DNA of 64,000 bases from Nitrosomonas sp. (lineage in GTDB: Bacteria > Pseudomonadota > Gammaproteobacteria > Burkholderiales > Nitrosomonadaceae). Numbering within the stretch: position 1 is the stretch's first letter; every line of letters starts with the position of its first letter. The stretch spans positions 62,001-126,000 of the forward strand of contig JAMWZW010000003.1 of the NCBI GenBank assembly GCA_024281995.1, written 5' to 3'. Under the pieces are notes generated by a model. The model ran no database searches. It saw only the letters and a program-made list of their open reading frames with translations, and had not been told where the DNA came from. Both the position numbers and the translations under genes were made by a program. This document shows positions 1-64,000 of this stretch, piece after piece.

Positions 1-2674
1 CCGCATCAATACCAATTCGCGATAACAGACTGATTTCAATTAAGCCGGGCAGATTTCTGGCGCCAACTATGGTTAAAATCAAGGCAAAAACGCCTAGCAA
101 CACCGCCATCAGCGTCACAGGTTGTTGAATGGTAGCCCCATCGGGTCCAATCTCGCCAATATGCCATAGTGCAATCTCATCTAGGCGTGTGGCTGCTGGT
201 AAGAGGCTTGCCCAAACGATTATCAGCCCTGTTACAAGTAAGCTTATGCGTAGTGCACGCAACAAACGCCGCGTCTGTGTATTGACTTGTTCCAAGGTAA
301 TGTTTTCTTCCGGTTCAAGTACCGGTTCGCTGGTTTCCGTAGCAGCTTGAGCCGCCGCTAAACGGCGTTCCTCTAATCGATGCAACGCTAGGCGGCGTTC
401 CCCAAGCAAAAACCATCGTGCAACCAACCCCATTACAATGGCAATAATTACAATGACATTAAAACTGGCTATTAGCGACTGTAGTATCATGCCCGCTGAA
501 AATACATAACCGGACAAAGCCAATATTGCAACAGTCACGAGCAGCAATGGCAGCGATACGCGCAATAATTTACGCATCATGGATGGCTCATTATTCATAC
601 CACGAACGACCCAGAGCCGGCCAACATCGAGTAATTTCCATAACACCCAAGCCAAAACCACACAACTCAGTATGATCGCCAAGCGCGCCTGCACATCGAT
701 GGCTAAGTCAAGCCTGCGAATAAATGCCAAAGCACCGATAAAATATAACGGTAATACTATGAGAGCAATTCTTGACAACCAATCACGTAATGCAACACGT
801 CGTTGACTCGTCCATCGAAAATGTGCATGACCCAACCCTCCCTCCATGCTGGTCCAACGTAATAGCTGCACGGCCAATAACGGTAGAACCAATAACATGC
901 AAGCTTGCCCTAATGAATGACTAAATCTTCCTGGACTACCAATTGCCTGCAACAAATACCCTAACAAAGCAAATAATACTGGTGCCGGCAAAGCGGCTAA
1001 TAATGTCCACCCCAAAGCTTTGAGCGTTATCTGATAACTGTCTTTTTTAACCTGATACGTATTGGCTGCCAATGCCTCGATATTTTTTGGGGCACGGTGC
1101 CGCAACTTCAGCAAAACTAATAATATCAGTAAGCTTGTTAACCACGGCAGGGGATTCTGTTGAAAATCACGAAAAACCAACGTAATTGTCGTTGCATAGC
1201 GGGATAATTTGATCAAATCGTCCAACCCTTCCGGCAATCGCTGCAACCAGCCACTGTCAATCAAACTATGGCCAGGTATCCATAACAAATTACGATCCAG
1301 CAACTGTTGCAATTCCACACTGGTTTGGATTTGTTCATGCAAAGCCTGCTCACTTTCTTCCAACGCTAGGATGCGGCGCTGAAATAATGTCTCCAATGCT
1401 GACAACAATTCAACCCGTTTTTGCAGTAATGGTATGAGCAAATTTTTAGCATCTTTGTCGACTTGACCGTTATCTTCAATCGATAGGCTCGTTTCCAATA
1501 ATGCTCGCGCAATGCCATTGATATCAAGCAAATCGCGTTGCTGTTCGCTGAGCACTACGCGCTCCATGCGTAAATCAGCCAAATCGTCACGAATTAATTT
1601 CAAGCGCTGCTGCAGACGCTCAGTAGACTTCAATCTACGCCGCTCGCTCCATAACCAACGGCCAACGCGCTCATTACTGCCTCCCATATCAAGCCGCGCA
1701 CGGCTATCTTGCAAATTAACCGTCATATGCGCGCGTGCTTGCTGAATGCTGGCTAATGCCACGCGATCTTGCGCCAAATGTTCATTTTGCTGTAAAAGTT
1801 CCTCACCGATCACCCGATTCTCGGCAGCCGTGTCAGCTACAATCGTAATAGGGCTTTGCGCCAATTCCTGTTCACGTTTGATCAGTTGTTGCACCAGTGA
1901 TTCCAGCTCACTTCTGCCGCGATGGGTAATACGTTGCTGTAAATATTCCAGGCGGCTTTCATGAAAGCCCAGGCGGTAACGTAATTCACGCAGTGACAAC
2001 TCCTGCAGGCTATGACGCTGTGTAGCCGTGCTTTGCTCCAGATTATGCAACTCCAATTCCGCTTGTAGCTTGCGCAACTCACTTTTACGGCGTAAGCGCC
2101 GCGCTTCATGGAGTGCTGCAGGTTCATCTTTTGCGGCTGCCAGGGGTAGTGACAATTCATCAATGCGGCGATGCAAGGTACTGATATCATCTGCCGCTTG
2201 CGTAGGACGCGATAACATCAATGCCAAGTTATCACCTGCCGCTTCGATCTGTGCACGCAGATCATTAATGACGGTACGCTCCCGTTCCAAGATTTGTTCA
2301 AGTGTTTCACCATCAGCATCAGCAGGTATACGGTTAGACCAGGCCAACAGTTCTTGCTCACGACTAACTGCCAATGCTTTTTGCAATTGCTCACCCCGCT
2401 TTGGTTGATCTAGCGTCTCGGCACGCAACGCTGCCAATTGTTCTTTCAGTGCATCAACTTCTTTTTCATCTGCACGCGCTGCATCCAGATAATCGATTGC
2501 TGCTTGTTTCTGGCTTTCTTCCATTTTGCTGCGATCAATCGCCACGCGCGCAGCATTGATAGTTTTAAGCACCGATGGCTCAGTTTTTGAATACGCATTG
2601 CCTGATAGCACTATTGCCGTTAAGACACAAATAAAGAAAAAAGAAAAAAGCGATTTGAAATTAAGCAACGGCAT
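1..2674 (-). CDS. MscK/KefA-type large mechanosensitive channel (C-terminus outside window)
   Basis: The minus-strand frame from the ATG at 2674-2672 reads into the left edge (about 891 codons spot-checked at several places), so the 3' end is missing. It begins with a signal-peptide-like stretch (MPLLNFKSLFSFFFICVLTA), then about 400 residues of charged, heptad-like coiled coil containing LSEQQRDLLDINGIARA, as in the MscS-porin domain of MscK/KefA proteins. About ten hydrophobic segments follow, and the last visible residues (ARNLPGLIEISLLSRIGIDA) are what normally directly precedes the pore-forming MscS domain. By family knowledge it opens under membrane tension to release solutes on hypo-osmotic shock; MscK is also gated by potassium. 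The pore helix and beta domain lie outside, so channel competence cannot be judged here. The next plus-strand gene, rnpB, is divergent from it. Confidence 0.85.
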   Translation of the reverse strand, partial: MPLLNFKSLFSFFFICVLTAIVLSGNAYSKTEPSVLKTINAARVAIDRSKMEESQKQAAIDYLDAARADEKEVDALKEQLAALRAETLDQPKRGEQLQKALAVSREQELLAWSNRIPADADGETLEQILERERTVINDLRAQIEAAGDNLALMLSRPTQAADDISTLHRRIDELSLPLAAAKDEPAALHEARRLRRKSELRKLQAELELHNLEQSTATQRHSLQELSLRELRYRLGFHESRLEYLQQRITHRGRSELESLVQQLIKREQELAQSPITIVADTAAENRVIGEELLQQNEHLAQDRVALASIQQARAHMTVNLQDSRARLDMGGSNERVGRWLWSERRRLKSTERLQQRLKLIRDDLADLRMERVVLSEQQRDLLDINGIARALLETSLSIEDNGQVDKDAKNLLIPLLQKRVELLSALETLFQRRILALEESEQALHEQIQTSVELQQLLDRNLLWIPGHSLIDSGWLQRLPEGLDDLIKLSRYATTITLVFRDFQQNPLPWLTSLLILLVLLKLRHRAPKNIEALAANTYQVKKDSYQITLKALGWTLLAALPAPVLFALLGYLLQAIGSPGRFSHSLGQACMLLVLPLLAVQLLRWTSMEGGLGHAHFRWTSQRRVALRDWLSRIALIVLPLYFIGALAFIRRLDLAIDVQARLAIILSCVVLAWVLWKLLDVGRLWVVRGMNNEPSMMRKLLRVSLPLLLVTVAILALSGYVFSAGMILQSLIASFNVIVIIAIVMGLVARWFLLGERRLALHRLEERRLAAAQAATETSEPVLEPEENITLEQVNTQTRRLLRALRISLLVTGLIIVWASLLPAATRLDEIALWHIGEIGPDGATIQQPVTLMAVLLGVFALILTIVGARNLPGLIEISLLSRIGIDA

Positions 2675-2835
2675 AGGCAATTTAGGAAAATTATTGTGAT
2701 TTGTGATAGTTGTGATAAATGGTAGGCAATCATTCAAAAGAAAATTAACGAATATAGATTGCATGAGGCTTGTTTGAAGAATGACTTTCCAGTCATTGCC
2801 AGATTATTTCCCTAACCGATCACTTTTGCAAGTGA

Positions 2836-2841
2836 TAAAAT
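2836..2841 (+). promoter_or_regulatory. possible -10 element of rnpB
   Basis: TAAAAT lies 7 nt before the first base of the RNase P RNA (2849), the right distance for a sigma-70 -10 box. No convincing -35 box is seen 16-18 nt upstream. A small hairpin-forming sequence (CACTTTTGCAAGTG, 2821-2834) sits directly upstream. Confidence 0.3.
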
Positions 2842-2848
2842 AGCCCTT

Positions 2849-3143
2849 GAAGTTAGCCAGACAGTCGCCGCCACTGTTCAATTGAACAAGGGGGGAGGAA
2901 AGTCCGGGCTCCATAGAGCAGGATGGCGGCTAACGACCGTCCACCGCGAGGTGAGGAATAGGGCCACAGAGACGAGCGTATTGAGTTACGGTGAAACGCG
3001 GCAACCTCCATCCGGAGCAAGACCAAATAGGCAGGCGAAGATGCTGCTCGCAGAGCCTGCGGGTAGGTTGCTTGAATGCGCAGGTAACTGTACATCTAGA
3101 GGAATGACTGTCCACGACAGAACCCGGCTTACCGGCTAACTTC
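2849..3143 (+). ncRNA. rnpB: RNase P RNA, bacterial type A
   Basis: This is the catalytic RNA that removes 5' leaders from tRNA precursors. The ends pair perfectly as helix P1 (GAAGTTAGCC at 2849-2858 with GGCTAACTTC at 3134-3143). Conserved cores are present: ACAGTCGCCGCC after P1, GAGGAAAGTCCGGGCTCC (conserved region I), GGAGCAAGACCAAATAGG, and GAATGACTGTCCACGACAG / AACCCGGCTTA at the 3' end. At about 295 nt it is much shorter than the E. coli RNA (377 nt), so some peripheral helices must be missing or reduced. Helix P15 is visible as GCAGGC (3031-3036) with GCCTGC (3055-3060); its loop contains no GGU triplet, the site that pairs with the tRNA CCA end in most type A RNAs. Confidence 0.95.
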
Positions 3144-3178
3144 ATTCATTAATCTTATAAATTGTAGCTAAGAAAGTG

Positions 3179-3305
3179 CTGATTAATTCATCGAGCAGGC
3201 AAAGTGTAAGGCGGATGGAAGGCATGAAACGAGATAACTCATAGAGTTAGGCAAGTTTCGAATACTGACCAACACTGGAATTTATTTGCGCAGGTAATTA
3301 ATCAG
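3179..3305 (+). other. possible structured RNA element between rnpB and pcnB
   Basis: CTGATTAATT at 3179-3188 and AATTAATCAG at 3296-3305 are perfect 10-bp complements enclosing 107 nt, and the right arm is followed by a run of five T. Inside is a further hairpin-forming sequence, AACTC-ATA-GAGTT (about 3236-3248). The closing stem plus T-run would suit a small RNA or a leader structure ahead of pcnB. No known RNA family is recognised, and the arms are AT-rich, so chance cannot be excluded. Confidence 0.35.
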
Positions 3306-3335
3306 TTTTTCCCTAGCATAGAGGACGGATTCCCA

Positions 3336-3377
3336 ATGTATAATTCATTGCTGGATACTTTCAATAATTCACAATGA
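3336..3377 (+). CDS. possible 13-residue leader peptide overlapping the pcnB start
   Basis: An ATG at 3336 with a good ribosome-binding site (GAGGA at 3321-3325, 10 nt upstream) opens a 13-codon frame reading MYNSLLDTFNNSQ. Its TGA stop (3375-3377) overlaps the pcnB ATG (3374-3376) as ATGA. pcnB itself has no visible Shine-Dalgarno sequence. The arrangement suggests translational coupling, with the leader feeding ribosomes to pcnB; no homology supports it. Confidence 0.35.
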   Translation: MYNSLLDTFNNSQ

Positions 3378-4759
3378 TCCGTAAATTCCTACAAAAAGTA
3401 TTCAGACGTAAGAATGCTGCTTCCGATTCGGCTGCGGCGTTGGTTATTATTCCATCAAAACGTCATGGCATCCGGCGCCAGCAAATTACCCCCTGTGCAT
3501 TAAAAATAGCCACCCAGATTCAACAAGCCGGATTCTCGGCATACATTGTCGGTGGCGCGGTACGTGATTTGTTACTAGGATTAACACCGAAGGACTTTGA
3601 CATAGCCACCAGCGCAACGCCAGAAGAAGTTCGCAAAATTTTTCGCCGTTCACGTATCATTGGCCGCCGTTTTCGCTTGGTTCATGTGATGTGTGGCGCT
3701 GAAACCGTGGAGGTATCCACTTTTCGCGGTCCTCTACCGGACAATGAAGATACCTTATCCATGCAATTGACCGATCAGCATGGACGATTATTACACGACA
3801 ATGTTTTTGGTAGTCAGGAAGAAGATGCGATACGCCGGGATTTTACGATCAATGCGATGTTTTATGATCCGGTCAAAGAAGAAATTCTCGATTACTTAAA
3901 TGGTTATGCTGACATAAAAACTAAAAGACTGCGCATAATCGGTGATCCCATTCAGCGTTACCGCGAAGATCCCGTGCGCATGCTGCGTGCTGTGCGTCTG
4001 GCCTCAAAATTAGGCTTGCAAATCGAAGACAAAACAGCCGCGCCAATCGGGGATTTGGCTCCTTTGCTGCAAAACGTACCACCCTCGCGCTTATTCGATG
4101 AAATGCTCAAACTGCTGTTATCTGGGCATGCGCTTTCTTGCGTGGTTGAGTTGCGTGCACGAGGATTGCACCATGGTCTTTTGCCGATGCTTGATGTCAT
4201 TCTGGAGCAGCCGCTGGGTGAGCGATTTATAACCCTTGCATTAAAAAATACCGATGCGCGGATTTTAGAAAACAAACCCGTCTCACCAAGCTTTTTATTT
4301 GCCATTTTGTTGTGGCATGAAGTGCTGTCGTGCTGGAATGCCTTAAAGGCTGCAGGAGAAAAACCTTTACCTGCACTGTTTAATGCTAGCGATAAAATTT
4401 TATCGATACAAAACAAAAAACTGGCAATTCCACGCCGTTTTGATGCAATAATCCAAGAAATCTGGATGATGCAGCCGCGTTTTGAAGTACGTGCCGGACG
4501 CAAGCCCTTTCGCTTGCTGACGCATCCGCGGTTCCGTGCCGCTTACGATTTTATGCTGTTACGCTGTGAGAGTGGCGAACTGGATACAGAATTGGGTGAA
4601 TGGTGGAGGGTTTTCCTTTCTGCAAATGATAACGAAAGGGAAAAAATGCTATCCAGCCAAATATCTCCTAAAAGAGGCAGAAGGCGGCGCTCTCGCAAAA
4701 AAGCTGCATCAAATCTCGTAGCCAGCCCCGAAAACGCACTTAACACGAGTAACAGTTAA
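3374..4759 (+). CDS. pcnB: poly(A) polymerase I
   Basis: This enzyme adds 3' poly(A) tails to RNA, promoting decay by exonucleases. The 461-residue protein has the class II nucleotidyltransferase signature: GGAVRD at residues 60-65, DFD at 74-76 (catalytic carboxylates), then RRFRLVHV and a DFTINAM segment. A very basic tail (RGRRRRSRKK near 430-440) is typical of PcnB rather than of CCA-adding enzymes, as is its placement next to folK in proteobacteria. No Shine-Dalgarno precedes the ATG; a short upstream frame overlaps it. The folK start follows 9 nt after the stop, so pcnB-folK-panB-panC look like one transcription unit. Confidence 0.93.
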   Translation: MIRKFLQKVFRRKNAASDSAAALVIIPSKRHGIRRQQITPCALKIATQIQQAGFSAYIVGGAVRDLLLGLTPKDFDIATSATPEEVRKIFRRSRIIGRRFRLVHVMCGAETVEVSTFRGPLPDNEDTLSMQLTDQHGRLLHDNVFGSQEEDAIRRDFTINAMFYDPVKEEILDYLNGYADIKTKRLRIIGDPIQRYREDPVRMLRAVRLASKLGLQIEDKTAAPIGDLAPLLQNVPPSRLFDEMLKLLLSGHALSCVVELRARGLHHGLLPMLDVILEQPLGERFITLALKNTDARILENKPVSPSFLFAILLWHEVLSCWNALKAAGEKPLPALFNASDKILSIQNKKLAIPRRFDAIIQEIWMMQPRFEVRAGRKPFRLLTHPRFRAAYDFMLLRCESGELDTELGEWWRVFLSANDNEREKMLSSQISPKRGRRRRSRKKAASNLVASPENALNTSNS

Positions 4760-4768
4760 TTTATCTTT

Positions 4769-5263
4769 ATGAGCAATCAATCAAGCAAGGCATTTATCGC
4801 TTTGGGCAGCAATCTGGAAAATCCCGTTTTCCAAATACAGCATGCATTCGAAGAAATAAAACAAATCCCCGGTACATGCCTACTCTGTCATTCTTCATTG
4901 TATAAAACTGCCCCGATGGGGCGACTCGACCAACCCGACTTTATTAATGCAGTTGCACTGATTAAAACACAGCTTGCACCGCATGATTTACTCGAGGCAT
5001 TGTTAATGATTGAACACAATCATGGACGTATGCGTAAATCCTTAAATGAACCACGTACATTAGACCTGGATATTCTGTTGTATGGTGAACTGCAATACCA
5101 GGACGAGGTTTTGACGATACCCCACCCGCGGATGGCACAACGTGCGTTTGTGCTAAAACCATTGATGGAAATTGCTCCGCATTGTCAAATCCCCGGCTAC
5201 GGTCCAATTGCACCGCTGCTTGAATTGTGTCAGGGACAACAACTCGAGCGGATAAAAGTTTGA
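4769..5263 (+). CDS. folK: 2-amino-4-hydroxy-6-hydroxymethyldihydropteridine pyrophosphokinase
   Basis: HPPK transfers pyrophosphate from ATP to the pterin precursor in folate synthesis. Of its 164 residues, the recognisable blocks are IALGSNLENP near the N-terminus, PDFINAVA, and the family signature HGRMRKSLNEPRTLDLDIL, followed by IPHPRMAQRAFVLKPL. Length matches the family. It is separated from panB by one base, so the two are likely translated together; pcnB-folK-panB-panC is a common proteobacterial gene order. Confidence 0.95.
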   Translation: MSNQSSKAFIALGSNLENPVFQIQHAFEEIKQIPGTCLLCHSSLYKTAPMGRLDQPDFINAVALIKTQLAPHDLLEALLMIEHNHGRMRKSLNEPRTLDLDILLYGELQYQDEVLTIPHPRMAQRAFVLKPLMEIAPHCQIPGYGPIAPLLELCQGQQLERIKV

Positions 5264-5264
5264 T

Positions 5265-6056
5265 ATGAGAACCACACTCACCACATTGCAAAAATTAGCC
5301 GAGAATAACGAGAAATTCACGGTTTTAACATGCTATGACGCAATTTTCGCAGGCATATTGGAAAATGCAGGCGTGGATGCTTTGCTGGTAGGTGATTCAC
5401 TTGGAAACGTATTACACGGCGAAAGCACGACTTTAGCAGTAACCTTGGATCATATGATTTACCATACCCGCTGCGTCTCACGGGGTTCGAACAAAGCGTT
5501 CATCATCACTGACATGCCTTTTGGCAGCTATCAACAATCACCGCAACAAGCGTTTGAAAATGCCGCCAAAATCATTTCTGCTGGCGCGCATATGGTCAAA
5601 ATCGAGGGAGGTCTGATCATGGCCGATACCCTTCAATTTCTGACTCAGCGCGGTATTCCGGTATGCGCGCATATCGGTCTGACGCCGCAGTTCATTCATC
5701 AATTGGGTGGCTATAAATTACAGGGAAATTCGCAAAAATCGGCTAAACAATTGCTGGATGATGCAAAAATACTGGAAAAAGCAGGTGCAGGCTTAATGGT
5801 AATCGAAATGGTACCTGCCAAACTGGCGAAAAAGATCACCCAAACAATTTCTATTCCCACCATTGGAATTGGTGCAGGCGTTTACTGCTCGGCTCAGGTT
5901 TTGGTACTACATGATATGCTGGGACTTTATCGGAGTAAAAAACCGCGCTTTGTAAAAGACTTTATGGCCGGTACAAACAGTATTCAAGAAGCAGTCGCAA
6001 GCTACGTATCGGCTGTTAAGACTGGACAGTTTCCAAGCAATGAACATGAATTTTAA
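5265..6056 (+). CDS. panB: 3-methyl-2-oxobutanoate hydroxymethyltransferase
   Basis: Ketopantoate hydroxymethyltransferase makes ketopantoate from alpha-ketoisovalerate and methylene-tetrahydrofolate, the first step of pantothenate and CoA synthesis. The 263-residue protein has the expected blocks: [42 protein letters not shown] and PTIGIGAG. Metal-ligand aspartates fall in the DALLVGDS and ITDMPFGSY regions. It starts one base after folK and is followed 14 nt later by panC, the enzyme two steps downstream. Confidence 0.96.
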
Positions 6057-6070
6057 CGAGCGGTTGTGAC

Positions 6071-6901
6071 GTGAAAATATTTAATGATATTACTGCATTG
6101 CGGGATAACCTAAGGTCAAAGCAAGCCATTGTTTTTGTGCCAACTATGGGCAATTTGCATGCCGGCCATCTTGCTTTGATCAAGCAAGCCAAACAACTAG
6201 CGGATCATGTTGTCGTCAGTATTTTTGTTAATCGATTGCAATTCCTGCCGCATGAAGATTTTGATCATTATCCCCGCACTTTTGAAAATGACTGCAAACT
6301 GCTTACTGGCCTTAATGTCAATACCCTTTTCGCACCAAGTGAAAAAATTCTTTTTCCTACAAAGCAGGAATTCTTGCTAGCATTACCACCTGTGGCAGAT
6401 ACTTTAGAGGGGGAATTTCGCCCGGGTTTTTTTCGTGGCGTTGCAACTATAGTACTGAAGTTATTCAATATTATTAAACCCAATCTTGCAGTGTTCGGCA
6501 AAAAAGATTACCAGCAATTGCATATCATACGAGAAATGGTACAGCAATTGAATTTGCCTGTTGAAATTATCGCCGGAGAAACTGTTCGTGCACCAGATGG
6601 GTTAGCATTAAGTTCCCGTAATCAATATTTGAATAGAGCGCAACGCGAAGAAGCTTGTAATTTGTATCAAACGCTTCTGCAAATCAAGCATGAAATTATC
6701 TCGGGGCGTAGAGATTATCCAGTACTCCTAGAAATAGCTACAAAAACGCTCGTGAAACGTGGATGGAAAGTTGATTATATTAGAATTCAAAAACGCAGCT
6801 CATTAACGCCTGCACATATTGATGATACAGATTTAGTGATGCTCGGTGCTGCTTGGTTGGACAAGACACGACTGATCGACAATCTGGAAATAAGCGGTTA
6901 A
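6071..6901 (+). CDS. panC: pantothenate synthetase
   Basis: PanC joins pantoate and beta-alanine using ATP. It starts with GTG at 6071. Motifs are [14 protein letters not shown] (the HIGH-type nucleotide-binding motif, GNLHAGH), [29 protein letters not shown] and LSSRNQYLN. The length of 276 residues is normal. It ends the pcnB-folK-panB-panC cluster; dnaA begins 69 nt later. Confidence 0.95.
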
Positions 6902-6970
6902 ATCTTTTCGTACGTAAACCTTTGCACTGTTGTTGCTTTTTTAAATCAGACCAATAAAGAACAAAGAACT

Positions 6971-8338
6971 ATGCAATCACTCGATACCTTCTGGTTATCT
7001 TGCCTTGATCATTTTAAAAATGAACTTAACGCACAACAATTTAATACCTGGATTAAACCATTACAAATTGATCCGGCACATAATAACGATAGTGAAGTGG
7101 TACTTATTGCTCCCAATCGTTTTGTCTCGCAATGGGTGAAAGACAATTTTATTGTTCATATTGAAGCAATGGCACAGGGGTATTTTGCTAAAAAAATCCA
7201 GTTTCATTTAAAGCTTGCAGAACAGACTGAAGCTAAAAATATTTTGCCAAACTCTACACATGAACAAAGTGAATCACAGGTTACATCCACTACGATATAC
7301 CCAGCGGTAAAGAAAAATCCAAGCCGTTTGAATCCAAATTTCACATTTGACAATTTTGTAACCGGAAAAGCTAACCAGTTAGCACGCGCAGGTGCAATTC
7401 AAGTTGCAGAATCACCAGGTATTGCCTATAACCCCCTTTTTATCTATGGTGGCGTAGGTTTGGGAAAAACCCATCTGATTCAAGCTATTGGCAATCAAGT
7501 TTATGAAAACAACAAAAGCGCGAAGATTCGCTACGTGCATGCCGAAAAATACGTTTCCGACGTCGTAAGTGCTTATCAACATAAGGCTTTCGATAAGTTT
7601 AAACTTTATTATCATTCACTAGATCTTTTATTGGTCGATGATGTACAGTTTTTTGGTGGAAAAAGCCGCACCCAAGAAGAATTTTTCTACGCCTTTAATG
7701 CACTGATAGAAACTCACAAACAAGTCATCATCACCTGTGATTCCTATCCAAAGGAAATATCCGGGCTGGAAGAAAGATTGGTATCACGTTTTGGATGGGG
7801 TTTGACTGTAGCAATAGAACCTCCAGAATTAGAAATGCGCGTAGCGATTTTGTTGAAGAAAGCTGAGTTGGAAAAAATTCGCTTGGATGAAAATGTTGCT
7901 TTTTTCATTGCCAAACACATCCGCTCGAATGTACGCGAATTAGAGGGTGGATTAAAACGAGTACTGGCATTCTCACGCTTTGTCGGACAAGACATAACAC
8001 TGGATCTGGCGAAGGAAGCACTGAAAGATCTGCTCGCTGTACAAAGCCGTCAGATCTCCATCGAGAATATTCAAAAAACCGTTGCTGATTATTACAAGAT
8101 CAAAGTATCGGAAATGTACTCAAAAAAACGCTCACGTGTTGTTGCACGGCCCCGGCAAATGGCAATGGCAATAGCTAAGGAACTCACTTCACTAAGCTTG
8201 CCCGATATCGGTGAAGCTTTTGGTGGAAGAGATCATACCACGGTACTGCATGGCTATAGGAAAATAAACGAATTACGTATTTCTGATCCAATGGTGAGTA
8301 AAGATTTCAATGCACTAATTATGATTCTAAGAGGTTAG
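6971..8338 (+). CDS. dnaA: chromosomal replication initiator DnaA
   Basis: DnaA-ATP binds DnaA boxes and opens oriC. The protein has 455 residues: N-terminal domain I (about 1-85), a variable linker, an AAA+ domain with Walker A GGVGLGKTH (160-168) and Walker B LLLVDDVQ (219-226), and C-terminal domain IV with the DNA-binding signature RPRQMAMAIAKEL and FGGRDHTTVLHGYRKI. It is preceded by pan genes, not by the rpmH-rnpA cluster found divergent from dnaA in many bacteria. Two consensus DnaA boxes lie just after its stop codon. Confidence 0.97.
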   Translation: MQSLDTFWLSCLDHFKNELNAQQFNTWIKPLQIDPAHNNDSEVVLIAPNRFVSQWVKDNFIVHIEAMAQGYFAKKIQFHLKLAEQTEAKNILPNSTHEQSESQVTSTTIYPAVKKNPSRLNPNFTFDNFVTGKANQLARAGAIQVAESPGIAYNPLFIYGGVGLGKTHLIQAIGNQVYENNKSAKIRYVHAEKYVSDVVSAYQHKAFDKFKLYYHSLDLLLVDDVQFFGGKSRTQEEFFYAFNALIETHKQVIITCDSYPKEISGLEERLVSRFGWGLTVAIEPPELEMRVAILLKKAELEKIRLDENVAFFIAKHIRSNVRELEGGLKRVLAFSRFVGQDITLDLAKEALKDLLAVQSRQISIENIQKTVADYYKIKVSEMYSKKRSRVVARPRQMAMAIAKELTSLSLPDIGEAFGGRDHTTVLHGYRKINELRISDPMVSKDFNALIMILRG

Positions 8339-8343
8339 TAACT

Positions 8344-8352
8344 TGTGAATAA
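8344..8352 (-). promoter_or_regulatory. DnaA box
   Basis: Reverse complement reads TTATTCACA, an exact match to the consensus TTATNCACA, six bases after the dnaA stop codon. Confidence 0.8.
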
Positions 8353-8378
8353 CTCGTTTAAATAAAAATCTGTATTAT

Positions 8379-8387
8379 TTATCCACA
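8379..8387 (+). promoter_or_regulatory. DnaA box
   Basis: TTATCCACA is the strongest consensus DnaA box. It faces the opposite box at 8344-8352, and the AT-rich stretch begins right after it. Confidence 0.85.
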
Positions 8388-8519
8388 AATTATTCAACAG
8401 TAATACAACGATCATACCAATCAAAATTTTTATCTATCTTTTTGATATTATTTAATTATTATAAAATATACAAAAATTTTTAAGACATTATTAAACTATT
8501 ATTATTTTTTCTTATATAA

Positions 8520-9635
8520 ATGCTTTTAATAAAAACCGATAGGGAAACATTGCTAAAGCCCTTACAAACCGTAACTGGAATTGTAGAACGTCGACAAACA
8601 TTACCCATCCTATCAAATGTCTTGATTCAGCAAGATGAGAAAAAGACGTCTTTTTTGACCACTGATTTGGAAATACAGATTAAAACAGTGACTGTAAAAG
8701 AAAGCTCAAACAAGCAAAAATTCTCATTGACTGTTTCAGCAAAAAAACTTCAGGATATTCTTCGTTCACTGTCGACAGATGCAGAAGTTTCATTAACAAG
8801 ACGAGACGATCATCTACAGGTGAAATCGGGTAAAAGTACTTTTAATTTGCAAATACTTCCGGCAGAAGATTTTCCACAAATTGCTGAAGAATCTGAATCT
8901 GAAATTCTTATTACGTTAAAACAAAAAGATTTAAAAAAACTGCTACACCATGTGCAATTTGCTGTTGCACAGCAGGATATTCGTTATTATCTCAATGGCC
9001 TTTTATTACATATTGAAGATAAACACTTGGTTGCTGTCGGTACAGATGGGCATCGCTTAGCCTATTTTGCAACCCAATTGGATAAGAGTTATGGAAAACA
9101 GGAAATCATTCTTCCCCGCAAAGCGGTTTTTGAATTGTCAAAATTATTGAGTGACGAGGAGGATCTGGTAAGTATCGAATATTTACAAAACAAAATACGG
9201 TTTTCTTTTTCAGAAATCACGCTAACATCCAAAGTTATTGATGGCAAATTTCCTGATTACAATCGGGTCATTCCTACTAACAACACTAAACTTTTTGAAA
9301 TAAATCGCTTAATTTTTTTACAGGCATTGCAACGAGTATCCATTCTTTCTAACCAGAGTGAGAAATTTCGCGGCGTGCGCTTGATCATCAGTGAAAACAA
9401 TCTATGTATTGTCTGTAAAAATAACGAACAAGAAGAAGCGCAAGACGATCTAGAAATTAAATATAATGGAGAATCAATTGATATCAGCCTCAATATTACT
9501 TATTTACTCGATTTATTAAATAATATTGACAGTGAGACGGTACAATGCGCGTTTGAAAACGCGAGTAGCGGCGTTTTAATAACAATACCGGGTAATAACG
9601 AATTTAAATACATTGTTATGCCCATGAGAATTTGA
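8520..9635 (+). CDS. dnaN: DNA polymerase III beta subunit (sliding clamp)
   Basis: DnaN forms the ring that tethers polymerase III to DNA. The 371-residue protein shows the three-fold repeated clamp domains and family blocks such as ERRQTLPILSNVL near the N-terminus, GTDGHRLAY in the middle and KYIVMPMRI at the extreme C-terminus. Length fits (E. coli 366). No Shine-Dalgarno sequence is seen in the AT-rich origin DNA before its ATG. It is followed 60 nt later by gyrB. Confidence 0.97.
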   Translation: MLLIKTDRETLLKPLQTVTGIVERRQTLPILSNVLIQQDEKKTSFLTTDLEIQIKTVTVKESSNKQKFSLTVSAKKLQDILRSLSTDAEVSLTRRDDHLQVKSGKSTFNLQILPAEDFPQIAEESESEILITLKQKDLKKLLHHVQFAVAQQDIRYYLNGLLLHIEDKHLVAVGTDGHRLAYFATQLDKSYGKQEIILPRKAVFELSKLLSDEEDLVSIEYLQNKIRFSFSEITLTSKVIDGKFPDYNRVIPTNNTKLFEINRLIFLQALQRVSILSNQSEKFRGVRLIISENNLCIVCKNNEQEEAQDDLEIKYNGESIDISLNITYLLDLLNNIDSETVQCAFENASSGVLITIPGNNEFKYIVMPMRI

Positions 9636-9680
9636 ATGAATCCATATTCTCACTGTATTTTAACTCCTTCATAATCCTAA

Positions 9681-12116
<2,436 letters not shown>

Positions 12117-12215
12117 TTTAATGCAATAATTAGACGCTTAAAACCTCGTCTGGTAAGGGGCGGAAAGAACGAAAGGGTGTAAAGCCTGTTTGAAGCGCTA
12201 TCAAGGAGTTAAAAC

Positions 12216-13193
12216 ATGAGAAATCTAATTATCTTGACAGTTTTCAGCGTTATGGTGCTAACCGGTTGTGCCAAAAGCGGGGGTAGCGGCAATGATGAGG
12301 CACGGGTTCAATGCGGTGATGTTGCCAGTCGCAATCATTTGAATATCCTATCAGTTAACCTGCTTTTCAAGGAAATTGATACACGCGACCAGCGTCTGGA
12401 AGCAGTTGCCGAATTTGCTGAAAAAACACCGGTTGATGTCATTTTGCTGCAAGAAGTCGTGGGTGGTGCGTTGGCTCAAACTGAAAACAGTGCGGAAGAT
12501 TTGCAGAAAAAACTTCGTGCCCGCAAGCGTGACTACGATTTATACACAGCGTTTGAAATCGGATTACCGGGTGTGGTCGGTGTAGCCAATGCCATATTGA
12601 GTCGTTGCGAAATTGACTTCAGAACGACGAAACGCTTGCCGCATGCGACTGAACTGAATTTCCGTGGGCATGACATCAGATTGCCCAGAAATGTGATGAT
12701 GGCGCGGCTCGATATTCCCAATTCGAGCAAACTGAATATTTACAACACACACCTTTGTGCTGCATGTACAACAGAGCAGCTAAGCGCTCAAATGGATGTT
12801 CTGCTGCCGTTTATTGGTGAGTTAGAGGCGTCTTTTCCAAGTGGGAATTTGGCAATACTCGGAGGTGATTTCAATATCGACCGTTTTCGGACAGATCCCT
12901 TCGTTGAACGCCCTTTCTATGACAGAATTATCAATGCCGGTTTTATCGATGCTTATGCGCAAAATAGGCCGCTGGACAATCTATGTACCAATACCAGACA
13001 AGCTGATGCCCATTGTACGATAGGCGTTTCGACGTTGGATGTCGGAGGATCTGCCAGACGGATAGATTATATTTTTATGAGCCAAGCAAAGAACGTACGC
13101 GAAAGCCGTGTTGTATTCAATAACTTGGTTGACTCCAGTCAGGTCGGTGTATCCGATCATGCAGGCGTGTTTATTTCAGTAGCGCTACCGTGA
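12216..13193 (+). CDS. lipoprotein of the endonuclease/exonuclease/phosphatase family
   Basis: The 325-residue protein starts with a lipoprotein signal peptide (lipobox LTGC, Cys at about 18), so it should be membrane-anchored in the envelope. The rest is an EEP-fold phosphodiesterase: ILSVNLLF, VDVILLQEVVGG (catalytic Glu), LGGDFNIDR (Asp/Asn), RIDYIFMS and a terminal SDHAGVFI (Asp-His pair). The active-site set looks complete. Family members cleave nucleic acids, sphingomyelin or phosphoinositides; the substrate here is unknown. A good Shine-Dalgarno (AAGGAG) precedes the ATG. It stands alone after gyrB and converges on the sugar dehydrogenase gene. Confidence 0.8.
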   Translation: MRNLIILTVFSVMVLTGCAKSGGSGNDEARVQCGDVASRNHLNILSVNLLFKEIDTRDQRLEAVAEFAEKTPVDVILLQEVVGGALAQTENSAEDLQKKLRARKRDYDLYTAFEIGLPGVVGVANAILSRCEIDFRTTKRLPHATELNFRGHDIRLPRNVMMARLDIPNSSKLNIYNTHLCAACTTEQLSAQMDVLLPFIGELEASFPSGNLAILGGDFNIDRFRTDPFVERPFYDRIINAGFIDAYAQNRPLDNLCTNTRQADAHCTIGVSTLDVGGSARRIDYIFMSQAKNVRESRVVFNNLVDSSQVGVSDHAGVFISVALP

Positions 13194-13290
13194 GGATGAT
13201 TGGGCTTTTTGTTAGAAAAATCATTAATCATTCGTATCCTTCACTCTGAGCACAGAGAGAATTCTATTATTCCAAATAAGATCGTACCGG

Positions 13291-14850
13291 TTATTTCGTA
13301 ACGGTAATAACCGCTTCTGCGATAGTTGAACGCAAAGTTGACGATAAATCCAGTGTACCGGGGTTTGGATCATTATGGATGGCATACAAACGATAAGTAC
13401 CGGGTAGAATGCTTGGTGCGAGTGTGATGTTTAAAATCTCGTGTGACCTATCATTGGGAGTGACTTGGCGTTTAAAGGGTTGCGGTTCGATACTCAATTG
13501 TGTATCCGGCTGCCCCGTGAGATAAAGCAGCTGGCCATCCGGTGTGCTGATAGCGACCCAAAGATCTTGCGTGACGGTACGCTGTGGCGATGTTTCGGTA
13601 ACAGTAGCTTGAATCGTATCGCCAGCCTGGTAATTTGCCAGCAAGCCGGAAATTGTTAATTCACTGTAGCGGACATTGTCTTCAATGCGGTACACGGTAC
13701 CATTGATATCTGCTACGTAAATTTCCCCGCTTTCATCTTCGCCAAAACTGCTGATGAGAAAATCGCTATCTGCCAGTAATGCGGATTCGAAATTAGTATT
13801 GGAACGCCGCATGCCACCCACACGCCCCGACACGAAATCACCAAACAAATAAACACTGCGCATGCGCGGGAAAATGCCACCGCGATAAACAACCCCGCCG
13901 GTAATGGAGTGATCGCCACTGGAATGATCATATTCTAGTACCGGATTGACCAAACCTTGATTATTGCAAGAGGGCTGCTGATAGCAATGATTGCCTTCGA
14001 GAATATTCCAGCCATAGTTTTCACCACCGAGACTACCTGCCCCTTGAAAATTGACTTCTTCATATTGATTCTGGCCGACATCGGCGATATAGAGGTCGCC
14101 GTTTTCACGGTCGAATGAAAAGCGCCATGGATTACGTAAACCGCTGGCCCATATTTCCGCGCGCGCATTGCTGGCAGTAACGAATGGATTATTTGCAGGA
14201 ATAGCGTAAGGTTGAACGCCTGATTCAACATCGATTCGCAGCAACTTGCCCAGTAACGACAACAAATCCTGGCCCGATCCCAGCGGATCACCACCGCCGC
14301 CGCCGTCTCCCATACCGATATACAGCATGCCATCCGGTCCAAACGCGATTTGCCCGCCGTTATGATTGGCGAATGGCTGATCCACAGTCAAGATAATGCT
14401 TTCACTGGTCGGATCTGCGGTGTCACCGGTACCCACCACAGAAAAACGCGAAACAACGGTATTTCCCGCCGTATTGGTATAGTTAACGTAGAAATAACCT
14501 TTGGCTGCAAAACCCGGCGGAAAGGCAACACTGAACAAACCCCGTTCACCGCAGCAACTGATCCGGTCGCTGATATCGAGAAACGGCGTCGGCTGCAACG
14601 AACCATTGTTGAAAATCTTAATCCGTCCCGGCTGCTCAACGATAAAAAGCCGCCCCCTGCCATCACCTGCATGTGCTACATGAATCGGTCTTTCCAAGCC
14701 ATTCACGACAGGAACGAAATTCAATTCTGGCCAACTTGCTGCAAAGATTGGAGGTGCTGAAAAGAATAAAACTAAGGCAATGGTAATGAAACACTGATTG
14801 AATAGATTACTTATCGGATTTGAAGGTTTTCTATGCGTGATAGTAAACAT
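13291..14850 (-). CDS. PQQ-dependent soluble sugar dehydrogenase-like protein
   Basis: The 519-residue exported protein (signal peptide ending in PPIFAAS) belongs to the soluble glucose dehydrogenase / Hhip-like six-bladed beta-propeller family. Diagnostic segments are GRLFIVEQPGRIKIF, GGQIAFGPDGMLYIGMGDG, SGLRNPWRFSFDRENGDLYI and ENYGWNILEG. Family members oxidise aldoses with PQQ in the periplasm; whether this one binds PQQ or sugar cannot be told. An extra C-terminal beta-sandwich-like region of about 110 residues follows the propeller. A Shine-Dalgarno (AGGAG) sits 7 nt before the ATG. It stands alone. Confidence 0.82.
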   Translation of the reverse strand: MFTITHRKPSNPISNLFNQCFITIALVLFFSAPPIFAASWPELNFVPVVNGLERPIHVAHAGDGRGRLFIVEQPGRIKIFNNGSLQPTPFLDISDRISCCGERGLFSVAFPPGFAAKGYFYVNYTNTAGNTVVSRFSVVGTGDTADPTSESIILTVDQPFANHNGGQIAFGPDGMLYIGMGDGGGGGDPLGSGQDLLSLLGKLLRIDVESGVQPYAIPANNPFVTASNARAEIWASGLRNPWRFSFDRENGDLYIADVGQNQYEEVNFQGAGSLGGENYGWNILEGNHCYQQPSCNNQGLVNPVLEYDHSSGDHSITGGVVYRGGIFPRMRSVYLFGDFVSGRVGGMRRSNTNFESALLADSDFLISSFGEDESGEIYVADINGTVYRIEDNVRYSELTISGLLANYQAGDTIQATVTETSPQRTVTQDLWVAISTPDGQLLYLTGQPDTQLSIEPQPFKRQVTPNDRSHEILNITLAPSILPGTYRLYAIHNDPNPGTLDLSSTLRSTIAEAVITVTK

Positions 14851-14987
14851 GAATATCTCCTATCCTTGTGTCTCGAAAATCTTATGATACGCGAACTATA
14901 AGCATTATTGTAATAATACGTTTGAAATCTAAAGATGACAAAAATCTTCGGAGAATATATTACTCACTATCTTTAAAGGGAAAAATC

Positions 14988-15533
14988 ATGTCTGAAAACT
15001 TAAAGTTAATTCGTGCAGATCTTGATTTGTTTTTAAATGATCAAGCAGGTGCTTTTTTATATGGAATCATGGGAATTGACATGGTACGAGATAAATTAGG
15101 AGAAAGGCTTCGACAAGCGAATGCGGATCTAAATAGGTACTTACTTCTTGGAGATGGGGATCCGAATCATCCACATACAATAGGCTATCAACGATGGCAA
15201 ATTGGATGTATTGACAGAAATCTTTCAAGAGAAGGAGTAGTTTGTTTTACGCTTGGTCATCAGTGGCTTGTAACTGTTTTTGCATATTGGGAACATGAGT
15301 GTCGCCCTCGTATTGCTAAAGTGTATAGAGTTAGTGTGGATGAAATCAAAGAGCCAGTCTTTGGAGATTTAAGGCTAATTCGAAACGATATTCTTCACAA
15401 TAAAGGCATAGCATCAGCAAAAATAAGAAACTGTAAAGTTTTACAATGGTTTTCACCGGATCAACGTATTCAAATCACAAGTGAAAATATTAAGGATTTT
15501 ATGGCCAAACTTTCATTAACTTTTCGACCATGA
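14988..15533 (+). CDS. uncharacterised protein with a possible HEPN RNase motif
   Basis: I take the ATG at 14988 (AAAGGGA upstream) rather than an ATG at 14868, whose extra 40 residues look non-coding and sit in the upstream region of the divergent gene. The 181-residue, soluble, mostly helical product ends with a segment GDLRLIRNDILHNKG containing R132-N-D-I-L-H137, an Rx4H arrangement as in HEPN ribonucleases. No other recognisable domain is seen. HEPN proteins act in toxin-antitoxin and defence systems, but similar helical proteins with this motif also exist without known activity. It has no operon partner: the flanking genes are divergent and convergent. Confidence 0.5.
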   Translation: MSENLKLIRADLDLFLNDQAGAFLYGIMGIDMVRDKLGERLRQANADLNRYLLLGDGDPNHPHTIGYQRWQIGCIDRNLSREGVVCFTLGHQWLVTVFAYWEHECRPRIAKVYRVSVDEIKEPVFGDLRLIRNDILHNKGIASAKIRNCKVLQWFSPDQRIQITSENIKDFMAKLSLTFRP

Positions 15534-15629
15534 ATTTATTTTTAAAATACATTCTAATTTTATATTTGATAATTATCATAAGAAATATTTAAAACAGTCG
15601 ATTCTAGAAATTATGATATCCCTTAAAGC

Positions 15630-16013
15630 TTATTGACCAGGCATCTCATAATCCACCGTCAGTATTTCTAGCAAATGCCCATTGGGATCGCGAAAATAAG
15701 CGCCACGACCGCCATAATTGTGGTTGATTTCCATGTTGTCGGATGTCATGGGCCCGCTACCATATCGGATACTTTCCGCTTGTAACCGTCCGAATATTTC
15801 ATCAAATTCCTGTTCTGAAACCTTGAAGGCGTAATGATTGGAGTCAAATTTGTCGCGGTTATCAAAATCCAGGCATAGCGTGTTATTCACACGTACGACA
15901 ATGAAATGAGAAAACGCGCCGACGTATTCAAACCCGAAAATTCTGCTATAGAATTGTGCCGATTCTTCCTTGTTCAAACACGGTACGATGGTATGGTTGA
16001 GCGTGATGGCCAT
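15630..16013 (-). CDS. VOC (glyoxalase/dioxygenase superfamily) protein
   Basis: The 127-residue protein shows one vicinal-oxygen-chelate unit: LNHTIVPCLNKEESAQFYSR at the N-terminus, NHYAFKVSEQEFDEIF in the middle and RGAYFRDPNGHLLEILTVDY at the end. His7, the His of NHYAF and the Glu of HLLEIL are the expected metal ligands, so it could be an active metalloenzyme. Family members include glyoxalase I, extradiol dioxygenases and antibiotic-resistance proteins; the substrate is unknown. A good Shine-Dalgarno (GGAGA) lies just before its ATG. Confidence 0.75.
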   Translation of the reverse strand: MAITLNHTIVPCLNKEESAQFYSRIFGFEYVGAFSHFIVVRVNNTLCLDFDNRDKFDSNHYAFKVSEQEFDEIFGRLQAESIRYGSGPMTSDNMEINHNYGGRGAYFRDPNGHLLEILTVDYEMPGQ

Positions 16014-16332
16014 GATTTTCTCCTCCGTTTGAATTTTATGATTTGAGCAGAATGGATAGGTAATAGTTTAATTTAAAATTTAGGGTGATACTGAATGAGT
16101 GCTTAACAGAAGTAATTTCGGGATTCTACTTCCGTAGCGGTTAGGGTGAGGAAGATTTTCATCCGGTATTAGGAAGTTCAAAATATCCTGCTGATGCCAT
16201 TCCGAACGCAGAGAGGAATCTTTGTTAATCTGCGGCATAGATTTCTCGCTGCACTTGAAATGACAGTTTTCAAAACTTTCAAGTATGCGGCTTTTAAGGA
16301 TTTACCGTCCCTTTTTTACAATTTACTGCCTT
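16014..16332. other. 319-bp intergenic region without a gene
   Basis: No coding frame is convincing. It contains one copy of the MITE-like palindromic repeat (16196-16265); the rest is AT-rich spacer after the EAL-protein gene and before the VOC gene. Confidence 0.6.
16196..16265. repeat. MITE-like palindromic repeat, copy A
   Basis: This about 70-bp element starts GCCATTCCGAACGCAGAGAG and ends TCGCTGCACTTGAAATGACA. The ends are imperfect inverted repeats of about 24 bp. It matches copies at 17261-17331 and 24400-24466 in the same orientation. The form GTCATTTCGAGC...GCTCGGAATGAC is a widespread type of small interspersed bacterial palindrome. Confidence 0.8.
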
Positions 16333-17193
16333 TCATAAGCACCTCAAATGATCTGTAGCCAGTCTGTCATAATAGCCGCCTTGCACCAATTCAATATTAG
16401 CAATCGTTGCAATATTCGCCTGCTCCTTGTGCTCGACCTGCTGCACGATTGTTTGTCCGCCGCTAAGCTTTTGCGATTTTACTAGTGTTTTGATAGACGA
16501 TTGCCAGATAGCACTCAATTCCCGGATAGCTTCACGTGTGGGTGCGCTGATTCGCAGATAATTGGGTGCCAATTTATCGATTAACTCCCGCAAACCGTCC
16601 GTTGCATACAATGAACCGATATTGAGCGCAATCTGATAGCCACGCTGGCGATAATTGCTTAAACCTTCGACTAATTGGGCATGGTGTAAAACATAAAAAT
16701 TATTGACAGTCATTGAAATGACTACATTTTTCGTGGCTAGTCCGCATTGGGTGATAAATTCCTCGAAATAAGCGCCATGATTCTGTTGAACACCCAGTAT
16801 ATGCCGCGGATCCACATCAAGAAAAAGTACACCGCCATTGCCTGCATACGCCAGATAATTCAGCATATGAACCGTGCGGCGCAACCGATCCAAACTGATA
16901 ATGGATTGGAAATCTGTAGGTTGTGTAATAACGTTTGTGAATAAACTGTCAAATTCCGCAGACTCCTCATTGGACAAAATGTTGTCATAGGGCGTGACCG
17001 AGAGTTGCGTGATATGACCGATAAGTTGCTCGTAATTATCTGTCTGCCATACCGGCGTAAAAATGCTACTGATACGGATTGGACCGAAAATACCGCTCAC
17101 CAAGCCTTTTTCCAAAAGGAAGGGATGAAAATCGGCATGATGCTCGAACGCAAAGCGATCGTTAAAATGTTGAACTAATTGTTGTAAGGACAT
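16333..17193 (-). CDS. degenerate EAL-domain protein in the sulfate operon (copy 1)
   Basis: The 286-residue protein aligns along its length with EAL cyclic-di-GMP phosphodiesterase domains, but the catalytic positions are lost. The EAL triplet region reads IGHIT (58-62), the metal-ligand Asn block FINVSPR is LDVDPR (125-130), the IEITE block is VVISMTV (157-163), and the DDFGTG block is LNIGSL. It should not hydrolyse c-di-GMP; binding or a scaffold role is possible. A GAGGAG Shine-Dalgarno precedes the ATG. It is the last gene of the sulfate transport cluster, 170 bp after cysA, and is bracketed by two copies of the palindromic repeat. A paralogue of nearly equal length sits between cysT and sbp. 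Confidence 0.72.
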   Translation of the reverse strand: MSLQQLVQHFNDRFAFEHHADFHPFLLEKGLVSGIFGPIRISSIFTPVWQTDNYEQLIGHITQLSVTPYDNILSNEESAEFDSLFTNVITQPTDFQSIISLDRLRRTVHMLNYLAYAGNGGVLFLDVDPRHILGVQQNHGAYFEEFITQCGLATKNVVISMTVNNFYVLHHAQLVEGLSNYRQRGYQIALNIGSLYATDGLRELIDKLAPNYLRISAPTREAIRELSAIWQSSIKTLVKSQKLSGGQTIVQQVEHKEQANIATIANIELVQGGYYDRLATDHLRCL

Positions 17194-17260
17194 GTTTTCT
17201 CCTCATTCATAAAATTTACTGGGGCTCTAAAGTTTCTACGGGCTCCGGATAACTTATATT

Positions 17261-17331
17261 TGTCAGTCCGAACGTAGTGAGGAATCTTTTGTAGCAAACA
17301 GCGCAGATTTCTCGCCATGCTCGAAATGACA
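17261..17331. repeat. MITE-like palindromic repeat, copy B
   Basis: Starts GTCAGTCCGAACGTAGTGAG and ends CTCGCCATGCTCGAAATGACA (last base 17331). Same family and orientation as copies A and C. It lies between cysA and the downstream EAL gene. Confidence 0.8.
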
Positions 17332-17363
17332 GTTATTTAGGATTTCCCCTGGCTCAATTTTTA

Positions 17364-18464
17364 TCAACAGGCTTGCGCAGTTTCATTCACTTTATTTTGG
17401 TGATTGGGAAACAGACTCAAGCGGCGCGGCTTGATGAAAACTTCATCGCCTTTCACCAGTTGTAATTCACGAAAACGCTCTTTACTGATTTCAACTTGGA
17501 TCGGTGTGATATCGATATCATTTTTGCGCACCAGCTCTAAGCGGACGATCGGTCCCACCGAAAGCACGTGAACGACCAATGCCGCCAGTGCCGCATCACC
17601 GTTTTGCTTGCGTTCAACTTCGATCTCATGCGGGCGCACGTAAGCGATAGCGGCAACTTCTTCAGCTTCGGCATGTTCCGGCGCTTCCACTTCGATCGAG
17701 CCAATCCAGGCACGGCCGCGATGCAGTCGGCTATGAAATAGATTGACATTGCCGAGGAACTCATAGACAAACGGACTGGCTGGGTTTTCATACACTTCAT
17801 CCGGCGTACCGATCTGCTCAATACGGCCTTCGTTCATGACAACAACCCGGTCGGCAACCTCCAGCGCTTCTTCCTGATCATGCGTTACGAACACACTGGT
17901 GATATGCATGTCGTCATGCAATCTGCGCAGCCAAGAGCGCAATTCCTTGCGCACCTTGGCATCCAACGCACCAAACGGCTCGTCCAACAATAACACTTTC
18001 GGTTCTACTGCTAGCGCGCGCGCCAGAGCAATACGCTGACGCTGGCCGCCTGAAAGTTGATGCGGGTAACGATCCGCCAGCCAATCCAATTGCACAAGGT
18101 ACAGCAATTTCATGACACGTTCGCGGATTTCCGTATTGGAAGGGCGGAATTTTTTGGGCCGCACGCGCAAACCGAATGCCACATTCTCGAAAATCGTCAT
18201 ATTGCGGAATAATGCATAATGCTGGAACACAAAACCGACTTGGCGTTCGCGCACATGTTGATCGGTAGCATCTTCGCCGTGAAATAATACTTGCCCGCTG
18301 TCGGTGGTTTCCAGTCCTGCGATCACGCGCAGTAACGTCGTTTTCCCCGAGCCGGAAGGACCTAGCAATGCCAGCAACTCGCCCGAATGAACTTGCAAAC
18401 TGACATCATGCAATGCAGTAAACGTGCCAAACTGTTTAGAAAGATTCAAAACTTCGATACTCAT
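17364..18464 (-). CDS. cysA: sulfate/thiosulfate ABC transporter ATP-binding protein
   Basis: CysA powers sulfate import through CysT/CysW. Among 366 residues: Walker [10 protein letters not shown] (35-43), Q-loop [12 protein letters not shown] signature LSGGQ (137-141), Walker B VLLLDEP (157-163), D-loop ALD and H-loop His195 (FVTHDQEEA). The C-terminal about 120 residues form the TOBE-like regulatory domain, including [12 protein letters not shown]. Its ATG overlaps the cysW stop by 4 bases (ATGA), indicating translational coupling. Confidence 0.95.
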
Positions 18465-19336
18465 TCGTGCCCCCTTTGTTGGTGTTGTTGGTTGCGAAAT
18501 TCAATCAGTGTTTTTAACGCCAGCGTCACTAATGCCAGCAAAGCCAGCAATGAAGCCACGGCAAAGGCGGCTGCAAAGTTATATTCGTTGTAGAGAATTT
18601 CGACGTGCAGCGGCATGGTGTTAGTACTGCCGCGAATGTGGCCGGATACTACCGATACCGCGCCAAACTCCCCCATTGCCCGGGCATTACACAAAATAGC
18701 GCCGTACAGCAGCCCCCATTTGATATTGGGTAGTGTTACCTGATAAAAGGTCTGCCAGCCGCTGGCGCCGAGTACAACCGCTGCTTCTTCTTCCTCGGTG
18801 CCTTGTTCTTGCATCAGTGGAATAAGCTCGCGCGCAATGAACGGCACCGTCACAAACACAGTTGCCAGCACAATGCCAGGTACCGCAAAAATGATTTTTA
18901 TGTCATGTTCAGCCAGCCATGATCCAAACCACCCTTGCAAGCCAAAGACAAGCACATAAATCAGCCCGGAAACGACCGGTGATACCGAAAATGGCAAATC
19001 AATCAGTGTGATCAGCAGATTTTTACCGCGGAATTCAAACTTGGCGATCGCCCAAGCTGCCGCGATCCCGAAAACCATATTCAAAGGCACGGCAATTGCA
19101 GCAATAGTTAATGTCAGCTTGATTGCTGCAACAGCATCCGGGTCGGTAATCGCTGCCAGGTATACGTCCGCACCTTTCTTAAACGCCTCATAAAAAACCG
19201 ATATCAGCGGGATGAACAAAAACAATGTTAAAAATATTAATGTCAATCCGATCAGAAGTATCCGTATCCACGCCGGTTCTTGCGTTGTTCGCTGTTTCTG
19301 TGTATCGGCGGACAAGGGAAATGTAATTGTGGTCAT
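18461..19336 (-). CDS. cysW: sulfate ABC transporter permease CysW
   Basis: Inner-membrane permease subunit, 291 residues from the ATG at 19336 (a TTG lies one codon earlier; GAGGTG precedes). It has about six transmembrane helices and the cytoplasmic EAA loop that docks on CysA ([20 protein letters not shown], then [11 protein letters not shown]). The segment [19 protein letters not shown] is typical of CysW. It overlaps cysA by 4 bases and follows cysT by about 10 bases. Confidence 0.93.
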
Positions 19337-19345
19337 CAAATCACC

Positions 19346-20179
19346 TCAGGTTGCACTATTGCGCCGCCGGCTCCACCATTGCAACAGGTTGATTATCAGC
19401 AGCAAAATAAATGAAATCACGAGCATTACTACGGATAGCGCAGTAGCGCCCGCATAATCGTATTGTTCCAGCTTGGTTACGATCAATAGTGGTGTAATTT
19501 CCGAAACCATCGGCATGTTTCCGGCAATGAAAATTACCGAGCCGTATTCTCCAATCGCGCGTGCGAAAGCTAAGGCGAAGCCGGTCATGAGTGCAGGAAA
19601 AATTGCCGGGAAAATTATTCGTGTAAAAGTTTGCCAGCGATTGGCCCCTAAGGTAGCGGCTGCTTCCTCCAGTTCGGTTTCGATATCTTCCAGCACGGGC
19701 TGAACGGTACGTACCACGAACGGCAAGCCGATGAATGTCAGCGCCACAAAAATACCCAACGGGGTAAAAGCGACTTTGACGCCTAGCGGTTCGAGAAATT
19801 GACCGATCCAACCATTGCCTGCATACAACGCGGTCAAGGCAATACCCGCCACCGCGGTTGGCAACGCGAAGGGAAGATCCACCAGTGCATCGACTAGCTT
19901 CTTGCCGGGAAAATGGTAGCGCACCAGCACCCAGGCCACTAACAAACCAAATACCGCATTAACGCAGGCCGCAGCAAACGATGCGCCGAACGTCAAACGG
20001 TATGAAGCCAGCACACGCGGCGTTGTAACCGTAGACCAAAATTCCGGCCAAGTCAGTTCAGCGGTACGAATAAATGCGGCCGACAGCGGAATCAAAACGA
20101 TCAGGCTGAGATACAGCAGGGTAAATCCGAGCGCCAGATTGAAACCGGGCAAAATACTATGTTGTTTAAATGTATACAA
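19346..20179 (-). CDS. cysT: sulfate ABC transporter permease CysT (CysU)
   Basis: The partner permease of CysW, 277 residues. The start is TTG at 20179, supported by AGGAG 7 nt upstream. It has six hydrophobic segments, the EAA loop ([20 protein letters not shown], then [10 protein letters not shown]) and [16 protein letters not shown], the CysT/CysW family pattern. The length matches the family (E. coli 277). It follows an EAL-domain gene, itself preceded by sbp. Confidence 0.93.
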
Positions 20180-20205
20180 ATCGCACTCCTGTTAAATTCG
20201 TTCAG

Positions 20206-21042
20206 CTAGAAATTTCTTGAGGTTTCTGAAACGGGCAAGCGATCAATGACACTGATCGCATGCGTGGATTTACCCAGTAAATTGCCCTGCAGATAATCCG
20301 CGCCCGAACGGATGGCGGCTGCCAATTGTCCTGATGTTTCAATATCCCTTACCAATAGGTTGGCACCAAACCTATGGATAGTATCCACCAGCGCTGTGAT
20401 GGCTTCGTGCCGCACCAAATCATTCGCTTCAATACGTACGAAATTGGGATACAAGCTTCCGAGCTCCGCCATCCAATCGCTGCGATTGCCGCTGTAATCC
20501 GCAGCAATTTGATAGCCACGTGAGCGATAGTTGGTAATGACATGCTGCAATAATTTCCAATTGCGATTGACGATAACCGGAATTTCAATGACTACCCGCG
20601 AAGTCTCCATGCCTATCAAGCCAAGAAAATTTTCAAATGCCCGGCCGTGATCGTCTTTAACACTCTCCAACAAACGTGGATGAACATCGACAAATAAGCG
20701 GTCTGTTTTCGAAGCATGATTGAAATGATAATTCAGCGCGTGAATCGCCCGGCATAACCGATCTAAATCAACCAACTGTTCATCTTTTGCTGCCAATGAG
20801 AAAACCTGCCAAGGCCATAGCGCAGCATCATCATTTGTGCTGGATCGGATATGCGCGGCGTGTCCGATGGTTTTTTCTGCCACGATGCCGAAAATAGGTT
20901 GAAATACACTGGTTATTTCGCACTGATAAAAATATCCGCTGATCCAGCCGTTGTCAGCACGTTTCAAAGAATAGTCCGTGGCTGATTGGATGAGTTCAAA
21001 TTCATCCTTGGCAATGAAACTAGGATTGGTTGATGTATTCAT
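20206..21042 (-). CDS. degenerate EAL-domain protein in the sulfate operon (copy 2)
   Basis: I use the ATG at 21042 (AGGAG 8 nt upstream), giving 278 residues; a TTG 24 nt earlier is less likely. It is a paralogue of the protein at 16333-17193. It keeps the fold landmarks (SVFQPIFGIV, LFVDVHPRLL, VVIEIPVI, GYQIAADYSGN, FVRIEAND) but lacks the EAL triplet (TIGHAAHIR) and the DDFGTG acidic pair, so catalysis is improbable although one IE glutamate remains. Sitting between sbp and cysT with short gaps (26 and about 70 nt), it is almost certainly co-transcribed with the transporter. Confidence 0.75.
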   Translation of the reverse strand: MNTSTNPSFIAKDEFELIQSATDYSLKRADNGWISGYFYQCEITSVFQPIFGIVAEKTIGHAAHIRSSTNDDAALWPWQVFSLAAKDEQLVDLDRLCRAIHALNYHFNHASKTDRLFVDVHPRLLESVKDDHGRAFENFLGLIGMETSRVVIEIPVIVNRNWKLLQHVITNYRSRGYQIAADYSGNRSDWMAELGSLYPNFVRIEANDLVRHEAITALVDTIHRFGANLLVRDIETSGQLAAAIRSGADYLQGNLLGKSTHAISVIDRLPVSETSRNF

Positions 21043-21112
21043 GGAAAAGCTCCTGCCGGTAATCAAAAAAACGCTTTATGGGCAGTAGCGCGCCGCAGCG
21101 CACTACCCTGTC

Positions 21113-22114
21113 TCACTTCAGATAAATCTGGTCGAATGTGCCGCCATCGGCAAAATGAATTTTGTGGGCATTTTTCCAGCCCCCAAACGCATCGTCGATT
21201 TTGAACAATTCAATCTGCGGAAACTTCCCGGCATACTTTTCGGCGACTTTAGTATGGGTTGGGCGATAGAAGTGCTTGGCTACAATTTCCTGGCCTTCTT
21301 CCGAGTACAAGTATTGCAGATAGGCTTCCGCGACTTGACGCGTGCCTTTTTTGTCGACCACTTTATCGACGATAGTTACCGGTGGTTCGGCAAGAATGCT
21401 GAGCGATGGAATTACAATTTCAAATTTATCCGCGCCATATTCCTTGAGCGCCAGAAAGGCTTCGTTCTCCCAGGAAATGAAAACATCGCCGACCCCCCGC
21501 TCTACAAATGTGGTGGTTGAGCCGCGTGCGCCGGAATCCAGCACTGGGACATTTTTGTAAATATTGCCGACGAATTCCTGTACTTTATCCTCGCCAAAAC
21601 GCTGCTTGCCATACTCCCATGCCGCCAGATAATTCCATTGTGCGCCGCCGGATGTTTTCGGATTTGGTGTAATCACGCTTACACCCGCACGGGCCAGATC
21701 ATCCCAATCTTTAATGCCTTTTGGATTGCCTTTGCGCACCAGAAAAATGATTGTTGAGGTATACGGCGTACTGTTGAGTGCTAAGCGCTTCTGCCAATCT
21801 TCCGGCAATAATTTGGCTTTCTCGGCAATAGCGTTGATATCATTCGCCAACGCTAATGTCACAACATCCGCTTCCAATCCGTCAATGACGGAGCGTGCTT
21901 GTTTGCCGGAGCCGCCGTGAGATTGTCGCACGGTGATTTTTTCGTTATTTTTTTCCTGCCAATATTTGGCAAAAGCGGCATTAAATTCCTGATACAGTTC
22001 ACGGGTTGGATCGTAAGAAACATTCAACAGGGTTTTTTCTGCCAATACGCTACTGCTGATAAAAAAACTTGCTGCCAAAAGGCTTGTTATGAGCCATATT
22101 TTTTTAATAGTCAT
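21113..22114 (-). CDS. sbp: periplasmic sulfate-binding protein
   Basis: The 333-residue exported protein (signal peptide ending SSVLAEK) binds sulfate in the periplasm and delivers it to CysTWA. Family landmarks are [20 protein letters not shown], the sulfate-contacting [40 protein letters not shown]-like wording (here [14 protein letters not shown]) and the C-terminal [18 protein letters not shown] precedes the ATG. It follows the porin gene by 30 nt. Confidence 0.95.
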
Positions 22115-22144
22115 GATTTTTCTCCGATTAAAAATTAAGATTGG

Positions 22145-23833
22145 TTATAAGAGACTGATTAATACTTCAAAGTATAGAAAGTCGGTGTCGCCTGAACGTT
22201 GATCGACACAGGGATGTACGTTACTGCTATCGCAATGGGGGGCTGCTGCGATACGGTTTTTTACGAATTCTCCCGCAGTAAAATGGGTGTAGCCTAGGAT
22301 GGTGTTAACACGAGGGATGGGTTGATAGCGAATACGTCCTTCAAACGCATGGCCTGCGAAATCACCGCTTTGTCCGGTGCGGTCGCGATTGAATCCCGGG
22401 TCGCGGACAGTATTACTGATGTTGCCATCGAGAATATCGAACATGCGGTCGGTTTTGCTGGCCAACCAGTATCCGCCATAACCGAGTTCAAATCCCAATT
22501 TCTGCGTTGGGCTGAATTCCATTCTGACTTTAGGAGCCTTAAGGTTTTCATAAATCACGTAGTGATCCGCCGACCAAGGCCGGGCAAACCCAAAAAAGCG
22601 GTCAAAACGATTGTCGACATTGTCAGTCGGATCCTTGTCACCTGTGGCATAACCGTAAAATAAGCCGATACGCGGTTTCCAAGCATGGTCAAAAGTTTTT
22701 CCCACTTCGATGGTATAGCCATGCGCATCGACCCGATTAGGACCGGTAAACCCGAGCTGATGGTTGTAGCTGACATCAAAATCAAGAATGTTGCCGGCCT
22801 TGCCGTAAACGCGGAATCCTGGCATATGAATTTGCCGATCGAGCCGATTGGTAGCAGTGAAACCACTGGGATCAGCCGTTTGTTTTTGGCCCATGTAGTA
22901 TGTCTGGAGGGTAGCGATGTCAGACCACTTGCGCCACGTTCCAATCGCACCGAAGAACCACAAATGATCATTCGCTTCGTCAAATTTGGTTTGCAAGCGC
23001 CGTACCGGTTGCATGCCAAACAGATCCAATTCCCAGTCATTGGCTTCGCGCCCCAGATTCAGGCGAAAACCTTCAAAAGTATTGGTGGTATTGCGCCACT
23101 CGTTACGAGCAATAAAACGCCGGTCGGTTGTTTCATATGCCAGGCGGCCAACACGGAATCGAATCGGACGATCATTTCCCCGATCATCGATACCAAGCGC
23201 TTTTTTGAAATACAATTCACCATAGGCATTGAGCAGATCGAATTCGTTTCTTTCCTGATCTGTAATGGCGTGTTTATTGTTATAGACACGGGAGTCCTGA
23301 AATTCCACGGCAAAGCGGAAGGGATCCAGGATATTTTTTATGCCAATCCAGGCGCGATTACGTAAAAAGAACGGATTATCTTCCCCGCCTTCTATACGCC
23401 GTATGTCATTATTGCGCCATTCATAACGTGTGCGATGTTCCAAACCGATATCCAGCCAAGTAACATCTTTAAACCGCTCAATACCGATATCACTTAGCTG
23501 GCGTACATATCGCGGTGGATCAGAATCCGGATTGGTGGCATAACTATTTGATCGCTGATGATAGCTGGTCGGCTTTGCTGCTTCTGGTGCTTTTTTCTCT
23601 GGAACAATGGCCGGTAAGTTTTTTTCCAATTCAGACGACTTATCCGTCTGGTTTGATGTTTTATTGATTAGTGGTTTGCCCATGTCAACAGCAATTTGCT
23701 GTGTAAGTTGCACAACTTGTTGCTGCAAGGCTTGGAAATCCACGCCTGATTTTTCTTCAGGCGATGCCTGAATGGACTGAGTTGTAAATATGCTCAACGC
23801 AACAATGCGTAAAAAACTCCAAAGAAGCTTCAC
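22145..23833 (-). CDS. alginate-export-type outer-membrane beta-barrel protein
   Basis: I choose the GTG at 23833, 6 nt after a perfect AAGGAG, over an ATG 10 codons upstream: it gives 562 residues starting with a clean signal peptide (MKLLWSFLRIVALSIF..QAS). A short heptad-rich stretch (FQALQQQVVQLTQQIAVDMG) could form a coiled coil, followed by a proline-rich linker. From about residue 110 the protein is a large beta-barrel of the Alginate_exp family (LDIGLEHRTRYEWR, RNRAWIGIKN, FRVGRLAYETTDRRFIARNEW) ending in an aromatic-poor strand YFEVLISLL. Position directly before sbp suggests it admits sulfate or another sulfur anion, not alginate. Confidence 0.8.
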   Translation of the reverse strand: MKLLWSFLRIVALSIFTTQSIQASPEEKSGVDFQALQQQVVQLTQQIAVDMGKPLINKTSNQTDKSSELEKNLPAIVPEKKAPEAAKPTSYHQRSNSYATNPDSDPPRYVRQLSDIGIERFKDVTWLDIGLEHRTRYEWRNNDIRRIEGGEDNPFFLRNRAWIGIKNILDPFRFAVEFQDSRVYNNKHAITDQERNEFDLLNAYGELYFKKALGIDDRGNDRPIRFRVGRLAYETTDRRFIARNEWRNTTNTFEGFRLNLGREANDWELDLFGMQPVRRLQTKFDEANDHLWFFGAIGTWRKWSDIATLQTYYMGQKQTADPSGFTATNRLDRQIHMPGFRVYGKAGNILDFDVSYNHQLGFTGPNRVDAHGYTIEVGKTFDHAWKPRIGLFYGYATGDKDPTDNVDNRFDRFFGFARPWSADHYVIYENLKAPKVRMEFSPTQKLGFELGYGGYWLASKTDRMFDILDGNISNTVRDPGFNRDRTGQSGDFAGHAFEGRIRYQPIPRVNTILGYTHFTAGEFVKNRIAAAPHCDSSNVHPCVDQRSGDTDFLYFEVLISLL

Positions 23834-23961
23834 TTCATTCTCCTTATGTGAGCTCTCCGGCATTCCGGTTGAGTCACTGATACTGTCTTGCTGTTTACCT
23901 CCGATGTTGTTGGTCGGTGTTATCTTGTTTATAGAATCGAGGCAGTCTTAATTCATTACTT

Positions 23962-24165
23962 TTATACCTTCCTTTCATTAGATTTATTTTGATTCAAGCG
24001 AATTTTCTCCCGGCATTCGATTTGTACCACTCTACCGTCATGGATAACGATTTCAACGGATCCATATTCGATACTGGCAACAGCACGAAGAATTTCCTGA
24101 GTAATGCTTGCAGGTAGCTTTTTAGGCGGTTCTACAACAGTTTTTGCATCATAATCGGTAGTCAT
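23962..24165 (-). CDS. DUF2292 (YezD-like) small protein
   Basis: A 67-residue soluble protein. The central part ILRAVASIEYGSVEIVIHDG followed by RVVQIECREKIR is the DUF2292 pattern, a short beta-hairpin unit of unknown activity. In many bacteria such genes lie beside sulfur-assimilation or sulfate-transport genes, and here it precedes the porin-sbp-cysTWA cluster by 128 nt on the same strand. It is probably the first gene of the operon. Confidence 0.7.
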   Translation of the reverse strand: MTTDYDAKTVVEPPKKLPASITQEILRAVASIEYGSVEIVIHDGRVVQIECREKIRLNQNKSNERKV

Positions 24166-24201
24166 TTACATCACTTTTTGAACAAAAATATCAATGGAGG
24201 C

Positions 24202-24218
24202 GAACGATATCATCGTTC
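24202..24218. promoter_or_regulatory. inverted repeat upstream of the DUF2292-sulfate operon
   Basis: GAACGAT-ATC-ATCGTTC is a perfect 7-bp dyad with a 3-bp centre, 37 bp before the DUF2292 start codon. A position over the likely core promoter would suit a repressor or activator of the sulfate operon. The binding protein is unknown; the sequence does not look like a recognisable CysB site. Confidence 0.4.
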
Positions 24219-24399
24219 CTATATAAACAGAAATATCGTTTGGTTAAAATGATATTGCTAAATATTATATAAAATATTTTATGATGCTTACTTACTGATA
24301 AGCTATTAAGCCGTAGGAAATTTGATAAGCCTCGAGCTTATTTATAGGATTGTAGGCGTAACGGATAGCGACTAAAGATCGCCTCAACAATTTACAGAG

Positions 24400-24466
24400 G
24401 TCATGCGGAACGTAGCGAGGAATCTGAATTAATCAACGGTATAGTTTTTTTGTATCCGAAATGACA
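24400..24466. repeat. MITE-like palindromic repeat, copy C (right half degraded)
   Basis: The left end GTCATGCGGAACGTAGCGAG matches copies A and B closely; the right half has decayed but still ends CCGAAATGACA. Same orientation as the other two copies. Confidence 0.7.
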
Positions 24467-24536
24467 CCTATTCGGGAATTGCTTAATTGCTTGTTTTTGA
24501 TTGGCCACCAGCTTTGCTGGTGGCCTTGAGGATGGT

Positions 24537-25814
24537 TTATTGGCGTTGTAATCTCAGCATCATCGGTTGCATACGCTTGATTGTTTGCGGAGCAATGAAG
24601 CCTTTTACTTCCAGTGATTTGACCGCGGATGCCGGCGCGCAATTGGCGACTTCCACCAATTTGACGACGAGCGGATTAAAGTAAACATCCATGCCGGTGT
24701 AACTTCCGGCATCATCACCATCGTGATCACCGCGAAATTTGAATTCTTTTACCGGACCGTTCGGGCCGCCACCTTGAGGATCTTCGTTATGATCGGTATC
24801 GATGTAATGCGCTGAGCTTTCCATGTTGCCTTGAATGCTATCAATACGCCAGCCGGATGGAGCCGTGTAATAAGAAACGATATGTTCTCCTTCTGCCGTG
24901 GTCCAGTCGCTGCGCGTTTCTTTGGCTTTCATCCAAAGACGCACATTAACTTGTGTACCTTCATTGATCCAGCGTGCGGTTGCCCATACTTCGGGACCAT
25001 GACCCGAGAATTCCTTGTCGCCTCGGGTATGGGGTGGATTATAGGTTACAAAAGTACTGCGCGAGTAGGTTTCCGTTTTTTCCCGGCATATGGGTGTCGC
25101 TGGCTGAATGATGGCAATACTGGAGATGACGCGATCTTGCCATTCCAAGGTAAGGCGGTCACTGTCACTGGATACCGGGACGCCATTGGCACCGAGATTG
25201 AGCGTCATGTGATAATGCGTTGGACGGTCTAGGTATGAAGATACATTCGACGTATGGGATTTTTCTTTTAGCGTGACTTTAATCGGTGTGGTGTCAAAAT
25301 CATAACCGAAAAATTCCAGTTTATTGCGCCGGCTCGCATCCAACGCCATATCCACTGCCGCTGGTACCACATGACACAGTGCCGGTTCAACCGGAGGCAC
25401 CTCTTGATGCAGCAGGCGGGCACGAATTCTGACCAAAGCTTGGCGCACCCGCGAACCGATGAAATCCATATTACAGCGTAGTTCCGTCCCGGTAGCGGCA
25501 ACGCTGCGATTAAGTAAATCAGATATTTCATTGCGGATGGTCGATTGAGCGTCAGCGGTCAATTTATCGGTAGTTTGCTGCAACACCGATTGCCAAGCGG
25601 ATGAATTGCGATCCAATGCATCAATGGCGCCATCCAATGCCGTAACGGTATCCCCGGTAACATCGCTTACTGTATCGGCGACGCGATCAATCTTATCTCC
25701 GATACTGCAAGCGGAAATTGAGATCGATAGAATTATTAACAAGCATAATGACGAGAAACGCAATGTAAAACATCTTTGAAGAAAGTAGGACAGGAATGAT
25801 GGAGTTGCTTTCAT
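24537..25814 (-). CDS. uncharacterised lipoprotein
   Basis: The ATG at 25814 with AGGAGA upstream gives 425 residues starting with a lipoprotein signal peptide (lipobox ISAC, Cys at about 36). The N-terminal third is helical (DKIDRVADTVSDVTGDTVTA, then LDGAIDALDRNSSAWQSVLQ), the rest beta-rich with repeated Asp/Gly-containing turns. No family is recognised. An upstream in-frame ATG at 25874 would add 20 residues in front of the signal peptide and is rejected. The gene is isolated: a repeat-containing gap lies downstream and a divergent propeller gene upstream. Confidence 0.65.
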   Translation of the reverse strand: MKATPSFLSYFLQRCFTLRFSSLCLLIILSISISACSIGDKIDRVADTVSDVTGDTVTALDGAIDALDRNSSAWQSVLQQTTDKLTADAQSTIRNEISDLLNRSVAATGTELRCNMDFIGSRVRQALVRIRARLLHQEVPPVEPALCHVVPAAVDMALDASRRNKLEFFGYDFDTTPIKVTLKEKSHTSNVSSYLDRPTHYHMTLNLGANGVPVSSDSDRLTLEWQDRVISSIAIIQPATPICREKTETYSRSTFVTYNPPHTRGDKEFSGHGPEVWATARWINEGTQVNVRLWMKAKETRSDWTTAEGEHIVSYYTAPSGWRIDSIQGNMESSAHYIDTDHNEDPQGGGPNGPVKEFKFRGDHDGDDAGSYTGMDVYFNPLVVKLVEVANCAPASAVKSLEVKGFIAPQTIKRMQPMMLRLQRQ

Positions 25815-26104
25815 GCTGTTGATCTCCTGGTTGATAAGAGGAAAACCCGCATTTCCGCTGCACTGTGCAGGCACTGAAAAACACTTTCTTGGCTGCTAAT
25901 ATAAATAATGCCGGGTGATGAGTCAAACTTGTTATAAGTATTTTAACAGCCGTTTCACCCGGTAAATGGGAGAGTCTTAAATACTTAGAGCACAGTATAA
26001 TATATATTCTTATATTCATTGTAGAACAAGGATCATAAGCCTATCCTGGTAACCGTATGTATAGAATTAATAAATCTTATTGATTTTAAGAAGGAGAGCA
26101 ATAT

Positions 26105-27166
26105 ATGGAAGAAAAATTCTTAGTTCCAAAGAGTTGGTTGCCTGCACTACCTGCGCTTATGCTGACATTTAATGTTTCCTATGCTATGCCGGGCATGCAC
26201 GGCTCCGGTGGCGAAGCGGCAACGGAGCACCCGCGAGTTTCCAACAGTCTTGCTGGAAAAATCAATTCTCCCGGCTCAGAGATGGAGATTACATACAGCG
26301 TCGATGGTAAAACCGCGATTTTTGTGTCAACCCGTGAAGGCAGCATCCAATCACCCGGAGGTAATTACAGTTTCGATATTTGGATATCGTATCTGGTCGA
26401 TGGTGAATGGCAAGAACCGCTTCACCTTGGACCTGGGGTCGATCCAAAGGTGGGACCGAACATCAATACCACGGCGTGGGAATTGGAGCCGAGTTTCTCG
26501 GATGATGGCAATGTCATTTATTTCACCCGTTACGAGCCGGGTAATATGTTGTCCGGCGATTTATACGTGGTACAAAAAGTCGATGGTGTCTGGCAATCGG
26601 CCAGAAATTGGAACGACGTGCCCGAGCTGCCAAATATTAATACGACCACTGGCGAGGAACATTGTCCGATCATTGCTTCCGATAGCCTGATTTATTTCAG
26701 CTATCATCAACCCGGCGTGACGCAAGACAGCGACATCTGGAAAGTCGAAAAGAAGGATGGGGTGTGGCAGAAACCCGAGAGCCTGGGAGCGAAAATCAAT
26801 TCGCCGCATCGCGATCACATGCATTGGACCGGGCTATCCAAAGATGGCAAAAGCCTGATCATAACAAGCATGCGAACCGATTTAGGATCGCGCGGCGGTC
26901 ATGACGAGTGGATTTCGCATCAGAACGCCGATGGCGAATGGCAGGAACCGGTCAATCTCGGCGATGCGGTTAATACCAGCGGGGAAGATATGTGCTGGAC
27001 TTTTACCCCGGATGGCAAGAAATTCACCGGCAGTTGGGGGCCGCACGGCACTTACGATATGGATATACGTTCGATTAACAAAGACGATGTGCCACTGTTG
27101 AAAAATTTCGAGCCAATCGGCCCACCGCCGAATTTGCTCATCAACAGTCAATTGAAATCAAAATAA
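26105..27166 (+). CDS. exported PD40/WD40-like beta-propeller protein
   Basis: The 353-residue protein starts with a signal-like hydrophobic stretch (LPALPALMLTFNVSYAMP). Repeating units of the PD40 (TolB-like) propeller follow, each with a serine/aspartate-rich turn and YF strand: ISYLVDGEWQEPLHLG, EPSFSDDGNVIYFTRYEPG, IIASDSLIYFSYHQPG, LSKDGKSLIITSMR, CWTFTPDGKKFTGSWG. Alternating units end in DG-WQ-P-NLG motifs. A strong AAGGAG precedes the ATG. Such propellers usually mediate binding; the partner is not evident. Confidence 0.7.
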   Translation: MEEKFLVPKSWLPALPALMLTFNVSYAMPGMHGSGGEAATEHPRVSNSLAGKINSPGSEMEITYSVDGKTAIFVSTREGSIQSPGGNYSFDIWISYLVDGEWQEPLHLGPGVDPKVGPNINTTAWELEPSFSDDGNVIYFTRYEPGNMLSGDLYVVQKVDGVWQSARNWNDVPELPNINTTTGEEHCPIIASDSLIYFSYHQPGVTQDSDIWKVEKKDGVWQKPESLGAKINSPHRDHMHWTGLSKDGKSLIITSMRTDLGSRGGHDEWISHQNADGEWQEPVNLGDAVNTSGEDMCWTFTPDGKKFTGSWGPHGTYDMDIRSINKDDVPLLKNFEPIGPPPNLLINSQLKSK

Positions 27167-27311
27167 ATTGAGAGAATCTCTGAAAAACTACCGGTTTGGC
27201 AACATTGCGTTTAAATCAGGCTCAGAATGTTCATTTATTATGTATTAACTGCGCTTTCTTGCCTGATTTTGTCCAGTATCGGTTGCCACACATACGTTTT
27301 TCAATGATCTG

Positions 27312-29126
27312 CTAAGCAGCCACTCTTGATGCCCGCTTGCGTTCGTGTTCCAGCAGGTGACGTTTGCGGATGCGGATTGTTTTAGGCGTGATTTCCACCA
27401 GCTCATCGTCGGCGATGAATTCGATTGCGGATTCCAGTGTGAGTTGAATTGGCGGTATTAGCGTAACTGCTTCATCGGTTCCGGATGCACGGATATTCGT
27501 GAGTTGCTTGCCTTTAATGGGATTGACGACTAAATCGTTATCGCGGGTATGGATGCCGATCACCATACCTTCATACAATCGATCGCCAGGACTGACGAAC
27601 ATGCGGCCGCGGTCTTGCAGTTTCCATAGTGCGTACGCAACTGCTTCACCATTCTCGGCAGAAATCAACACACCATTTCGGCGCGGTGGAATTTCCGGTT
27701 TCATCGGTGCGAATTCGTCAAACACATGACTCATTAGACCGGTGCCACGCGTCATGGTCATGAATTCGGATTGAAAGCCGATCAAGCCACGTGCGGGGAT
27801 GCGATAATCCAGTCGTACGCGTCCTTTGGCATCCGATACCATATCTTGCAAATCGCCACGGCGTGCACCTAATGCTTCCATGACCGCGCCTTGGTTGGCT
27901 TCATCAACGTCTACGGTGAGCATTTCAAACGGCTCGCATTTAACGCCGTCGATTTCCCGAATTACGACATGCGGACGCGATACCGCAAGTTCATAGCCTT
28001 CACGGCGCATGTTTTCGAGCAAAATAGTCAAATGCAACTCGCCGCGGCCTGATATCAGGAATGAATCAGTCTCATTGGTTTCATCCAAACGCATTGCAAC
28101 ATTGGTCAGTAATTCTTTTTCTAAACGTTCGCGTAATTGGCGGCTAGTAACGAATTTACCTTCCTGACCGGCAAACGGTGAGGTATTAACTTGAAAAGTC
28201 ATAGTCAGGGTCGGTTCATCTACGGCAAGAATGGGTAATGCTTCAGGCTGATCAATATCAGCGAGTGTAGTGCCAATGCTCAGTTCTTCAATACCGTTGA
28301 TCAGCACGATGTCACCTGCCTGCGCTTCTTTCATTTGCACCCGCTCCAAGCCGCGGAAACCGAGTACTTGATTGACTTTGGCTTTTTTGGGCGGTTTTTC
28401 ACCCATCAATACCATGACTTCTTGACCGGGCCGCAGTTTGCCACGATGAATACGGCCAATGCCAATGCGGCCAACGAAACTGGAATAATCCAGTGCACTG
28501 ATTTGTAGCTGCAACGGTTCATCTGGATTACCAGAGGGTGCAGGGACATATTTGAGGATTGTATCAAACAAGGGACGCATGTCTTGACTTGGTTTTTCCT
28601 GATCCAAGGTAGCAAAACCATTCAACGCTGAAGCATAAATTACAGGAAAATCAAGCTGTTCATCGTTTGCACCCAATTTGTCGAACAGATCAAATGTCTG
28701 ATCGACAACCCAGCTGGGGCGTGCACCCGGTCTATCGATTTTATTGATCACGACGATCGGGCGTAAACCTAATGCCAATGCCTTTTTAGTGACAAACCGA
28801 GTTTGTGGCATCGGGCCTTCAACGGCATCGACTAACAGCAACACGCCATCGACCATCGATAATACGCGCTCCACTTCGCCGCCAAAGTCTGCATGACCGG
28901 GAGTATCTACGATATTGATATGAATGCCTTCGTAGTCGATCGCACAATTTTTGGCTAAAATGGTAATGCCTCGTTCACGCTCGATATCGTTGGAATCCAT
29001 GACGCGCTCGGAGATTTGTTGGTGCGCGGCAAAAGTGCCGGCTTGGTGGAGAAGTTTATCAACCATGGTAGTTTTACCATGATCGACGTGAGCGATAATA
29101 GCGATATTGCGGATCGGACGAGACAT
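27312..29126 (-). CDS. typA: ribosome-associated GTPase TypA/BipA
   Basis: BipA is a translational GTPase related to EF-G that assists 50S assembly and stress growth. The 604-residue protein has G1 AHVDHGKT (12-19), the switch I motif RERGITI, G3 [11 protein letters not shown]4 NKID, EF-G-like domains III and V and the BipA-specific C-terminus ending [13 protein letters not shown]. Length is typical (E. coli 607). TGAGGA lies before the ATG. Monocistronic; converges on the propeller gene. Confidence 0.96.
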
Positions 29127-29246
29127 AAATAATTCCTCAAAAATAAGCTGTTAGTTGTTGCGGCGGGGGCGCTATTATAGCAGCCGATTGTAAATATGGC
29201 TAACGCAGTCTTGACTAAAAATTGTCGTTATGAGTAATAGTAAAAA

Positions 29247-30215
29247 ATGGGGATGCCTGCATTGATTCGCTATTTATCGCAAAGTTCATTGCAACGCTTG
29301 CAATTGCATACGAAAGAAGTTGTTGCCAGTATCGAGCATTTAATTCTTACAAAAGAACAGCAGCAAGCTTGGAATGCGCCAAAAGCAGTGATTACTCCAG
29401 CAGATGGCCGATATATGATGGCTACGTTAGCCGCAGCTAATGATCCGCCGTTTCTTGCGGTTAAGGCGTTAGTGCTGAATCCTGATAATCCGCAATATGG
29501 ATTGAAAAGCATCAATGCGTTGGTGACTTTGCTGGATAGCCGCAGCGGCATACCGCTGGCGATACTCGATGGAAACTGGGTTACTGCGGTGCGCACGGCT
29601 GGATTAAGCGCAGTCGCCGCGAAACGGCTCGCACGGCCTGATGCGTCCATTGCCGCATTTATAGGTTGTGGTGTACAAGCCCATAGCCATTTGCATGCTT
29701 TCGCAGAAATGTTTCCGCTAAAACAAGTTCGAGCATTTGGACGCGGCACAGCCAGCCGCGATGAGTTTTGCCGCAGTGCGGAGAAAATAGGGTTTTCGGT
29801 CATTGCCTGCAAAACGGCTCAGGAAGCTGTTCAAGATGCAGATTTAATCGTCACATCGGTGACATTATCGCCGCAATTGATTCCATTTTTGAATGCGTGT
29901 TGGCTCAAACCGGGTGCATTCGTCACCATGACGGATTTGGCAGCACCGTGGTTGGCTGAGAGTTTACCCGTATTGGATCAGATTATTGTCGATGATCTGC
30001 AACAGGAAGCGAGCCTGCCTAAACCACTGGTTGACCCGGCACTGGTGGACGGTGACTTGAGCGGATTGGTGACAGGTAAGATAGCGGGTCGCTGTACGCA
30101 ACAAGCGCGGACTGCTTTTATATTCCGCGGGCTAGCATTGGGGGATCTGGCGATTGCCGGATTGGCTTATCAGCGTGCGTGTGAATATTCACTCGGCATG
30201 CTAATGGAAGCTTAG
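29247..30215 (+). CDS. ornithine cyclodeaminase / mu-crystallin family protein
   Basis: The 322-residue protein has the family Rossmann fold: NWVTAVRTAGLSAVAAKRLA followed by IAAFIGCGVQAHSHLHAF (nucleotide-binding glycine motif) and ADLIVTSVT. Family members deaminate ornithine, reduce cyclic imino acids or make 2,3-diaminopropionate. The usual substrate-binding Arg/Lys residues in the N-terminal domain are not clearly placed, so the substrate is open. Start could be the ATG at 29247 or the one two codons later. Stand-alone gene, divergent from typA. Confidence 0.78.
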   Translation: MGMPALIRYLSQSSLQRLQLHTKEVVASIEHLILTKEQQQAWNAPKAVITPADGRYMMATLAAANDPPFLAVKALVLNPDNPQYGLKSINALVTLLDSRSGIPLAILDGNWVTAVRTAGLSAVAAKRLARPDASIAAFIGCGVQAHSHLHAFAEMFPLKQVRAFGRGTASRDEFCRSAEKIGFSVIACKTAQEAVQDADLIVTSVTLSPQLIPFLNACWLKPGAFVTMTDLAAPWLAESLPVLDQIIVDDLQQEASLPKPLVDPALVDGDLSGLVTGKIAGRCTQQARTAFIFRGLALGDLAIAGLAYQRACEYSLGMLMEA

Positions 30216-30226
30216 CATATGCCTCG

Positions 30227-30427
30227 CTATTTATTTTCCTCCTTATCCACGCCGGACATCAGAAATTTAACCAAGAGGGCAAAAATGAATGGGATCGTAC
30301 TTAATGCGGTAACCATATAATGTTCGGACGTAAATTGATCGCCTTCATCCATGATGATGTAACCAAAAAATATTACAACCGGAGTAATAATCGATAGTGT
30401 TATTATTAAATTAAATAATCCTTTCAT
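30227..30427 (-). CDS. small two-helix membrane protein
   Basis: 66 residues with two transmembrane helices (FNLIITLSIITPVVIFFGYI, then a second around TALSTIPFIFALLVKFLM) joined by an acidic loop, and a charged tail DKEENK. AAAGGA precedes the ATG. No family recognised; the amphipathic layout and Shine-Dalgarno support a real gene. Confidence 0.55.
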   Translation of the reverse strand: MKGLFNLIITLSIITPVVIFFGYIIMDEGDQFTSEHYMVTALSTIPFIFALLVKFLMSGVDKEENK

Positions 30428-30575
30428 GTGGTTATATCCTTTCTTTCAAGTTTTTAAAAGTATATGTCTATTGGCAGAGTATACCCAGCTTGCTAATGCT
30501 TGGCATGACATCTGTCCATTGAAGCAATAAGCAAGGTAAAATTATGCATTTACTATTATCTGTCTGTTGACATGC

Positions 30576-30896
30576 ATGGAATCGGTACTTGTCATTACCA
30601 ATTTTCCCGATAAAAAAACTGCCTCAGCATTAGCGGAAGCGTTGATCGAGCAGCGTGTGGCAGCGTGTGTGAATATGCTAAGTCCTTGTACATCAGTATA
30701 TCGCTGGCAAGATAAGATCGAATCGGCGGAAGAAATTCCTATGCTTATCAAAACCCAGCGACAACATTATGAACGGGTTGAACAGTTAATCAAGATAATG
30801 CATCCTTATGAACTTCCAGAAGTGATTATGGTTCCTATAACGAGAGGATTACCTGCATATTTGCAGTGGATCGCCGACGAAACAATCCCTGTTTGA
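30576..30896 (+). CDS. cutA: CutA1 divalent-cation tolerance protein
   Basis: I start at the ATG at 30576 (MESVLVITNFPDKKTA), not the TTG three codons earlier. 106 residues with CutA landmarks ALIEQRVAACVNML, VYRWQDKIESAEEIPMLIKT and HPYELPEVIMVPI. CutA1 forms a trimer resembling PII proteins; a role in copper tolerance was proposed from E. coli, where cutA is also next to dsbD. Here dsbD starts 20 nt downstream. Confidence 0.93.
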   Translation: MESVLVITNFPDKKTASALAEALIEQRVAACVNMLSPCTSVYRWQDKIESAEEIPMLIKTQRQHYERVEQLIKIMHPYELPEVIMVPITRGLPAYLQWIADETIPV

Positions 30897-30916
30897 CTAA
30901 TAAATACTGAATAGCA

Positions 30917-32854
30917 ATGCGATTAATCCAATTTTTATTACTGATGTTGTGTTTTACCAGTGTCAATCTTTTTGCGCAAGAAAGTGGATCTTTCAGCCTG
31001 TTTCAAAAATTGCAGGGACTGGGCATCAATCTTGGTCAAAGTAATCCGCAAGAATTGTTACCGCCGGATGAGGCGTTTAAAATTTCTCTGGAAGTGCGTG
31101 ATGGCAATACCGTGATTGCTAATTTAATGCCGGCAAAAGATTATTATCTCTACCGCGACAAAATTGCTTTCGAGCCTCAGCAAGCGAATACAGTGATTGA
31201 AAAAATTACATTGCCAGCGGGAAAAATGAAAGATGACCAAACGTTTGGTCAAACAGAAGTTTACTATAGTCCCATACAGGCCATTATTTCGTTAAAGCGC
31301 GAGAATGCCGGCAACGAACAACCGCTGACACTAACTGCTTCCTATCAAGGGTGTAATGAACCTGTGGGTGTTTGTTATGCACCGATACATAAAACCATTG
31401 GACTCACATTACCCGCAATGAAGGCCGCCATTGGTGCCGTTGCTGAAGTAGTGAGCGGTCAAGTTGCTGCAGCGGGGATGGACGCAACGGCTGAATTATT
31501 TCAATTGCCATCCAGAGTGCCTGCGATTGAAACCGAAGCCTACAAAATTGACCAGATGTTTCAAAGTGGTGATTATTGGTTGATACTTACTGGATTTTTT
31601 GGAATTGGCTTGCTACTTGCCTTTACGCCTTGCGTGTTTCCAATGTTTCCGATTTTATCGGGGATTATTGCTAATCGTGGCAAAAATGTCACCAAAGGAC
31701 ATGGTTTTATCCTAGCATTGGCTTATGTGCTGGGGATGGCGATTACATATGCTATTGCTGGTGTGGCAGCGGGATTGTCCGGTTCCATGCTATCCGCAGC
31801 ATTGCAAAATGCTTGGGTGTTAGGCACGTTCGCAGTTATTTTCGTGCTACTGTCTTTCTCGATGTTTGGTTTTTACGACTTACAATTGCCTGGAGCGTTT
31901 CAAACTAAATTATCTCAAGAGGCAGGGCAATTGAAAGGCGGTCATTTAACCGGCGTTTTTGGTATGGGGGCATTATCTGCGCTAATCGTCGGTCCATGTG
32001 TCGCAGCGCCATTAGCCGGGGCTTTGTTGTACATCAGCCAAACACGGGACGTAATCTTGGGTGGTTCAGCGTTGTTTGTTATGGCGCTTGGCATGGGTGT
32101 TCCTTTGTTGTTATTGGGTACCTCTGCCGGTGCATTATTGCCAAAAACTGGACCCTGGATGGAGTCGATCAAGCGATTCTTTGGCGTATTGTTGCTGGGT
32201 GTTGCTATTTGGCTAATCTCTCCGGTGATCAACGAAATAATACATATGTTGTTATGGGCGGCTTTGCTGATTATTTCTGCAATTTATCTGCATGCGATTG
32301 ATCCATTGCCGACAAGAGCTTCAGGATTGCAAAAATTCCTTAAAGGCATTGGCGTGATTGCCTTGCTCATGGGTGTGGCCTTGCTCATTGGTGTTTTGTC
32401 AGGTAGCCGGGATGTTTTGCAGCCACTTTCAAAAATTAGTGTGGCAGGTGGAGAGACATTAAATTCCGGAGAAATTGTTCCTACGAGTTATTCAGCATTA
32501 CCTTTCCAACGGGTAAAAACCGTTGCCGAACTGGATGATTACATCCGCCAATCCCAAGGTAAGCACATCATGGTGAAGTTTTATGCCGATTGGTGTGTAT
32601 CCTGCAAGGAAATGGAGCGCTTTACGCTGTCTGATGCTACAGTGCAGGCTCGTTTGAAGGATACAGTTTTGTTGCAAATCGATGTAACCGAAGGTACTGC
32701 TGATGATTCCGCATTGCTCAGGCGCTTCAAACTTTTCGGGCCACCGGGAATTTTATTTATTGATCCTAAGGGCAATGATGTTCCTGATATTAAGATTATT
32801 GGTTTTCTCAACAAAAATGATTTTCTGACCGTGCTGAACGCGGTACTGATTTAA
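30917..32854 (+). CDS. dsbD: thiol:disulfide interchange protein DsbD
   Basis: DsbD passes electrons from cytoplasmic thioredoxin across the inner membrane to DsbC and cytochrome-maturation thioredoxins. The 645-residue protein has a signal peptide, a periplasmic alpha domain with C146 and C153 (GCNEPVGVC), a central eight-helix domain with paired prolines and cysteines (FTPCVFPMFPIL and GPCVAAPLAG), and a C-terminal thioredoxin domain with C560-V-S-C563. All six redox cysteines are present. It lies between cutA and a TlpA-like gene, a unit for periplasmic thiol reduction, useful in an organism rich in c-type cytochromes. Confidence 0.95.
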   Translation: MRLIQFLLLMLCFTSVNLFAQESGSFSLFQKLQGLGINLGQSNPQELLPPDEAFKISLEVRDGNTVIANLMPAKDYYLYRDKIAFEPQQANTVIEKITLPAGKMKDDQTFGQTEVYYSPIQAIISLKRENAGNEQPLTLTASYQGCNEPVGVCYAPIHKTIGLTLPAMKAAIGAVAEVVSGQVAAAGMDATAELFQLPSRVPAIETEAYKIDQMFQSGDYWLILTGFFGIGLLLAFTPCVFPMFPILSGIIANRGKNVTKGHGFILALAYVLGMAITYAIAGVAAGLSGSMLSAALQNAWVLGTFAVIFVLLSFSMFGFYDLQLPGAFQTKLSQEAGQLKGGHLTGVFGMGALSALIVGPCVAAPLAGALLYISQTRDVILGGSALFVMALGMGVPLLLLGTSAGALLPKTGPWMESIKRFFGVLLLGVAIWLISPVINEIIHMLLWAALLIISAIYLHAIDPLPTRASGLQKFLKGIGVIALLMGVALLIGVLSGSRDVLQPLSKISVAGGETLNSGEIVPTSYSALPFQRVKTVAELDDYIRQSQGKHIMVKFYADWCVSCKEMERFTLSDATVQARLKDTVLLQIDVTEGTADDSALLRRFKLFGPPGILFIDPKGNDVPDIKIIGFLNKNDFLTVLNAVLI

Positions 32855-32862
32855 AAAGGATC

Positions 32863-33453
32863 ATGATGGCAAAATTAAAACAACTATTAATTTATGCAGG
32901 ACTAGCTGCGCTTGCAATTACCACTGGTTTTATGTTGCGGGCGCAACTCATGGGCGGTTCGCAATCTGTACTTTCCGTTGAGGCCAGTCAACAGGGCGGC
33001 AAGGCAATTCTGGCAGCAAACTTACCCAATATTCAAGGAGAAACTCAAGCAGTTTCGCAATGGTTGGGAAATGTCATGGTAGTAAATTTTTGGGCTACTT
33101 GGTGTACGCCATGCCGTGAAGAAATTCCTGAATTTATAGAAGCACAGGAAAAATTTCGTGATCAGGGATTGGTATTTGTTGGAATCGCGATTGATCAAGT
33201 TGATAAAGTAAAAATGTTTAGTGAGGAATTTGGTATCAATTATCCGGTGTTAATCGGAAGTTTGAGCACCTGGTCACTGCTAGAAGCGGCTGGAAATCGT
33301 CAGTCGGCGCTTCCTTATACGGTGGTTATCAATCGCTCCGGAGAAATTGTTGAAACTTATTTGGGACGTGTCAATCTGCAAAAGCTTGAGAAACTGGTAG
33401 TGCCGTTATTAAAAGAACAACCGCAAACCCAACAATCAACTCAAGCCAGCTAA
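32863..33453 (+). CDS. TlpA/ResA-like membrane-anchored thioredoxin
   Basis: The 196-residue protein has an N-terminal membrane anchor (LLIYAGLAALAITTGFML) and a periplasmic thioredoxin fold with the redox motif WATWCTPCREEIPEF and cis-proline region ALPYTVVI. It starts 8 nt after dsbD and is probably reduced by DsbD. Related proteins reduce apocytochrome c or other envelope disulfides. Two tandem ATGs (32863 and 32866) are possible starts. Confidence 0.85.
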   Translation: MMAKLKQLLIYAGLAALAITTGFMLRAQLMGGSQSVLSVEASQQGGKAILAANLPNIQGETQAVSQWLGNVMVVNFWATWCTPCREEIPEFIEAQEKFRDQGLVFVGIAIDQVDKVKMFSEEFGINYPVLIGSLSTWSLLEAAGNRQSALPYTVVINRSGEIVETYLGRVNLQKLEKLVVPLLKEQPQTQQSTQAS

Positions 33454-33760
33454 TGGTTGTGGTATTTGCTTACTACGAGTAATAGTAATAAAAAGAAATA
33501 TTTTTTGGCCATCAACAAGTACTTTTTTTCAAGGCTTCTAGCATCTGAAATAATATCTAAGTCGTTATAAAAAGAATTCCAAACGTGCGGATAATCACCG
33601 GAAAGCTATTTAACGTTTCTGCTCAATTGAATGAAAGTAGGTTATTTAAAAAAACTGCGCTAAAAACTCCATTTTTAATAAAAATACAGTGCAGCATGTA
33701 AATTAATTTGGCAGAATTAGGCTATTTGAAAATAACCTTTCATCAATCCGGGGAAATGAA
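33454..33760. other. 307-bp intergenic region before gdhA
   Basis: AT-rich, no gene, no RNA gene recognised. It presumably carries the gdhA promoter. A TGGCA-containing stretch near 33710 does not match the sigma-54 spacing well. Confidence 0.5.
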
Positions 33761-35104
33761 ATGAAATATAAGAATCTTCAGGAATTTAGTGATTATGTTG
33801 CTGAACGCAATCCTAATCAGCCAGAATATATGCAGGCAGTTACAGAGGTCATCGAAAGCTTGTGGCCGTTTATCATGGAGCATCCTCGGTATGCCGAGCA
33901 TGGCTTGTTGGATCGATTGGTCGAGCCTGAAAGAGTAATTATTTTTCGTGTGTCCTGGGTTGACGATCATGGTGAAGTGAAGGTTAATCGGGGTTATCGA
34001 ATACAACATAGCTCGTCTATCGGTCCCTATAAAGGCGGGGTTCGCTTCCATCCTTCGGTTAATCTTTCCATCCTAAAATTCTTGGCGTTTGAACAAACTT
34101 TCAAAAATGCACTGACTACTTTACCGATGGGTGGGGGAAAGGGAGGATCCGATTTTGATCCAAAAGGTAAAAGTCCTGGCGAAGTCATGCGTTTCTGCCA
34201 GGCTTTTATTAGCGAATTATTTCGCCATATTGGCTCGAACACCGATGTTCCGGCCGGTGATATTGGTGTGGGTGGTCGTGAAGTTGGCTTTATGTCAGGA
34301 ATGATGAAAAAATTATCCAATCGTGCTGATTGTGTGTTTACCGGAAAAGGGCTGAGTTTTGGCGGATCGCTGATACGTCCGGAAGCGACTGGCTATGGGA
34401 CGGTATATTTTGCCGAAGAGGTGTTAAAGCAAGCTGGTCGTTATCTGGAAGGTATGCGTGTATCGGTTTCCGGCTCAGGCAATGTGGCGCAATTTGCAGT
34501 CGAAAAAGCGATGGCTCAAGGCGCTAAAGTGATTACTGTGTCTGATTCCAGCGGTACAATTGTCGACGAAAATGGTTTTACGCCCGAAAAGCTCGCAATA
34601 TTGGCTGAGGTAAAGAATCATTTGTATGCGCGCCTGGATGAATATGCCAAGCGAGTTAATGTAGCCTTTCTGCCCGGTGTAAAGCCTTGGCATGTTCCGG
34701 TGCAAGTTGCTTTGCCTTGTGCTACGCAAAATGAAATTACGGCAGAAGATGCACAGACACTGATTAACAATGGTGTTCTTTGTGTTGCTGAAGGTGCGAA
34801 TATGCCCTCTACTGCGGAAGCTGTGGAATGTTTTATCCATAATAAAGTGCTTTATGCGCCGGGTAAAGCCAGTAATGCAGGAGGCGTTGCAACGTCCGGC
34901 TTGGAAATGAGTCAAAATGCGATGCGCATGTCCTGGACACGGGAAGAAGTTGATGCACGTTTGCAGGAAATCATGCGCGCCATTCACAAATCCTGTTTGA
35001 AATATGGCACCAATGCTGATGGCAGCGTGAATTATGTGAACGGTGCTAACATTGCTGGTTTTGTAAAAGTAGCTGACGCAATGTTGGGGCAAGGCGTTAT
35101 TTGA
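33761..35104 (+). CDS. gdhA: NADP-specific glutamate dehydrogenase
   Basis: Converts 2-oxoglutarate and ammonium to glutamate, a direct ammonium assimilation route suited to an ammonium-rich habitat. Exactly 447 residues, as in E. coli. Landmarks: GPYKGGVRFHPSVN, the catalytic-lysine segment LPMGGGKGGSDFDPKGKS, DVPAGDIGVGGREVGFM and the nucleotide-binding VSGSGNVAQFAVEKAM. The small hexameric (GDH I) type. GGGGAAATGAA precedes the ATG. Confidence 0.96.
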   Translation: MKYKNLQEFSDYVAERNPNQPEYMQAVTEVIESLWPFIMEHPRYAEHGLLDRLVEPERVIIFRVSWVDDHGEVKVNRGYRIQHSSSIGPYKGGVRFHPSVNLSILKFLAFEQTFKNALTTLPMGGGKGGSDFDPKGKSPGEVMRFCQAFISELFRHIGSNTDVPAGDIGVGGREVGFMSGMMKKLSNRADCVFTGKGLSFGGSLIRPEATGYGTVYFAEEVLKQAGRYLEGMRVSVSGSGNVAQFAVEKAMAQGAKVITVSDSSGTIVDENGFTPEKLAILAEVKNHLYARLDEYAKRVNVAFLPGVKPWHVPVQVALPCATQNEITAEDAQTLINNGVLCVAEGANMPSTAEAVECFIHNKVLYAPGKASNAGGVATSGLEMSQNAMRMSWTREEVDARLQEIMRAIHKSCLKYGTNADGSVNYVNGANIAGFVKVADAMLGQGVI

Positions 35105-35162
35105 TTTTTTGCCTGCGCTTACAAAGGTGGCGCATGTATTGATTGTGGGTCAATTAAAATAG

Positions 35163-35193
35163 TGGATTTTCGCAACCACGCCGTGAAAATCCA
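35163..35193. terminator. inverted repeat after gdhA, possible terminator
   Basis: TGGATTTTC (35163-35171) and GAAAATCCA (35185-35193) are perfect 9-bp arms with a 13-nt loop, 60 bp after the gdhA stop and before slt. The stem is AT-rich and no clean T-run follows, so an operator or partial terminator are both possible. Confidence 0.35.
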
Positions 35194-35238
35194 TATTAAG
35201 TTATTCTTTACTATTGAATCTACGTTATCGATAGCTAT

Positions 35239-37149
35239 ATGAGAAACTACCTTCTGGGATTGATCCTGCTAGCTAAGATTGGATTGTTATCTGCAAATCA
35301 AGATAGTGATTTTATTGCTGCCCGAGAAGCATTTCAAGTCGGCAACGCTAAACTTTTAGATGGATATGCTAACAGGCTAAAACGCCATGCGCTCTGGCCC
35401 TATGTGGAATATTATCAATTGCGGATGGAGTTAACTACTACCAATCTGGAAACAATCTCGAATTTTCTTTTACGCCACGAAGGCAGCCTGATTGCGGATC
35501 GATTGCGTAGTGATTGGCTTAAAATATTGGGTAAGAATCGGCAATGGCAATTTTTTGAAACGGAATACCCATTTCTGGTTAATAAAGATAATGAGTTGAT
35601 GTGTTATTACTATCAACGCTACTTGGATACCAAGGATAAAATTGCAGTAGCGGATGTGCGTTCCCTATGGTTTGCGCCGGCAAGTTTACCGGATAGTTGT
35701 ACACCGGTTTTTCAGTCGTTAATCTACAGCGGAGATATTTCGCGAGAAGATATCTGGAAGCGTATACGTTTAGCATTGGAAGAGGGACAAACAGGGGTTG
35801 CGACCCATGTCAACCGCTACCTTCCTGTTAATGAAGGATTGAATACTGCTGATTTGAATAACGCTGCCAAAAATCCTCTGCGCTACCTGGATGCACAGAA
35901 AGAAAAAATCAAGTCGCGCAGTGATCGCGAAATTGCTTTGTTTGTATTGTTGCGCCTGCTTCGTAATGATACCGAGCAAGCCTTTGCACAGTGGTCAAAA
36001 GTAAAAAATAGATTTACTCCCTCCGATCGTTCTTATTTTTTGGGTAGGCTGGCGTATCGGGCAGCCATGCGGCATGATTCACGGGCGTTAAACTGGTTCA
36101 AGGAAGCACAAAATACTACGCAATCGTATCCGCTTTCGGATACCGTGCTCACTTGGCAAGCGCGCGCAGCACTGCGAGCCGGAAATTGGGAAGAAGTACT
36201 GAAAACTATCGACAGCATGTCACCTGTCGAACAACAAGTGGATACTTGGCGTTATTGGAAAGCTCGTGCGTTAAAAATCAAGGGTGATTCCTTGGGTGCA
36301 AATAACATTTTCATTCCGTTAAGCGAAGAGCACAGTTTCTATGGTCAATTGGCAAAAGAAGAATTAGGAACAATACTTAGTATTGCAGGCAATACTTATC
36401 GGGCGAGTAACAGTGAAGTGATTGCAATGGAAAAAAGACCAGGTGTACAGCGTACTTTAGCCTTTTCCCGCATGAACTTGCGCACGGAAGCGTTACGGGA
36501 ATGGAGCTGGACTATTCGCAATTTCAGCGATGCGGAATTGCTCGCCGCGGCAGAAGTCGCACGCCGTCACGGTTTGTATGATCGCGCGATTAATACTGCA
36601 AATAGAACTGTATCGCAACATGATTTTAAGCTGCGTTTTTTGTCACCGCACCGTGAGACTCTCAAAAAAGTGCTGCAACAGCATGAATTGGATGAAGCTT
36701 GGGTATACGGCCTGATTCGGCAAGAAAGCCGTTTTATAGCAGATATCAAATCGCATGCAGGCGCGGTTGGTCTGATGCAACTCATGCCGGCAACTGCCGA
36801 ATGGGTTGCCAAGCAGCTTGGCATACAGAACTTCCGCCAGCAATTGGTGGTTGATGTGAATACTAATTTGCGATTGGGCACTTATTATTTAAAGCATGTA
36901 CTCAGCACACTGGACAATCAACCGTTACTGGCTTCAGCCGCTTACAACGCCGGACCGGGACGGGCCAAACGTTGGCGTGATAATGTAATGCCATTGGAAG
37001 GCGCTATTTATGCGGAAACCATCCCGTTTAATGAAACCCGCGACTATGTCAAAAAGGTCTTAAAGAATTCCATGTACTATGCCAAGGTTCTCGATCATGG
37101 ACAAACTCCGACACTCAAGGAGCGCCTGGGTGTTATCGCAGCAAAATAA
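35239..37149 (+). CDS. slt: soluble lytic murein transglycosylase
   Basis: Cleaves peptidoglycan glycan strands to 1,6-anhydromuropeptides in the periplasm. The 636-residue protein starts with a signal peptide, then about 430 residues of alpha-superhelical U-domain, then the SLT catalytic domain: RQESRFIADIKSHAGAVGLM with the catalytic Glu of QES, LMPATAEWVAKQLG, NLRLGTYYL and SAAYNAGPGRAKRW. Length matches Slt70. Its start lacks a clear Shine-Dalgarno sequence. A thiolase gene follows 24 nt later. Confidence 0.93.
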   Translation: MRNYLLGLILLAKIGLLSANQDSDFIAAREAFQVGNAKLLDGYANRLKRHALWPYVEYYQLRMELTTTNLETISNFLLRHEGSLIADRLRSDWLKILGKNRQWQFFETEYPFLVNKDNELMCYYYQRYLDTKDKIAVADVRSLWFAPASLPDSCTPVFQSLIYSGDISREDIWKRIRLALEEGQTGVATHVNRYLPVNEGLNTADLNNAAKNPLRYLDAQKEKIKSRSDREIALFVLLRLLRNDTEQAFAQWSKVKNRFTPSDRSYFLGRLAYRAAMRHDSRALNWFKEAQNTTQSYPLSDTVLTWQARAALRAGNWEEVLKTIDSMSPVEQQVDTWRYWKARALKIKGDSLGANNIFIPLSEEHSFYGQLAKEELGTILSIAGNTYRASNSEVIAMEKRPGVQRTLAFSRMNLRTEALREWSWTIRNFSDAELLAAAEVARRHGLYDRAINTANRTVSQHDFKLRFLSPHRETLKKVLQQHELDEAWVYGLIRQESRFIADIKSHAGAVGLMQLMPATAEWVAKQLGIQNFRQQLVVDVNTNLRLGTYYLKHVLSTLDNQPLLASAAYNAGPGRAKRWRDNVMPLEGAIYAETIPFNETRDYVKKVLKNSMYYAKVLDHGQTPTLKERLGVIAAK

Positions 37150-37173
37150 TTCACTATCATTTAAGGTAAATCA

Positions 37174-38352
37174 ATGCGCGATGTTGTCATTCTGAGTGGT
37201 GTGCGTACAGCGATTGGTGATTATGGGGGTGCGCTTAAGCACATCGGGGCTTCTGATTTGGCCGCAAACGTCGTGCGCGAAGCAGTGTTGCGCGCCAATA
37301 TCGACTCGAATGAAGTTGGGCACATAGTTTTTGGCAATGTCATCCACGGAGAATCCCGTGATATGTACTTGGCACGCGTTGCTGGCATTCAGGGCGGATT
37401 ATCGCAACATGCTTCGGCACTTACTGTGAATCGATTGTGCGGCAGCGGTTTGCAGGCTGTTATCTCAGCAAGCCAAAACATTTTGCTCAATGACACGGAT
37501 GTAGCCGTAGCAGGCGGCGCTGAGTCAATGAGCCGGGGTGGTTATTTATTGCCGGCATTGCGCTGGGGACAACGCATGAATGATGGCAGTACTGTGGATA
37601 TGATGGTAGGTGCGCTGACCGATCCCTTTGATAAAGTACACATGGGAGTCACTGCTGAAAATATTGCGTCTAAGTGGCAAATCAGTCGGGAAGAGCAGGA
37701 CAAATTTGCAGCAGAAAGCCACCGCCGCGCAATAAATGCTATCGACAAAGGCTACTTCAAGACGCAAATTTTGTCCATTGAAATATCCACTGGCAAAGAA
37801 ACGTTTATTTTTGATACTGATGAACATCCGCGTCATAATACGAGCGTAGAAAGCTTGGCAAAATTACGCCCGGTTTTTCAAAAAGATGGAACTGTAACAG
37901 CAGGTAACGCATCCGGAATAAATGACAGTGCTGCTGCGCTGGTTTTGATGGAAAGTAGCTTGGCAGAGAAACGCAACTTGAAACCAATGGCGCGCTTGGT
38001 GGCCTATGGCCATGCCGGTGTTGATCCAAAATTCATGGGAATTGGCCCAATACCCGCAGTACAAAGTGCTTTGCTGCGTGCCAACCTTAAAATTTGCGAT
38101 ATTGATGTCATTGAATCTAACGAAGCTTTTGCTGTGCAAGCTTGCGCGGTTGCAAAAGAATTACAATTTAACCCGGAAAAAACTAATCCTAACGGCGGTG
38201 CTGTAGCATTGGGTCATCCCATTGGTGCCACGGGCAGCATCCTGACTATCAAAGCCCTATACGAATTACAGCGCTGTAATGGCAAATTTGCTTTGGTAAC
38301 CATGTGTATCGGCGGCGGTCAAGGTATTGCGGCTATATTTGAACGGTTGTAA
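37174..38352 (+). CDS. phaA: acetyl-CoA C-acetyltransferase (thiolase)
   Basis: Condenses two acetyl-CoA to acetoacetyl-CoA, or the reverse. The 392-residue protein has catalytic Cys89 (NRLCGSGLQAV), His348 (GGAVALGHPIGATG) and Cys378 (MCIGGGQG), the same numbering as the Zoogloea PhaA enzyme. AAGGT precedes the ATG. No phaB or phaC lies nearby, so a role in polyhydroxybutyrate synthesis is only inferred; general thiolase (atoB-like) is equally possible. Confidence 0.88.
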   Translation: MRDVVILSGVRTAIGDYGGALKHIGASDLAANVVREAVLRANIDSNEVGHIVFGNVIHGESRDMYLARVAGIQGGLSQHASALTVNRLCGSGLQAVISASQNILLNDTDVAVAGGAESMSRGGYLLPALRWGQRMNDGSTVDMMVGALTDPFDKVHMGVTAENIASKWQISREEQDKFAAESHRRAINAIDKGYFKTQILSIEISTGKETFIFDTDEHPRHNTSVESLAKLRPVFQKDGTVTAGNASGINDSAAALVLMESSLAEKRNLKPMARLVAYGHAGVDPKFMGIGPIPAVQSALLRANLKICDIDVIESNEAFAVQACAVAKELQFNPEKTNPNGGAVALGHPIGATGSILTIKALYELQRCNGKFALVTMCIGGGQGIAAIFERL

Positions 38353-38363
38353 CAGAACACTGT

Positions 38364-38810
38364 ATGCTTATTATTTATTTCAAGAAAATCGTCAGCACCA
38401 TGTACCCGCTTATCATTGTTTTGTTATTGATGGTTCCCATCGCCGTTTTGGCGCAAGCGCAAGCACCTGAAACAAAAAATCCCGAAATTCTTCGATTGGA
38501 ACAAATCATGACGCGTGTTGCGCAAGAATCACAAGCGACTTATCAGCAATTTTTAATGACGCAGGAATTGCGCAGAAATGAGATGCTGGAATCGCCTGAA
38601 AATATTCCCATCGATCTGACGGGAAAAAGCATACCCATTCCCAATTATGAGGATCTTCAGAGACGTCGGCAGGAAAAGAAAGAGCGAATGGAAAAATATA
38701 CTGCAGACCTAGATCGTCTCTATACACGCTATAAGGAACTGGAAAGCGAGAGGGAAGCGATCTTTGAAAAAATTAAAAGTTTGGAAGGCAAAATTCCAGC
38801 TGAGCAATAG
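38364..38810 (+). CDS. uncharacterised exported coiled-coil protein
   Basis: 148 residues; a hydrophobic signal (YPLIIVLLLMVPIAVLAQAQ) followed by an almost wholly helical, charged region with heptads at both ends (EILRLEQIMTRVAQESQATY; LYTRYKELESEREAIFEKIK). Start may be the ATG at 38364 or, for a more standard signal peptide, the one at 38400. It follows the thiolase by 11 nt. No family recognised; probably periplasmic. Confidence 0.6.
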   Translation: MLIIYFKKIVSTMYPLIIVLLLMVPIAVLAQAQAPETKNPEILRLEQIMTRVAQESQATYQQFLMTQELRRNEMLESPENIPIDLTGKSIPIPNYEDLQRRRQEKKERMEKYTADLDRLYTRYKELESEREAIFEKIKSLEGKIPAEQ

Positions 38811-38876
38811 ATGACGGTTGTTTACGGCGTTTTTAAAAGTTTTGTAGTAAACGCTAACTGAATTGATTTCTGTTGC

Positions 38877-39347
38877 TTAATTTTTTGGATCGTTATCAGA
38901 TTTTGTTAAAAGGTGTGGCCATAAGCGTTGCATTGCGAGAAAAGTAAAAGACGCTGACCACGTGATCATAGCCAAACCTGCTAATCCCTCCGCAGCACTA
39001 AGTATACGAATGGCTCCAGCAGGTACTAGATCGCCAAATCCTACTGTGGTATATACCACAGAAGAATAATAAATAAAATCAAATAAGTTACCTTCGCTGA
39101 TTCCGGCAATATGACCTAATTCAGCGCTATATTGCATGATCATATAGCCCCCGGCAAAAATGATTATTTCTAGCACGTGTGCCGCCAACAATCCGAGCAT
39201 CACCACTAGGACACCTATACGTTTATGCACGTGTATTCCCACGGTGCTACTCAAGAAACGCAATGCTTCATAATGCAACACCACGCAAACTGTCACGACG
39301 ATGCCGGAAAACAATATAGCGATTAAATGCGAAAAGTGTTCGTGCAT
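38877..39347 (-). CDS. two-helix potassium channel family protein
   Basis: The 156-residue protein has hydrophobic helices around a pore loop with the filter TTVGFGDLVPAG (GFG type), typical of bacterial Ion_trans_2 channels. No C-terminal RCK/TrkA domain is present and the cytoplasmic tail is short. Likely a small homotetrameric K+ channel. Confidence 0.82.
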   Translation of the reverse strand: MHEHFSHLIAILFSGIVVTVCVVLHYEALRFLSSTVGIHVHKRIGVLVVMLGLLAAHVLEIIIFAGGYMIMQYSAELGHIAGISEGNLFDFIYYSSVVYTTVGFGDLVPAGAIRILSAAEGLAGLAMITWSASFTFLAMQRLWPHLLTKSDNDPKN

Positions 39348-39536
39348 AATAAAATCAGTGAATGATTCATCACAAAATGTAGTGTAGTTACCTATAATAG
39401 AAGAGAAGGAAGTGGATGGAGAGCGCTTTGTATATTGTTAATGGTTTCATAGGCTTTGTATTATCCCGCATAATATCGAATACAGTACTGGTATTTAATA
39501 TTCAGAGACAATTGTTATAGTCGTAAGGAAAGATCA

Positions 39537-40349
39537 ATGGGGCAGATAGCTGAGCGTATAGGACATGGATTGGCTCGATTTTTAACCAAGCCTGTACGGC
39601 AGAGCACACAGGTTGCAATTGTTAGTCAAGAGCAGCTTTTAGCAAATTTACAGCCTGGTGATATTCTTTTGATCGATGGAAATACACGTGTCAGTGTCGC
39701 CATTAAATATCTCACGCAATCCACTTGGTCGCATGCTGCACTTTTCATCGGTAATGCATTACCTTCCGAATCACCTTGGCAATTACCGCGTGTACTGGTC
39801 GAGGCGGACTTGAAGGAAGGTGTCCGAGCGGTGACGCTTGCAGAGTATGCAGCAATGCATACACGAATTTGCCGTCCGGTCGGTTTGAATGATGAGGATC
39901 GTAAGCGAGTTGTGGATTTTGTCATTGCACGTCTCGGTCATCGGTATGATCTTAAAAATATTTTTGATCTTTTGCGTTATCTGTTGCCAACTGCTCCAGT
40001 TCCTACTCGATTTCGCAGGCGCTTACTTGCCTTGGGCAGTGGTGATCCAACACGCGCTATCTGCTCTACTTTGATTGCGCAGGCGTTTGAATCCGTGCGT
40101 TATCCAATATTGCCTGAAATTCAACGTACGTGGTCAGATGATCCTGCGCATGATGATTGCTACGCAGAAATTTATCATATTCGCCATTACAGCTTATATA
40201 CACCACGTGATTTCGATATATCGCCGTTCTTTGATATTATCAAACCTAGCATCAGGAATGGTTTCGATTATCATTCATTGGCTTGGGATAATGCTTCGCA
40301 AGAACTTCAGGAGATCCCATGTAATTCTGTAGAAGAAACAAGGAATTAG
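39537..40349 (+). CDS. YiiX/YebB-like permuted NlpC/P60 hydrolase
   Basis: The 270-residue protein resembles the permuted papain-fold YiiX family: LQPGDILLIDGNTRVSVAIK, TWSHAALFIG (candidate catalytic His), LKEGVRAVTLAEY and ICSTLIAQAFE (candidate catalytic Cys). Such enzymes act as amidases or thioesterases on cell-wall or lipid substrates. No signal peptide, so it may be cytoplasmic or membrane-associated. It converges on the zur-like gene. Confidence 0.75.
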   Translation: MGQIAERIGHGLARFLTKPVRQSTQVAIVSQEQLLANLQPGDILLIDGNTRVSVAIKYLTQSTWSHAALFIGNALPSESPWQLPRVLVEADLKEGVRAVTLAEYAAMHTRICRPVGLNDEDRKRVVDFVIARLGHRYDLKNIFDLLRYLLPTAPVPTRFRRRLLALGSGDPTRAICSTLIAQAFESVRYPILPEIQRTWSDDPAHDDCYAEIYHIRHYSLYTPRDFDISPFFDIIKPSIRNGFDYHSLAWDNASQELQEIPCNSVEETRN

Positions 40350-40357
40350 TTTACCCG

Positions 40358-40822
40358 CTACACTGAACTATCCTGACAATGTTTACAAACACCATGTAAT
40401 TCTAATTGCTGATGGGCCAAAGTAAAGCCAGTGCTTTGAATGCTACGTTCAAGCTCAGCCATGATATGTTTCTTTATCCCAATCTCTTTAACGCTGCCAC
40501 ACTGATCGCAAATCAGAAATTGCGGAGTTTCATGTTGATGATCACAAGCAATATGCGCGCAGGACATATATTGGCTTGCTGTTTCCAGTTTATGTACTAA
40601 TTTTTCTTGGATCAGAAAATCCAGCATGCGATAAACAGACATGACCGGCAGCATTTCACCAAATTGTGTTTTATACCTTTCAACGATTTCATACGCGGAT
40701 AGTGGCGTGGAAGAACCTAGCAGTACTACGAGGACATTCTTGCGCTTGTCCGTTAACTTAACACCGGCTAAAGCGCATGCTTCATAAGATTTTTGGATGA
40801 TTCGATCAATATCCTCTGACAT
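40358..40822 (-). CDS. zur: Fur-family regulator, probably Zur
   Basis: 154 residues: N-terminal winged helix (LTDKRKNVLVVLLGSSTPLS, MSVYRMLDFLIQEKLVHKLE) and C-terminal dimerisation domain with two zinc-binding CxxC pairs (FLICDQCGSVKEIG and HGVCKHC) plus the His/Cys-rich SCAHIACDHQHETP sensor region. The cysteine pattern, the short length and the divergent ZnuD-like receptor argue for zinc-sensing Zur over Fur. A palindromic candidate operator lies in the intergenic gap. Confidence 0.78.
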   Translation of the reverse strand: MSEDIDRIIQKSYEACALAGVKLTDKRKNVLVVLLGSSTPLSAYEIVERYKTQFGEMLPVMSVYRMLDFLIQEKLVHKLETASQYMSCAHIACDHQHETPQFLICDQCGSVKEIGIKKHIMAELERSIQSTGFTLAHQQLELHGVCKHCQDSSV

Positions 40823-41279
40823 TTTTTTGAATTCCAGTCACATAAAAAATAATACAGAATATATGTAAGATTATAGGACACTGTGGATTTTTACATAAAT
40901 ACGGTTTAGTTTTAATAGGTTATTAATTAATAAATTTACAAGCTTAATAATATCCTTTCCCCAGTTATCGATACAAGTGAACGAGGAAAATGCTGCAACT
41001 TCTTTTTCTCTCTTTTTTCCTGTGCTACTGCAAAAATCTTATTTTTTCTTGTAACCCCTTGAGTGGCAGGATTTTGTGCATTCATTTCTGGAAAATGCAC
41101 CTTAGCCTTAGTTACTAAAATTCTTGATACCAGATATGATATAACATATCATATTATTAAAATGCTATTCAAGAATAATTCAATGATTAGCCGATACACA
41201 AAAATTCTCGTATCTTAATAGCCGGCATGAAAACGATCTCAAATGGGTTTTTAGGGCTAAAAAGCAGCAAGGAAAAAGT
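40823..41279. other. 457-bp divergent intergenic region between zur and the zinc receptor gene
   Basis: Contains promoters for both genes, a candidate Zur operator (41134-41153) and an inverted repeat GTGCATT (41076-41082) / AATGCAC (41094-41100). A possible 42-codon frame at 40990-41118 has no believable product. Confidence 0.55.
41134..41153. promoter_or_regulatory. candidate Zur operator
   Basis: GATATG-ATATAA-CATATC (41134-41151) and the overlapping ATGATAT-AAC-ATATCAT (41137-41153) are perfect dyads, similar in style to proteobacterial Zur boxes built on TGTTATANNATAACA. It lies about 127 bp before the receptor ATG, within the divergent zur gap. Confidence 0.5.
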
Positions 41280-43427
41280 ATGAAATCGTGTACTTCAATA
41301 AATTCGAAGGATTCTAGTTTTACTTGCTGGTGTGATTCATCAAGATTTTCATTGGTAGTAATGTGTATTGCAGTTATGAATGTACTGGATACCTCAGATA
41401 TTTATGCCGCAGATCCTGCCAATACGACTAAGTTACCCGGGGTCACAGTTACGGCGTCACCGTTTAAGGATCGTACTGAACTTGAAATGGCGCAACCGGT
41501 TACTGTATTGCAAGGCGATAATTTGCGGCGCAAACGGGAAACAAGTTTAGGGGATACTTTATCTAATGAGCTAGGTGTAACCTCAAGCTTTTTTGGACCT
41601 GGTGCAAGTCGGCCAATTATTCGGGCTCTGGATGGGCCGCGTGTTCAAGTTTTAGAAAATGGCATTGGTGCATTAGATGTGTCATCGCTTAGTCCAGATC
41701 ATGCAGTTACGGTGGAAACACTCAATGCCTCACAAATTGAAATTCTTCGCGGACCAGCAACTTTACTCTATGGCGGAGGTGCTACGGGTGGTGTTGTCAA
41801 TGTTGTAACTGACCGTATTCCCACTCGATTATTTAAAAATCCAGAAGGTAATGCAGAAATTCGTGGCAATACCGCTACTGAAGAAAAAGCCGGATCGTTC
41901 AACGTTAACAAAAGTTTTGGTCAGATGTCCTGGAGTTTGGGTGCTTTTAAGCGCAAAACCGATGACTATTCGGTTCCCGGACAAGCTGATATCAGCGGTA
42001 TTTCACCGATCCGTAATGCGCCCGGTAATCAAGATGATGAACATGGTTCAAGTGATGCTCAACAAGGTTTCGGCAACAAAAACATTGTCAGAAACAGCGC
42101 AGTTGATTCGCAGGGATTGTCAGGTGGCGGCTCATACATCGGGGAACGAGGGTTTGTTGGAGGATCTATTGCATTGATGGAAAGCAAGTACGGTATACCT
42201 ACCCCTGAAATGGCCAGTATTGATCAGATACAGGCGCGCTATAACCTGTCAGGGGAACTGGATAATCCGATTGCAGGCATTGAAAAAGTTAAAGTGCGGA
42301 CGGGCTACAATGATTATAAGCATAAAGAAATCGAAAGCAGTGGAGAAGTTGCAACTCGATTTAAGAACCACGAACTCGAAAGTCGTGTTGAATTTCTGCA
42401 TTCTCCCATTGCAACGTGGAATGGATTATTTGGTGTGCAATTTCGCGATCGCAAGTTTTCTGCTCTGGGTGAAGAAGCCATTGTACCGGTATCCAAATCA
42501 CGCTCTACCGGGATTTTTATGGTCGAAGAAAAAAACTGGGAGAATGTGCGCTTGGAATTCGGTGGTCGTTACGAACATGCAACGCGTAATCCACAAAATA
42601 ATTTTGATCGGTCACGTGCGTTTGATCTTTTTAGTGGCTCTATTGGCGCATCCTGGAATTTCTTTAGAGATTATCACTTAGGTCTCACGGCGATCCATGG
42701 GCAGCGAGCGCCAGCCATTGAAGAGCTCTATGTTCAAGGAGCGCACCGGGGTACTGCAACGTACCAGGTTGGAGATAATTCGTTACAAAAAGAAGCGCAT
42801 AATAATTTTGATTTCTCGTTACGTAAAACTTCTGGATTGATGACATGGAAAGTCAATGCTTTTTATAATCGATTTAACAATTATATTTTTTACAAAAATG
42901 CAGATACAAACGGTGACGGTATTGCCGATCGCGTTAACCCGGAGGGGGAACTTGATCTCAATGGCGGCTTTTTGTTACAGGATTTGGCGCAAACTGGCGC
43001 AACATTTTATGGTGCTGAAGCAGAAGTCATTTTTACGCTCAAGCCCGATACTTTGGATTTGCGTTTATTTACAGATTATGTGCGTGGGAAGTTAGGTCAT
43101 AGCAACGGTAATGTTCCACGTGTAACACCCCAGCGATTCGGATTCGAATTAAATTATCGATCGGGTAGATTTGCATCCAATCTAACAACCATACACGTAT
43201 TGCCCCAAAAAAAGACTGCCGAACTTGAAACCAATACAGCGAGTTATACACAACTCAATCTTGAAGCAAGCTATGCGTTAAAACAAACACGATCGAATGG
43301 CATAAGATTGTTTATTCAAGGGAAAAATTTGTTAGATGAAGAAATGCGATTGCATTCTTCTTACCTGAAGAATTTTGCACCGCTGCCCGGAAGAGCGCTG
43401 ATAGCAGGCATACGATCGGATTTCTAA
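41280..43427 (+). CDS. znuD: TonB-dependent receptor, ZnuD-like
   Basis: The 715-residue outer-membrane protein has a signal region, a plug domain (LPGVTVTASPFKDRTELEM, LSNELGVTSSFFGPGASRPI, IRALDGPRVQVLENG, IEILRGPATLLYGGGATGGV) and a 22-strand-type barrel ending ALIAGIRSDF with terminal Phe. The plug sequence is characteristic of ZnuD-type zinc receptors. An Asp/Glu/His-containing loop (NQDDEHGSSDAQ) may capture zinc. Divergent from zur with a palindrome between. AAGGA precedes the ATG. Substrate zinc is inferred, not shown. Confidence 0.82.
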   Translation: MKSCTSINSKDSSFTCWCDSSRFSLVVMCIAVMNVLDTSDIYAADPANTTKLPGVTVTASPFKDRTELEMAQPVTVLQGDNLRRKRETSLGDTLSNELGVTSSFFGPGASRPIIRALDGPRVQVLENGIGALDVSSLSPDHAVTVETLNASQIEILRGPATLLYGGGATGGVVNVVTDRIPTRLFKNPEGNAEIRGNTATEEKAGSFNVNKSFGQMSWSLGAFKRKTDDYSVPGQADISGISPIRNAPGNQDDEHGSSDAQQGFGNKNIVRNSAVDSQGLSGGGSYIGERGFVGGSIALMESKYGIPTPEMASIDQIQARYNLSGELDNPIAGIEKVKVRTGYNDYKHKEIESSGEVATRFKNHELESRVEFLHSPIATWNGLFGVQFRDRKFSALGEEAIVPVSKSRSTGIFMVEEKNWENVRLEFGGRYEHATRNPQNNFDRSRAFDLFSGSIGASWNFFRDYHLGLTAIHGQRAPAIEELYVQGAHRGTATYQVGDNSLQKEAHNNFDFSLRKTSGLMTWKVNAFYNRFNNYIFYKNADTNGDGIADRVNPEGELDLNGGFLLQDLAQTGATFYGAEAEVIFTLKPDTLDLRLFTDYVRGKLGHSNGNVPRVTPQRFGFELNYRSGRFASNLTTIHVLPQKKTAELETNTASYTQLNLEASYALKQTRSNGIRLFIQGKNLLDEEMRLHSSYLKNFAPLPGRALIAGIRSDF

Positions 43428-43492
43428 CCGATTGTATGCCTGAAAATCAGCATTATTTTTCTGCTTATGCTTCCTTTAACAAAAGAAATGCG

Positions 43493-44599
43493 TTAAACAA
43501 ACTCCACACCGCTTGATAAAAATCCCACCAGATTGATAGTTACGGCATTAACTTCGGTGTTGGCCGCGATTTCCAGTAATTGCGCCTGGGTATATGTTCC
43601 GTTTTCCAACAAGCCGACGAAAAAATCGTGATCCGTTGCTGAAGGTGCTGTGCCAACCACATTTTGATAGACGGTATCTACAAATGTATCATTGGAAAGG
43701 TTACCCATGACATCTACCGCAAGCTGTGAAACATTAAGCATGGTTTGCCCGGAATCGAATAAATTAAGGCCGACGCCTACATAATCAGGGTGTTCTTCGA
43801 TAGTAGCTGAGCCGAATGCTGACCCGATAATTCGGATCGAGCTGTTTGCGGCCTGCCCGTCCTGGAGATCGATAGCAAGATTCTTATCGGCAAAACGGAT
43901 TCGTTCGATTTCAAATAACGTGTCATTACCATCCGTTCCGGAAACACTAAAATTTAGATCAGAACCTGGAGTCGTCGCACCGGAGACGGAGTAGTTTTCG
44001 AGGGCGCTGCTGAAAATCGCCGTATCGATGCCTGCGCCACCATTTATCGTGTCATCGCCTGTACCGCCATTTACCGTGTCATTGCCAGCTCCGGCCTGGA
44101 TGACATCATTACCTGCCGTACCAGCAAGATTATCCGCACCATCAGTTCCTGAGATCACGTCACTAGGAATAACAGTAGCGGTAATTCCGGCAAAATTTGT
44201 GGGGGAATTGGTTCCCGTCGAGCCATCGCGGTTGAGTGACGATGTCCCATCGGTCGGCAATTGAGTATACGTTATCGAACCTCCAACCATACCCGGAAAA
44301 CTTACAATACCGCTGCCGGTATATAAGAATCCGTTCGGAATAATATAATCAGGTGTCACAATACCCAAATCCGCAAACCCCTGAGTCGCAACTAATACAG
44401 ATTTTCCATTAGTCGATGCACTGGGTAGATCAGTGCCGATAGAATACACTTGAGCTCTGCTTTGGGAATCAGGTGCTGAATTAATGGCGTGCCCCGCCCA
44501 TAAGTGCTGGCCATCAGCATCTCCCACGAATTCAATAAATTGAACAGTGCCATCGGCATTTGAATATACTTCGTTAATGTGGAATAAATGAAATGTCAT
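43493..44599 (-). CDS. RTX calcium-binding protein with DUF4214 domain
   Basis: The 368-residue protein has a novel N-terminal 150 residues, then RTX nonapeptide repeats (GTAGNDVIQAGAGNDTVNGG, then TGDDTINGGAGIDTAIF) that bind calcium, a second GTDGNDTLFEIERIRFAD element, and a C-terminal DUF4214 domain (DTFVDTVYQNVVGTAPSATD). No N-terminal signal peptide: such proteins leave by type I secretion using a C-terminal signal. No type I secretion genes are in the window. AAGGAG precedes the ATG. Function as surface layer, adhesin or enzyme is unknown. Confidence 0.75.
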   Translation of the reverse strand: MTFHLFHINEVYSNADGTVQFIEFVGDADGQHLWAGHAINSAPDSQSRAQVYSIGTDLPSASTNGKSVLVATQGFADLGIVTPDYIIPNGFLYTGSGIVSFPGMVGGSITYTQLPTDGTSSLNRDGSTGTNSPTNFAGITATVIPSDVISGTDGADNLAGTAGNDVIQAGAGNDTVNGGTGDDTINGGAGIDTAIFSSALENYSVSGATTPGSDLNFSVSGTDGNDTLFEIERIRFADKNLAIDLQDGQAANSSIRIIGSAFGSATIEEHPDYVGVGLNLFDSGQTMLNVSQLAVDVMGNLSNDTFVDTVYQNVVGTAPSATDHDFFVGLLENGTYTQAQLLEIAANTEVNAVTINLVGFLSSGVEFV

Positions 44600-44872
44600 T
44601 TTTTCTCCTTAGGAATTAGATAATTGCATTATGGCTTCAGGTTCTGATAGTACCGTGAGTAGTTTGTTGCAGAGTTATTAGTGCAACGTTTTGTTTACGC
44701 CCTGTTATCTTAACAAGGATCTTAGCCTATTCCATTTGACAAGGAAAGCCACTTGATTCAAACGCTAGTGGATGCGATAGATTTGCGCGTATACTTAATT
44801 GTCAGTTATATCGATATTGGCACGGGCAGCAGCGCTAATGCCAATAAATTGGCGTGTGAGGAGGGAATTATT
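44600..44872. other. divergent intergenic region before the lipoprotein gene
   Basis: No gene recognised. It separates the divergent RTX gene and lipoprotein gene, and ends in a strong Shine-Dalgarno (GAGGAGGGA, 44858-44866) that belongs to a micro-ORF at 44873. Confidence 0.5.
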
Positions 44873-44905
44873 ATGCGTATTTTTCGTTGCTTCACCCACA
44901 TCTAA
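44873..44905 (+). CDS. possible 10-residue leader peptide before the lipoprotein gene
   Basis: The best ribosome-binding site of the region (GAGGAGGG) lies about 7 nt before this ATG. The frame reads MRIFRCFTHI and stops at 44903-44905, two bases before the ATG at 44908 of the lipoprotein, which has no Shine-Dalgarno. Either it is a coupled leader peptide or a frameshift (natural or sequencing) has split the lipoprotein start. Confidence 0.35.
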   Translation: MRIFRCFTHI

Positions 44906-44907
44906 TC

Positions 44908-46386
44908 ATGGCCAGAATTTTTCTTGTAATGTCTGCGCTATTGCTTACTGGCTGCATCACTGCAGGATTCAGAGATACCGTTTCCATGCACAAAAGCAAT
45001 ACCGTGGCAATTTGCCGCGCTTTATATGAAAATATTGATGCCGCCATTGATTATTCAGGTGTACGCGATCATGGATCATCGCAAATTAAGAACTTTCCTT
45101 ATCTTCGTTCCACGCGCCTACTGGCTTCATTCAGTCACGAATTAAGCGATGCATCGCCGCAGTGGCTGGTATGGGTCGATCACATGGCTGATCTGGATGC
45201 GCACAGTCGTGCCTTGGAATTGCGCAATTTACCTTCCTTAGTTAAAGATCGGCTGAATAACGATGTGCTTGGTGAGCTCAACAGTTGCCGCAATTTATTG
45301 ATAATGACCGATCTTATGTATCCGCAGCAACGTGACCGGTTGCGGGATGCCGTCCGCGTGCCGGATGATTATGTCAGCTGGTGGCAACTATTGGGCCTTT
45401 ATCCGATTACTGCGCCGTTGGTTGGTGCCGGAATATCTGCATGGCATGACAGAACCCGCGATACTTTCGCCACGTCGCTAACGTCGCTTCCGGTTAAGGG
45501 TAAATTGCTGCGCTGGATAGCAACAACCCCTACCAGCGGTAATGCCTCAATTACTGACGAGCGGCTGAGTGCTCAGCAAATCAGCGGAATCTTGAAACAT
45601 TCCGAAAATCCTCTGGGAATTCCGCTGCCGACCTCTGCAGAGCTGGAGCAACTTTTTGCCACTTTCGCACCGATATGGGAGGTGGATGTTGTCGATGAAA
45701 ATGAACACATCGGCAAAATCATGTGGGAGAAAAACGAGCCAACTGTAGACATCGATCAGCCCACGTTTTACCGCAAGATTTCGCATACCCGCTTTGGCGA
45801 ACATGTGTTATTGCAATTGAATTACATTGTCTGGTTTCCTGCAAGGCCTGGTACTGATATTTATGCGGGTAAGCTCGATGGTATCAATTGGCGTGTAACA
45901 TTAGGTCCGGACGGCAAGCCCTGGCTTTATGACGCTATCCACAATTGTGGTTGCTATCACGAATTTTTTCTGAGCGATCGTTTGCGACTGCGCAAGGATC
46001 TTCGCTCTACTTATTTTGAAGCGCCGTTGCTGCCGCAATTAGCCCCGCAACATCAGCCGCTGGTACTGCGCATTGCTCACCATACGCACTACATTCAACG
46101 GATTTATCACGATCATGACTTCGCAGCACATGCTGGTCGCGTGATGGTATCCGAGGATTACGACGCATTGCGTTCTTTGCCTTTCGAGGGCGGATATCGC
46201 AGTTTATTTGGCAGTCATGGCTTGATTTCAGGAACGGAGCGGCTAGAGCGTTTCATTTTGTGGCCGATGGGTATTCGTTCACCCGGAGCCATGCGCCAAT
46301 GGGGGCGTCATGCCACTGCTTTTAACGGGCGCCGCCATTTTGACGATGCTTTTCTGTTTGAATCACTATTTGAGCGCATGCAATAA
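44908..46386 (+). CDS. uncharacterised lipoprotein paired with DUF3047 protein
   Basis: I use the ATG at 44908, giving 492 residues with a lipoprotein signal (MARIFLVMSALLLTGC). A TTG 7 codons earlier also is possible. The rest is soluble, with a HEVV/His-rich part (APQHQPLVLRIAHHTHYIQR) and WYF-rich segments. No domain recognised. The DUF3047 gene starts 3 nt after its stop, so the two are one operon and probably act together in the envelope. Confidence 0.7.
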   Translation: MARIFLVMSALLLTGCITAGFRDTVSMHKSNTVAICRALYENIDAAIDYSGVRDHGSSQIKNFPYLRSTRLLASFSHELSDASPQWLVWVDHMADLDAHSRALELRNLPSLVKDRLNNDVLGELNSCRNLLIMTDLMYPQQRDRLRDAVRVPDDYVSWWQLLGLYPITAPLVGAGISAWHDRTRDTFATSLTSLPVKGKLLRWIATTPTSGNASITDERLSAQQISGILKHSENPLGIPLPTSAELEQLFATFAPIWEVDVVDENEHIGKIMWEKNEPTVDIDQPTFYRKISHTRFGEHVLLQLNYIVWFPARPGTDIYAGKLDGINWRVTLGPDGKPWLYDAIHNCGCYHEFFLSDRLRLRKDLRSTYFEAPLLPQLAPQHQPLVLRIAHHTHYIQRIYHDHDFAAHAGRVMVSEDYDALRSLPFEGGYRSLFGSHGLISGTERLERFILWPMGIRSPGAMRQWGRHATAFNGRRHFDDAFLFESLFERMQ

Positions 46387-46389
46387 CGT

Positions 46390-47031
46390 ATGAAACTATT
46401 TTTGGTAACAATAATTTTCTGTTTACCGGTAGTGGCATCGGCACAAAATGAACGTACCGATATCGCCCGTTTTTCACAAGGGGATTTAAGCGGTTGGCAG
46501 ATAAAAACTTTTTCCGGGGAGACGCGCTATGCTTTGGAAAACTCGGATGGCAACCTCGCCTTGCGGGCTGACAGTCATGCCAGTGCTTCCGGGCGTTTCC
46601 GTGAAGTCGATATCGACCTCAATACAACGCCAATTCTTAACTGGAGATGGAAGGTTGATGGCGTACTGGAAGGGGTTGATGAACGCACACGCAAGGGCGA
46701 TGATTATGCTGCGCGCATCTATGTGGTGTTTTCCGGTGGCGTGATGTTTTGGCGTACTCGTGCCATCAATTACGTGTGGTCGAGCAATCAACCTGTCGGC
46801 AGCAGTTGGCCCAATGCTTTTACCGGGCGTGCGCATATGATCGCGATAGAATCGGGAGCTGCACGTGCAGGTCAGTGGATGAGTGCACGCCGCGATGTGC
46901 GTGCGGATTACCGCCGGGCTTTTGGTGAAGAACCCGGCCACGTCGATGCGGTGGCAATCATGACGGATACCGATAATAGCGGTGGCGTCGCTACGGCATG
47001 GTATGGCGATATCTGGTTCACTGCAAAATGA
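46390..47031 (+). CDS. DUF3047 exported protein
   Basis: The 213-residue protein has a signal peptide (LFLVTIIFCLPVVASAQN) and the DUF3047 pattern: FSQGDLSGWQIKTFSGETRY, LNWRWKVDGVLEG, DDYAARIYVVFSGG, INYVWSSNQPVG and the end VAIMTDTDNSGGVATAWYGD. The fold is a beta-sandwich resembling carbohydrate-binding modules; no catalytic function known. Coupled to the lipoprotein upstream. Confidence 0.8.
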   Translation: MKLFLVTIIFCLPVVASAQNERTDIARFSQGDLSGWQIKTFSGETRYALENSDGNLALRADSHASASGRFREVDIDLNTTPILNWRWKVDGVLEGVDERTRKGDDYAARIYVVFSGGVMFWRTRAINYVWSSNQPVGSSWPNAFTGRAHMIAIESGAARAGQWMSARRDVRADYRRAFGEEPGHVDAVAIMTDTDNSGGVATAWYGDIWFTAK

Positions 47032-47072
47032 CGTGTACCGCGTGATGCGTGATCAATGATTTTGGTTCATGC

Positions 47073-48017
47073 CTAATTCAATTGATAGGAGAGTAGCGCG
47101 CGAACATTGAAAAGGGCGTCGTTCTGACTGGAAGTGGCCGGAGGGCGTGTAACCCAGAGCGGGCTATAGAACACTCCCACGCTCAGAGTGAGCTTGTTGG
47201 TTAGCGGATAAGCCATACCGGCACTGGCTGAGAACGTCCAGGTTTCAGCCTTCAGACGGGTACGATCGAGAATGCCGAACGTTTGGGCATTGACATGAAC
47301 TTGCGTATCAAGAAAATTGCCCGCGACTGCAATGTAAGGTGTTAATCCTCTTAAGCGTTCAATGCGATAGGCTCCGCTGAGTTCAAATCCTGCGTAATGT
47401 TGGAATGACTTATCCGCCGATTTTTTTTCACAACCGTAAATGTTTCCAGGTGAACCCGGAGAAAACTGCACCACCTCACCAGGACAGGTAAACGCACCTT
47501 CCGCGCTACCGATTTGTCCGTACAGCCGCATGCCAATAGTCCAGGAATCACGCTCGTATAAAGGACGCTCCAGTGCAAATGCGAAGAGGTTTGGTTTGAT
47601 TCCAAAAATTCTGATGGGTGGCACATAAGACAGCGTCAAGGCAAATTGCCACGGCAGTCCGATAGTGACGCGCGGTCGGCCAAAAATAGGCGCTTTATTT
47701 AAGTCTTCATCTTTCGTGCCATTAAAACCAACCCGCCGCTGTGCGGAACTCAGTTGCGGAATCCAATCCAACTCGGCTCCGATCTCAATCGATCCTGGTG
47801 CGCGGCTGCGCGGCACACTGAGTCCGGAGAGAAGCGTGGCGGACGTAAAATAATTCATTGCCCATGCTTCGGGGCGATCGGAATGCAGCAACTCAGTGTC
47901 CCTGATGACAAACTGGGCGAGTGCCTGATTACTTGAAAAACTGGCTAAGAGGCCGAGCAGGCAAAACAGACCACGATAACCTCCTAAACCCAAGCAGAGG
48001 ATCGTAACATGCTTCAA
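47073..48017 (-). CDS. exported outer-membrane beta-barrel-like protein
   Basis: About 314 residues with a hydrophobic N-terminal signal ending in NQALAQ and alternating amphipathic strands (VTIGLPWQFALTLSYVPP, WTIGMRLYGQIGSAEGAF, LTLSVGVFYSPLWVT) ending in a Leu-Ser-Tyr-Gln-Leu-Asn strand, as in small outer-membrane barrels. The track start is a TTG; a perfect AGGAGG at 47980-47985 points instead to a start near 47969 (CTG), so the N-terminus is uncertain. Function unknown. Confidence 0.6.
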   Translation of the reverse strand: MKHVTILCLGLGGYRGLFCLLGLLASFSSNQALAQFVIRDTELLHSDRPEAWAMNYFTSATLLSGLSVPRSRAPGSIEIGAELDWIPQLSSAQRRVGFNGTKDEDLNKAPIFGRPRVTIGLPWQFALTLSYVPPIRIFGIKPNLFAFALERPLYERDSWTIGMRLYGQIGSAEGAFTCPGEVVQFSPGSPGNIYGCEKKSADKSFQHYAGFELSGAYRIERLRGLTPYIAVAGNFLDTQVHVNAQTFGILDRTRLKAETWTFSASAGMAYPLTNKLTLSVGVFYSPLWVTRPPATSSQNDALFNVRALLSYQLN

Positions 48018-48025
48018 GTTATTGG

Positions 48026-48376
48026 CTACTTTTTAACCCAATTGCCATTGACGTGTATCCACGTTCCTGCTGGGACATTATTGAAAATTTCTTTGGCATA
48101 AACTTGCCCGACTTGATCGATGCTTATGCCTTGGGCATTGGCTTTTTCCTGATAGATGGCTTTGCGCTTGGCATTGATAGCATCTACTTCTGCTTGTACT
48201 GCTGCATTTCTGGCGACAGCATATCCGGTAAAACTTTCCCCAATTGCACCTGAAGCACGTAAATCTTCCAAGGTGCCGGCCCATGTTGATGATGCCAAAA
48301 GCGATAGGAGTAACAAGATAATTTTCATTATTCCGATCAATGGATTGGTTGTCGACGGTCGTAAAATTTGCGGCAT
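48026..48376 (-). CDS. ydbL: YdbL-like DUF1318 protein
   Basis: The ATG at 48376 has a strong AAGGAG; a later ATG at 48328 would give a tidier signal peptide (MKIILLLLSLLASSTWAG). The mature part (about 80 residues) has YdbL features: LRASGAIGESFTGYAVAR, AEVDAINAKRKAIYQEKA, GISIDQVGQVYAKEIFNNVP and a terminal GTWIHVNGNWVKK. By E. coli analogy it is a periplasmic helper of YdbH-YnbE. It is the third gene of that module. Confidence 0.85.
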   Translation of the reverse strand: MPQILRPSTTNPLIGIMKIILLLLSLLASSTWAGTLEDLRASGAIGESFTGYAVARNAAVQAEVDAINAKRKAIYQEKANAQGISIDQVGQVYAKEIFNNVPAGTWIHVNGNWVKK

Positions 48377-48402
48377 TGTAATCTCCTTCTCTTATTTTAC
48401 TA

Positions 48403-48615
48403 TCAGAACACGCCGGGGTTGGCGGCAATATCTTTTTTGGCCTCTTCTTCAAGCTTTACCCGAATGTCTGCATCCAGCTTGATATTCAAATTAATCGTAA
48501 TCGGCTCTTGTGGCGGCTCCACTTTTACTGTCGGCGCGCATGCAGTAATTACCAGGCAGCTTAGGATCATCAGTTTTCGCTTAACGATCGCCATGTTTTT
48601 ATCAATGTTGAGCAT
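48403..48615 (-). CDS. ynbE: YnbE-like small lipoprotein
   Basis: 70 residues; lipobox VITAC, then the YnbE signature PTVKVEPPQEPITINLNIKL and a charged C-terminus. AAGGAG precedes the ATG. YnbE is an outer-membrane lipoprotein that bridges with inner-membrane YdbH to carry phospholipid across the periplasm. It lies between ydbH and ydbL. Confidence 0.85.
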   Translation of the reverse strand: MLNIDKNMAIVKRKLMILSCLVITACAPTVKVEPPQEPITINLNIKLDADIRVKLEEEAKKDIAANPGVF

Positions 48616-48714
48616 GATTGCACTCCTTGTTTAATTGACTTCCAGTTGTTGTTGCGACTGGAAATGCGCTAATAAACTTACTATTTCTGTGATTGCAAAT
48701 TAGTGCAGTCTCGC

Positions 48715-51180
48715 TTAATGCACCCTGAATGAGCCACGCAAAATTTCATGAGACAGATTGTAGCCTTGGTTGATTGTCTGCAAGATCTTGCCAATATCCG
48801 TTTCAAGATTAATATTTAAACGGAAAGCTCGTCCATCTTTCACATCAGGATTATTCCCTAATAGCGATAGCTTGACTACTAGATCATGCGTCAGCGATTT
48901 ATCGAGGTGCAGGGATAATTCTGAATAATGGAAGTTTTGCAGAGCCTGTAACAATAAATTCATTTCTTCGCCGGCGGAAGCGAGCAGTTGCGAAGCTTTT
49001 TCAGATTTGAAATGCAATACACCGGGTGTTTTTGCAGCAAGGTGACCATTCGTTATCGCAACTTGGTTCTTTTCCAGCGTCAGTGGAATTTGACCATCAA
49101 GCCGCCCGCTTCCCGTCAGTCCGTCAACTTGAATAAAATTAAAAAAATTATCCAGATCAACATCGTTGATGCGAATCAGCAAATCCGAGCGTTTTGCAGC
49201 AGGATCAATGACCGTAGGAACTAATGATACCGTACCATCCATTAGAGAAAATTGTGTTTTTTCGAGTTTGAGACGTGGGGAATCAGCGTTTTCGATTTGA
49301 TAGGAAACCAACAGATTTTTCAGCGGAATCCCAGAAACAATGCGTTTGACTGTGATTTTTTGATGAGGGGGGCTGCTGAGCGATAATAAATCTGTTAAAT
49401 CTAGCGCGACATTTAAATCATCTATCGTTGTATCTTCATAGGCGAACGACAAATTGTTGAGCCTAAACGCTCCACGGCTGCTGCGTATACCTGTTGTAGA
49501 CCATTTAAATTGTGCATTTGCATTGATTTGGCCGGTGACGTTTTCGAGCGCTGCAAGAGCGGGTGATAGTTTACTTGGTTGCAAGCCTTGGGGGGAAAAC
49601 TTCAGCGGAGCAATTTTTGCCGTTAACATGCCGTTTGCGTCTTCTGGCGCATAGTTGCCAGTGATTTTTAAAAAACGTAAATCATTTATATCACCAGCGA
49701 TATTTAATGCATATAACGGTGGTTTTCCAGCAGCAGCTTGGTTGCGGACATTACCGGTAATAGATACTGGTGAGAAAGCAGGCTCTGACGCTAAATGCCG
49801 CAGTTGGCCAATGGCAAAATCCGCGGCATGTCCCATTTCTTTATCGTTGAGGTATAAAGTAGCCGAGATTGCTTTCAACTGCACCTGGTATTGCGGTAAA
49901 GATAAAGCTGCTCCGCTGAGCGTAAATTCTCCCTGATATGGCGCCTTATCATCCAAATTTCCGCTTAAGGCTATTGTGCCAGGATGTAGCTGTACTTCGA
50001 TTTCTGCAGAATCTGGACGTTTAACGTGCATGTCAACGTTGCCGAGTGATAGAGTGATTTGATGGGCAAGGGCAAACCCTTGTGGATTGCGCATTATATC
50101 TACATCTGCCTGCGCGATAGTGAATTGCGGTGAATTTTTGAGATTTACTGGATAGGAGGTATCGACCTTCCCAAGTGAGATTTGCGCGGGATTGCGTAAT
50201 CCAAGCAACCAATGATCGGCTTTAACATCTGCTCGCATCGGTAGTACAAAAGCAAGTTTCTGAATTTTCAACGTATCGCTGGAAAATTCACCGCCATCTG
50301 CCGCCAAATCAATTTCCCCCTGCCAGGAACCGGACGATTGGCGAACGTTTCCTGATATTGTGAGGTTATCCAGCGCCGCGTCCCGTAGCGCAAAAGTTGC
50401 AGATTCACCACTATCTTGCGATGTAGCCGGTTTTCCGGGCACTGTGTTGATCGGCAAATGAACGCCTGTCAATTCAAGCTTGGTCTGCAGATGCTGTAAC
50501 TGCAATGCCGTAAACGCAAAGCTTGCCTCGCCCCCAAAGCTGGAAATTTTGGCTTCAGGCAAATTTAACTGTCCATCCGCGACTAAAAGCTTACCTTGAA
50601 TATTTCCTTTTTGATCAACAGCCGCTGTCAACGTAACATCGGATTGAGCCAGATCACCGGAAATATCGGCCTTGAGTTGTATTGACTGGCCTCCGGTTTG
50701 AATTTCAACCGTGTTTCCTGACAGGGTAATATTGGTTTTTCCTGTTGCGGAATGAAGTTGAATTGTTGTATTGGCAATAGTAAGGATGGGTAACCAAGGA
50801 ATAGAAATATTGTTTCCGGAAGTTGCCGTCATCGCGGGCATCGCATCGGAGGATTGTCGCTTACTCAGATCGACAGTCATGTGCAAGCCATCCATCGCGA
50901 CTTTGACCGGCTTGCCAGCGAGTAGATCCGATAAATCCCAGGTCACGGCAAGATCATCCAGATGTAATTCGCGGTTTTTGCCTGCGACCAAGCCTTGCAA
51001 CTGGAAGGCGTTGAATGAAAGATCGAGGGATTCGATAGACTGCACGGGAAGTTCCTGCTTGCTTAATTGATTGCGGATGACCGTTTCCAATAGAGGATTG
51101 CGAAATGCATATAAACCCATCACGATCAGAGTGATGAAGCTAATCAGAATCAGCAAGCCATTTTTTAGATACTTTCCCAT
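48715..51180 (-). CDS. ydbH: YdbH-like AsmA-family intermembrane lipid-transport protein
   Basis: The 821-residue protein has one N-terminal transmembrane helix (LLILISFITLIVMGLYAF) and a long beta-rich periplasmic part of repeated AsmA/TamB-like strands (e.g. LDDLAVTWDLSDLLAGKPVK, KISSFGGEASFAFTALQLQH). The C-terminus carries SRSDLLIRINDVDLDNFF-like wording (here KRSDLLIRINDVDLDNFFNF) typical of YdbH. With YnbE and YdbL it forms the third AsmA-like phospholipid bridge known in E. coli beside TamB and YhdP. Confidence 0.88.
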   Translation of the reverse strand: MGKYLKNGLLILISFITLIVMGLYAFRNPLLETVIRNQLSKQELPVQSIESLDLSFNAFQLQGLVAGKNRELHLDDLAVTWDLSDLLAGKPVKVAMDGLHMTVDLSKRQSSDAMPAMTATSGNNISIPWLPILTIANTTIQLHSATGKTNITLSGNTVEIQTGGQSIQLKADISGDLAQSDVTLTAAVDQKGNIQGKLLVADGQLNLPEAKISSFGGEASFAFTALQLQHLQTKLELTGVHLPINTVPGKPATSQDSGESATFALRDAALDNLTISGNVRQSSGSWQGEIDLAADGGEFSSDTLKIQKLAFVLPMRADVKADHWLLGLRNPAQISLGKVDTSYPVNLKNSPQFTIAQADVDIMRNPQGFALAHQITLSLGNVDMHVKRPDSAEIEVQLHPGTIALSGNLDDKAPYQGEFTLSGAALSLPQYQVQLKAISATLYLNDKEMGHAADFAIGQLRHLASEPAFSPVSITGNVRNQAAAGKPPLYALNIAGDINDLRFLKITGNYAPEDANGMLTAKIAPLKFSPQGLQPSKLSPALAALENVTGQINANAQFKWSTTGIRSSRGAFRLNNLSFAYEDTTIDDLNVALDLTDLLSLSSPPHQKITVKRIVSGIPLKNLLVSYQIENADSPRLKLEKTQFSLMDGTVSLVPTVIDPAAKRSDLLIRINDVDLDNFFNFIQVDGLTGSGRLDGQIPLTLEKNQVAITNGHLAAKTPGVLHFKSEKASQLLASAGEEMNLLLQALQNFHYSELSLHLDKSLTHDLVVKLSLLGNNPDVKDGRAFRLNINLETDIGKILQTINQGYNLSHEILRGSFRVH

Positions 51181-51218
51181 GCGGTAAACTGTATGTTATT
51201 GCAGAAAATAACTTTTTC

Positions 51219-51277
51219 TCGATTATGAATCTTGTTGATAACGCAGACTCAACTTTATGACAAGATATCATAATCGA
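51219..51277. promoter_or_regulatory. long imperfect inverted repeat in a divergent promoter region
   Basis: TCGATTATGAATCTTG (51219-51234) pairs with CAAGATATCATAATCGA (51261-51277) with one unpaired base, a 16-bp stem around a 26-nt loop. It lies between ydbH (minus) and the YdjM-like gene (plus). Could be a bipartite operator or an RNA hairpin in the ydbH leader. Confidence 0.4.
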
Positions 51278-51382
51278 AGTCTCGCAGTATCTTATACTTG
51301 GAAAGCATGAGCAGATTGCCTATTAACTGTTTTTTCCATACTTAATGTTTCATCAGGTATCAATTTTTTTATATTTAAAACT

Positions 51383-52393
51383 ATGGACTTACTCACCCAA
51401 GGATTACTCGGCACCGCAATGGCGCAAGCCGGGGCGAAGCAACAAGAAATACGCATCGCAACCGGCATCGGTTTTTTGGCAGGCATTGCAGCGGATGTGG
51501 ATATCCTGATCCAATCGGAAAATGATCCGCTGTTGAATATCGAATTTCACCGCCATTTCACGCATTCACTGTTTTTCGTGCCGCTTGGCGCCTTGCTTGT
51601 AGCATTGCTGCTGTGGCCGTTGTTGCGCAAGCGCTTGCCGTTTTCCCGGTTATATCTGTTTACTTTTCTCGGTTATTGCTTGAGCGGCATGCTCGATGCA
51701 TTCACCAGTTATGGCACGAATTTGCTGTGGCCGGTGAGCGATGCGCGCGTGGCGTTGAATATCATCTCGGTATTGGATCCTGCTTTTACGCTGATTCTTT
51801 TGATTGCCGGCGTGATAGCATTTAGACGATATAGCCGTACAATGGCGCGGTTTGGATTATTGCTGGCAGCGGTTTATCTATCGTTTGGCTGGTTGCAATG
51901 GCAACGCGCCGAAAACGTGGCCGAATCGTTGATTGCAGAAAGAGGGCACCGTGCAGAACAACTGCTGGTCAAACCGACGCTCGCCAATTTAGTATTGTGG
52001 CGCGCGATTTACGAATTCGACGGCAAATTCCATGTCGACGCGATCCGCGTCGGCCTATTTTCCGAACCGCGCATCTATCCCGGCGAAGCGGTCGACAAAT
52101 TCGTATTGGAGCGCGATTTGAATGGTTTACCAGCTTCCTCCGTCCTGGCGCAGGATATCGCGCGCTTCAGCCATTTCTCGTCGGGATTCCTCACCATCCG
52201 CCCGGAACAGCCAAACGTGCTCGTGGACGTGCGCTATTCTAACTTACCCACCACAACCGCACCGCTGTGGGGCATCGAAATCGATCCGGATCAACCGGAT
52301 CAACATGCGCAATACAAGCTCTATCGCGATTCATCCAGCGCTACACGGGAGAAGTTTTTGAAGTTGCTGTTGGGCGAGCATATGTTGGATTGA
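51383..52393 (+). CDS. YdjM-family membrane-bound metal-dependent hydrolase-like protein
   Basis: The 336-residue protein has several transmembrane helices after the family motif MDLLTQGLLGTAMAQAG..DVDILIQ..FHRHFTHSLFFVP, where Asp and His residues (HRHFTH) could bind metal. E. coli YdjM is LexA-regulated and of unknown activity. A soluble region of about 150 residues follows the last helix. Stands alone before the conflict gene. Confidence 0.75.
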   Translation: MDLLTQGLLGTAMAQAGAKQQEIRIATGIGFLAGIAADVDILIQSENDPLLNIEFHRHFTHSLFFVPLGALLVALLLWPLLRKRLPFSRLYLFTFLGYCLSGMLDAFTSYGTNLLWPVSDARVALNIISVLDPAFTLILLIAGVIAFRRYSRTMARFGLLLAAVYLSFGWLQWQRAENVAESLIAERGHRAEQLLVKPTLANLVLWRAIYEFDGKFHVDAIRVGLFSEPRIYPGEAVDKFVLERDLNGLPASSVLAQDIARFSHFSSGFLTIRPEQPNVLVDVRYSNLPTTTAPLWGIEIDPDQPDQHAQYKLYRDSSSATREKFLKLLLGEHMLD

Positions 52394-52482
52394 TACAAAT
52401 CGATTTTACAGCTATCTATTTTGATAAACTTTCAGCCGATTTTCGCTTATGACCCGATTTTCTCTCCCTTTTCTGTTTGACC

Positions 52483-55215
52483 ATGCGAGTCTATCTTTCA
52501 TCCACATTGAACGATCTGGGGCCTGAGCGCGAAGCAGTTCGGAAAGCCCTGAGCGGTCATTTTACGGTTGTTGAAAGCTATATTGCCGACGAGCGCAGTG
52601 TCCGCGAAAGTTGTTTGGCGGATGTGGCGGGTTGCGATCTCTATATTGGAATTATCGGTCGTCGTTACGGATTCATTCCTTCCGGGCAGCCTTTTTCCAT
52701 TACGGAACTAGAATACCGGCAGGCGCGCAAACATAAGCTACCGGCACTGATCTTCATCAAGGACAATGACGCGATCCTGGGTCCATTTTACGATGCAGTC
52801 ACCCAAGAGAATCCGCCGGATCTGATCGAATCGTTCCGGCAGCTCGTCAATAGCGGTACTGAAGAGGCCGGGCGTCCCGTAATTTTCAAAACACCGGAAG
52901 ATCTCAAGGAACAGGTACTGAAAGCTCTCTTACGTTATTCCCAGCGCAAAAGTAATATTCCACCAAAACGTATTGCAGGCCGTCCATACCCCGGTTTGCG
53001 CGCCTTTTTGCCCGCCGAATCGGATCGATTCTTCGGCCGGGATGCGGAAATCGAAGCGTTGGCTGAACGGCTCATTGCACGTAGCGAGTGTTTTCTCGCG
53101 GTGATCGGGCCTTCGGGCTCGGGTAAATCCTCGCTGATATACGCAGGGCTTATTCCAGTCCTTACGGAGAGTTCTATCGTAGGGGGTATTCGCTGGATTC
53201 CAATCAGTTTTTCCCCGCGCGAATTGGGCGATGATCCGTTCCAGTCCCTGGCGGCTGCCTTGAGCAAATCATTTCCAGACCAAAACTGGCGTGTTCCGGA
53301 TCTGACGCAGCGGCTACGAACGCATCCAACCGAGATTGCCACTGTGGTGAGCGATGCTCTGGGGTCAGTTGGCGCAGCCGTCCAGCTTCTGCTGTTCGTT
53401 GATCAATTTGAAGAAGTATTTGCCAGTAAAGTGGATGATGCTGCACGGAGTAACTTTTTTAAATTGCTGACTGCTGCGGTTGAGTCTCCGTTGGTGCGCG
53501 TGGTGATCGCGATGCGTTCTGATTTTTACAACCAATGGCCGCAAGATGAAATCTGCATCGCGTTACTGCGCTCGGGACATTTCCCGGTTGCCGTGCCGGG
53601 GCCGGCAGCGTTAGAAAAAATGATCACCGGTCCAGCTCAGGCAGCAGGACTGACTATCTCCCCGCGCTTGGTGCAGCGCATTCTGGATGACACTGGATCA
53701 GGTCCGGGGGCATTGGCGCTGGTTGAGTTTGCTTTATCCTTGTTATATGACAAAAAGGAAAAGGATAGCGATGTGCTGACCGAAACAGCTTACACCGCCA
53801 TGGGGGGTGTTGCCGGTGCGATCAACGGTTTGGCTGAACAAGCGGTTACGCAGACTGAGGAAGCGCTTCAGCAAAATGCGAAAGTATTAGTATTGGATGA
53901 GGAAGTCATTTCACGTTTGTTTCTGGCCATCGCCAGCGTCGAGCAGCGCGATAATGAAACGGGCGGTGCGTTGGCTGTGGTGCGCCGCCGTGCAATCAAG
54001 AGTGATTTGCCTGGGGCTGCTTTGATCTTGGTTCAGCGACTTGTTGACAAGCGTATTCTGGTCAGCCGGGAAGGCAGTAACGGACAACCGGCTGTTTATG
54101 AAGTGGGGCACGAAGCGGTATTCAGCCACTGGGAACGTTTCAAGGACTGGTACGCACGCTATGCAGCGGATCTGGCGCTGTACCGTCAGGCCGAGCAGGC
54201 GGCGCGCGACTGGGATCGGCAGCAACGCCTCCCGGTGCTGAAATGGGGGTGGGAGCGGCAAAGACCCGCCATTGCAGCGCTGGCCAGACTGAACCTAATG
54301 GTTGTAACGGCATCCGGCTCTGATTTCAGCGATCCGATGATTACGCTTTGGCATCAGCTCGAAAAGCAATTGGAACAACCGTTGCGCCAATTTCTTTACC
54401 CGGAACCGCTGATACTGCTTGAAGAACTCAACACCGATGAGACGCCGCACCAGCGGCGCGAGGAAATCGGCCTGCGCCTCAATCAGATGGGCGATCCACG
54501 ACGCGGTGTAGGATTGAATGGCAATGGTCTGCCCGATATTGTGTGGATAGACATCCCGGCCGGTGAAGTTATCCTGGAAACTGCATCACGAGAACGCTTT
54601 GCAGTGCCACCGTTTCGCCTGGCCCGCTACCCGATTACGTGGATGCAATACCGCGCCTTTCTCGATGCTGAGGATGGTTATTGCAATCCAGCCTGGTGGG
54701 AGCATGATAGTTTGAGGGAGGAGAAATCCGGTCAGCAGCTTTGGTCTTTTACCAATTATCCGGTGATCAATGTCTCTTGGTCCGATGCAGTGGCCTACTG
54801 CCGCTGGCTGAGTGAAAAACTGCGGTTGCCGATTCGATTGCCCACCGAGTGGGAATGGCAATGGGCTGCTGCCGGGGGTGCGCAGCAAGACTATTCATGG
54901 GGCGATGAGTGGAACGGGCAGCGCGCAAACAGTTCTGAGGCAGGCATTGGACGTACGGTTGCGGTAGGCTGTTATCCGCTGGGCCGCAGCCCATTCGGGG
55001 TAGACGATATGACAGGCAACGTCTATCAGTATTGCCTGAGTTCATACGAGCAGCCGGGGGATGTTTCCTTGATTTCGAGTGAGCCCCGCGTGGTGCGCGG
55101 TGGTTCCTGGGACCATGATTTATACTTCGTGCGCACGTCGGTGCGCTACTTCTCGCCGGGCGGTCGCAGCGTCAGTTTCGGCTTCCGGGTATTATGTTCG
55201 TCCCCCATCGAATAG
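52483..55215 (+). CDS. DUF4062-STAND NTPase-FGE conflict protein
   Basis: The ATG at 52483 gives 910 residues. Residues 1-110: DUF4062, a TIR-like nucleotide-signal/effector domain (MRVYLSSTLNDLGPEREAV, DLYIGIIGRRYGFIP). Residues about 165-450: STAND-type AAA NTPase (PYPGLRAF, Walker A GPSGSGKSS 209-217, Walker B LLLFVDQFEEVF 302-313) with a helical tail. Residues about 685-905: FGE/SUMF1-type C-lectin fold (PITWMQYRAFL, NYPVINVSWSDAVAYCRWLS, LPTEWEWQWAAAGG, DDMTGNVYQYC, RGGSWD, FGFRVL). The architecture matches NTP-dependent biological conflict proteins: a sensor at the C-terminus, NTPase switch, effector at the N-terminus. It ends next to a toxin-antitoxin pair. Confidence 0.85.
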   Translation: MRVYLSSTLNDLGPEREAVRKALSGHFTVVESYIADERSVRESCLADVAGCDLYIGIIGRRYGFIPSGQPFSITELEYRQARKHKLPALIFIKDNDAILGPFYDAVTQENPPDLIESFRQLVNSGTEEAGRPVIFKTPEDLKEQVLKALLRYSQRKSNIPPKRIAGRPYPGLRAFLPAESDRFFGRDAEIEALAERLIARSECFLAVIGPSGSGKSSLIYAGLIPVLTESSIVGGIRWIPISFSPRELGDDPFQSLAAALSKSFPDQNWRVPDLTQRLRTHPTEIATVVSDALGSVGAAVQLLLFVDQFEEVFASKVDDAARSNFFKLLTAAVESPLVRVVIAMRSDFYNQWPQDEICIALLRSGHFPVAVPGPAALEKMITGPAQAAGLTISPRLVQRILDDTGSGPGALALVEFALSLLYDKKEKDSDVLTETAYTAMGGVAGAINGLAEQAVTQTEEALQQNAKVLVLDEEVISRLFLAIASVEQRDNETGGALAVVRRRAIKSDLPGAALILVQRLVDKRILVSREGSNGQPAVYEVGHEAVFSHWERFKDWYARYAADLALYRQAEQAARDWDRQQRLPVLKWGWERQRPAIAALARLNLMVVTASGSDFSDPMITLWHQLEKQLEQPLRQFLYPEPLILLEELNTDETPHQRREEIGLRLNQMGDPRRGVGLNGNGLPDIVWIDIPAGEVILETASRERFAVPPFRLARYPITWMQYRAFLDAEDGYCNPAWWEHDSLREEKSGQQLWSFTNYPVINVSWSDAVAYCRWLSEKLRLPIRLPTEWEWQWAAAGGAQQDYSWGDEWNGQRANSSEAGIGRTVAVGCYPLGRSPFGVDDMTGNVYQYCLSSYEQPGDVSLISSEPRVVRGGSWDHDLYFVRTSVRYFSPGGRSVSFGFRVLCSSPIE

Positions 55216-55285
55216 CGGATCACCGGCGCGCTGAATGCTGATGCGCTGGTTTGCTGTTCACTGTTGCCTTAAGACAAAATAGACA

Positions 55286-55305
55286 ATACGTACGTGAATA
55301 CGTAT
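55286..55305. promoter_or_regulatory. operator-like palindrome of the toxin-antitoxin operon
   Basis: ATACGTA (55286-55292) and TACGTAT (55299-55305) are perfect 7-bp arms with a 6-bp spacer, 23 bp before the antitoxin ATG. YefM/Phd antitoxins autoregulate by binding such paired palindromes. Confidence 0.6.
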
Positions 55306-55327
55306 GATGGGCTATTGGGAGGTATTT

Positions 55328-55570
55328 ATGACAACGTTGAATGTAACCGAAGCCAGGGCTAAATTATATAACTTAATCGATGAAACGGTATCCAGCCACA
55401 AGCCTATTATTATTAAAGGGAAAAGATCGAATGCGGTATTGCTTTCCGAGGAAGATTGGAATGCCATCAATGAAACACTTTATTTAGTTTCCATGCCTGG
55501 CATGCGTGAATCAATTATGGAAGGCTTACAAACCAGCACTGATGCTTGCAGTAAAGACCTGGATTGGTGA
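55328..55570 (+). CDS. YefM/Phd-type antitoxin
   Basis: The ATG at 55328, preceded by GGGAGG, gives 80 residues; the longer frame from 55304 overlaps the operator. The N-terminus TTLNVTEARAKLYNLIDETV and KRSNAVLLSEEDWNAINETL is the Phd/YefM DNA-binding fold; the acidic C-terminus would wrap the toxin. The stop overlaps the toxin start. Confidence 0.9.
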   Translation: MTTLNVTEARAKLYNLIDETVSSHKPIIIKGKRSNAVLLSEEDWNAINETLYLVSMPGMRESIMEGLQTSTDACSKDLDW

Positions 55571-55830
55571 TGTGGGTGCTTTGCTATACCCATCAAGCGA
55601 TAATCGATGCCAAAAAACTTGCGGCAGCCGGGTTGAAACAAAAAGCGCTTGCATTGCTCGATGTTATTCGAAATGATCCATACCAAAATCCGCCTCCTTA
55701 TGAAAAATTAGTTGGCGATTTGTCGGGAGCTTATTCTCGCCGCATCAATATCCAGCACAGGCTTGTTTATCAAGTACTGGAAAAAGAAAAAATTGTTAAA
55801 GTATTGCGGTTGTGGACGCATTATGAGTAA
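55570..55830 (+). CDS. YoeB/Txe-type mRNA-interferase toxin
   Basis: The ATG at 55570 overlaps the antitoxin TGA (TGATG); a GTG one codon earlier is possible. 86 residues with Txe/YoeB landmarks: KLVGDLSGAYSRRINIQHRL, LVYQVL and the terminal catalytic LWTHYE (His-Tyr). YoeB cleaves mRNA in the ribosomal A site. The motif set looks intact, so the toxin should be active when the antitoxin is degraded. Confidence 0.9.
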   Translation: MWVLCYTHQAIIDAKKLAAAGLKQKALALLDVIRNDPYQNPPPYEKLVGDLSGAYSRRINIQHRLVYQVLEKEKIVKVLRLWTHYE

Positions 55831-55853
55831 AGCATTTCGCGAATGCTGTGTGC

Positions 55854-56570
55854 TTATTTTAAATATGCAATCCATTTGCGATACAACCGTTCAGCCACCG
55901 CATTCAACGCCGCCACACGTTCCGGCAAATTCTTTTCAATTTCCTCCAGCGATTGCACCGACGGTTCATTCAGGCTTGCCAACTCTTCTGCGCCGACGCT
56001 GCACCAGTCAATGACCAGGCGCTCGGTCATTTCGACGTGGCATTGCATGCCTAAATGCATGCCCAGCGCAAAAGCCTGGTTTTCACAATAGGGGCTCGAT
56101 AGGATGCAGGCGGCGCCTGAGGGAATGCTGAAGGCTTCGCCGTGCCAGTGAAAGCAATTGAAGGTTGTTAAATCACCGAACCATTCGCGCGCAACTGCGT
56201 TATCTGGAACACTCACTTCGCCCCAACCCATTTCCTTGACCGGGCTGACGCTAACGGTGCCGCCTAAGGCTTTGGCCATCAATTGTCCGCCCAGGCAGTG
56301 GCCAAGCACCGGCATGTCTGCGGCAACCGCCTGGCGGATCAACGACAAAGAATTTTCAATCCACGGTAAATCGTCATTGACACTCATCGGCCCGCCCATA
56401 AACACCAAGCCGCTGAATTCATCGATACTGACCGGTGGTTTTTCTCCGGCGTCTATTTTGATTAATCGCCACGGAATATGATTGTTGTCGAGAAATGTGG
56501 CAAAATAGCCGGGCCCTTCGATGGGTAAATGTCTAAAAATTGCAACCGGTTTCATGGAATTTCCTGCCAT
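55854..56570 (-). CDS. class I glutamine amidotransferase-like protein
   Basis: The 238-residue protein has the GATase1 nucleophile elbow VLGHCLGGQLMAKALGG (catalytic Cys) and FHWHGEAFSIP (catalytic His), GLVFMGGPMSV at the oxyanion site. Such stand-alone proteins resemble GMP-synthase-type amidotransferases or gamma-glutamyl hydrolases. Substrate unknown. It converges on the toxin gene. Confidence 0.85.
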   Translation of the reverse strand: MAGNSMKPVAIFRHLPIEGPGYFATFLDNNHIPWRLIKIDAGEKPPVSIDEFSGLVFMGGPMSVNDDLPWIENSLSLIRQAVAADMPVLGHCLGGQLMAKALGGTVSVSPVKEMGWGEVSVPDNAVAREWFGDLTTFNCFHWHGEAFSIPSGAACILSSPYCENQAFALGMHLGMQCHVEMTERLVIDWCSVGAEELASLNEPSVQSLEEIEKNLPERVAALNAVAERLYRKWIAYLK

Positions 56571-56709
56571 AATTTTTGAATGATTTGATAATGAATTTTA
56601 GCTTGTTTTGCGGCAATTTTTTGCTGAAAATCCGAGCCACCTTCTCTTTGAAAGCTGTGAAACACAATTGTAAATCCTTAATCGTCATCCACTTGAAACA
56701 GACCATCCC

Positions 56710-58092
56710 ATGTCAGTAACAAAACATTCATTCGCTGATCTAGTGCAAATTGAGCAGTTACGCAAAATAGAGTCTGGCCAAGCGGAACATTTATCGTACG
56801 CCAGTATTCAGGATATGCCGCGATCTGCCAGCGGTGATTTTAAGTATGCAGATTTTATTCAGCAATTGAGCACGCGCGCCAAGCGCTTGATTCAGGAAAA
56901 CGTATTGAACGGTGCCTTGCAGCAGCCACGTTTGCAATTTATCCGAGCTCGCTGGATATGTTGGATAGCCGCTGTTATTCTGGGTGGATTGGCTGCCAGC
57001 CAGGCAGTCAGTGAATTTTCCACACTCAATATTTACTGGTTGCTGGCTGTGTTATTGGGATTTAATACCATTTCGCTATTGCTGTGGTTATCAGGCATTA
57101 CCCTGAATCTGCAAAGTTTGAGCAGCGGCGTTGTCGCGCAGCTTGCCAGTTGGTTACCTTATCGGCACAAAAAAGATCCTACGATTGCTTCATTGGCGTC
57201 CCATGCCTGGTGGGAGAGCTGTTTGGCTGGAAACGTTGGGAAATGGCGCATTAGTGTATTGACGCACCAGTTCTGGCTGATTTATTTAATCGCAGGTATG
57301 GTTTTATTGATACTACTGATGCTGGCCAAGCAATACAATTTTGTCTGGGGCACCACATTGCTGCCGGACACTACTTTACCCAGGCTGACGCAAATTCTTG
57401 GTACGCCCTTGGAAGCGATAGGGTTGAAAATTCCCGACAACCAGCAAACTGCTGCAAGCCGAATCGGAGTGAGTCAGCAAGATGCCGAAACACGTATAGC
57501 CTGGGCTAGTTTTTTAATCGGTACCTTATTGATATACGGAATATTGCCGCGGCTTTTAGTGCTAAGTATTTCATTTGTGATGCAAAAATGGAGTGAATAC
57601 CGGTTTAGGTTGGATTTATATTTACCCTATTATATTGCGCTACGCCAGCGATTGATGGCGAGAGAAGCCAGAGTTGAAATCATTGATGCCGATCCGAATG
57701 CCGGTATTAAGCCCGCTGAAATTGACCTTCCACCGCAAAATGTCACCATTCCAGCCAATGCACAGGCATTTGGCATCGAACTGGACGATGACACATGCTG
57801 GCCAGAAGCAATGACATGCCGTTTCAATATCACTGATCAGGAATCCCATGATAGAGCGATGGCGCTGATCAAAAATCTCAAAGGCCCACTGTTATTGGGT
57901 GTTGCGGCGCATCGTTTGCCCGATCGCGGTGTGCAACGGTTAATCAAGGAGCTAGTCGATAATACCGCGGAGAAACCGTGGTTGATTTTGTTGAGCAAAC
58001 CATCGGTTTCAGTAACTAGTTCTCGTGAATTGGCCTGGTTCCGGCTTGCGGAAGCTTGCGGCATTCCCGCAGAACACGTTATTACCCGATAA
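56710..58092 (+). CDS. DUF2868 membrane protein
   Basis: 460 residues with about four transmembrane helices (WICWIAAVILGGLAASQAV, IYWLLAVLLGFNTISLLLWL, FWLIYLIAGMVLLILLMLA, FLIGTLLIYGILPRLLVLSI) and a soluble C-terminal part that includes LDDDTCWPEAM. This is the DUF2868 pattern, usually next to a DUF3482 GTPase, as here (3-nt gap). Function unknown; a membrane stress or transport device is only a guess. Confidence 0.8.
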   Translation: MSVTKHSFADLVQIEQLRKIESGQAEHLSYASIQDMPRSASGDFKYADFIQQLSTRAKRLIQENVLNGALQQPRLQFIRARWICWIAAVILGGLAASQAVSEFSTLNIYWLLAVLLGFNTISLLLWLSGITLNLQSLSSGVVAQLASWLPYRHKKDPTIASLASHAWWESCLAGNVGKWRISVLTHQFWLIYLIAGMVLLILLMLAKQYNFVWGTTLLPDTTLPRLTQILGTPLEAIGLKIPDNQQTAASRIGVSQQDAETRIAWASFLIGTLLIYGILPRLLVLSISFVMQKWSEYRFRLDLYLPYYIALRQRLMAREARVEIIDADPNAGIKPAEIDLPPQNVTIPANAQAFGIELDDDTCWPEAMTCRFNITDQESHDRAMALIKNLKGPLLLGVAAHRLPDRGVQRLIKELVDNTAEKPWLILLSKPSVSVTSSRELAWFRLAEACGIPAEHVITR

Positions 58093-58095
58093 ATC

Positions 58096-59502
58096 ATGAC
58101 CATCAGAAATCCTCATCGTTTGAATTCTCATTCATTGTTAAATATTGCTGTGGTCGGACACACCAATACGGGCAAAACATCGCTGATCCGTACCATGTTG
58201 CGCAGTACCGAGTTCGGTGTCATTGAAGATGCGGCAGGTACCACGCGGCATGTTGAGCAAGCGACGATATCTGCTGACAATGAACCGGTTCTGAATTTAT
58301 ATGACACGCCGGGCCTGGAAGATTCCAGGGCTTTGTTTGCGCATATCAAAAAACTGCAAGCTAAATCAAGATTGTTGCTACCTGCGCAGGTATTGGAACA
58401 ATTTGCAACGCGTATTGCCATCAATGATCCCTTAGAGCAGGAAGCCAAAGTGATTCGCCAGGTACTACGTAGCGATATTCTTTTGTATGTCATTGATGTG
58501 CGTGAACCATTCCTGGAAAAATACCGGCTGGAGCTGGATATACTCACACAATCTGCTAAACCGATCATTCCGGTTTTTAACTTTATTGCCGGACATCAAG
58601 CGGAGCTAGCTAAGTGGCGGCAACATTTGGCAGCCTTTAACATGCATGCTACTTTGGAGTTTGATACGGTGGTATTTTCCTTCGAAGCGGAAAAGAGGCT
58701 TTATCAGAAAATACAGACATTAGTGGAATCGCATTACACTTCATTGCAGAAGTTGATTGATTGCCGTGCCAAATTATGGCACCAGCTATGTGTATCCGGT
58801 GCCAAGCGGATAACTGAGCTGATTGTGAACGTTGCGTGCTATCGCGAAAGCAAAGCAATCCACAAAAATCTGATTACTGATTCACTGGTGGAAGACCGGC
58901 TGCATAATTTTGTCCGTAAAGCTGAGCAAAAATGTTTGCATGATTTATTAGCAATTTTTAATTTCTCCGAAAAAGATGTTGCTATCCAGAAAATACCGGT
59001 AAGTAATGGCCAGTGGCAATTGGATATCTTTGCGCCCGGCATACTCAAAGCGTACGGACTGGATGTTGGTAGTGCCGCAGCCAAAGGCGCCGCTGCCGGT
59101 GCCGGTATTGACCTGATGGTCGGCGGTATGAGTCTGGGAGCAGCCAGTGCACTGGGTGCTCTTGCGGGTGCCGGTTGGTCGACTTTCAAGCGCTACGGCG
59201 ATGAAATCAAAGCCACTGTCAAAGGCGCAAAATGGCAATGTGCTGATGAAGTTACACTGCAAATTTTGTATCTGCGGCAAAAGCTGTTGTTGAAGAAACT
59301 CATGCACCGTGGCCATGCTGCTCAAGAAACCGTGCAAGTTGATAAAGCCGATAGTGAAAAATTGCCTGATAACTGGAGTAAGCTTATTAGCGCCTTGCGT
59401 CAGAATCCTGCGTGGCAAGAACCTTCTATCATCCGCAACGGTAATCCGCAATACCAGGAAATAGAAACCAAGCTGGTAGAATCATTGTTTGACGAGAGTT
59501 AA
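58096..59502 (+). CDS. DUF3482 GTPase
   Basis: The 468-residue protein has G1 GHTNTGKTSL (21-30), a switch Thr (AAGTTRHV), G3 DTPGLED (70-76), and a less clear G4; then a long helical DUF3482 domain with a glycine-rich pair of hydrophobic segments (GSAAAKGAAAGAGIDLMVGG) that may insert in the membrane. An Era-like P-loop GTPase coupled to the DUF2868 membrane protein. Function unknown. Confidence 0.82.
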   Translation: MTIRNPHRLNSHSLLNIAVVGHTNTGKTSLIRTMLRSTEFGVIEDAAGTTRHVEQATISADNEPVLNLYDTPGLEDSRALFAHIKKLQAKSRLLLPAQVLEQFATRIAINDPLEQEAKVIRQVLRSDILLYVIDVREPFLEKYRLELDILTQSAKPIIPVFNFIAGHQAELAKWRQHLAAFNMHATLEFDTVVFSFEAEKRLYQKIQTLVESHYTSLQKLIDCRAKLWHQLCVSGAKRITELIVNVACYRESKAIHKNLITDSLVEDRLHNFVRKAEQKCLHDLLAIFNFSEKDVAIQKIPVSNGQWQLDIFAPGILKAYGLDVGSAAAKGAAAGAGIDLMVGGMSLGAASALGALAGAGWSTFKRYGDEIKATVKGAKWQCADEVTLQILYLRQKLLLKKLMHRGHAAQETVQVDKADSEKLPDNWSKLISALRQNPAWQEPSIIRNGNPQYQEIETKLVESLFDES

Positions 59503-59526
59503 ATCAAGCGGTAAGGCCGCAAGCAG

Positions 59527-60561
59527 TTAAGGTTTCCGACCGACTACAATGCTGTAGTAACCAAAGGCTTTGTGAACTTGAATATCCTCGAAACCAATTT
59601 CTTTTAGCATCGTTGTCAACTCCAATCCGGAATATTGTCTGCCTTCGGTCCAGCCCATCATTATCATACTGTAAGCAGCAGGTGCAAAAGGGCCGGTTTT
59701 CTGATCGTTATAGAGCATTTCATGGATCACAATGCGTCCGCCGGTTTCAAGGCTATTGAAACTCTTTGCGATCAAAAAATGACATTTTTCCGGCATCCAG
59801 TGGTGATACACATCTGAGAAAAAATGCAGATCAGCCGCAGGCCAATGGTCACTCCAAATATTGATTTCTTGCGTTTTAATTCGCTCCTGCAGGCCATATT
59901 GATTGATATATTCTTGAGCCACCTCGCATACCTGACGAAAATCCAGAAATATAACTTTCAGATTGGGCAACTTTGATGCCGCACCAATGGAATGAGCGGC
60001 TGAACCTCCTGCTACATCGAGCATCACCCGATGCTGGGAAAAGTCCATAGTTTCAGGCCAAGCGAATGCTGAGGTTATGCTGAAGCTGTGCATGCCGCGC
60101 GTGAAGCGGTGCAGTAATTCGATCTGTTCTTCATGGGATTTAAATATATCGCCGCCACCATAAACCTGAGGAGAATCCGTAAGAATTGCTTTCTCCAGTG
60201 TAGCGTATGAACACACTTGATAATTATCGATCATCAGGTCCCAAAAAAAACCGAAGTAATTCGGACTTTTCTCCAACAAATATTCCTCTGTTACCGCAGT
60301 CAGGGAATAACGTCCCTGCTCTAGTGACAAAAACCCAAGTGATGTTGCTACGGTTAGTATTGCTTCGGCGGGGCGTTCCTTGATATGCAATGAACTACAA
60401 ATATCAGCCAATGAGAGCGGACTATCTGCCAATAACGCAAAAAGCTTTAGCCGGTGCGCCAGCAGAAGTGCTGGATAACCATATACCGCAAAAACTACAT
60501 CCCATACTCGACGATCATCGACTCGTGGTGTCCGAATGTCGGGAAAATCATCTTGTGTCAT
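59527..60561 (-). CDS. SAM-dependent O-methyltransferase (family 2)
   Basis: 344 residues: an N-terminal winged-helix dimerisation domain (LLAHRLKLFALLADSPLSLA) and a Rossmann domain with SAM motif MLDVAGGSAAHSIGAASKLP, then DLHFFSDVYHHW (catalytic His candidate) and VIHEMLYND. The family methylates phenols, hydroxyindoles and polyketides. Stand-alone; substrate unknown. Confidence 0.78.
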   Translation of the reverse strand: MTQDDFPDIRTPRVDDRRVWDVVFAVYGYPALLLAHRLKLFALLADSPLSLADICSSLHIKERPAEAILTVATSLGFLSLEQGRYSLTAVTEEYLLEKSPNYFGFFWDLMIDNYQVCSYATLEKAILTDSPQVYGGGDIFKSHEEQIELLHRFTRGMHSFSITSAFAWPETMDFSQHRVMLDVAGGSAAHSIGAASKLPNLKVIFLDFRQVCEVAQEYINQYGLQERIKTQEINIWSDHWPAADLHFFSDVYHHWMPEKCHFLIAKSFNSLETGGRIVIHEMLYNDQKTGPFAPAAYSMIMMGWTEGRQYSGLELTTMLKEIGFEDIQVHKAFGYYSIVVGRKP

Positions 60562-60681
60562 TAATTCTCCTTTAGCTTTTATTGGCTTATACAGTACGCA
60601 TCACAAGTATTCATTGTTATTCGTAAAGGTATAAACTTGTTATATCCTGTAATTTATAATAATTTCTGATCATTAAACAGT

Positions 60682-61176
60682 TTACAAGGGTTTTTCTGTT
60701 TCAACCAAGCGCTTAATATTTTGAACGGTGCGTTCAGCGCCATCTTTTATGGCCACGCGGACTAGCGCTTCGAAAGGCCGCATAATTGCGAGAATTTCAA
60801 GCAATTCGAAAGAAAATGTCAGCTGGGTTGAATTTTCAGAATTGATCTCCTGTAATTCATAGGTACAGCGAAAAGGATCGGCTATACCAATCAACGTTAA
60901 ACGCACGCCGGGTTCATAAGCCGAAATTTTAAATCTGGATTCTGTGCGGCGTCCCTGATCGACGCGCACTTGCCGCCCTTCGGTTCCTAACATTACCGGT
61001 CCAGGGGTAATTTGTTCAAGTTCTTTAACTTCTGGCGACCATTTTGGATAGTTTTCGAATAAGCCCTCTCCGAGATAATGAAAAAGCGTGCTGGCGGGGC
61101 ATTTTACGATGATATGCGCCTTGCCTATGACTGGCTCGTTGGAGCCCAAATTGAGCATGGAACCTAAATTAAACAT
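60682..61176 (-). CDS. SRPBCC (START/Bet v1-like) protein
   Basis: I choose the ATG at 61176; the track frame starts at a TTG 11 codons earlier. 164 residues of the SRPBCC fold: KAHIIVKCPASTLFHYLGEG, FENYPKWSPEVKELEQITPG and the C-terminal helix PFEALVRVAIKDGAERTVQN. Such proteins bind hydrophobic ligands. Same strand as the methyltransferase, 120 nt upstream of it, so it could supply its substrate; weak inference. Confidence 0.7.
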   Translation of the reverse strand: MFNLGSMLNLGSNEPVIGKAHIIVKCPASTLFHYLGEGLFENYPKWSPEVKELEQITPGPVMLGTEGRQVRVDQGRRTESRFKISAYEPGVRLTLIGIADPFRCTYELQEINSENSTQLTFSFELLEILAIMRPFEALVRVAIKDGAERTVQNIKRLVETEKPL

Positions 61177-61499
61177 AATGCTTGGCTCTTTTTGACTAAT
61201 GGAAACCAATCTTGTCGACTGGTTGACTGTTACCTTGGACGTTAAACGAATAAGGTGTCGATTTCAAGTACTATGTTGCACAAGAAATCTGTTTAAATTT
61301 TTCTAAGTTGTATGGAGTTGCTTAAATTCATAGTACTGCCGCCGATATTAATAACAAAAGTCGTGAGAATGCTATAGAAAAATTGAAGCTGGCCATAATG
61401 TTACCGTAAACAATTTTTTGAACTTCTCTGGCATTTAATTCTGCTGCTTTGAATGCTACCTGATTTGTTGATTAATTTTTCTGATGCAATGAGGCTCAA

Positions 61500-62342
61500 A
61501 TGGATCCGTGTACGATAGTAACCAGCGTTCGCTCAATTTTTTCCTTACCTGATGTTGTCATGCGTGTAAATGAGCTGATTGATTCCGGCGATGCTACTAA
61601 TACAGAATTGGAACGGGTTATTCTAAATGATCCAGCATTGACAGCGAAATTATTAAAGTTTGCAAACAGCTCTTATTTTGGGCTTTCCGGAAAAGTAGAA
61701 AGCGTCTCAAGAGCTATCGCTATTATCGGGCATAAAGAGTTACGCAATTTAGTCATTGCATCGGCAGTAACAGCAACTTTTAAAGATATTCCTGCCAGTT
61801 TGGTTAATATGGACGCGTTTTGGCATCATAGTGTGACTTGTGGCGTGACTGCGCGCTTACTAGCTTCAAGTATTGATAGCAGAGAGCGCTTTTTTATCGC
61901 TGGATTATTGCATGCTGTTGGCAGACTGATACTTTTCAGCCAATTTCCACAAGAATCTGCAAAAATACTAACGGTTATGAGTCAAGGCGAAAAAGCTGCC
62001 ATCGATACTGAGCATAAGATTTTCGGTTTTACGCATGCACAATTAGGCGCTGAGCTTTTGCGACAATGGCGTCTACCCGTTAATATTTGGAAAATGGTTG
62101 AATTGCAATCCAATCCCATGGAGGATGAGTTATATAAGTTTGATGCTTCCACGCTCTGTGCCGCAGTTAATATCGCTAATTTTATTCAGCCATGCACGAA
62201 TCAAAAAGTAAGCTCCGAGGAAGCAATACCTGCTTATGCATTTGAAGCATGGGATTTGCTTGCATTATCACCTGAATTGATAGAGTCGGTGATTGCAGTA
62301 GTCAAATTACAAGTTATTGAATTGTTGAATATCGTAAGGTGA
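61500..62342 (+). CDS. HDOD domain protein
   Basis: 280 residues with HDOD pattern: SIFSLPDVVMRVNELIDSG, ILNDPALTAKLLKFANSSYF, VSRAIAIIGHKELRNLVIAS, FWHHSVTCGVTARLLA, FIAGLLHAVGRLIL. The HD metal pair is not kept in the enzyme form, as usual in HDOD proteins, which act as non-catalytic signalling modules. Stand-alone; no receiver or output domain attached. Confidence 0.8.
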   Translation: MDPCTIVTSVRSIFSLPDVVMRVNELIDSGDATNTELERVILNDPALTAKLLKFANSSYFGLSGKVESVSRAIAIIGHKELRNLVIASAVTATFKDIPASLVNMDAFWHHSVTCGVTARLLASSIDSRERFFIAGLLHAVGRLILFSQFPQESAKILTVMSQGEKAAIDTEHKIFGFTHAQLGAELLRQWRLPVNIWKMVELQSNPMEDELYKFDASTLCAAVNIANFIQPCTNQKVSSEEAIPAYAFEAWDLLALSPELIESVIAVVKLQVIELLNIVR

Positions 62343-63017
62343 TAAGTGTTCCTTCAACGTGTTTTGATGCTCGGAATAACTGCCATCGGGAGACTGCTTT
62401 AGTTGTTTCCAAGCATCACCAATAGGCCACATGCAATAAACCCCGTGGGCAGAGGAATGCGCGTACCATGGGGTATTGGGCGAGCTTCAAGCCAATTGAA
62501 TAACAAAATACCAGTAACAATACTGACGCCGATTGCCATTATCATGCCAAACAAGTGAATAATTGGTTGGTGCGGCAGAAATCTAAAAAATGCAGCGTTG
62601 CTGGATCAACTGGAGTGGGGTTGTGATCAAGGGTAAGCCATGTGGAGCAAGCTTTGCGGCCGATAAAAAACCTGTGATGACAAAAAATATTTGTACAGCA
62701 ATTCTTCCATAATCACGCAACCCATCCACTAAAATCGGAATTAATGGATACGCGATGTCGGACATTGGGCCGTAGACCGCCAGGTGGTGAGAGACTATTA
62801 TTAAGCAGCAAATAGCCTTTAAGGCGTCTATCAATGGTGACCTTGAAAAATGATCAGTTGCCATATTCTTGTCAATCGAAATTTGCGTACAGAAAAACTG
62901 CGTTGCCCATTAGTGGTCTGGTCAGTTTTTCAAAGGTTAGCACAGTGATAATGAGAAGTGTCAAAGACATTGGTCTTTGCATGATTGGCCTTGTCATAAA
63001 CGTACGGAGCAAAAAAT
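62343..63017. other. 675-bp region with no intact gene
   Basis: Contains only the acyltransferase remnant on the minus strand (62399-62864) and the cinA upstream sequence. Confidence 0.6.
62399..62864 (-). pseudogene. remnant of a membrane acyltransferase (Acyl_transf_3)
   Basis: The 93-residue frame at 62583-62864 keeps an acyltransferase N-terminus (LIDALKAICCLIIVSHHLAV, VQIFFVITGFLSA). In another frame, just downstream, 62399-62579 encodes a last-helix segment (HLFGMIMAIGVSIVTGILLF, NWLEARPIPHG) typical of the C-terminus. The two frames meet at a T6 run near 62583-62590. Intact proteins have 350-400 residues, so an internal deletion as well as a frameshift removed the core. Confidence 0.8.
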
Positions 63018-63527
63018 TTGGATAAGCATCAAGATCTTTTCGACTTGGCCAAGACGGTAGGACAACAGCTCCGTCAGCGCGGTTTAATGCTGGTTACCGC
63101 CGAGTCTTGCACTGGCGGCTGGTTGGGGCAGGCAGTCACGGCGGTGGCGGGCAGCTCAACTTGGTTTGAACGCGGTTTTATCACTTACAGCAATGCTTCC
63201 AAGCGTGAAATGCTGGGTGTCGAGCAAGCCATATTGGAACAATACGGTGCAGTTTCTCCCCAAACTGCGCAACAAATGGTGATCGGCGCGCTGAATAGAA
63301 GCCATGCCCAGCTTGGCGTAGCCATTACCGGTATCGCAGGTCCCGATGGCGGTACCCCAGCGAAACCGGTAGGGACGGTATGTTTTGCCTGGGCGCTTAA
63401 AGACGGTTTAGTACAGCGGGAAACGCATTATTTCCAAGGTGATCGTGAATCCATCCGATATCTGTCTGTGACAACAGCGCTGCAAGGCATACTGCTGCTA
63501 TTGGATCGTGACACTGCTGTTGTTTAA
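63018..63527 (+). CDS. pncC: CinA C-terminal-type nicotinamide-nucleotide amidase
   Basis: The 169-residue protein has the PncC/CinA_C motif TAESCTGGWLGQAVTAVAGS with catalytic Ser, then FERGFITYSNASKREMLGV and AITGIAGPDGGTPAKPVGTV. Deamidates NMN to nicotinic acid mononucleotide in pyridine-nucleotide salvage. Start is TTG at 63018, supported by GGAG about 8 nt upstream; no ATG is nearby. Lacks the N-terminal molybdopterin-like domain of long CinA. Confidence 0.92.
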   Translation: MDKHQDLFDLAKTVGQQLRQRGLMLVTAESCTGGWLGQAVTAVAGSSTWFERGFITYSNASKREMLGVEQAILEQYGAVSPQTAQQMVIGALNRSHAQLGVAITGIAGPDGGTPAKPVGTVCFAWALKDGLVQRETHYFQGDRESIRYLSVTTALQGILLLLDRDTAVV

Positions 63528-63561
63528 CCTTGACAAGGGAATGCTACGCATGTCCATGTGG

Positions 63562-64000
63562 CTAGTGACTCGTTTGGTTGATAATGCGATCGCAATACGC
63601 AATGGCCAGCGCGGAAACCAAGAAAGCCATATGGATACCGGTTTGCGCCAATAACGTCTTTTCATCGTATGCACTAGCGTTAATGAAGGTTTTCAGCAAG
63701 TGGATCGATGAAATGCCGATAATCGCAGTTGCCAATTTCACTTTCAAAACGGAAGCATTGACATGCGACAGCCATTCCGGCTGATCCGGGTGACCTTCCA
63801 AATTCATGCGCGAAACAAAAGTTTCGTAACCGCCGATGATGACCATGATCAACAGATTGGAAATCATCACGACATCGATCAATCCCAGCACGACCAGCAT
63901 AATAGCCGTTTCAGTCAGCTTGACCGGCCTGTCTTCACCTTTGATCGTGACGGTATCGAGAATGTGCTCCAAAGCGTTTTTATTTCCCATTACAGCGCCA
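63562..64000 (-). CDS. YqhA-family (UPF0114) membrane protein, 5' end outside window
   Basis: The visible 146 residues include [63 protein letters not shown] and AYCDRIIN, matching TIGR00645/YqhA. E. coli YqhA has an extra about 40 N-terminal residues with a first helix (SRWLLAPVYFGL). The frame continues open past the ATG at 63990 to the window edge, so the real start lies to the right. Function unknown. Confidence 0.85.

Follow-up and report, generated by a model that had tools for sequence, protein, structure and literature searches.

The mechanism by which diversity-generating retroelements (DGRs) copy a template into the variable region (VR) of a target gene is established. In its accessible part, PMC10907252 describes STAND NTPases among DGR targets, in clade 5D and DGR 6 of Thiohalocapsa PB-PSB1, names Nitrosomonas species among the organisms with several related DGRs, and calls the STAND proteins bearing a CLec domain experimentally uncharacterised. 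That part of the source, together with the domain architecture, assigns sensing to the C-terminal domain of STAND proteins and action to the N-terminal one. Conflict systems with DGR-linked FGE-type domains are also already in print (PMC7159879, accessible part). The closest precedent for a VR that has outlived its mutator is the cyanobacterial CLec paralogue all3226, for which the accessible part of PMC7517822 reports remnant template/VR homology and the absence of RT genes nearby; its authors suggest that the diversifying parts are removed once a good variant exists.

The gene analysed here lies in a 64,000-nucleotide stretch of a Nitrosomonas genome, referred to as the window. As in clade 5D and DGR 6, an nSTAND1 domain is combined with a C-terminal FGE/CLec domain that bears the VR; unlike those targets as presented in the accessible part of PMC10907252, which carry an N-terminal EAD8, the window protein begins with DUF4062, and no DGR machinery was found in its genome. 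It resembles all3226 in being a DGR-target paralogue with no RT nearby, and differs from it in that no DGR RT was found in the whole assembly, not just the vicinity, and in that debris of RT and template survives at the loci of other species (comparison with the accessible part of PMC7517822). From the alignments set out below, descent of the 3′ segment of the gene from a DGR variable region is supported, and we put a probability of about 0.88 on its being an orphan, that is a relic VR whose machinery has been lost, with the gene frozen in one variant. The features discussed are collected in Table 1.

Table 1. The window gene, its variable region and the neighbouring genes (nucleotide positions are those of the window; res., residues of the encoded protein)
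Feature	Position	Strand	Basis or remark
YdjM-family membrane protein gene	51383..52393	+	synteny marker upstream
Target gene, 912 aa	52477..55215	+	ORF; start codon TTG 52477 or ATG 52483
DUF4062 domain	res. 4-83		Pfam, 1e-18
nSTAND1 domain	res. 170-584		Pfam, 7.7e-90
FGE-sulfatase/C-type-lectin-like domain	res. 706-905 of 912		Pfam, 3.3e-38
DGR variable region (VR), homologous to DGR templates of congeners	55084..55209	+	alignment; limits by eye
Ten codons opposite template AAY	55111..55176	+	55111, 55114, 55117, 55126, 55147, 55150, 55162, 55168, 55171, 55174
Conserved VR 3′ end beside the likely initiation-of-mutagenic-homing site	55192..55212	+	alignment
Conserved post-stop block	55216..55263	+	common to VR genes of other target classes, absent from templates
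Phd/YefM-type antitoxin gene	55304..55570	+	interval corresponds to RT-fragment position in syntenic relative G092
YoeB/RelE-type toxin gene	55564..55830	+	partner of the Phd/YefM-type antitoxin
GATase (class I glutamine amidotransferase) gene	55854..56570	-	synteny marker downstream
DUF2868 gene	56710..58092	+	synteny marker downstream

In the Pfam annotation of the protein, nSTAND1 lies between two other domains. Its nearest relatives in protein comparison are about 80% identical over the full length and 84% over part of it, and PADLOC gives only a weak match to mad3 (E 2.6e-4). The VR occupies the 3′ end of the FGE-sulfatase domain, for which a C-type-lectin fold is predicted, as is characteristic of a DGR target gene. 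A profile of this domain and its relatives matches TvpA of Treponema denticola (PDB 2y3c, 'variable protein 1'; 5.6e-22) and PDB 5nxl (1.1e-19), which is named as a protein kinase and which we take to be a Thermus DGR target; the likeness is at the level of sequence, and the window domain differs from both in being fused to a STAND NTPase. The AlphaFold model of residues 675–912 has a mean pLDDT of 62.7, falling below 50 across most of the VR, and is too weak for fold comparison. The gene shares its locus with relatives at 5 of the 13 loci examined. A frameshifted, broken paralogue at 131–134 kb of contig C3 is 71% identical in DNA to the window gene over 2.9 kb, and its locus recurs at three of the 13. 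A near-identity search of phages with the 3′ end of the window gene gave no match.

Comparison of the VR with the templates of three congeneric DGRs reveals changes at 18/29, 18/28 and 23/32 template adenines and at 14/88, 14/89 and 15/85 other bases, respectively (Fisher 4.6e-6, 2.1e-6 and 6.4e-8); against these templates, all of them foreign to the genome, the differences are biased towards adenine, not confined to it. The roughly 14 non-adenine differences indicate that none of the three is the parent template of the VR. At the ten sites opposite template AAY the third base of the template is kept in every codon and the first two bases are altered in every codon. Across 16 genes the third base agrees with the template in 138 of 160 cells of these ten columns, a count that takes in the frameshifted paralogue, which the pairwise divergence counts below leave out. 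The window VR has a 3-bp deletion near 55150–55153 relative to the templates, and alignment column 244 (template AAC) was excluded from the ten sites because the window gene lacks a codon there. With that column added the window gene matches the template at 10/11 third bases, and pairwise divergence in the VR is 0.683/0.634/0.253 at codon positions 1/2/3.

These alignments bear out the earlier note, which had proposed a DGR variable region here on the strength of codon choice: templates with AAY codons from three congeneric DGRs align to the segment, the differences are adenine-biased, and at locus L193 a homologue of the same architecture has a VR that departs from its template at adenines alone. 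The 14 codons quoted there are correct on recount, 13 of them ending in C or T and none being AAC or AAT, and as an identification of variable sites they hold with one exception. Ten stand opposite template AAY, and three (55123, 55159 and 55177) face non-AAY codons in which two or all three of the templates have an A; the TTA at 55120 is opposite a constant CCR template codon, and a change at a template adenine does not explain it. The NNY bias taken as a sign of A-mutagenesis was counted rightly and is a weak statistic alone. The 26-codon segment has 18 NNY codons, a number reached by 47 of 887 stretches of that length in the gene (the VR's own overlapping stretches included); half of the gene's codons are NNY (mean 51%), and those for D, H, Y and F are so of necessity. 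The idea of a DGR was therefore tested by homology instead. Two other FGE genes of the source genome have 18/24 NNY codons in the same segment, and both carry DGR-type VRs.

Pairwise divergence at codon positions 1/2/3, computed for the 105 pairs of 15 DUF4062-type genes, is 0.246/0.208/0.446 in the FGE body and 0.688/0.627/0.252 at the VR sites. The tail of one of these genes (G011) is partly out of frame, and the pattern holds when it is removed (0.227/0.183/0.425 and 0.696/0.607/0.235). Divergence at the VR sites does not track that of the body (rho 0.16, p 0.10, the pairs not being independent): it is 0.65 in the 28 pairs with a third-position body divergence below 0.35 and 0.66 in the rest. 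Rewriting or exchange of the VRs thus seems to postdate the separation of these genes.

In the conserved stretch at the 3′ end of the VR, most VR genes have CCCCC in place of the CCCAC of the templates seen, with G082a, G082b, G069b and G011 deviating; the likely site of initiation of mutagenic homing adjoins this stretch. In the DGR of the Bordetella phage a GC-rich hairpin lies downstream of the VR. Behind the post-stop block of the window gene there is no GC-rich hairpin with a perfect stem of at least 7 within 140 nt. Stems satisfying this threshold follow 4/5 VRs in the intact DGRs of the three congeners and 5/16 DUF4062-type genes. Since the hairpin is also absent behind one of the five VRs of intact DGRs and behind 11/16 DUF4062-type genes, its lack is poor evidence of decay, and a hairpin some 55 nt past the stop codon may equally be a terminator.

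A related subfamily provides a control for this pattern. From 42 C-termini, 37 of which passed a filter for stops and motifs, we picked by eye ten nearly constant and eight hypervariable nSTAND1-FGE genes, all from Accumulibacter, Thauera, Zoogloea or Rhodocyclaceae records with the exception of L193; L194, apparently constant too, was omitted. Divergence at the VR columns is 0.073/0.089/0.444 in the ten constant Accumulibacter genes, none of which has an RT match in the available flanks (0/10), and 0.736/0.657/0.332 in the eight hypervariable genes, at seven of whose loci an RT match was found.

The congeneric DGRs (L098, L099 and L100) each comprise an RT, an Avd, a template and FGE-domain targets. 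The targets at L099 and L100 are TIR-nSTAND1-FGE proteins by Pfam, and that at L098 is nSTAND1-FGE by its sequence and by matches to FGE-type NCBIfam models. Their RT frames have no stops and read GLPIGNLTSQF, presumably the form that this motif takes in DGR RTs. NCBIfam NF033474 identifies the Avd proteins with 81.1, 89.4 and 79.0 bits, the last falling just below the cut-off of 80. Template/VR pairs were sought with a script that reports ungapped pairs whose mismatches lie mainly where one copy has A. At these three loci the pairs have at most two non-A mismatches per 70-base window, and in four of them A is changed at 16/30, 16/29, 17/33 and 13/33 positions as against 0/90, 4/91, 5/87 and 2/87 for other bases. 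Over 20 loci of relatives the script found pairs at ten and none at L101, L104–L108, L110, L114, L116 and L117; among a further 11 it found pairs at six (L193, L167, L201, L209, L169 and L186) and none at five (L195, L192, L166, L197 and L162). Of 125 genomes of the family, four (G045 itself, G020, G065 and G012) have an RT that matches most of the G045 RT with an identity of 79% or more, and the 13 genomes whose DUF4062-type gene is more than 60% identical to the window gene include none of these four.

A target of the window type with DGR parts next to it occurs at L193, in a betaproteobacterial MAG from groundwater. Its protein and that of the window gene are 58% identical (residues 3–912) and have the same three Pfam domains (DUF4062, nSTAND1 and FGE), and the 3′ end and post-stop block of the two genes are similar; the L193 gene differs in having a template, an Avd and an RT frame beside it. 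The template lies 291 bp beyond the target gene, and over 138 bp the VR differs from it at 19/29 adenines (18 at codon positions 1 or 2 and one at position 3) and at 0/109 other bases. Past the template come an Avd (86.8 bits) and an RT, for which the match spans 354 residues at 69%. The RT frame contains one in-frame stop, so that this DGR, though recently active, may not be so now. Among the loci examined, an intact RT was not seen beside any DUF4062-type target, and the case for the window VR rests on the congeneric DGRs, not on L193.

The source genome (2.88 Mb, 21 contigs) was compared with these systems. No DGR-type RT was found in it: the sole match to PF00078 is Drt8 (483 bits), so that the genome's single RT was rejected as the mutator, and a search with the DGR RT of a congener gave nothing at E ≤ 0.001. 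Avd (PF22296) is not matched in this genome, ten of the 125 family genomes having a match and eight of them one above the cut-off. A pattern search for a template, allowing up to two mismatches, found none, and DNA searches with the VR or a template gave significant matches in this genome to the window gene and its broken paralogue only. The paralogue was itself considered as a template and rejected, being a whole frameshifted copy of the gene. A DGR-type RT, an Avd and a template with adenines at the variable positions, the parts of a complete DGR, are thus all lacking from the source genome as assembled, and the earlier note's remark that the window holds neither RT nor template extends to the whole assembly. 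That note had proposed a search of the whole genome for an AAY-bearing copy of the segment beside a DGR RT, and neither was found there; the similar templates and RTs, whose absence everywhere it would have counted against itself, do exist in congeners. Against a relic stand the draft state of the assembly and the lack of any RT trace beside the window gene, the best tblastn E-value for RT or Avd debris in the window and next to the paralogue being 0.19.

The window VR is not the only orphan in this genome. At their 3′ ends, two FGE genes at about 336–343 kb of contig C1 and a TIR-FGE gene on contig C15 align to the template of a second DGR family, represented in G069, a genome that has the RT and the Avd. 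Relative to that template, A is changed at 18/32, 14/32 and 17/32 positions and other bases at 4/86, 14/86 and 6/86. Over 5.3 kb the C1 locus and that of G069 share 80% identity, and the place between the two targets that holds Avd, RT and template in G069 is taken in the source genome by a nucleotidyltransferase/HEPN pair. The source genome, in which no DGR RT was found, therefore holds VRs of two DGR families.

Sibling loci appear to preserve intermediate stages. In G092 the syntenic gene is frameshifted and is followed, just before the GATase gene, by a C-terminal fragment of an RT (43 residues at 77% identity), in the interval that the toxin-antitoxin pair occupies in the window. In G011 the gene is frameshifted and behind it lie a hairpin, a template-like copy and an N-terminal RT fragment; the VR differs from the core of this decayed template at 21/34 adenines and 11/96 other bases. 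At the end of its gene G082 shows a short RT match (48–52% over 42 residues), with a match to phd behind the gene as well; in G025 and G083 the gene is followed by matches to phd and/or yoeB and by none to an RT. Because G082 combines RT and phd matches while G025 and G083 have phd or yoeB and no RT, replacement of the RT by the toxin-antitoxin pair at the window locus is only a suggestion. Repeated loss of the DGR after rewriting of the VR is the simplest account of the sibling loci. It has to be read beside the lack of any trace next to the window gene, the draft state of most of the genomes, and the possible exchange of VRs by recombination.

The earlier note left two courses open, action of a mutator in trans or a relic, and of these the relic is the better supported, given an assembly 97.6% complete with no RT, Avd or template and a VR with about 14 non-adenine differences from congeneric templates. 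The VR might still be under rewriting by an RT and a template that lie outside the assembled sequence, on a plasmid, on a prophage or in a chromosomal gap. The assembly is a draft (97.57% complete), plasmids and phages do carry DGR-like RTs, and one VR of the second family fits its foreign template closely (4/86 non-A differences). We nevertheless consider continued rewriting very improbable, as none of the machinery was found in the assembly, identity to the matching RT stays below 60% in all 30 plasmid and 43 phage records with a match at E ≤ 1e-30, and the window VR is 14–15 non-A differences away from each of the three congeneric templates.

The VR could alternatively have been acquired by ordinary recombination with the VR gene of a DGR-bearing relative and not by retrohoming in the source lineage. 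Such an origin would accord with the comparison of the window gene with four targets of G065, G045 and G020, in which third positions differ by 0.62–0.64 in the body and by 0–0.1 at the VR sites, and with the post-stop block, which is likewise alike across target classes and falls outside the templates. The similarity of the VRs is explained equally well by retrohoming from one template family, however, and the gene has the same position at 5/13 loci of relatives, in one of which, G092, an RT fragment lies directly behind it, so that a local DGR suffices; recombination is on balance an unlikely source. That no DGR was ever involved, and that an FGE domain under diversifying selection shows a chance NNY bias, we regard as having almost no chance of being right. 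Richness in NNY alone is indeed not rare, and some residues require NNY codons, but selection acting on the residues does not preserve third bases at sites saturated in the first two positions, the related Accumulibacter subfamily with no RT nearby shows the opposite pattern, and the homology to templates is direct; we take this last reading as already refuted by the template alignment.

On the preferred reading, that of a relic VR, an ancestral RT and Avd would have copied a template with AAY codons, misreading its adenines, and the mutated cDNA would have been written into the 3′ end of the window gene, so that some ten residues of the FGE (C-type-lectin-like) domain were randomised. RT, Avd and template would later have been lost, we infer in the source lineage itself, leaving the gene with a single variant. 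The protein is probably an intracellular sensor frozen after loss of its mutator. In such a STAND-type sensor the FGE domain would bind a molecule of an invader, with a target set by the ten randomised residues, and the DUF4062 end would act or signal; the frozen version may still work.

FGE-type VRs on STAND proteins, DGRs in Nitrosomonas and one orphan VR were known already, as far as the accessible parts of the cited papers go. What is new is the presence of VR genes without a matching RT in several related species. No description of genus-wide DGR loss with retained VRs was found in the literature as represented by titles and the beginnings of abstracts, nor did the paper search yield any literature linking DUF4062 to STAND NTPases. 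A broader pattern would be a diversify-then-fix cycle: Nitrosomonas lineages with DGRs would time and again use hypermutation to mature a STAND receptor and afterwards drop the mutator while the frozen receptor stays, and at two separate loci of the source genome toxin-antitoxin pairs now occupy the place of the RT or its debris in relatives. We regard this as a tentative extension, less likely than not. Programmed diversification of receptors is rare in bacteria, and DGRs are one instance of it. A genus in which several species have randomised receptor genes with no matching mutator, and half-decayed stages next to them, bears on whether DGRs are kept running or are used and then discarded, and its orphan VR genes offer naturally fixed receptor variants for the testing of ligands.

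Two further loci of the genome that holds the window carry targets of a second DGR family, whose complete form (RT, Avd and template) is found in a relative, G069. Compared with the G069 template, the first of the two FGE genes on contig C1 is altered at 18 of 32 template adenines and at 4 of the 86 other bases; the corresponding figures for the TIR-FGE gene on C15 are 17/32 and 6/86. No DGR RT was found in this genome. Genes for an AAA ATPase and a TIR protein lie next to the C1 genes, which are separated by a nucleotidyltransferase/HEPN pair; the same interval in G069 is occupied by Avd, RT and template.

Loci outside the window
Feature	Locus	Positions	Remark
Two FGE genes	L233 (G000:C1:332000-350000)	5930-9127; 10103-11089	3' ends of second DGR family
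TIR-FGE gene, 455 aa	L234 (G000:C15:24000-42000)	8007-9374	3' end matches G069-type template
Paralogue of window gene, frameshifted	L017 (G000:C3:126001-142000)	5351-8091	own diverged VR
Drt8-type defence reverse transcriptase	L018 (G000:C1:40000-50000)	4976-6484	
Template start, perfect AAY codons	L107 (G041:C4)	about 780-960	runs abruptly into other sequence

The Drt8-type enzyme adjoins a putative Fic-like gene, called by eye. The locus of the window gene's paralogue is common to three relatives; 3' of the paralogue itself lies a hairpin with one mismatch, again judged by eye.

Because its truncated template start shares a contig with FGE-type matches and an RT fragment, L107 looks like a half-deleted DGR. 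In an Accumulibacter nSTAND1-FGE subfamily (L163-L165, L168, L171, L173-L175, L189, L194 and L196, of which L194 was omitted from the divergence count) the C-terminus is nearly constant, and the examined flanks gave no RT match. Within the protein family that it shares with the DGR targets, this subfamily forms a naturally occurring non-DGR branch.

The block 3' of the window gene's stop codon (55216-55263) also lies behind the VR genes of the congeneric DGR loci L098-L100 and of L193, a betaproteobacterial groundwater MAG locus. It is conserved across otherwise different target genes, lies outside the templates and, in some VR genes only, is followed by a GCGCCGC-NNN-GCGGCGC hairpin. Block and hairpin may serve either as a target-site signal or as a terminator.
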